From positions 1 to 20,989 of the IMG/VR virus record IMGVR_UViG_3300031251_000376: DNA of 20,989 bases. One strand, written 5' to 3'. Position 1 is the stretch's first letter. Each line of letters opens with the position of its first letter. Positions 1 to 20,989 of this stretch are shown here, one piece after another. The notes under the pieces are model-generated. The model had not been told where the DNA came from. It made no database searches and saw only the letters and a program-made list of their open reading frames with translations. Source of the stretch: a virus. The translations under genes and the position numbers were made by a program.

Positions 1-547
1 CCATGTACTTCCCACGCTTGCAAGGAAGAACGTTGATTGAAACAAGCTGCTGCTTCAATTCACGGACGGTTGCAAGGTCAAGAGTCCAAGGGTTAGCAAG
101 CAATGCCGACTGGTTAACGTTGGCGTCAACTGTCGATGCGCTGTCTGCGGTGGCGCTGTACAATTCGCTGATGCTCTGTCCAGCTTGGTAACCAAGTTCG
201 ATTGCGGAATTGCCAACCAACTGGTCGATAGATGCGGCGATGGCAAATGCGCTGAAGTTCGCGTAGTTGTTCCATTCACCGATCTGTGCAGGGGAAGTCT
301 GCTGGGAAATAACTTCTGGGTTCCCAACAACGCCGTCTGCGTTCTGAACGATATCACCTGCAAGCGTGTTGTAGGTGAAGAACTGACGGTTTGCGCCCAT
401 GTGAAGACCCTGAACGCGACGTTCTGCTGCCGCTACGAATGCGTCTGTTTCGCCCTTCAAGTTAGGAATCAACTCTTTGTCGAACATGATCGCTTGTGCG
501 GTCAATACATTTGATACGGAATTGCCACTGGGGTTTGGTCCAGCCAT
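1..547 (-). CDS. Major capsid protein, 3'-truncated by window edge
   Basis: An open frame starts at ATG 547-545 and runs without a stop to the left edge of the window, so only the first 182 residues are seen. The start is supported by a GAGGAGA-type ribosome site about 12 nt upstream. The protein opens MAGPNPSGNSVSNVLTAQ and later has NNYANFSAFAIAASIDQLVG, followed by a helix-rich stretch with repeated Ala/Ser/Gln. This looks like the N-terminal arm and start of the E-loop/P-domain region of HK97-fold coat proteins, most like the N4 gp56-type family. The position fits: portal, scaffold-like gene, then coat protein is a standard order. It would form the icosahedral shell. Assignment is by context and general resemblance; the missing C-terminal part prevents a length check. 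Confidence 0.72.
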   Translation of the reverse strand, partial: MAGPNPSGNSVSNVLTAQAIMFDKELIPNLKGETDAFVAAAERRVQGLHMGANRQFFTYNTLAGDIVQNADGVVGNPEVISQQTSPAQIGEWNNYANFSAFAIAASIDQLVGNSAIELGYQAGQSISELYSATADSASTVDANVNQSALLANPWTLDLATVRELKQQLVSINVLPCKRGKYM

Positions 548-590
548 GATAGTTCTCTGTCTCCTCTACTCTCCGTTATCTACGGCTGAG

Positions 591-2060
591 TTATCGTACG
601 GTTGATGCAGCGTCTCCGATACCCGCCGCTGCGAGTCTGTCTCGAAATTCTTTCGAGGTGCGGACTTTTTCGCGGTATTGAGTCGGGTTGAGATTTTTAA
701 TCTCTCTGAGTAATGCTGCTCTGTCTGTCGTTGGCGATGTTTGCTGCTGACTGCCGGGACGCTGTGCGCTTAGTGTTCCGGGCTGCAAACCACCGTTGAC
801 TCCCGGTCTACGGGCCGCTGGTGGATTGACCACCTTGGCAGGCGTAGGGTTCGGGGCTGGTGCCGCCACAGGAGGAACTGTGGTCGGGGTAGCTATGGTT
901 TCCAAAACTGCGGTTGCTACAGCAGGTGGCGCGATTGGCGCAACTGGTGCTGGAGGTTCCACAGGTGCAGGGGCCTCTACATTAGATAGATACCCTGCCT
1001 GTCTTAGTTGATCTTCCAATTGAGCCGGATTAGGCTTAGGAAGGGTCAATTTCGTTGCTTCGTATGCTAGTTCCAAGTTGCTGTAAGTTGCTTCCAGCTT
1101 CGGCTCTTGTGAACCTAGCCACTTGCCCAACATCTGGGCCGAGGCTTCGCACCAAAGAAAATCTTCTGCGTGGTCGTGCATGAACGCTGTGCCGATTCGC
1201 GCGCCAGCCTCACGTGCGATCTCGTCGGCGATTTGTTGCTCACGATCTGCCTTTGAGACCTTGGTCACTGCTTCACGAAGCTTGACCGGGTCGCTGGTTG
1301 CGGTTGCTTCTGCCAATGCGGCATCAGCTTCTGCTTGCGCTTGCTTTGCTTGGAATCTAGCTTTGCGCTGCTGGGTGTCGTCTTCGACTAGCTTGACGCC
1401 GCCCTTCTTTAGACGCTCTGCATAACGAACTGCGTTGATGTGGGCGTTCTTCAATTTCTCGATGATCTCGTTCACGTCGAACGATTCGAAGTGAGTCGGG
1501 CGGCCAATCGGCTGTCCGGTCTTTTCGTCGGTAACTTGGTAGTCCACGACAATCTTCGTCGGGGGGACTACGGGCTCCGTTGTCGTCGGCTGGTTGGCCG
1601 CTTCAGCGGCTTCCGCTTCGGCGCGCGCCATGTCGGCGTCGATCAGTGCTTGTTCTTCCGGTGTCGGAGGAATCTGCTCGCCTTGTGAGGACGGAGCAAC
1701 ACGGTTCTTGTTCGCAATCTTCATAGCAGCTTCAGCGCCGCGCTTCGTGCGCATGACGTTCTCAAGCTGTGCTTTGGCTGCCGGGACTACCAAGGCGGCC
1801 TTTAGCTCTGTCAATCCAGTCTCTTTCTCGGCCAAGCCTTCTAGCCATTCGATATCGTACGAGCCGATGCCTTGAGCAACCATCTCTTCTTGCTCGGTCT
1901 CTTGGCTGCGCATCGCAATGATTCTGCGCGCTGCCGCATCACCTTGCGCGGTACGCAAAGTGGGTTCGAGTAGCGGACGGACCTGAGGGTCGTTCATCGC
2001 TGCGTCGAGTTGTTTGAACGTGGCGTTCTGTAGCCACTGTAAGTTATATGATGCGCTCAT
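591..2060 (-). CDS. Scaffold-like head assembly protein
   Basis: A 489-residue acidic protein lies directly upstream of the coat gene. The N-terminal half is helical and charged. Residues about 225-290 are rich in Ala, Glu, Lys and Gln and look like coiled coil. Residues about 365-440 are a low-complexity Pro/Ala/Val linker, and the C-terminal 50 residues (LLREIKNLNPTQYREKVRTS and on) form a short charged helical tail. A helical rod plus a small basic C-terminal helix placed between portal and coat genes is typical of internal scaffolding proteins, which nucleate procapsid assembly through their C-terminus. It could instead be a minor head or inner-core protein. The start ATG overlaps the TGA of the upstream gene (ATGA), and AAAGGA sits 7 nt ahead, so translation is probably coupled. 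Confidence 0.5.
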   Translation of the reverse strand: MSASYNLQWLQNATFKQLDAAMNDPQVRPLLEPTLRTAQGDAAARRIIAMRSQETEQEEMVAQGIGSYDIEWLEGLAEKETGLTELKAALVVPAAKAQLENVMRTKRGAEAAMKIANKNRVAPSSQGEQIPPTPEEQALIDADMARAEAEAAEAANQPTTTEPVVPPTKIVVDYQVTDEKTGQPIGRPTHFESFDVNEIIEKLKNAHINAVRYAERLKKGGVKLVEDDTQQRKARFQAKQAQAEADAALAEATATSDPVKLREAVTKVSKADREQQIADEIAREAGARIGTAFMHDHAEDFLWCEASAQMLGKWLGSQEPKLEATYSNLELAYEATKLTLPKPNPAQLEDQLRQAGYLSNVEAPAPVEPPAPVAPIAPPAVATAVLETIATPTTVPPVAAPAPNPTPAKVVNPPAARRPGVNGGLQPGTLSAQRPGSQQQTSPTTDRAALLREIKNLNPTQYREKVRTSKEFRDRLAAAGIGDAASTVR

Positions 2061-2524
2061 TTGCTATCCTTTGTTACATTCGATTCTAACTGCTTTCCCT
2101 TCGGGGGAGATTTCTTTACTGGTTTTGCTGGGTGGATGCCAAAAACGTTCTTGATGGCGTCCGCGCCCGGCGCTGCTGGTTTTGCTGCGTGAATTCCGAA
2201 CACATTGGCGACGACTTCTTTTGCGTCCTCTTCTTCCGCTTGTCTGTTCAAAGCCACGCGGTTGTGGTGAATCAAAGCACACTTGCGAACCCAATCAACT
2301 ATTTCGTTGAAGTTGCGGCTGCGTTGCGTGCGAACGGCCAGCTTGCGATCATAGCCTTCCCCTTCCGGGTCCAGCTTAATCGTGTCGGCATTGGCTTCCG
2401 CGCACGCGGCTTCATAGAGGCGACGAACGATATCGAAGCCCGGCGTGCCCATGGTTTGACCAAGAGCGAAACAGTCCGCGATAGTTAGTTCGTTTTCCAA
2501 AAGTAATTTTTTATCTTCTGCCAT
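2057..2524 (-). CDS. Small protein with duplicated NVFGIH-AKP motif
   Basis: A 155-residue protein of unrecognised family. The first 100 residues look globular and helical with scattered Cys and His. The C-terminal third carries the same motif twice: NVFGIHAAKP at about 107-116 and NVFGIHPAKP at about 126-135, spaced 19 residues and set in an Ala/Pro/Lys-rich tail. It lies between portal and the scaffold-like gene, overlaps the latter by 4 nt, and has AAGGAA upstream of its ATG. Repeated short linear motifs in a flexible tail suggest docking to a repeated partner such as portal or coat protein; this is inference. Confidence 0.75.
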   Translation of the reverse strand: MAEDKKLLLENELTIADCFALGQTMGTPGFDIVRRLYEAACAEANADTIKLDPEGEGYDRKLAVRTQRSRNFNEIVDWVRKCALIHHNRVALNRQAEEEDAKEVVANVFGIHAAKPAAPGADAIKNVFGIHPAKPVKKSPPKGKQLESNVTKDSK

Positions 2525-2552
2525 TGGGTTCCTTCACATTCGATTGGGAGTA

Positions 2553-2572
2553 GGGGACACCGAAATGTCCCC
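2553..2572 (-). terminator. Intergenic 7-bp hairpin after portal gene
   Basis: GGGGACA and TGTCCCC form a perfect 7-bp stem around a 6-nt loop between the portal stop and the next gene. There is no T-run after it on the minus strand, so it may act as an mRNA-stabilising or partial termination hairpin rather than a full intrinsic terminator. Confidence 0.4.
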
Positions 2573-2579
2573 CACCAGT

Positions 2580-4718
2580 TTATAGAGCCGTTTCGGCACC
2601 GAAGCCTTGGGCTGTCGGTTGACCTTGTAGCTCTGGTGCTGTTGCGTGGTTGATTGCGCCACGGAAGGCTTCATTACCAGCCTTACCAAGTTGCTTCATG
2701 TTCTCTAGCTGTGTCTCGTGCTCGAACTGAGCCTTCTGCATTTGCTGTGCGCTTGCTGCTTGCGCCTTCTGCAAGTTTGCTGGAGAGTTAGCTTCGTGCT
2801 TCTGCAACTCTTCAGGTGTCATCTTGCGTAGGAAGGACTGCGAGAACTTCCAACCTGCCGCGTCGGTGAATGCCTTGAAGATTGCGTACGCGTCGAACTG
2901 GTACCCGGCGTCGTTGGCGTTAGCCACGAACGTTGGGTTGTTCAACAACTGGATGATGATAGGAAGAGCCTGAGCCATTTCCTTCTTGGCACCCAGCTTT
3001 GCGCCTGCTAGCACTTCGTACTTGATGCTTGCGTTACGATAAGCGATGTGATCGATTTGGATGTATTCTTCACCCAACTCTTCACCAAGAATGTCCTTGA
3101 GGACCGAGGTCGGCAACAAGTCGTTGTCCAAGTCGTCCATCTGGTACAACCATGGTTCGAAGACTTGTCTTACGAAACGCCCGGTAGGACCATCGAGACG
3201 GGAAGCGTTAGCTGCTACAACCGCCGCTGCTCCTGTTCCCGAACGCATACCAGTAGTGCTGATGCCAGAGTGTCCGGCACCTTGCATAACTTGTTCGTTG
3301 GCACCCGAGGTTGAAGCCCCGGCTGCTTGTGCTTGCGAGATTGCCTGCCACGCTTCTGACGGCACTGGCGGCATCTGCAAGAACTTGAATGCCTTGTCTA
3401 CGTCTTCCTCAACGTCGATGATTCCGCCTTGACGCCAGCGAACATCCTGCGTGAGTGTGTTGAGTCCGCGCTTGCGGACGGCGGTGGGCTGCAAACCGTA
3501 GTTCAACAAGTCGAGTGCTAGGTTGGTTACACCTTGCTCCACGATTTGTTCCGAACCGATTAGCAAACCAAGTCCCTGTCCGTAAAAGTTGTCAGGGATG
3601 TTGCGCCAGTTAAAGGATAAGAACGGAATCTTCCCGTACGGGTTGACTTCGTTTCTGATAAGAATGTTGTGACCGTTGAACGAAAGCACAACGATAACCT
3701 TCTCGTCGTCCCAACGCTCTAGGATTTCCATGGGTGCTGTGTTCGGGTCTGCCGAAGTCTTGTAGCTGCGCGGTAGCGCGTGCTGCAAGTAGCCCATCAT
3801 CCCCTCGGGGATGGTCATGGTAATGTTGTCTGGTCCGCTGGTTACGCCACCTGCGAAAATGTGACGAAGCACGTCTTCTGCCGGGATGTCGTAGCCCTCA
3901 ACACCACGAAGGTGGTCAAGGTCTTTGTACGTTGCGTAATCGCGGTAAACAACCCAACCTGCGCGGCGAATGTCGCCTACACGGCAGCCCGGGTTTACCA
4001 AAACGGTGCGGATGTCTGTGTGTCTAATCCAAGGATGCGAGATTAGTTTGTCGTAAAACTCGATCTCGAAATCGTCGGAGTTCGGTGAGTCGAACGCCTC
4101 GTTCTTTCCATCTGGCTGAGGGATGTTTACCTTGTCACCCTTGCACACGTATTTCTTCATCTTCTTGGTGCGTTCGGTGTAGCCGTACTTCATGATGCCA
4201 GTACCAAGCAATGCGGCTTGGTCTAGGGTGCGCTCAACTTCCTCTTCGAAGTCCATCGCTTGTAGTTGAGCGGTGAATATCGCAGTCTTGGAGTCAACAA
4301 TTTTTTGAGTTACGTTCGGACGCGGACGCAACAAGAACGGAGGGTCTTCATAGAAGATGCCGCCCATAATCTTCGGCACGATTGCCGAGATGTGGTTCGA
4401 CACCATGTACTTCGGTACCGAGGCTTGCCCTTGATTACCGCCATCGAACGCGGATTGCGTTGCAGGCGATTGGTAGAGCAAGTCCGCCATGGTCCAACCG
4501 TTGGCCCATTGCTGAACGTTGATGTAGTTGTCCGCTGTGTTCGTGTCGTCAATTACTAGCTTGACGGCGGCGGCCTTCTCCATCTGAATCGTTTGCGTCT
4601 CTTCGTCTACGTAAGTGTTTTCTGTCGTGATTTCGTTCGCAGCTTCGATGTATAGCGCCGCAGCCTGTGCTTCCAAGCCGTCGTTGCCTGTCGTTCCTAC
4701 ATCAATGGGCTGCTTCAC
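2580..4718 (-). CDS. Portal protein
   Basis: A 712-residue protein immediately downstream of large terminase. The size and layout fit podovirus-type portal proteins: an N-terminal part with NYINVQQWANGWTMADLLYQ and SVPKYMVSNHISAIVPKIMG, a central LLGTGIMKYGY segment, LILRNEVNPYGKIPFLSFNW-like beta structure (about residues 370-400), then FYGQGLGLLIGSEQIVEQGV, which matches the common portal stem/crown transition. A Gly/Ala/Ser-rich helix and a Gln/Lys/Ala coiled tail follow. Twelve copies would form the DNA channel at one vertex and dock terminase. The start codon is GTG, placed immediately after the terminase TAA (TAAGTG), with GGAG in the terminase 3' end as ribosome site, so expression is probably coupled. 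Confidence 0.85.
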   Translation of the reverse strand: MKQPIDVGTTGNDGLEAQAAALYIEAANEITTENTYVDEETQTIQMEKAAAVKLVIDDTNTADNYINVQQWANGWTMADLLYQSPATQSAFDGGNQGQASVPKYMVSNHISAIVPKIMGGIFYEDPPFLLRPRPNVTQKIVDSKTAIFTAQLQAMDFEEEVERTLDQAALLGTGIMKYGYTERTKKMKKYVCKGDKVNIPQPDGKNEAFDSPNSDDFEIEFYDKLISHPWIRHTDIRTVLVNPGCRVGDIRRAGWVVYRDYATYKDLDHLRGVEGYDIPAEDVLRHIFAGGVTSGPDNITMTIPEGMMGYLQHALPRSYKTSADPNTAPMEILERWDDEKVIVVLSFNGHNILIRNEVNPYGKIPFLSFNWRNIPDNFYGQGLGLLIGSEQIVEQGVTNLALDLLNYGLQPTAVRKRGLNTLTQDVRWRQGGIIDVEEDVDKAFKFLQMPPVPSEAWQAISQAQAAGASTSGANEQVMQGAGHSGISTTGMRSGTGAAAVVAANASRLDGPTGRFVRQVFEPWLYQMDDLDNDLLPTSVLKDILGEELGEEYIQIDHIAYRNASIKYEVLAGAKLGAKKEMAQALPIIIQLLNNPTFVANANDAGYQFDAYAIFKAFTDAAGWKFSQSFLRKMTPEELQKHEANSPANLQKAQAASAQQMQKAQFEHETQLENMKQLGKAGNEAFRGAINHATAPELQGQPTAQGFGAETAL

Positions 4719-7073
4719 TTATCTCTGTCTCCGAAATCCGGGTGGCAAAATCTTCATTAACTGCTGCATTTGCGCCGCCCTTGGGTCTGTTGGGCGCGGC
4801 GGTTCTGGGTCCGGTGCTGGAGGCGGCTGGTTACGCTGGTCGTAAGTTCTAGCCGTCAAGCCTTGCGGTGTTGTCCCCGGGTTTTTGATCGTGCCGCCGT
4901 AAAACTGACCGTGCGTGCGATCATACATTATTTGCAAAGACTCTTTCTTGGCACGTTCTTCGCGTTCCTTGCGGCTCTTGGCCGGGTCAAAGTTTCCGCC
5001 CTTCACAACATCGTGGGGAAGAATCTGGAACACGAAAGAGATCGCGTCGGGGAAGTCGTCCTTTCGCTTGGAAGTGCTAGGGTCGCCAGTGAACATCTCG
5101 AACTGCTTGAAACATTCGTCATTCCACTGAGAGCTAGACACGAAGTGAAGTCGGTTATCTTCCAACAAAATACCAAGGTTCTTGATGCGGGTGCGCTTGG
5201 CGTTGCGAGCATTGTCTACTTCGAATGAGCCGAACTTCATGTCGGCCACACCATAGAACATCGCCATCTTCTGAACTTCAAGCAACAACCAAGATAGGCC
5301 GTTGATCTTTTCGGTCAGTGTGCCGCGAGACTCAGGAAACTTCTTGGCAAACAATGCCATGTTGGTTGCAAGTTCAGTGTCCTTCCACTTGCCGTACACT
5401 GCGTCCAACACGACTACTTCCCACAGCCCTCTCTTGTCCTTGCATAGCTTGACAGCTACGCCGACAGAGAAGTCCGAGGTTGAAGACTTGGAGTATGCTA
5501 GGTCCCACAGTACCCACGTGTCTCCGAACTGAGGTGCGGAGTCCTTAGAGTACAGCTTCGACACAAGTAAGTCGTGAGTGAAGTGATTGACGTAGTCGGA
5601 CAAGTCCGCCGCGTCGGTCGCTTCGTTCATTTGCTGGTTCTTAAAATTGCGCTCGCCCTTGGAGTCGAACATGCTGCGAAGCTTTGCCCATCCACGGTTG
5701 TACGGGAATGTTAGGGTCGCGCGTTGTTGTTCGATGATGTCGGCAACGGTTAAGGTGCCAGCCATGTAAGCGATCTGGTCGTCCGGCGATAGTGTCCATG
5801 CGCCACGGCACGAATAACGGAACGGGTCAACGCGCTTCGAGTCCGGGTTCGGCTTGAATCGCGCACCGTACATATCGTCGGTGAAATATCTGGTTCCCGT
5901 TTGGTAAACAATCCCCCACGGGTCAAGCAAGTCGGTTCGCGCCGAGTCGAAGACGTACTTCAATGCTTCGCGCATCTCGTCGTCTGCTGAGTTCTTCAAG
6001 TCAACGATGTCGTCGCCCTTTAGTAGGTCGCAGTGCTGACCAGTAGACGAGGACTCTGCCGACGTGAACCACATAGTCGGTTCCGGCGTATCCACGAGGA
6101 TGCGCGCGGGACTTTCAAGGGGTCCGTCCGAACTCCCGGCCACGCCGCGAGTAATAAACTCGGGGAATAGAATATGGAACGGTTTTGGTTTCCCCTTTTC
6201 CGCTAGGAAAAAGTAAGCCTTGATTTCTTTGGCGCGCTTCTTTGCCAACGGCTTGTACGCCGTCATCATCATGATACGAATATCAGGGCAGTTGATAATC
6301 CACTGCACGCAGTCGCAACCGTCGAGCGTGGACTTGTAGCCGCCGCGCTGCTCCAAGAGAAGGAGTTCACGGGTCTCTACAATGCCGTCTTGCGTTACGC
6401 CCGTGCCTACGTTGGCATAAAGCTTCTGAGCCTTGATCGACTCGTGAAAGTCGTCCAAGTCATAGCCCGGCTTCAACAATCCGTCGAAATTCTTCTGCAC
6501 GAACTGGTCGCAGATATACTGGTGGACAGAGTGGAACGGTCCCTTGCCTAAGAGGCGGCAGAACCACATCAAATTCTTGCGCGACTTGTCGCGGAGGTCC
6601 AACCAGTGCTTGAAGCTTACAACCCAGTTGACCTCGAAAGTCGATCTAAGATGCTTTCCGCAAATGGTGTGGTCACAGTTGGGCCAGCACTTAGGCTCAA
6701 TCGGCTCTCCGTTGGGTCCCCAAACGGCTTTGATAGTGAGAACGTCTTTGCTTGGGTTGGGCTGATTGGTTGTCTTCTTGGATTTCTTTTTCTTGTCTGT
6801 CTCTTCATCGTCTTCCTTTGCGTTTATGTCAGTGCCGTAATAGATCGCAAGGAGGTCAGTTAGGAGACGGACTTCACTCTTGTAAAACTCGCCCGTAGCG
6901 TCTTGCTCCGAGGCGAAGGCTAGGTCGATGTCATATTGGTCTTTGACCTTGTCGAGTTCCTCTTGAGAAACTTTGACGAACGGTTCGGGCTTCCCGGCTT
7001 TACGCGCGCGCTCATTTGCTTTGCGCTGTGCTCCGGTGAGTGGCCCTGTTACTACCTTTGGTTCGTCTGACAT
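4719..7073 (-). CDS. terL: Terminase large subunit
   Basis: A 784-residue DNA-packaging motor with ATPase and nuclease halves. A Walker A-like loop RGGYKST lies at residues 243-249 and a Walker B-like segment LLKGDDIVDL at about 350-359. In the C-terminal half DTWVLWDLAYSKSSTSDFSV places the first RNase H-fold aspartate at about 524, and RKDDFPDAISF (about 670-680) supplies the last acidic cluster. It is longer than many terminases. The extra length includes a charged N-terminal region (about 1-110) and a Cys/His cluster KCWPNCDHTICGKHLR (Cys129, Cys133, His135, Cys138, His141) that could bind zinc. The C-terminal 60 residues are Pro/Arg/Gln-rich. It acts on the portal vertex to cut and pump DNA. 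AAGG lies upstream of the ATG. Confidence 0.9.
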   Translation of the reverse strand: MSDEPKVVTGPLTGAQRKANERARKAGKPEPFVKVSQEELDKVKDQYDIDLAFASEQDATGEFYKSEVRLLTDLLAIYYGTDINAKEDDEETDKKKKSKKTTNQPNPSKDVLTIKAVWGPNGEPIEPKCWPNCDHTICGKHLRSTFEVNWVVSFKHWLDLRDKSRKNLMWFCRLLGKGPFHSVHQYICDQFVQKNFDGLLKPGYDLDDFHESIKAQKLYANVGTGVTQDGIVETRELLLLEQRGGYKSTLDGCDCVQWIINCPDIRIMMMTAYKPLAKKRAKEIKAYFFLAEKGKPKPFHILFPEFITRGVAGSSDGPLESPARILVDTPEPTMWFTSAESSSTGQHCDLLKGDDIVDLKNSADDEMREALKYVFDSARTDLLDPWGIVYQTGTRYFTDDMYGARFKPNPDSKRVDPFRYSCRGAWTLSPDDQIAYMAGTLTVADIIEQQRATLTFPYNRGWAKLRSMFDSKGERNFKNQQMNEATDAADLSDYVNHFTHDLLVSKLYSKDSAPQFGDTWVLWDLAYSKSSTSDFSVGVAVKLCKDKRGLWEVVVLDAVYGKWKDTELATNMALFAKKFPESRGTLTEKINGLSWLLLEVQKMAMFYGVADMKFGSFEVDNARNAKRTRIKNLGILLEDNRLHFVSSSQWNDECFKQFEMFTGDPSTSKRKDDFPDAISFVFQILPHDVVKGGNFDPAKSRKEREERAKKESLQIMYDRTHGQFYGGTIKNPGTTPQGLTARTYDQRNQPPPAPDPEPPRPTDPRAAQMQQLMKILPPGFRRQR

Positions 7074-7108
7074 GACTATCTACCTTGCCCTATATTGTGG
7101 GCGCTACA

Positions 7109-7345
7109 TTAATTCGTTGGTGCGGTGGCCTTGTACTGGTCCACGTTGTCCTGTTTGTCTCTCAACTCACGGGCAACTTGGTAATCACTGCTTGGTGCCT
7201 TAGCGGCTGCCGGGGCGGATGCCTCGGGTTTTGCTTCAGGCTTGGGTGCGAATGTCGGGTTCGGCGGCCCGGCCTTTTTAAGGGCGTCCTTGGCACTTGC
7301 GATCGCCTTGGCTGCTCCGTCCGGTCCTGCTGTGTCGTTTGCCAT
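7109..7345 (-). CDS. Small Ala/Pro/Lys-rich protein
   Basis: A 78-residue protein with no recognised family, built of Ala, Pro and Lys with a charged C-terminal helix (SSDYQVARELRDKQDNVDQY). It lies one nucleotide after the protease stop (TAAAATG) and shortly before large terminase. That is the place where a small terminase or a head accessory gene would be expected, but it lacks a visible DNA-binding helix-turn-helix, so no role is assigned. A GGAA site lies upstream, inside the protease gene. Confidence 0.65.
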   Translation of the reverse strand: MANDTAGPDGAAKAIASAKDALKKAGPPNPTFAPKPEAKPEASAPAAAKAPSSDYQVARELRDKQDNVDQYKATAPTN

Positions 7346-7346
7346 T

Positions 7347-8219
7347 TTAAATTCCTATGCTGAGGTTAATCACTCTGCGGATGACTTCCAAAAACTTGGA
7401 CAGAAAACTCTCCGCTGTTGCCTTGACTGGCGGTGCGACGGGCTCTGGCTTTGGCTTCAAGCCTGCGGACTCGTCGTCCATGAAATCTACGAAGCGCTTC
7501 CCGGTCGGGATAACGCCCGTGCCGAGTTGGCCTCGATTCATTCCGAATTCGCAAAGGCCGATGATCTCGTGTGTCTGCTCGTCAACGATGGCCGAGCCTG
7601 ATGCGCCCGGGCCTGTGCCGTTGGTAATCAAGAAACGCTCTTTCATGCCTAGGCGTTCTTCTTCCAATGTCTCACTGTAAACTTCGCCGTGTGTGAACTG
7701 CTTGCCGATGCCCATGGCAAAGTTAATGTTGATTACCTTGGTGCCAAGTGCGGGTGTGCCGCCTTCCTTGGCGACCTGAATCGTCGGTAATGAACGAAGA
7801 CTGTGGAACTCGAAGAGTACGAAGTCGTAACGCGCGTCGTTCTCTGACTTAACAATATGGATGTTGTGCAAGACACCGTCCGCCGCAACGCTAGACCCGA
7901 CGAAGTAGTCATTCTCTTTCGCCCAATCGATGCAGTGCCCGGCTGACAAGCCGATGTAAGTGTCGTCACTCTCTTGAGCGATGACAGTAGCGGTGCATGT
8001 AAACACGCGCTCAAACTTGCAGCCCCAAATGTTGACCGTCCCGAAGAACGATTCGTAAGGGGTGTACTTGCAGACTTGTTGGCCTTGATAGACGGACAAA
8101 GTCGCATGAGATAGTGTTTGTTGGAAGTCTTCAGGCTGAGGCCCGACTTGAGCCTTAGCGATGAATGGGGCAACCAACAATGTGGCTGCAAGTACCACAG
8201 AACGAATCAGTGATTTCAC
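7347..8219 (-). CDS. Secreted trypsin-like serine protease
   Basis: A 290-residue protein. Residues 1-24 form a classical Sec signal peptide (basic MKSLIR, hydrophobic core, AKA|Q cleavage site). The mature part has the three signatures of the trypsin (S1/chymotrypsin-fold) family: LSAGHC with catalytic His95, RYDFVLFEF with Asp132, and GPGASGSA with Ser207 in a G-x-S-G context. Cys50, Cys67, Cys75 and Cys96 could form disulphides, as expected for an exported enzyme. After the protease domain come a Lys/Pro linker (about 255-268) and a C-terminal amphipathic helix (SFLSKFLEVIRRV). The start is GTG with only a weak ribosome site. It sits in the packaging operon, so it may be exported during infection or act on envelope or virion proteins; the substrate is unknown. 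Confidence 0.85.
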   Translation of the reverse strand: MKSLIRSVVLAATLLVAPFIAKAQVGPQPEDFQQTLSHATLSVYQGQQVCKYTPYESFFGTVNIWGCKFERVFTCTATVIAQESDDTYIGLSAGHCIDWAKENDYFVGSSVAADGVLHNIHIVKSENDARYDFVLFEFHSLRSLPTIQVAKEGGTPALGTKVININFAMGIGKQFTHGEVYSETLEEERLGMKERFLITNGTGPGASGSAIVDEQTHEIIGLCEFGMNRGQLGTGVIPTGKRFVDFMDDESAGLKPKPEPVAPPVKATAESFLSKFLEVIRRVINLSIGI

Positions 8220-8295
8220 TGGGCTGTCTCATGAACGGCCCTTGGCAGAGCACCACCGTTCTTCCCGGTTCCCTTGCGGGACCCCCTGCTCCGGG

Positions 8296-8544
8296 TTACT
8301 TCCCTTCTGGTACGTCTGCTTTCTTGAACTTTGCGATGATGTCTTCGGCCTTGTGGGCTACGTTAACGGCACCTGCGCCGCCAAGTAGTTCCGCACAACC
8401 GCTAAGGTTTGACGGCACGGCATGAGTGTGAAGAACTTCGATGAAGCCCCACACGATCACGGCGGTCGTTAAGAGCAAGGCGATCACGTGTGCAGGATTC
8501 ACTTGCTTCTCTGCGTCGTTAATCAGCCCCGTCATGAATCCCAT
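8296..8544 (-). CDS. Small membrane protein, holin-like
   Basis: An 82-residue protein with one clear membrane segment (HVIALLLTTAVIVWGFIEVL, about 19-38), a weaker hydrophobic stretch (ELLGGAGAVNVAHKAE) and a basic C-terminal tail (FKKADVPEGK). Size and layout are those of phage holin-like or inner-membrane accessory proteins. Its ATG overlaps the TAA of the upstream gene by one base. No endolysin gene is seen next to it, so a lysis role is not established. Confidence 0.65.
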   Translation of the reverse strand: MGFMTGLINDAEKQVNPAHVIALLLTTAVIVWGFIEVLHTHAVPSNLSGCAELLGGAGAVNVAHKAEDIIAKFKKADVPEGK

Positions 8545-8732
8545 TACGCCTTCTTGAACTTTTTCATTCTCGTGGCTAGATCGGCCATGCGCTTTACGTG
8601 CATGTTGGTCGATTTCTTCGCGGCGTCCATCTTGTCTGCCGGAATGTTTTCGTCCATAGGTGTGCCCGTCGCCATGTGCAATCCGCCCTTGCGGAGGTGG
8701 TGCATCGCGCGATAGATCGATGATTCGGCCAT
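8544..8732 (-). CDS. Small basic protein
   Basis: A 62-residue, strongly basic protein (MAESSIYRAMHHLRKGGLHM, then MKKFKKA at the C-terminus), rich in Met, Lys and His. No family is recognised. GGGAG lies 7 nt upstream of the ATG, which follows the upstream stop by one base, and its own stop overlaps the next start. It belongs to the same tightly packed run of small virion-region genes. Confidence 0.65.
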   Translation of the reverse strand: MAESSIYRAMHHLRKGGLHMATGTPMDENIPADKMDAAKKSTNMHVKRMADLATRMKKFKKA

Positions 8733-8733
8733 G

Positions 8734-8997
8734 TTAGACTCCCGCTGCGGGTGCTGCTGCGCCCGGCATTGGTGAGCCGACTGCTGCTTCGCCTGCTGCT
8801 GGTCCAGCTGCCGCTGCTGCTTCGCCCGGGTTCGGTGCCGAGGTGTGGTCCATGATGTGGTCCATCAAAGCATCGTGGTCGCCGTGACCTGCGTGAACGT
8901 CGTGATCTGCGCCATCTTCGTGGTGAAGGTGGCTGGTGCTCGAACCGTCCTTGTGCATGTCAATGGACATCTTGTGGAACTTGTGGTGCTTTTTCAT
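8734..8997 (-). CDS. His/Asp-rich protein with Ala/Gly/Pro tail
   Basis: An 87-residue protein in two halves. Residues 1-52 are crowded with His, Asp and Met (KKHHKFHKMSIDMHKDG, HLHHEDGADHDVHAGHGDHD), a composition typical of metal-binding segments. Residues 53-87 are almost only Ala, Gly, Pro and Glu, a flexible tail. No family is recognised. GAGG lies 6-9 nt upstream of the ATG. Confidence 0.65.
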   Translation of the reverse strand: MKKHHKFHKMSIDMHKDGSSTSHLHHEDGADHDVHAGHGDHDALMDHIMDHTSAPNPGEAAAAAGPAAGEAAVGSPMPGAAAPAAGV

Positions 8998-9007
8998 AAA
9001 GCCTCGT

Positions 9008-9238
9008 TTACTTAATCCATCCGAAGTGGGCGAGAATCTGGTGGCCGACTCCGACGATGGGGACTACGCAGACCATCTGGACGCGTTGCCAGAATTTGTC
9101 GCTCTTAATCTGTTCTTCAATCGTCTCGACCTTTTCTTGATAAGAACCTCGGAACTCTCTAAAGTCTCCGTGGTACGTCTCAACCTTTCCCGCGAGGTCG
9201 GAAATTGCTTTCAACACTATCTCTGTGTCGCCATCCAT
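9008..9238 (-). CDS. Coiled-coil plus membrane-segment protein (XhlA-like layout)
   Basis: A 76-residue protein. Residues about 6-48 are a charged amphipathic helix (coiled coil), followed by KSDKFWQRVQ and one membrane segment (MVCVVPIVGVGHQILAHFGW). The same order, coiled coil, short charged linker, membrane helix, is seen in haemolysin XhlA-like phage proteins that help holins. Similarity is in layout only; function is inferred. AAAGG lies about 8 nt upstream of the ATG. Confidence 0.7.
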   Translation of the reverse strand: MDGDTEIVLKAISDLAGKVETYHGDFREFRGSYQEKVETIEEQIKSDKFWQRVQMVCVVPIVGVGHQILAHFGWIK

Positions 9239-9357
9239 GGGACGCCTTTCTTTAGTTAAAAAGTGTGTCGGGGCTATGACTCGACGTGCCGGGGATTTCG
9301 CCCGTTGTTTCGTGGAGGTCGCCGCTGTATCTTGGGCAGACCGTCACACAGAAGAGT

Positions 9358-9379
9358 GGGGGAACCGTGAGGCTCCCCC
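9358..9379 (-). terminator. Hairpin downstream of the 194-aa virion protein gene
   Basis: GGGGGA pairs with TCCCCC around a 10-nt loop just after the stop of the gene at 9386-9970. The following minus-strand bases are ACTCTTC, a poor T-tract, so termination is likely partial. The rest of 9239-9385 holds no convincing gene. Confidence 0.5.
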
Positions 9380-9385
9380 TAGGAG

Positions 9386-9970
9386 TTACGCTGCGACGAT
9401 CTGGAACTGGTTCAAGTAACCTGCGTTACCTGCGTCCGAGTTCGAGTAAGTCACGCCGACAACCAAGCCGAATGGAGCGGCGTTGGCAAAGTTGATTGCC
9501 GATAGGTTGTTGGTCAAGTTGCCTGCCGAGATGTTGTTCGCGCCCAAGATACCGCTCTGGAAGCCGCGTACGACGCCCGATGCGCTTTCGCCGAAGAGTG
9601 AAACCTTCAAGCCGAATGCGTACGAAGTGTTCTCCAAAGGTGCGGTCAACAAACCAGTGGTCGCAATTTCCGTGTACGACGGGGTTGCGCCAGCGGCTGC
9701 GGTCTGAGCATACAAGGAAACCTTTGCGGTAACCGAGGAGTCAGCCACACCGGACAAGATGCGTCCGCCGACAAGCACGTCAAACCACTGTGCGTTCAAG
9801 GTGTTGTTACCCGGAACCACAAGCTGGCCTGCGTTCGAAGTTGCGCTAGGTGCGGTGCTCTGTACGTCGAAGCCACCGAACAAGCGAGGGAAGTACTTAA
9901 CGGTCGTTCCGGTTCCGCCTACGACGGACGGGTTCGAGCCGTTTACCAAGAAATCATTCAAAACTGACAT
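9386..9970 (-). CDS. Probable virion structural protein (decoration or fibre type)
   Basis: A 194-residue protein rich in Gly, Ser, Thr, Asn, Val and Ala, with few charges and alternating hydrophobic residues. This is typical of beta-sandwich or beta-helix virion surface proteins. Segments such as GRILSGVADSSVTAKVSLYA and NNISAGNLTNNLSAINFANA look like beta strands with Asn/Gly turns. No family is recognised. A hairpin terminator candidate follows it, which suggests a strongly expressed gene, as expected for a decoration or fibre protein. Confidence 0.65.
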   Translation of the reverse strand: MSVLNDFLVNGSNPSVVGGTGTTVKYFPRLFGGFDVQSTAPSATSNAGQLVVPGNNTLNAQWFDVLVGGRILSGVADSSVTAKVSLYAQTAAAGATPSYTEIATTGLLTAPLENTSYAFGLKVSLFGESASGVVRGFQSGILGANNISAGNLTNNLSAINFANAAPFGLVVGVTYSNSDAGNAGYLNQFQIVAA

Positions 9971-10063
9971 GGGTATTTTCCTTATGTTCCCGGTCGCTGG
10001 AGGGTCACCCCAAACGCCGAGATTTTAATGGAACACCTTTAGATGATGCTAGGCGAAACCATT

Positions 10064-10159
10064 CTATCGCCAAAGCCAACCGCAAACACACCGAAGCGTG
10101 TCCCACGGATTGCGCTTTTGGAGAAACTTTTTACAAGACGGGCAAGTGCGTTGCCACAT
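10064..10159 (-). CDS. Possible tiny Cys-rich (zinc-ribbon-like) protein
   Basis: A 31-residue frame with CPSC (Cys6, Cys9) and RCVCGW (Cys24, Cys26), separated by a basic linker. A CxxC/CxC pair in so short a frame suggests a zinc ribbon. There is no good ribosome site, so the call is tentative. It sits in the gap between two virion-type genes; the remaining bases up to 9970 show no gene. Confidence 0.4.
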   Translation of the reverse strand: MWQRTCPSCKKFLQKRNPWDTLRCVCGWLWR

Positions 10160-10173
10160 AAAAATATCGCAGC

Positions 10174-10530
10174 TTAGTGAGACACGCCAGCGTAGTCGAT
10201 GTACTTCGCTACGTTGCCGCCTGCTGGATTGATAACTTGGAGGATGTCTAGGTTGGATGGGTTGGTGAAGGTTGCTGCGAAGAGTGCTGCTGTGGTGCCT
10301 GATGCGATGTTGGAACGGAACTGACCGACGCGGGTGTTGTTGCCCGTTGCGCCAGAGGCTGGGTTATGTACGACGCCAGCATAATCAACGTTCACGAGAA
10401 CCGATTCTCCGTTCGGGGAGACGATCTGCATGATATCCAAATTCTGTGCGGGTCCGCCGACTTGGGGGAACGCAGTGGCCCATGAGGTACCGTTGATCGA
10501 TTCGAGCAATGCTTGGTTCGTTGCAGGCAT
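10174..10530 (-). CDS. Virion-type protein with internal duplication
   Basis: A 118-residue protein in which the same unit occurs twice: NLDIMQIVSPNGESVLVNVD then YAGVVH (about residues 30-55), and NLDILQVINPAGGNVAKYID then YAGVSH at the C-terminus. The two units are separated by a Gly/Thr/Ala-rich stretch. The composition is that of a small beta-rich capsid decoration or fibre-associated protein. GGAG is 7 nt upstream of the ATG. A strong hairpin lies just upstream, between it and the nuclease gene. Confidence 0.65.
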   Translation of the reverse strand: MPATNQALLESINGTSWATAFPQVGGPAQNLDIMQIVSPNGESVLVNVDYAGVVHNPASGATGNNTRVGQFRSNIASGTTAALFAATFTNPSNLDILQVINPAGGNVAKYIDYAGVSH

Positions 10531-10548
10531 GTGTTCTCCGTAAATGCG

Positions 10549-10573
10549 AAACCCCCAACATTGTTAGGGGTTT
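10549..10573. terminator. Symmetric hairpin overlapping the endonuclease VII stop codon
   Basis: AAACCCC-AAC pairs with GTT-GGGGTTT with one C/A mismatch in between and a 3-nt loop. It is usable on either strand. It covers the stop codon of the nuclease gene and lies upstream of the 118-aa gene, so it may insulate the virion gene from the nuclease and tRNA transcript. Confidence 0.5.
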
Positions 10574-10878
10574 AGATACTTCTCAAACTTAATATTCAAA
10601 CCCTCAGCGAGAGTCTTTTCCCACCAACCGAGAGCAATGTTACATCGATTGCACAACCATCCTCTGATTTCACCAGTGATGTGGTTGTGGTCTAAAACTA
10701 GTCGTCCCACGAGACCACAGCACGGACATGTGCCCGTTCTTGTCTCGCCTGATGGGTTCTTGACTCCTTTGGCTTTTCTCTTTATTCTGCGGATAGCCTC
10801 CGGGTTGTCTTTCTTCCATTTCGTAGAACGTGCGATAATCTCTGCTCTGTGGGCAAGATAGTAGTCTTGCTTGGTCAT
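10564..10878 (-). CDS. Endonuclease VII-type HNH nuclease
   Basis: A 104-residue protein with the recombination endonuclease VII pattern: CPCC (Cys51, Cys54), then VLDHNHITGEIRGWLCNRCN with the catalytic DHNH at 63-66 and the second zinc pair at Cys76 and Cys79. The N-terminus is basic and helical (ARSTKWKKDNPEAIRRIKRK). T4 endonuclease VII resolves branched DNA. Short family members like this, lying alone between other genes, more often behave as mobile or homing nucleases. AAGGAG lies 8 nt upstream of the ATG. Hairpins flank the gene on both sides (10549-10573 and 10905-10923), consistent with a module inserted between the virion genes and the tRNA array. Confidence 0.88.
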   Translation of the reverse strand: MTKQDYYLAHRAEIIARSTKWKKDNPEAIRRIKRKAKGVKNPSGETRTGTCPCCGLVGRLVLDHNHITGEIRGWLCNRCNIALGWWEKTLAEGLNIKFEKYLNP

Positions 10879-10904
10879 TTGACTCTCCTTGAAAGAGCGG
10901 TTCA

Positions 10905-10923
10905 GGGGAGTTCAAGGCTCCCC
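10905..10923. terminator. Hairpin upstream of the endonuclease VII gene
   Basis: GGGGAG and CTCCCC form a perfect 6-bp stem around a 7-nt loop, without a T-tract. It separates the nuclease gene from the end of the tRNA array. A smaller stem GTTCCG/CGGAAC lies just beyond, near 10932-10951. Confidence 0.4.
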
Positions 10924-10969
10924 CAAACCTAGTTCCGGTTATAAGGCGGAACAATGGATTGTGTTGCCG

Positions 10970-10986
10970 CCCCCTTTTTCAGGGGG
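10970..10986. terminator. Hairpin at the 3' end of the tRNA array
   Basis: CCCCC and GGGGG form a 5-bp stem around TTTTTCA, 24 nt past the CCA end of the last tRNA of the array. It is a plausible 3' boundary or processing stop for the array transcript. The T-rich flank (GGGGGTTTC) favours plus-strand termination if anything. Confidence 0.4.
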
Positions 10987-11010
10987 TTTCGTTACAATGT
11001 GTTGCGAATT

Positions 11011-11084
11011 TGGTTGAGGCGCTTGGATTCGAACCAAGATGACGGCTTTCAGAGAGCCGCATCCTACCATTGGATGACATCTCA
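11011..11084 (-). tRNA. tRNA-Gln(CUG)
   Basis: Complete cloverleaf with encoded CCA; anticodon loop CTCTGAA in a CGGCT/AGCCG stem. The acceptor stem TGAGATG/CGCCTCA has an A5-C68 mismatch. Last tRNA of the array in the direction of transcription. Confidence 0.9.
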
Positions 11085-11094
11085 ATAGAAAACT

Positions 11095-11169
11095 TGGTTG
11101 GGCAAGAACGATTCGAACGTTCATCGAGCGGATTCAAAGTCCGACGTGTTACCGTTACACCATCGCCCA
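11095..11169 (-). tRNA. tRNA-Gln(UUG)
   Basis: Cloverleaf with encoded CCA, acceptor TGGGCGA/TTGCCCA (one G-T wobble), anticodon loop CTTTGAA and T-loop TTCGAAT. Ten bases separate its CCA from the next tRNA. Confidence 0.9.
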
Positions 11170-11170
11170 A

Positions 11171-11255
11171 CAGAAAAGGTCGGAATCAGGGTCGCTATCC
11201 CCCACCTGCGAACCCTAAGTTCGCTGTGCGCTTCGCACTCTTTCCCGATAGAAAT
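11171..11255 (-). other. Structured inter-tRNA spacer (tRNA-sized)
   Basis: Contains the stems GTGCG-AAG-CGCAC and GCGAAC-TTAGG-GTTCGC inside a possible closing helix CTATC/GATAG. It has no anticodon arm or CCA and no reading frame of note. It resembles other structured spacers in this array. Confidence 0.35.
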
Positions 11256-11329
11256 TGGTCCCGAGTCGTGGAGTCGAACCACGTCAACGGCGTTTTCAGC
11301 GCCGGGTGCAACCGTTACACCTACAGGGG
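11256..11329 (-). tRNA. tRNA-Phe(GAA)
   Basis: Anticodon loop CTGAAAA in a perfect CGGCG/CGCCG stem, T-loop TTCGACT, encoded CCA. The acceptor stem CCCCTGT/ACTCGGG has two central mismatches (C4-C69 and T5-T68), which is unusual for a functional tRNA. Confidence 0.82.
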
Positions 11330-11379
11330 ATTGATACCTTATAAGGGATGTTAAGCCCCTTACGAACCCTTATATGGGT

Positions 11380-11670
11380 TCAAGAATCTTTTTTGCGAGC
11401 CGCGCGTGCTATGCTGTACGATGGCTTCTCGGACATCCACGGTTCCGGCTTCGGCGGCTTCGGAGCGTCCGGCTTCGGCGCTTTGCCTTTGATCGCGTTC
11501 ACGACTGTGTCATCGATCTTGTCGTTGACTTTCTTGATGCCAGCTTCGGCTTCGGGAGTAAGACCCTCAGACTTCGAAGAATCCCCACCCGCGCCCGTCA
11601 AGGCACCATGCACCATGTTGTCTACCGGGTCTCTGTATGGACCGGAGAGATTGCTTGGGTCTTGTGGCAT
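11380..11670 (-). CDS. Small charged hypothetical protein inside tRNA array
   Basis: A 96-residue protein of unrecognised family. A helical central part (GLTPEAEAGIKKVNDKIDDT) is followed by a Lys/Pro stretch (APKPDAPKPPKPEP) and a basic C-terminus (IARAARKKDS). AAGGTG lies just ahead of the ATG. It sits between the Phe and Ser(CGA) tRNA genes and must be translated from the tRNA precursor transcript or its processing product. Confidence 0.6.
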   Translation of the reverse strand: MPQDPSNLSGPYRDPVDNMVHGALTGAGGDSSKSEGLTPEAEAGIKKVNDKIDDTVVNAIKGKAPKPDAPKPPKPEPWMSEKPSYSIARAARKKDS

Positions 11671-11687
11671 CAGTCACCTTAGAAAAT

Positions 11688-11775
11688 TGGAGGAAGATAG
11701 ACGAATCGAACGCCCGGCCCGTGAGAGCCGCCCCGGGGTTCGAACCCGGTTGCCAACCATTTGGCGGTACCTTCC
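11688..11775 (-). tRNA. tRNA-Ser(CGA)
   Basis: Class II tRNA: anticodon loop TTCGAAC in CCGGG/CCCGG, long variable arm, acceptor GGAAGGT/ATCTTCC and encoded CCA. Its 5' end is only one base from the CCA of the next Ser tRNA. Confidence 0.9.
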
Positions 11776-11776
11776 T

Positions 11777-11866
11777 TGGAGGAGGGCCAGAGACTCGAAC
11801 TCTGACAACCATTTCGGGTTGACCGCGCCTTAGCGGGGCGCTACGTTACCATTCCGTCAGCCCTCC
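11777..11866 (-). tRNA. tRNA-Ser(GCU)
   Basis: Class II tRNA: acceptor GGAGGGC/GCCCTCC is perfect, anticodon loop CCGCTAA in GCGCC/GGCGC, long variable arm, CCA encoded. Paired head to tail with the Ser(CGA) gene with a single-base spacer. Confidence 0.92.
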
Positions 11867-11871
11867 AAATT

Positions 11872-11937
11872 TTAGCTCGCAGAGGAGCTAGAACTTGAAG
11901 AACTCGACTTCACGATACCGACGTTTCCGTTCATCAT
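11872..11937 (-). CDS. 21-residue serine-run peptide (candidate)
   Basis: A mini-frame between Ser(GCU) and Trp tRNAs encodes MMNGNVGIVK followed by nine serines, Ala, Ser and a TAA stop. AAAGGA stands a few bases ahead of the tandem ATG codons, a good ribosome site. The nine consecutive serines use all six serine codons (TCG, AGT, TCT, TCA, AGC, TCC), so the run is not a DNA microsatellite and looks kept at protein level. Function unknown; too short for length-based gene finders. Confidence 0.5.
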   Translation of the reverse strand: MMNGNVGIVKSSSSSSSSSAS

Positions 11938-11953
11938 TCTTTCCTTTCAAAAT

Positions 11954-12028
11954 TGGCAGGCTGCGAGAGACTCGAACTCCCACTGTACCGTTTTGGAGAC
12001 GGACGTGCTGCATTGACACTAGCGGCCT
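11954..12028 (-). tRNA. tRNA-Trp(CCA)
   Basis: Anticodon loop CTCCAAA, T-loop TTCGAGT, encoded CCA, discriminator G. The acceptor AGGCCGC/GCAGCCT has a C5-A68 mismatch. Confidence 0.88.
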
Positions 12029-12047
12029 GTTGAAACTTTTCTGTGTG

Positions 12048-12135
12048 TGGCTGGGCCAATAGGATTCGAACCTATAATGCACTTTCGTGCTGCCCGGTTA
12101 ACAGCCGGGTGCTGTACCAGTTGAGCCACAGCCCA
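12048..12135 (-). tRNA. tRNA-Asn(GUU) with long variable arm
   Basis: Anticodon loop CTGTTAA in CCCGG/CCGGG, acceptor TGGGCTG/TGGCCCA, discriminator G73 and encoded CCA, all as expected for Asn. Between anticodon and T stems there are 17 bases (CAGCACGAAAGTGCATT) that fold as a GCAC-GAAA-GTGC hairpin. Normal tRNA-Asn has a 4-5 base variable loop, so this is a class II-like Asn tRNA. Confidence 0.88.
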
Positions 12136-12154
12136 GCGACACACAGAACAAAAT

Positions 12155-12242
12155 TGGTGGATAGTGTAGGACTCGAACCTACGAAGACCGCTAGGGTCAG
12201 TTGGTTTACAGCCAACGGCAATTGCCGCTATGCGAACCATCC
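12155..12242 (-). tRNA. tRNA-Tyr(GUA)
   Basis: Anticodon loop CTGTAAA in GTTGG/CCAAC and acceptor GGATGGT/ACTATCC. The 17-base variable arm (GACC-CTAGC-GGTC hairpin) is normal for bacterial Tyr tRNA. CCA encoded. Confidence 0.93.
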
Positions 12243-12244
12243 AC

Positions 12245-12318
12245 TGGAGCACCGCGTAGGAATTGAACCCACACTAGGAAGATACAAGCTTCCCGTTCTG
12301 CCGTTAAACTAGCAGTGC
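12245..12318 (-). tRNA. tRNA-Thr(UGU)
   Basis: Anticodon loop CTTGTAT in GGAAG/CTTCC, acceptor GCACTGC/GCGGTGC, encoded CCA. Two bases separate its CCA end from the Tyr tRNA. Confidence 0.9.
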
Positions 12319-12403
12319 TCAGAAAATTTTTACGTGTGTTATCGGGCGATTCAACACGTTACCGCAACCCCTCGCTAGCGAGGCACCCGTTTGCGCTTAA
12401 GAC
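12319..12403 (-). other. Structured inter-tRNA spacer with perfect palindrome
   Basis: Holds a perfect 14-bp palindrome CCTCGCTAGCGAGG nested inside a CGCAA/TTGCG pairing, and a second stem ACGTGT/ACACGT. No gene is seen. Confidence 0.35.
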
Positions 12404-12477
12404 TGGAGCAAATCCTTGGAATCGAACCAAGACCTGTGCCTTACCAAGGCACTGTTCTGCCACTATACTAGACATGC
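12404..12477 (-). tRNA. tRNA-Thr(GGU)
   Basis: Anticodon loop TTGGTAA in a perfect GTGCC/GGCAC stem, T-loop TTCGATT, CCA encoded. The acceptor GCATGTC/GATTTGC contains a T4-T69 mismatch. Confidence 0.9.
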
Positions 12478-12485
12478 TCAAAAAT

Positions 12486-12562
12486 TGGCGAGGTGAATGG
12501 GATTCGAACCCACGAAAACCCGGTAGACAGCCGGGTGCAATAGGCCGCTATGCGACCACCTC
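12486..12562 (-). tRNA. tRNA-Asp(GUC)
   Basis: Anticodon loop CTGTCTA in CCCGG/CCGGG, acceptor GAGGTGG/TCACCTC, discriminator G, CCA encoded. Confidence 0.93.
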
Positions 12563-12569
12563 GTAAAAC

Positions 12570-12643
12570 TGGAGCTACGTGTTGGAATCGAACCAACATT
12601 TCCGGTTTACGAAACCGGAGTCGTCCCATTGGACCAACGAAGC
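12570..12643 (-). tRNA. tRNA-Thr(CGU)
   Basis: Anticodon loop TTCGTAA in CCGGT/ACCGG, CCA encoded. The acceptor GCTTCGT/ACGTAGC has a T4-T69 mismatch, the same position as in Thr(GGU). Its 5' end lies 4 nt from the stop of the membrane-protein gene. Confidence 0.9.
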
Positions 12644-12647
12644 TTCG

Positions 12648-12959
12648 TTACTTCTTGTGAATCAACTTGTAGTTGCGAATCGTCATGTACGTTTCCAAGC
12701 CGATGATGCCTGCCGCGTACGCTGCGCCGTAACCGAAACCAAGATACTGTCCGAGGATCACGGGCATCATGATGGCCGCTGCGATCTCGATGAATGCTGT
12801 TCCTGCTTGACCGATCTTTGAGAACAAGAACTTGTTGATGGGGTTGGCTTCGACCAATCCCTTACCGAGGCCGATGGTGGTCGTGATGTAGTCGCCCAAG
12901 CTTGCCGCGAGTACGCCAGCCGACATCAAGAAAATAATCAAGTCCTGAGTATCAGTCAT
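12648..12959 (-). CDS. Small membrane protein (DUF5658-like)
   Basis: A 103-residue protein with about three membrane segments: LIIFLMSAGVLAASL, then FIEIAAAIMMPVILGQYLGF and YGAAYAAGIIGLETYMTI. Between the first two is the pattern GDYITTTIGLGKGLVEANPI. The D-x-x-T-T...G...E-A-N-P string is the hallmark of the DUF5658 family of small membrane proteins, whose role is unknown. AGAGGA lies 5-8 nt before the ATG. It is embedded between Thr(CGU) and Gly(GCC) tRNAs. Family assignment is from the motif only. Confidence 0.78.
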   Translation of the reverse strand: MTDTQDLIIFLMSAGVLAASLGDYITTTIGLGKGLVEANPINKFLFSKIGQAGTAFIEIAAAIMMPVILGQYLGFGYGAAYAAGIIGLETYMTIRNYKLIHKK

Positions 12960-12977
12960 TTGTCCTCTCTATAAAAT

Positions 12978-13051
12978 TGGAGCGAAATGCGGAAATCGAA
13001 TCCGCGCCTGAACCTTGGCAAGGTTCCGTTCTACCACTATACCAATTTCGC
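12978..13051 (-). tRNA. tRNA-Gly(GCC)
   Basis: Anticodon loop TTGCCAA in GAACC/GGTTC, acceptor GCGAAAT/ATTTCGC perfect, discriminator T, CCA encoded. Its first 15 bases are also the end of the coding frame at 13037-13321. Confidence 0.93.
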
Positions 13052-13321
13052 TTTGAACTTTCGCGGAACCAAAATCGACTGCTTGTACTTCTTTCCGCTC
13101 TTCATAAACTCATACGTGTCGCTACTGTTGCCTTGGCTCAACTTCGCTACATCAACGAGAGAGTGCGCGTTCCAGATTTCAGCAAGGTCCATCGGGTGGA
13201 TGTACTCTACGTTGCCCGGCCCCTCTACTATCTGTTTGATTACGCCCTTCGCTTCTTCGTGCAAGGCTTTGTAATAATCCCGTTCTTTGACGAGATTCGC
13301 CACTGCTGATACGATATCCAT
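13037..13321 (-). CDS. Hypothetical protein whose 3' end overlaps a tRNA
   Basis: A 94-residue soluble protein of unrecognised family: an N-terminal helix (VSAVANLVKERDYYKALHEE), a mid part HPMDLAEIWNAHSLVDVAKL and a basic C-terminus (SGKKYKQSILVPRKFKAKLV). AGGAGG lies 5-6 nt before the ATG, so the start is convincing. The last five codons including the TAG stop are bases 1-15 of tRNA-Gly(GCC). Cutting of that tRNA at its 5' end would remove the stop codon from the message, so protein and tRNA compete for the same transcript. Confidence 0.72.
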   Translation of the reverse strand: MDIVSAVANLVKERDYYKALHEEAKGVIKQIVEGPGNVEYIHPMDLAEIWNAHSLVDVAKLSQGNSSDTYEFMKSGKKYKQSILVPRKFKAKLV

Positions 13322-13357
13322 GTTGCCCTCCTGTTACTATACATCTACGACAAAACT

Positions 13358-13431
13358 TGGAGCGGGACGAGGGAATTGAACCCTCACCTCAAGTTTGGAA
13401 AACTGGCACGCTACCTTTACGCCAGTCCCGC
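13358..13431 (-). tRNA. tRNA-Gly(UCC)
   Basis: Anticodon loop TTTCCAA, acceptor GCGGGAC/GTCCCGC perfect, discriminator T, T-loop TTCAATT, CCA encoded. The anticodon stem CCAGT/ACTTG has one mismatch. Confidence 0.9.
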
Positions 13432-13490
13432 TCAGAAAATTTGCCCTTCCCTTTTCGACCGGGACTCGTGCGGGACCACACGCTCAAGAA

Positions 13491-13579
13491 TGGTTGCAGG
13501 GGTGGGATTCGAACCCACGTGTCTCTTTCGAGAGAGGGCTTATGAGACCCCCGGCGTCGGCCACTGGCTCAACCCTACA
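13491..13579 (-). tRNA. tRNA with CAU anticodon and long variable arm
   Basis: Acceptor TGTAGGG/CCCTGCA, A73, CCA encoded, T-loop TTCGAAT. The anticodon stem GGGGT/GCCCT holds loop CTCATAA, so the anticodon is CAU. The 16-base variable arm folds TCTC-GAAA-GAGA. Elongator Met, initiator Met and Ile(k2C) CAU tRNAs are all class I, so a CAU tRNA with a class II arm is abnormal. It may be a Met tRNA with an added arm, or a Leu/Ser-type body with a changed anticodon. It is the only CAU tRNA in the array. Confidence 0.85.
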
Positions 13580-13588
13580 ACAGAAAAC

Positions 13589-13664
13589 TGGTAGTCGCCC
13601 TAGGATTCGAACCTAGAACCTTGCGCCTATCAAGCACCTGCACCGCCAATTGTGCTAGGCGACT
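13589..13664 (-). tRNA. tRNA-Ile(GAU)
   Basis: Acceptor AGTCGCC/GGCGACT perfect, anticodon loop TTGATAG, T-loop TTCGAAT, CCA encoded. Anticodon stem of four good pairs. Confidence 0.9.
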
Positions 13665-13760
13665 ACTGAAACTCTGACGGAGACAATCGTGTTGCTCTCC
13701 GTCATGCAATGTGTCCTTTTATATCAGACTCTTGTTCTGATATAACGACACACATCAAAG
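13665..13760 (-). other. Structured inter-tRNA spacer with two long hairpins
   Basis: Stem 1: GACGGAG (13676-13682) with CTCCGTC (13697-13703). Stem 2: TATATCAG (13720-13727) with CTGATATA (13737-13744), extended outside by TGTGTC/GACACA (13710-13715 and 13747-13752). No gene. Confidence 0.4.
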
Positions 13761-13836
13761 TGGTGGACAATGTCGGCTCTGCCCCGACCGCCTCCGCATT
13801 GCAAATGCGGCGCTCTCCTGACTGAGCTAATCGCCC
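13761..13836 (-). tRNA. tRNA-Ala(UGC) with aberrant T-loop
   Basis: Acceptor GGGCGAT/ATTGTCC with the G3-U70 wobble that marks Ala tRNA, anticodon loop TTTGCAA in CCGCA/TGCGG, standard D-arm, CCA encoded. The T stem GTCGG/CCGAC is perfect, but its loop reads GGCAGAG instead of the near-universal TTCRANY. It could be non-functional or unusually folded. Confidence 0.8.
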
Positions 13837-13933
13837 ACTGAAACTTTTCGAATCCGCCCTACCCACTGGGCCTGAGAACGGCACGGATTCTAATCGCTCA
13901 CCTAACCACAGCGTGTGAGACGACTGGTAAACT
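13837..13933 (-). other. Structured inter-tRNA spacer
   Basis: GAATCCG pairs with CGGATTC around a 27-nt interior, and CTCAC pairs with GTGAG further on. No gene is visible. Confidence 0.35.
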
Positions 13934-14008
13934 TGGTAGCGCTATAGGGACTCGAACCCTATCCGCCAGCTTGAAAGGCTGGCTGCCTAACCCATAGCAG
14001 ATAACGCC
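13934..14008 (-). tRNA. tRNA-Glu(UUC)
   Basis: Anticodon loop CTTTCAA in CCAGC/GCTGG, acceptor GGCGTTA/TAGCGCT, T-loop TTCGAGT, CCA encoded. Confidence 0.92.
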
Positions 14009-14112
14009 ACAGAAATTAATTGAACGCTTTGGTCGCACGCTACAAGACGGACGATCTTAGCATATCGACTGAGAAAGCTTGTAGAGTTTTCAGTCGGCGC
14101 TGCGTTCAAACT
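14009..14112 (-). other. Cloverleaf-like spacer RNA (not a tRNA)
   Basis: An 8-bp closing helix TTGAACGC/GCGTTCAA bounds an interior with a strong arm CGACTGA/TCAGTCG, a second short arm CGAT/ATCG and a weak third. It lacks anticodon and T-loop consensus. It is the clearest of the tRNA-sized structured spacers. Confidence 0.4.
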
Positions 14113-14186
14113 TGGTACCCGGTGCGAGAGTCGAACTCGCGTTACGCCCGTGAGAGGGGCGCGTCCTGCCACTAAACGAACTGGGC
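14113..14186 (-). tRNA. tRNA-Glu(CUC)
   Basis: Anticodon loop CTCTCAC in CGCCC/GGGCG, CCA encoded, T-loop TTCGACT. The acceptor GCCCAGT/ACCGGGT has an A5-C68 mismatch. Confidence 0.9.
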
Positions 14187-14195
14187 ACATAAAAT

Positions 14196-14284
14196 TGGTA
14201 GTCGATGAAGGTGTCGAACCTTCCTGCAAGGCCGATCTAGCCCAAGCGGTTATAAACCGCTGCCGCGAGCCGTCGCAACCGACT
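14196..14284 (-). tRNA. tRNA with UAU anticodon, long variable arm and reduced D-arm
   Basis: Acceptor AGTCGGT/ATCGACT, anticodon stem AGCGG/CCGCT with loop TTTATAA (anticodon UAU, codon AUA), T-loop TTCGACA, CCA encoded. The variable region is 21 bases and can fold GGGC/GCCT. The D region is only 16 bases (GCGA-CGGC-TCGC), without a normal GG-containing D-loop. Ile tRNAs are class I, so charging identity is uncertain. One base change at position 36 would turn a Leu(UAA)-type loop into this one. Confidence 0.78.
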
Positions 14285-14289
14285 AAACT

Positions 14290-14365
14290 TGGTAGACCGT
14301 CAGAGATTCGAACTCTGGACTTCCCACTTGTAAGGAGGGCACTCTGGCCGCTGAGTTAACAGTCT
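14290..14365 (-). tRNA. tRNA-Val(UAC)
   Basis: Anticodon loop CTTACAA, acceptor AGACTGT/ACGGTCT, T-loop TTCGAAT, CCA encoded. The anticodon stem CCCTC/GTGGG has one T-T mismatch. Confidence 0.88.
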
Positions 14366-14375
14366 ACAGAAAACT

Positions 14376-14451
14376 TGGTGGGTCGCCAGCGACTTGAACG
14401 CTGAACTTGCTCCTTAAAAGGGAGAAATGTTGCCGCTAACACCTGCAACCC
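14376..14451 (-). tRNA. tRNA-Lys(UUU)
   Basis: Anticodon loop CTTTTAA, acceptor GGGTTGC/GCGACCC, T-loop TTCAAGT, CCA encoded. Confidence 0.9.
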
Positions 14452-14461
14452 ATCTGGAAAT

Positions 14462-14536
14462 TGGTGGACTGAGTGGGATTCGAACCCACACCTAACCGAG
14501 TAAGAGTCGGTAATGCAACCGTAACACCTTCGGTCC
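14462..14536 (-). tRNA. tRNA-Lys(CUU)
   Basis: Anticodon loop CTCTTAC in ACCGA/TCGGT, T-loop TTCGAAT, CCA encoded. The acceptor GGACCGA/TCAGTCC has a C5-A68 mismatch. Confidence 0.9.
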
Positions 14537-14544
14537 ACTGAAAA

Positions 14545-14769
14545 TTAATAGTCGCCGTCGTCATCGCCCCAGAAAAACAGGAACCACTGGTCGGCTGTGT
14601 CTAACTGCTCTTTCAAATCTGCTGGCTTGTCGCGCTCGCGTTGGTGTGTTCTGTCTCCAATGCAACGAGTACAACGCCCGTGGTTTCTACAAGAGCGAAC
14701 AAACCTTGCCGCTCCGCGATATGGCTCACGCCATTCTTTTCCGCTCTCTATTGCTTTTTCCAAACTCAT
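14545..14769 (-). CDS. Small Cys-containing hypothetical phage protein
   Basis: Read from ATG 14769 this is a 74-residue protein, MSLEKAIESGKEWREPYRGA, then ARFVRSCRNHGRCTRCIGDR and a very acidic C-terminus (FFWGDDDGDY). The CRNHGRCTRC part (Cys27, Cys33, Cys36 and His30) looks like a small metal site. The lead SLEKAI..GKE.R.PY.G and SCRNHG resemble short proteins common in phages, of unknown role. An earlier in-frame ATG at 14817 exists, but the later one has AGGG at a better distance. Its 5' end overlaps the HNH gene by 44 nt in another frame. Confidence 0.68.
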   Translation of the reverse strand: MSLEKAIESGKEWREPYRGAARFVRSCRNHGRCTRCIGDRTHQRERDKPADLKEQLDTADQWFLFFWGDDDGDY

Positions 14770-15037
14770 ATTCAAGAACCCTGTGGCAGTTAGAGCAGAC
14801 CACATCACACTTTTCAATTTCTAATAACACGGCTTTCAGAGAATAGTTTCTACCGTCTGCGACTCTGAACTTCTTAGTTGCTGGGTCTCTGTGGTGAAAC
14901 TCAAGGGCGGCGTGGTGCGCCTTGTATCCACAAATGGAACACCCGACAGCCAACTTAATTTCACGTGCTTTGCGAACCGTTTTCTCTCGGTGGTCTCTGT
15001 CCCATTGGCGACGGTCTTCTATGTTTGCTATAGGCAT
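14726..15037 (-). CDS. HNH endonuclease
   Basis: A 103-residue protein with the compact phage HNH layout: CSIC (Cys33, Cys36), AALEFHHRDP with the catalytic His pair at 48-49, then LLEIEKCDVVCSNCHR with Cys81, Cys84 and His85. The N-terminal 30 residues are basic and probably contact DNA. Such stand-alone genes cut DNA at a site and spread by repair (homing); here it lies inside the tRNA array. No good ribosome site is visible before the ATG, so its expression may be low. Confidence 0.9.
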   Translation of the reverse strand: MPIANIEDRRQWDRDHREKTVRKAREIKLAVGCSICGYKAHHAALEFHHRDPATKKFRVADGRNYSLKAVLLEIEKCDVVCSNCHRVLEYEFGKSNRERKRMA

Positions 15038-15405
15038 AATGTATTGGTTGCGCTGTAGCCCGGCTTCTGTTCCACTTTCGTGGCGACATTCATTCGTCTA
15101 AGCCCCCACCCGACTCTCATCGTGGTAGACACCACTCAAGTCCTACTTGGGGTTGCATCTGGTGTGGAGTGCCCGACTTTGAATGATGTCGGCGTTCGAT
15201 GACATTATGAAATGTCGCCGTTCGCTTACATGGTCGGCCTTACCCGTACTCTTGCGAGTCCCGCAACTTCCACGGCACCTTGTCTAATGATGGCCGGAAC
15301 TTCCTCCAGCCTTGCGGCCAGCGAATGTCCGAACAACCAAACTAATTGCTCTAACCTGTGGCGCGATCCGACCCGAAGGTCCGCGAGATATGGTATCGAG
15401 CAAAC
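15038..15405 (-). other. Non-coding 368-nt spacer with many hairpins
   Basis: No convincing gene or tRNA. Stems include ACACCA/TGGTGT enclosing CAAGT-CCT-ACTTG, GACATT-ATGA-AATGTC inside a GGC/GCC clamp near 15192-15224, ACTC-TTGC-GAGT, and GGCCG/CGGCC near 15291-15320. The minus-strand frame that crosses it runs into the Cys tRNA and is not accepted as a gene. It could be an untranslated RNA processed from the array. Confidence 0.35.
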
Positions 15406-15479
15406 TGGAGCACTGTGTTGGAATCGAACCAACGATGACTGTTTTGCAGACAGGTAGCTTACCACTTGCCTAACAGTGC
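15406..15479 (-). tRNA. tRNA-Cys(GCA)
   Basis: Anticodon loop CTGCAAA, acceptor GCACTGT/ACAGTGC perfect, discriminator T, CCA encoded. Anticodon stem of four good pairs. Confidence 0.92.
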
Positions 15480-15484
15480 GTAAC

Positions 15485-15571
15485 TGGTGCGCTAGGTGGG
15501 ATTCGAACCCACACTCCCCGTAGGGATGGGGGTTTTAAGTCCCCTGCGTATGCCACTTCCGCCACACGCGC
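15485..15571 (-). tRNA. tRNA-Leu(UAA)
   Basis: Class II tRNA: anticodon loop CTTAAAA, variable arm CCC-TACG-GGG, A73, CCA encoded. The acceptor GCGCGTG/CTAGCGC has mismatches G5-A68 and T6-T67; the anticodon stem closes with A-C. Confidence 0.88.
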
Positions 15572-15662
15572 AATCTTGATCGCCAGCCATCCTACGCTGG
15601 AAGATTCTCTACTGACCCGCGAGAGGACGAACCCGTTCTTGGGAATTTCAGAATCCGAAACT
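15572..15662 (-). other. Structured inter-tRNA spacer
   Basis: CCAGC/GCTGG hairpin followed by GATTCT/AGAATC, which encloses a CTCT/AGAG hairpin. No gene. Confidence 0.3.
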
Positions 15663-15749
15663 TGGTCGCCCACCCCGGACTCGAACCGGGACGCCCTTCC
15701 GGGCACGGGGTTTTGAATCCCGCGCGTCTGCCAATTCCACCAGCAGGCG
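15663..15749 (-). tRNA. tRNA-Leu(CAA)
   Basis: Class II tRNA: anticodon loop TTCAAAA, variable arm with GCCC/GGGC-type pairing, acceptor CGCCTGC/GTGGGCG, A73, CCA encoded. Confidence 0.92.
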
Positions 15750-15828
15750 ATTAATCTTTGCCGACATCTCTCGATGCGGCTGGTTGGGTCTTCACTCCGT
15801 TTCCGGCGAAGCATACCTCAGCCAAAAT

Positions 15829-15904
15829 TGGTAGGCCGTAGAGGAATTGAACCTCTTTGTCAGCGTTCGTAGCGCTGCATAATTTTCCGGTATATGAACA
15901 GCCC
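15829..15904 (-). tRNA. tRNA-Arg(ACG)
   Basis: Anticodon loop CTACGAA in CAGCG/CGCTG, acceptor GGGCTGT/ACGGCCT, T-loop TTCAATT, CCA encoded. A34 would need deamination to inosine by the host TadA enzyme for full decoding. The preceding spacer (15750-15828) carries a GCCG/CGGC hairpin with inner CATC/GATG. Confidence 0.9.
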
Positions 15905-15912
15905 ACAAAAAT

Positions 15913-15988
15913 TGGAGTCATCGGAGAGATTCGAACTCTCTAAACCCGCCTTAGAAGTGCGGTACCCGTCCGTTCGAGAATCGACGAC
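15913..15988 (-). tRNA. tRNA-Arg(UCU)
   Basis: Anticodon loop CTTCTAA, acceptor GTCGTCG/CGATGAC, T-loop TTCGAAT, CCA encoded. Confidence 0.92.
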
Positions 15989-16084
15989 TCAGAAATTCTT
16001 TGTTCTTCTTCTCTGTGGCAATTGGCACACAGTAAAATGCACTTGCTTACTTGTTAGGGCACCCCTATCCTTGATGCATCAAAT

Positions 16085-16169
16085 TGGTACCCCGTGAGAG
16101 ATTTGAACTCCCATGGCTGTTAACCGACGCGTTCTAAGCGCGTTGTGTCTGCCGTTCCACCAACAGGGC
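16085..16169 (-). tRNA. tRNA-Leu(UAG)
   Basis: Class II tRNA: anticodon loop CTTAGAA in ACGCG/CGCGT, 14-base variable arm, acceptor GCCCTGT/ACGGGGT, A73, CCA encoded. Confidence 0.92.
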
Positions 16170-16845
16170 ACAGAAAATTTAATCCAGATATTTCTATTCA
16201 CACGCCTCTGGTTTACACGGCACGGTATCATCGTGGTCCCTTTCGGGGCACGAGACCCACGTCCGTGGGGGCGCTTCATCTGCCAAGCGAGCAATGCTCA
16301 AGCGAGGACTTAAATCCGGGCGTCATATTTAGAGACCGACGCCCTAACGGTCTGATAGTCACCTGCCCCAAACCAGCGCGCGAGGCAATCAGGATTCCGG
16401 GTCCTGTGTGACTGGGGATACCATCCCCGCGAGGGAGCTACCCTCTTTTTCCCCATTTTAACGTCTGGGGTCTGACAACCAGTTTTATTATAGAGGATTT
16501 CTACCTCTGCATGTTTAAGGACACTGCGCGTCCGGCGTTTTTAGAAGGGCCAGCTTCATGGGGCATGTTTACGACTTCCCACTGTCGGCCATTTAAGGAC
16601 TTGGCTGGGTCCATCAATCGACATGCGTGGCCCCGCCTTAGCGAAGCGCGCTGTGCTCGAAAAGTCAAGCGAGCCGATTGTCGCCCGTTATTAGAAACGG
16701 GGCCGAAACTTATTGGTCAGCGTTCTCCGAGGTGCTACACGGCACGGGGCCGTCGCTTCGTCCACTGATGCTTTACCAAACTTTCTCTGTGCCGTCTTTA
16801 CTCGGGCCTCAATGAGGACTTATCGAGAATGTTGGCACAGAAACT
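16170..16845 (-). ncRNA. Candidate large structured RNA inside tRNA array
   Basis: About 675 nt without a credible gene or tRNA but dense in stems. Seen directly: CCAGA/TCTGG (16194-16211), CCCAC-GTCC-GTGGG (16256-16269), GAGC/GCTC, GGGCGTC/GACGCCC (16318-16344) overlapping AGACC/GGTCT as an H-type pseudoknot, CAGGA/TCCTG (16389-16405), GGGGA/TCCCC (16414-16428), GAGGG/CCCTC, CCCCA/TGGGG, AGAGG/CCTCT, CCCGTT/AACGGG (16684-16701), ACGGC/GCCGT (16739-16753), and an 8-bp helix TCTGTGCC/GGCACAGA (16786-16841) that encloses two nested stems and abuts the next tRNA. Phages are known to carry large ornate RNAs (GOLLD, ROOL) next to tRNA genes, and size and place fit. Identity with either is not shown. 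Confidence 0.45.
16431..16450 (+). terminator. Plus-strand intrinsic terminator-like hairpin
   Basis: GAGGG-AGCTA-CCCTC is followed at once by TTTTT on the plus strand, the shape of an intrinsic terminator for plus-strand transcription. No plus-strand gene is seen upstream, so it may block antisense transcription or simply be a stem of the minus-strand RNA. Confidence 0.35.
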
Positions 16846-16924
16846 TGGTCGGGGAAACTGGATTCGAACCAGTGTGCTCTCGGTTCCAAACCGAGCGGAA
16901 TAAGCCAGACTCTCCTATTCCCCG
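16846..16924 (-). tRNA. tRNA-Pro(UGG)
   Basis: Anticodon loop TTTGGAA in CTCGG/CCGAG, acceptor CGGGGAA/TTCCCCG perfect, T-loop TTCGAAT, CCA encoded. Confidence 0.93.
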
Positions 16925-16965
16925 TTGGTGAAGGCAGTGCATCTCTGCACCCCTTCATAGAAACT
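16925..16965 (-). other. Long hairpin between the two Pro tRNAs
   Basis: TGAAGG pairs with CCTTCA and, inside, GTGCA-TCTC-TGCAC pairs on, giving an 11-bp two-part hairpin. Probably a processing or spacing element. Confidence 0.4.
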
Positions 16966-17044
16966 TGGTCGAGGAAGCTGGATTCGAACCAGCGTTCTCT
17001 TCTTTCCGAAAGAAGCGGGAACGGCCAGACTTCCCTACTCCTCG
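16966..17044 (-). tRNA. tRNA-Pro(CGG)
   Basis: Anticodon loop TTCGGAA in CTTCT/AGAAG, acceptor CGAGGAG/TTCCTCG, T-loop TTCGAAT, CCA encoded. Similar in body to Pro(UGG), a likely local duplication. Confidence 0.93.
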
Positions 17045-17172
17045 ACTGAAACTTTTAGGTGCCCATGATTAACGACCTTTGGGTCTTAGTAGCCGGAACG
17101 GTCAAGCGGCTCAACCTTGAAACCATGTTACCGAACCTTTGAAACTTTGTCAAGCACTTTCTTTAAAAATCT

Positions 17173-17247
17173 TGGGGAGAAGAACGGGGGTCGAACCCGT
17201 GCTGCCGGATTCACAGTCCAGCGTGCTACCACTACACCATCGACTCC
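17173..17247 (-). tRNA. tRNA-His(GUG)
   Basis: Anticodon loop CTGTGAA, T-loop TTCGACC, CCA encoded. It has the His-specific extra G at -1 opposite C73. The acceptor GAGTCGA/TCTTCTC has mismatches T4-T69 and C5-T68. First tRNA in the direction of transcription. The spacer 17045-17172 downstream holds AGCCG/CGGCT and GACC/GGTC stems but no gene. Confidence 0.88.
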
Positions 17248-17296
17248 ACTGAAAACAGAATATCAGAAGGGCGGACGGCTGTCAAGAGAAAACTGA

Positions 17297-17330
17297 TGGG
17301 CGGTAAGGGGATCGGACCCTACACCGCCCA
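17297..17330 (-). other. tRNA-like minihelix (acceptor stem plus T-arm only)
   Basis: Reading the minus strand, a TGGGCGGT/ACCGCCCA helix encloses an AGGG/CCCT hairpin whose loop region TCCGATC is close to a T-loop. The D and anticodon arms are absent. The sequence after it (TCAGTTTTC) resembles the trailer that follows the CCA of other tRNAs here. It looks like a tRNA deletion remnant or a deliberate leader hairpin. Confidence 0.4.
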
Positions 17331-17340
17331 ATGCCTCAAA

Positions 17341-17523
17341 TTAAAGTTTGGTCTCCTCGGCCTTGACTACGGCTTTCACCGCGTCAACGTCCGTTGCAAC
17401 CACAGCTTCAACCTTCGCTACCTCGGCCTTGACAACAGTCACTTGTGCCGGGGTTGCGTAATGCTTGTATGCGTAAACTGCGCCAGCGATAACGATAGCG
17501 CCCAAAGCGATCATCAAAATCAT
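17341..17523 (-). CDS. Small single-pass membrane protein
   Basis: A 60-residue protein: an N-terminal membrane anchor (MILMIALGAIVIAGAVYAYK) followed by a Val/Ala/Lys/Glu amphipathic helix with a near-repeated VVKAEVAKVEAVV pattern, probably a coiled coil outside the membrane. No family is recognised. GAGAGGG lies 4-7 nt before the ATG. It is the last protein gene before the tRNA array. Confidence 0.7.
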   Translation of the reverse strand: MILMIALGAIVIAGAVYAYKHYATPAQVTVVKAEVAKVEAVVATDVDAVKAVVKAEETKL

Positions 17524-17524
17524 A

Positions 17525-18019
17525 TTACCCTCTCGTCACCGTCTCGCGGCGCACGATGTTCAAGTTCAAATCTGTGACCTTGCGCATCTGCCCGTTGTGG
17601 TGGATGTGCTCCACTCCGTTCGCGTCGTGCCAGATCGCTACGGTGCTTAAACGCTGTGCTCCACCGCCCGGGCTGACTTGCACGGTTACGGTAGCTACGT
17701 TGCGTCCGCCCATGCGGCGCTTAAAGGTCGCGGTGCGGCCAGCGGCGCTTCCACCCAATGAGTGAACCAAGTTTTGGTTGGTCACGGTGTGCTTGGGTGT
17801 GTGCGTCTGTGGTGCCACGGGTGCGACCACCATAACAGTCGGGGCCACTGGGGCGGGTACGACTGGCGCGGGGGCTGGGGTGTTAGAAATCACTGGAGCA
17901 GGGGGTGCCTCTGGTGGAGGCGAAAATGTTTGACGTTCGGAAACGGTCGGGACTCCGCTCGCGCCTGCTACGCCGCGAACTCCGAATTCCATGTTGGACC
18001 GTGGGTTGATATTACCCAT
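17525..18019 (-). CDS. Pro/Ala-rich linker protein with basic C-terminal domain
   Basis: A 164-residue protein. Residues 1-30 are Gly/Asn/Arg-rich, 31-75 a Pro/Ala/Val linker (SPPPEAPPAPVISNTPAPAP and on), and 85-164 a small basic domain (TATFKRRMGGRNVATVTVQV, then WHDANGVEHIHHNGQMRKV) with alternating hydrophobic residues that suggest beta strands. No family is recognised; virion attachment or nucleic acid binding are both possible. It starts 3 nt after the upstream stop, with GGGAAG in the upstream gene as ribosome site. Confidence 0.68.
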   Translation of the reverse strand: MGNINPRSNMEFGVRGVAGASGVPTVSERQTFSPPPEAPPAPVISNTPAPAPVVPAPVAPTVMVVAPVAPQTHTPKHTVTNQNLVHSLGGSAAGRTATFKRRMGGRNVATVTVQVSPGGGAQRLSTVAIWHDANGVEHIHHNGQMRKVTDLNLNIVRRETVTRG

Positions 18020-18022
18020 GGC

Positions 18023-18211
18023 TTACTTCCCGCAATCTTTGGTCTTGATGCCCCAAGAGTTGCAAGTGCGCTTCTTTGGGTTACCGTCTGAGTTCGCTTG
18101 CGCGAGTTCGGCACACTTGCCTTTGTTCGCGTCCGGGTTCACCGTGGTGACCGCAGACTCTTTCGGCATGTTGCCTTTGCGGAGGGTTGCTTCACAATCG
18201 TTGGACTTCAT
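18023..18211 (-). CDS. Small Cys-containing hypothetical protein
   Basis: A 62-residue basic protein (MKSNDCEATLRKGNMPKESA to GIKTKDCGK) with four Cys (6, 33, 50, 60). Family unknown. ATG at 18211 shares a base with the TGA of the gene before it (TGATG), a coupling arrangement; a TTG codon lies directly before this ATG, but the ATG is the more likely start. Confidence 0.62.
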   Translation of the reverse strand: MKSNDCEATLRKGNMPKESAVTTVNPDANKGKCAELAQANSDGNPKKRTCNSWGIKTKDCGK

Positions 18212-18390
18212 CAATCCTTCTTGTGCTCGATCAGTTTGCCGAGCAACTGGCCGGGGTCCGTCTTCCCGCGTTTTAAGGCGCGGTGGCTGGAACCGACGTA
18301 TTCGTACTTGCGAGTACCGTCTTCATTCTGGAAGGTCACGTGGGACTTTCCCTCGAAGTGTTCGGTCTTCAAAATGTTCTTGCGGCTCAT
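18211..18390 (-). CDS. Short protein with KTSC-like features
   Basis: A 59-residue frame, MSRKNILKTEHFEGKSHVTF, then QNEDGTRKYEYVGSSHRALK and a C-terminal GQLLGKLIEHKKD. The pattern of a short strand, NxDG turn, Y-x-Y strand, then Gly-Gln-Leu-Leu helix resembles the small KTSC domain; the match is weak. GGGGAAG lies ahead of the ATG, which overlaps the stop of the previous gene as ATGA. Too short for most length cut-offs, but the overlap on both sides supports it. Confidence 0.65.
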   Translation of the reverse strand: MSRKNILKTEHFEGKSHVTFQNEDGTRKYEYVGSSHRALKRGKTDPGQLLGKLIEHKKD

Positions 18391-18512
18391 GGCGTGTTCT
18401 TCCCCGTGGCTGACTTCGCGGCTGGCGTTGGTGCGGACTTCGGCGATGGGTTATCCGTGCTGTTGGTTAGCGAGTCGGCTGAACTTGCGTCTGGTAGTGC
18501 AATCTCGGACAT
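18387..18512 (-). CDS. 41-residue Ser/Pro/Ala-rich peptide
   Basis: MSEIALPDASSADSLTNSTD followed by NPSPKSAPTPAAKSATGKNTP and a TGA that overlaps the next ATG. AGGAG lies 7-8 nt before the start. The peptide is disordered, with an acidic front and a basic end. Function unknown. It heads the overlapping cascade of small genes. Confidence 0.62.
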   Translation of the reverse strand: MSEIALPDASSADSLTNSTDNPSPKSAPTPAAKSATGKNTP

Positions 18513-18537
18513 ACCTAACTCCTGTCACGTCACGTAC

Positions 18538-18648
18538 TTACGGGCGTTTGCCGTGAGCCACGAGCACGTCGGCTTGGCTTAGACCCCCTTGGGGGCGACC
18601 GCCACCCGGCGTCGCCGGATTTTGGAAAGGGGACCCTAGTTCGGCCAT
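18538..18648 (-). CDS. Possible 36-residue Gly/Pro-rich peptide
   Basis: MAELGSPFQNPATPGGGRPQ then GGLSQADVLVAHGKRP. The composition and MA(E) start are like other small proteins of this window, but there is no visible ribosome site and a strong hairpin lies directly upstream of the ATG. A longer frame from a GTG at 18744 is also open. Kept with low weight. Confidence 0.38.
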   Translation of the reverse strand: MAELGSPFQNPATPGGGRPQGGLSQADVLVAHGKRP

Positions 18649-19192
18649 CAAATTGCTGGGGGAGCAATTGAAGGGCCACTGAGTTAAGTCCTTTCGAATC
18701 AGTAAACTGGTCTTCGCTATTTGTTCGGCGAAAGCGATTCTCACTCGATCATTGCAATTATTGCAGGAGGGTCACCCTCCGCTTGCACCATTGACGGTCG
18801 TCTGTGGTGCAAACATGTTGTGCTGAATCATCGAGTTACAGCGAAATACGTAAAATCATATCGAATATGGCTTTCTGTATCGCCGAAATGTTCGAAATGT
18901 TCGAAATGACTGTCAAAAAGTTTGGCCATAAGATTGCCTGATCGATGCGCTCTCAAGGCTCGTGTGGCACACAGGCTTGCAAACGCTCTGTTATCAGTGC
19001 TTTAGAGCGACTTACGCGCGTTGTCAATTGGGTTGCGGTCTCAGACCGCGTCACGCGTCGATGTCTGCTCTACTGGGCATAAGAGGTTTGATTGCCCTTG
19101 CTTTTTATTATGTGTTCAGTAAGTCTTGTGTTATCAACACATTCAGTTGTTTCTCTTGATGCTGAAACATATGAAGGATTCGGAAGGTTCGA
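18649..19192. promoter_or_regulatory. Palindrome-rich control region upstream of the minus-strand unit
   Basis: No gene accepted. Directly visible: AATTGCT-GGGGG-AGCAATT (18651-18669), TGCAATTATTGCA (18753-18765) beside GGAGGGTCACCCTCC (18766-18780), TTGCACCA/TGGTGCAA (18783-18812), a 9-bp tandem GAAATGTTC (18885-18908), GCGGTCT-C-AGACCGC (19035-19049) and TGTGTT-ATC-AACACA (19127-19141). A minus-strand TTGACA lies at 18918-18913. The minus-strand genes begin just to the left, so promoters and operators for them are expected here. Individual promoter boxes could not be fixed with confidence. Confidence 0.5.
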
Positions 19193-19528
19193 TCAGGACG
19201 CTGTCACGTCGATGAGTTTGATTCGCTTTGTGCGAGACCAAGGTCTTGAGATTGATATACTTAGACCGTTTGATTCGCTCACAGGCAGGTCTTCAATAAA
19301 CTTGAGCAGATCAGGAGTTGGTTTGAACCACTCCGCATGCGACCAAGAGGCAGCGAATTTTCTATGTATCAGCGTCTCGTCTGCTGGTTTTCCTTCTATA
19401 GTCTTGAGAACAATCAGTTTATCAGGAGAGCAGGCTTGAAGGGCTTTCAGGCGTTCGTCTACACGCCAGCCTAATGTGTGGCCGATTTTGATGTTGCCTG
19501 TCTGCGTGCCTTGGATGAAATATATCAT
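19193..19528 (-). CDS. GIY-YIG family nuclease (T5orf172/MUG113-like)
   Basis: A 111-residue protein starting MIYFIQGTQTGNIKIGHTLG, followed by a helix with RVDERLKALQACSPDKLIVL, then KTIEGKPADETLIHRKFAAS and HAEWFKPTPDLLKFIEDL. The YFIQ...G.IKIG start, ExxLHxKF-like helix and GEWFKPT-like end are the marks of the T5orf172/MUG113 branch of GIY-YIG domains, with the second half-motif IKIG in place of YIG. It is likely a nuclease or a DNA-binding relative; homing or regulatory use are both possible. It is isolated in the control region. Base composition and codon use (ATA, AGA) differ from the virion genes, which suggests separate acquisition. Confidence 0.82.
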   Translation of the reverse strand: MIYFIQGTQTGNIKIGHTLGWRVDERLKALQACSPDKLIVLKTIEGKPADETLIHRKFAASWSHAEWFKPTPDLLKFIEDLPVSESNGLSISISRPWSRTKRIKLIDVTAS

Positions 19529-19627
19529 TCCAGATCAGATGCTGCGAGCGTTGGTTTGGTTGTTCGACATCAGAAGCTAATAGCCGAACAGCACAACACG
19601 CTAACGAGCGCGCGTGACGCAGCCAGT

Positions 19628-19648
19628 TTGTCAACATATAAGTTGACT
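19628..19648. repeat. 21-bp palindromic direct repeat, copy 1
   Basis: Core GTCAAC-ATATAA-GTTGAC (19630-19647), a perfect 6-bp inverted repeat with a 6-bp AT spacer. Identical to copy 2. Confidence 0.8.
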
Positions 19649-19660
19649 ATTATCAGTGAG

Positions 19661-19681
19661 TTGTCAACATATAAGTTGACT
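19661..19681. repeat. 21-bp palindromic direct repeat, copy 2
   Basis: Same core at 19663-19680. The copies are 33 bp apart centre to centre, about three helical turns, so bound dimers would lie on the same DNA face. Confidence 0.8.
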
Positions 19682-19891
19682 TTTCCGCAGATTGTGCGTC
19701 GATTAGAAGGGTTATTCTACGCAACTGTCAGGCTCGTGCCGTCCGACTCGCTGGTTCATTCGCTGGTTGCGAATAGCGAATGCGTTACGACGAACGGCTG
19801 CGCCCGGCCTACGGCACGTCGAGACGCAAGGCTTGCTATACAGTTTGCTATGTTGTCTAACCCAGCGCGATATGTTGTCTAAGGTTGGCGT

Positions 19892-20195
19892 GATTTGCTG
19901 TCACCAAACACAAAGTGTGTAAAAAATACCGTCACCAAACGTTGGTGACACCACGATTTGCTGTCACCATTTATGCCGTATGCGGGTCAAATGAAGTGTG
20001 CCTTAATCCTTATCTCACACGAATATCAGTCATATTGTTGATAAATAAGGACTTAGCTAATATGTATTTACCTTATGTAAGCTTAACTCTTCTCCGTTTG
20101 TTGCCCCTTCGAAGCCCATTTTTTGGTGACACCAGAGCTAAGTGCTGTGTTTTGTTCATACTAATGCTGTCACCACTATTTTGCTGTCACCAAAC
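19892..20195. repeat. GTCACCA iteron cluster
   Basis: Direct cores start at 19900, 19931, 19963, 20169 and 20186; inverted TGGTGAC cores lie at 19943-19949 and 20124-20130. Two copies share the longer GATTTGCTGTCACCA (19892-19906 and 19955-19969), and two share TTGCTGTCACCAAAC (19895-19909 and 20181-20195). GTCACCAA-ACG-TTGGTGAC forms an inverted pair at 19931-19949. Confidence 0.8.
20035..20063 (+). promoter_or_regulatory. Weak candidate plus-strand promoter
   Basis: TTGTTG, a 17-bp spacer, then TAATAT, in the AT-rich part between iterons. Both boxes deviate from the sigma-70 consensus, so this is only a candidate for the divergent plus-strand unit. Confidence 0.3.
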
Positions 20196-20212
20196 CGAAT
20201 GTGCTTGACACT

Positions 20213-20281
20213 ATGTCCTCGACCTGCATGCACTACCCCTTCGACACCAAGAACAAGCGCAGCATTGGGCGCGCGAAGTAA
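20213..20281 (+). CDS. Possible 22-residue peptide
   Basis: MSSTCMHYPFDTKNKRSIGR AK, with codons that almost all end in G or C like the following plus-strand genes, which argues for coding use. There is no ribosome site before the ATG. It lies directly after the iteron cluster and before the first copy of the GTAC-type repeat. Confidence 0.3.
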   Translation: MSSTCMHYPFDTKNKRSIGRAK

Positions 20282-20283
20282 AT

Positions 20284-20304
20284 TCAGTACCAAAGTACTA
20301 TTGC
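20284..20304 (+). repeat. TCAGTACC-type repeat, copy 1
   Basis: TCAGTACCAAAGTACTATTG, containing the perfect inverted repeat AGTAC-CAAA-GTACT. A near-identical copy lies at 20477-20497; each stands ahead of one small plus-strand gene. Confidence 0.65.
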
Positions 20305-20379
20305 ATGCCCGGCAGAGAGGCGTATCATTGGCTCATGGACATCTTCCACATCCGAATCGTCAAGCTCATGGAGGATATA

Positions 20380-20469
20380 ATGGATTGGTTCACTGCACTC
20401 GTAATCTCGATGCTGTTTATGTTCGTGCTCGACTTGACGTGGAACGACATTCGCTCTTGGTTCGACTAG
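20380..20469 (+). CDS. Tiny single-pass membrane protein
   Basis: A 29-residue frame read from ATG 20380 with GGAGG 6 nt upstream: MDWFTALVISMLFMFVLDLT then WNDIRSWFD. Residues 5-20 form one membrane helix and the tail is amphipathic and acidic. An in-frame extension to ATG 20305 would give 54 residues (MPGREAYHWLMDIFHIRIVK and on), but that ATG lacks a ribosome site. Function unknown; small phage membrane proteins of this kind often modify host envelope processes. Confidence 0.6.
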   Translation: MDWFTALVISMLFMFVLDLTWNDIRSWFD

Positions 20470-20476
20470 TACGAAA

Positions 20477-20497
20477 TCAGTACCGAAGTACCATTGC
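20477..20497 (+). repeat. TCAGTACC-type repeat, copy 2
   Basis: TCAGTACCGAAGTACCATTG, differing from copy 1 at two positions and again with AGTAC/GTAC arms. It stands 42 bases ahead of the start of the 135-residue gene. Confidence 0.65.
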
Positions 20498-20538
20498 ACC
20501 GAGTTCTGGAGTGTGAGAGGATGCAAGTGGAGGCAATC

Positions 20539-20946
20539 ATGACGAAACAATACAGCATTCTCACGATGGGCCAGACGTACCGCATAATCGAGTCCGAGGA
20601 CGGCACCCAATGGCGTCCGCGTCAGGTCCACGGTTATGAGCAGCCCACGTTCGCTACGCTCGCCGAGGCAGACCGCGCAGTCGTCCGCTTGCGTAAGCGC
20701 GAATTGCCAGCACGTCGCCGGGCAGTCAATGAAGCACTCCACACGATTAGCCAAATATACTGGAACACGAAGTCGGGCGCATTCGAGGCAATCGCGAACG
20801 CCCTAACCCTCCATGGCTTCGAAGTACTTCCTAGCATGACAGGACTGGACCGCATTAACGCGCCAGTCGGCGATGGCTTGTTTCTCACACTCAACATTTA
20901 TCGCATGGAATCTGGTAGCTACGAAGTTGTCGCGTACGTCAACTAA
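20539..20946 (+). CDS. Hypothetical protein of the plus-strand unit
   Basis: A 135-residue protein starting MTKQYSILTMGQTYRIIESE. GGAGG sits 6 nt before this ATG, so it is chosen over earlier in-frame starts. The first 40 residues look like beta strands with a WRPRQVHGYE turn, residues 43-80 are a basic helix (LAEADRAVVRLRKRELPARR), and the rest mixes helix and strands (FEAIANALTLHGFEVLPSM, LFLTLNIYRMESGSYEVVAY). No family is recognised. Codon use is rich in G/C-ending codons. Confidence 0.75.
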   Translation: MTKQYSILTMGQTYRIIESEDGTQWRPRQVHGYEQPTFATLAEADRAVVRLRKRELPARRRAVNEALHTISQIYWNTKSGAFEAIANALTLHGFEVLPSMTGLDRINAPVGDGLFLTLNIYRMESGSYEVVAYVN

Positions 20947-20959
20947 AAAGGAGATCGTC

Positions 20960-20989
20960 ATGAAACTACTCACGAAAGAGATCAAGAAA
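20960..20989 (+). CDS. Start of a DUF2958-like gene, cut by window edge
   Basis: Only ten codons are present: MKLLTKEIKK. AAGGAG lies 7 nt before the ATG. MKLLTKE-x-x-K is the usual beginning of DUF2958 proteins, common on phages and plasmids with unknown role. The assignment rests on these few residues and on being 13 nt after the upstream stop. Confidence 0.5.
   Translation, partial: MKLLTKEIKK

Follow-up and report, generated by a model that had tools for sequence, protein, structure and literature searches.

The question raised by this locus is what occupies the 676 nt that separate two tRNA genes in the tRNA array of a tailed phage. The DNA analysed is an IMG/VR fragment of 20,989 bases, which at its full length is referred to here as the window. 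It encodes an SU10-like portal protein and a large terminase, and carries 30 tRNA genes identified by ARAGORN on the minus strand, from 17246 down to 11011; one more tRNA at 13764-13836 (minus strand), scoring 46.8 bits with Rfam, is unlisted by ARAGORN. The block (16170-16845, minus strand) is abutted exactly by the ARAGORN genes for tRNA-Pro(UGG) upstream (16846-16924) and tRNA-Leu(UAG) downstream (16085-16169), both also on the minus strand. The initial annotation had described this interval as gene-free and as a candidate large structured RNA, either of the GOLLD/ROOL class or new. No convincing gene was found in the block, whose open reading frames encode only 55-88 aa and lie in conflicting frames. 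A conserved reading frame, which had been named as a sign against an RNA, is likewise absent across the homologous gaps of related phages, because these gaps range from 146 to 676 nt.

None of the known RNA families tested accounts for the block. A cmscan of positions 15950-17300 against 4227 Rfam families (E ≤ 5) gave nothing within it, and returned the four flanking tRNAs together with two weak matches overlapping those tRNAs. Rfam scans of the relatives, at gathering and at permissive thresholds, yielded no family for the conserved core described below. Among cultured phages, blastn found no match to the block and, with the core of the relative L114, noise only. The nearest cultured terminase is that of Tunturiibacter phage Tunturi_3 (25% identity), in which no tRNA is annotated in the genome parts inspected. 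Based on these searches, we take the core RNA to be a family previously unlisted in Rfam. The folding-energy z-score of the block is -3.3 on the minus and -2.3 on the plus strand; for isolated cores it is about -1, and core folding energy does not discriminate the strands. As a sign of structure, the folding energy of the block alone is only suggestive.

The evidence for structure comes from the relatives. A portal-protein search recovered 80 loci in viral contigs, and the tRNA arrays of the larger records are located upstream of the terminase gene and have a largely conserved order: His, Pro, (Asp/Asn), Pro, gap, Leu(UAG), Arg, Arg, Leu, Leu, Cys, gap, Lys. With the block as query, blastn matched the Pro-Leu(UAG) gap in four records. 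Compared side by side, the gaps contain a common core (e.g. GATGTTGCAACAGAGAGT..CCGGGTAGCTCCCG..GTGGCCTCGTCGACTGGTAAGGGGC..ACTCTCGGTG..CACCC..GCGCG..GGCG..CGCGCGTTGATAAATRCCGCCCGGATTT), which in most relatives, as in the window, occupies the slot after Pro and before Leu(UAG). In three of them (L113, L127 and L130) the gap measures 146-157 nt and holds the core and hardly anything more. In the Leu(UAG) gap of L128 and L135, HNH-endonuclease-like frames were seen by eye beside the core or in its place.

A covariance model, R1, trained on 13 cores with the window left out, detects 17 non-identical copies in 17 records at E ≤ 1e-11; two additional contigs duplicate copies already known, and L109, L120 and L219 carry diverged copies that score 14 bits. 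A degenerate 22-nt pattern of one of the core hairpins, hairpin C (GCSTCGYNNRCTGGTWWGGSGC), has 12 matches in 2.9 million viral contigs, 11 of which are core RNA. The pattern matches in the viral contigs L148 and L200, and those of a stricter version in four bacterial genome contigs (L222-L225), were attributed to chance, as their model scores are weak or partial and no tRNA array was present where inspected. With these set aside, no core copy is known outside the phage group, and within the collections searched the family seems to be confined to one group of large tailed phages.

In the 17 copies the conserved core, of about 145 nt, comprises a three-way junction on stem A, a hairpin and an H-type pseudoknot. 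In the alignment of these copies 93.7% of cells are paired, and 23 of the 33 pairs have changed on both sides, in 105 cells. When partners were slid by 1-3 columns, only 29-50% of cells paired, with 10-24 double-change cells, and shuffles gave 27.5 such cells. The alignment used for these counts had been fitted to the nested structure of the model, but not to pseudoknot stem S2 or to the palindromes (see below). S2, lying outside the aligning model, has 96.3% of its cells paired and four of five pairs changed on both sides; its natural versions include GGCGA/UCGCC, GGAAC/GUUCC, GGUGG/CCACC, GGGAC/GUCCC, CCCGG/CCGGG and CUCGG/CCGAG, and the window has GGGCGUC/GACGCCC. Stem S1 covaries in the relatives as well. 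A hand-made table, for which the stems were selected by eye, contains 13 distinct sequence pairs for stem A, and an equivalent stem is present in 18 of 18 relatives. RNAalifold, run on a plain MAFFT alignment, found the same nested stems unaided. In stem C, 15 of 17 copies contain a U-G pair, which would be A-C on the opposite strand, and the minus (tRNA-sense) strand is therefore supported. The initial annotation had proposed looking for covariation among homologues, and in the core within the block it is massive. We regard this comparative evidence as decisive for a structured core.

The copy of the core in the window, recognized with R1 in the slot used by the relatives, is diverged and extends from stem A to the 3' strand of the pseudoknot at 16318-16481; this and all features of the block described below are on the minus strand. 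The 5' strand of stem A (UGGUUGUCA, 16473-16481) forms eight of nine pairs with its 3' strand (UGACUAUCA, 16353-16361), as read from the sequence and the hand table. Within it lie a copy-specific hairpin visible in the sequence, CCCC-AGACGUUAAAAU-GGGG (16451-16470), which is not found in short cores, and hairpin B, GAGGG-UAGCU-CCCUC (16431-16445, conserved GGGUAGCUCCC), placed by the R1 match and the hand table. These are followed by an insertion (16391-16428) of two hairpins, 16414-16428 and 16391-16405, which in the alignment with relatives belongs to the window copy only, and by hairpin C, GCCUC-GCGCGC-UGGUUU-GGGGC (16365-16386), an exact match to the 22-nt pattern. The pseudoknot consists of S1 (16333-16353), in which AGACC (16349-16353) pairs with GGUCU (16333-16337), and S2 (16318-16344), in which GGGCGUC (16338-16344) pairs with GACGCCC (16318-16324) across the linker CUAAAUAU; both stems covary in the relatives. 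This is the H-type pseudoknot that the initial annotation had picked out from the window alone; it is present at 16318-16353 and corresponds to the conserved pseudoknot of the family. The window has thus kept stem A, hairpins B and C, a longer, 7-bp pseudoknot and the CCCGGATTTAAGTCC tail, has lost hairpin D and a palindrome in front of stem A, and has gained the two-hairpin insertion.

Further modules flank the core. The 3' module (16170-16310) is composed of a hairpin and then a second predicted pseudoknot, in which GCGCC (16270-16274) pairs with GGCGU (16202-16206) and CCAGA (16207-16211) with UCUGG (16184-16188). It is shared with L218 (79% identity over about 125 nt, E 3e-24) and with L114, where the stem CCAGA/UCUGG is replaced by GCCGA/UCGGC. 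The 5' module (16496-16845) adds 350 nt to the core and is partly homologous to L111, through two short stretches (E 6e-6 and 1e-3); L111 in turn matches L109/L120. The description of the RNA as large is accurate for the 676 nt of the window, but the conserved unit measures only about 145 nt. Size is a trait of the 5' and 3' modules added in the window copy, because the slot of some relatives holds hardly more than the core. The 8-bp helix TCTGTGCC/GGCACAGA, taken initially to close the tRNA-Pro end, exists (16834-16841 with 16786-16793), but what it closes is a hairpin of some 56 nt beside tRNA-Pro and not the block. The GGAY...RTCC hairpins noted as recurring at 16389-16405, 16519-16533 and 16597-16612 are correctly placed, but they are not a conserved feature of the family; they are 4-bp stems of little meaning individually, the last of which has a compensated counterpart, GGCC/GGCC, in L111.

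Some additional observations concern these flanking parts. Hairpin loops of the form rGuCnUUAAAnAU recur in the window (16560-16610 and 16451-16470), L111 and L219, and are perhaps a docking motif. A pairing of the CUUAAAU loops of the window with the AUUUAAG tail was considered but not adopted, since the segments are A/U-rich and the pairing is not kept in relatives. A further module shared 5' of the core, GTGGAGCCGTTAGGTTAATCCAC... ...CTAACGG...CGCCTACCACA, resembles a structured RNA and was found in L114 (6951-7185, minus strand), L126 (3163-3311) and the gap of L124.

The match between R1 and the window is the best one in 7.1 kb, at the correct place and on the correct strand, with 18.9 bits (E 3.4e-4); across 609 kb it scores 18.7 bits (E 0.035), and a second model, R2, gives 16.4 bits. 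A junk locus selected by pattern reaches 16.3 bits. With so low a score, and a junk locus this close to it, the assignment of the window copy rests on its place and motifs. The low score is also what speaks for the view that only the relatives have the RNA and that the block is an ordinary spacer whose stems arose by chance. We find this highly improbable, as such a spacer would have to contain the exact 22-nt hairpin C pattern, an intact 7-bp pseudoknot, a 3' module common to L218 at E 3e-24 and a 5' module partly common to L111. On place, pattern and modules together, we consider the block to be a diverged, enlarged member of the family, for which the score alone would be unconvincing.

The loop of hairpin C suggests how the RNA might associate. 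Its 5'-side six or eight bases form a self-complementary sequence in the window and in 16 of 18 relatives, and seven different palindromes occur: GUCGAC, GUGCAC, GCUAGC, GCAUGC, GCGCGC, CCUAGG and CUCAUGAG. Treated as self-pairs, these bases pair in 95.8% of cells, with a covariation score of 0.775 versus at most 0.147 when slid. On the portal-protein tree the palindrome requires at least 11 changes, a count that recombination of the arrays could inflate. L128 and L130 have nearly identical portals and different loop palindromes, and GCGCGC is common to the window and its sister L219; in the window (16376-16381) it is the proposed kissing-dimer contact, the equivalent loop being palindromic in relatives. 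A second palindrome of 8-12 nt, with four different centres, lies in front of stem A in 17 copies and is absent only in the window and L219. Neither contact is universal, since L121/L217 lack the loop palindrome (UCGCUA) and the window/L219 the front one. As adjacent loop bases are unable to pair within one chain, a symmetric kissing-loop homodimer through loop C is the simplest reading of this pattern. A comparable element is the dimerization initiation site of HIV-1, in which kissing homodimers form through six-nt loop palindromes, GCGCGC and GUGCAC; it differs in being an element of a retroviral genomic RNA, and the comparison is an analogy only. Taken together, the comparisons among relatives demonstrate the core family with its fold, pseudoknot and palindrome covariation.

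The same palindromes could instead serve DNA-level or protein binding, as operators or nuclease sites, within a structured RNA that remains monomeric. The front palindrome, located at the tRNA-Pro boundary, is with 8-12 bp of a size typical for a protein-dimer site. On the other hand, the loop hexamer sits exactly within a covarying RNA hairpin loop, in the fixed context C-[hexamer]-UGGU, and a DNA-binding site would conserve its sequence and not its symmetry alone. We consider this alternative unlikely.

The proposed symmetric homodimer also invites comparison with the large ornate RNAs. Like the core RNA, GOLLD (RF02032) is phage-borne and located beside tRNA genes, has conserved and variable parts, and possesses covarying symmetric kissing palindromes (PMC12286853). 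Kretsch et al. argued from palindrome switching at adjacent loop positions for homomeric contacts in both OLE L9.3 and GOLLD L21a (PMC12286853). ROOL (RF03087), which has homomeric kissing loops (PMC12286853), resembles the window copy in size class and in its phage tRNA neighbourhood. The block might then be a remote GOLLD (or ROOL) that has drifted past the Rfam models, the more so as GOLLD likewise has a pseudoknot involving a loop, two loops that kiss themselves, a conserved 3' part and a variable 5' part (PMC12286853). Several results make this very improbable. In 34 records the GOLLD model (E ≤ 10) gave no match at the locus, nor did the ROOL model in 18 records, the latter result being weaker because no control genome gave a ROOL signal either. 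The pseudoknot topologies differ: in the core the S1 loop is joined to the linker downstream of it, and in GOLLD the partner of L22 is J17/22, by name upstream of P22. GOLLD shows no sequence or model similarity to the core, and its conserved unit of about 400-800 nt (a conserved 3' domain of about 400 nt, many members exceeding 800 nt) contrasts with one of about 145 nt that is able to stand alone; cores of 146-157 nt nearly fill the slot by themselves in some relatives. ROOL differs likewise, the core being far smaller and modular. OLE RNA resembles the core in its covarying palindromic loop L9.3 and in the evidence for its dimerization (PMC12286853), but it belongs to extremophilic and anaerobic Gram-positive bacteria and has protein partners (PMC9723947), and no match to it was found here. 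Membership of GOLLD or ROOL, one of the two options of the initial annotation, is rejected because the model tests were negative, including the Rfam scan of the block. Its other option, a new ornate-type structured RNA encoded on the minus strand within a phage tRNA array, agrees with the covarying core, the pseudoknot and the signs of self-association in the relatives. Overall, the earlier interpretation is partly supported.

Another possibility is a locus for a Ro-associated Y RNA, a tRNA mimic, whose 3' module would bind a Ro60-like protein and whose core would be an accessory domain. In L124 (13206-13306), L111 (5314-5413, minus strand) and L122, a permuted tRNA-like module consisting of a T-arm, a closed acceptor hairpin and a D-arm lies directly 3' of the core. 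This arrangement resembles the bacterial Y RNA YrlA (RF02553), with 32.7 bits (E 7.6e-7) in L124 and 23.9 bits in L111; a permuted tmRNA was dropped as an identification of the module of L111 and L124, because YrlA is the better fit and inspection by eye showed no tag frame. TROVE (Ro60-like) proteins are encoded by the relatives G023 (L150, 940-2340, minus strand) and G021 (L151), in open reading frames 487 and 482 aa long, and in G023 the TROVE match and a weak Y-RNA-like match are separated by about 130 bases. However, no match attains the 69-bit gathering score of YrlA, the best value being that of L124, and none of the matches is at the block. The 3' module of the window, a hairpin and a pseudoknot, lacks T- and D-arm sequences, many cores have no tRNA-like module, and the records with clear TROVE genes are without the core. 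We judge a Y RNA locus to be very unlikely. The 21-kb window fragment itself contains no TROVE gene.

As the array adjoins the terminase and portal genes, a packaging RNA of the terminase motor, multimerizing through loop-loop contacts as in phage phi29, was also weighed. The phi29 pRNA multimerizes via two complementary loops, not palindromes; palindromes yield dimers. Moreover, the core is missing from several phages of the group that have the same terminase-portal layout, and this explanation carries hardly any probability.

We therefore return to the structured RNA family with kissing palindromes. That it is unlisted, that the window holds an enlarged, diverged copy, that the RNA is released by tRNA processing and that it forms a kissing homodimer via loop C is, as a joint reading, probable in our estimation. 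The core RNA would be read from the minus strand within the transcript of the tRNA array. A promoter-like site, TTGACA-17-TATTCT with a TG (17257-17285, minus strand), is located directly before tRNA-His, and is the likely start of this transcript, although the evidence is weak (the consensus scan gave two such sites against 0.6 expected). Excision would most likely occur by tRNA processing, the end of tRNA-Pro setting the 5' end of the RNA and an RNase P cut before tRNA-Leu its 3' end. The latter cut may be made with a phage-encoded RNase P RNA, since the phage group apparently has its own. A class A RNase P RNA, the candidate array-processing enzyme, matches RF00010 in the window at 15040-15340 (minus strand) with 102.3 bits (E 1e-30), and at E < 1e-20 the family was detected in 24 of the 33 related records, with four of these matches exceeding the gathering score; in L124 it lies at 14429-14718. 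In the released RNA, stem A would close a three-way junction, the other two arms of which are hairpins B and C, the H-type pseudoknot would come next, and the loop C hexamer would kiss the same loop of a second copy to give a symmetric homodimer. In most relatives the front palindrome could provide a second two-fold contact, with which rings, chains or dihedral cages may be possible. The RNA would most likely form a particle with a structural or protective role during infection and function as GOLLD or ROOL do, a mode that is favoured because setting and likely behaviour match.

A bolder version, which we put forward only tentatively and hold to be rather unlikely, is that with two palindromic contacts the RNA of each phage builds a closed dihedral particle exclusively from its own copies, that palindrome switching prevents mixing between close relatives, and that the phage's own RNase P RNA performs the excision. 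If this were true, palindrome switching would amount to a code for self-recognition at the RNA level. Only a handful of families (OLE, ROOL, GOLLD) are known to form natural multimers of RNA alone. A small RNA of 146 nt, with about 18 divergent natural variants and clear intermolecular covariation, might constitute a tractable model for self-assembling RNAs of phages, and its seven natural palindromes are ready-made tests of specificity. Arrays that combine an RNase P RNA with Y-RNA-like modules further suggest an RNA-processing island owned by the phage.
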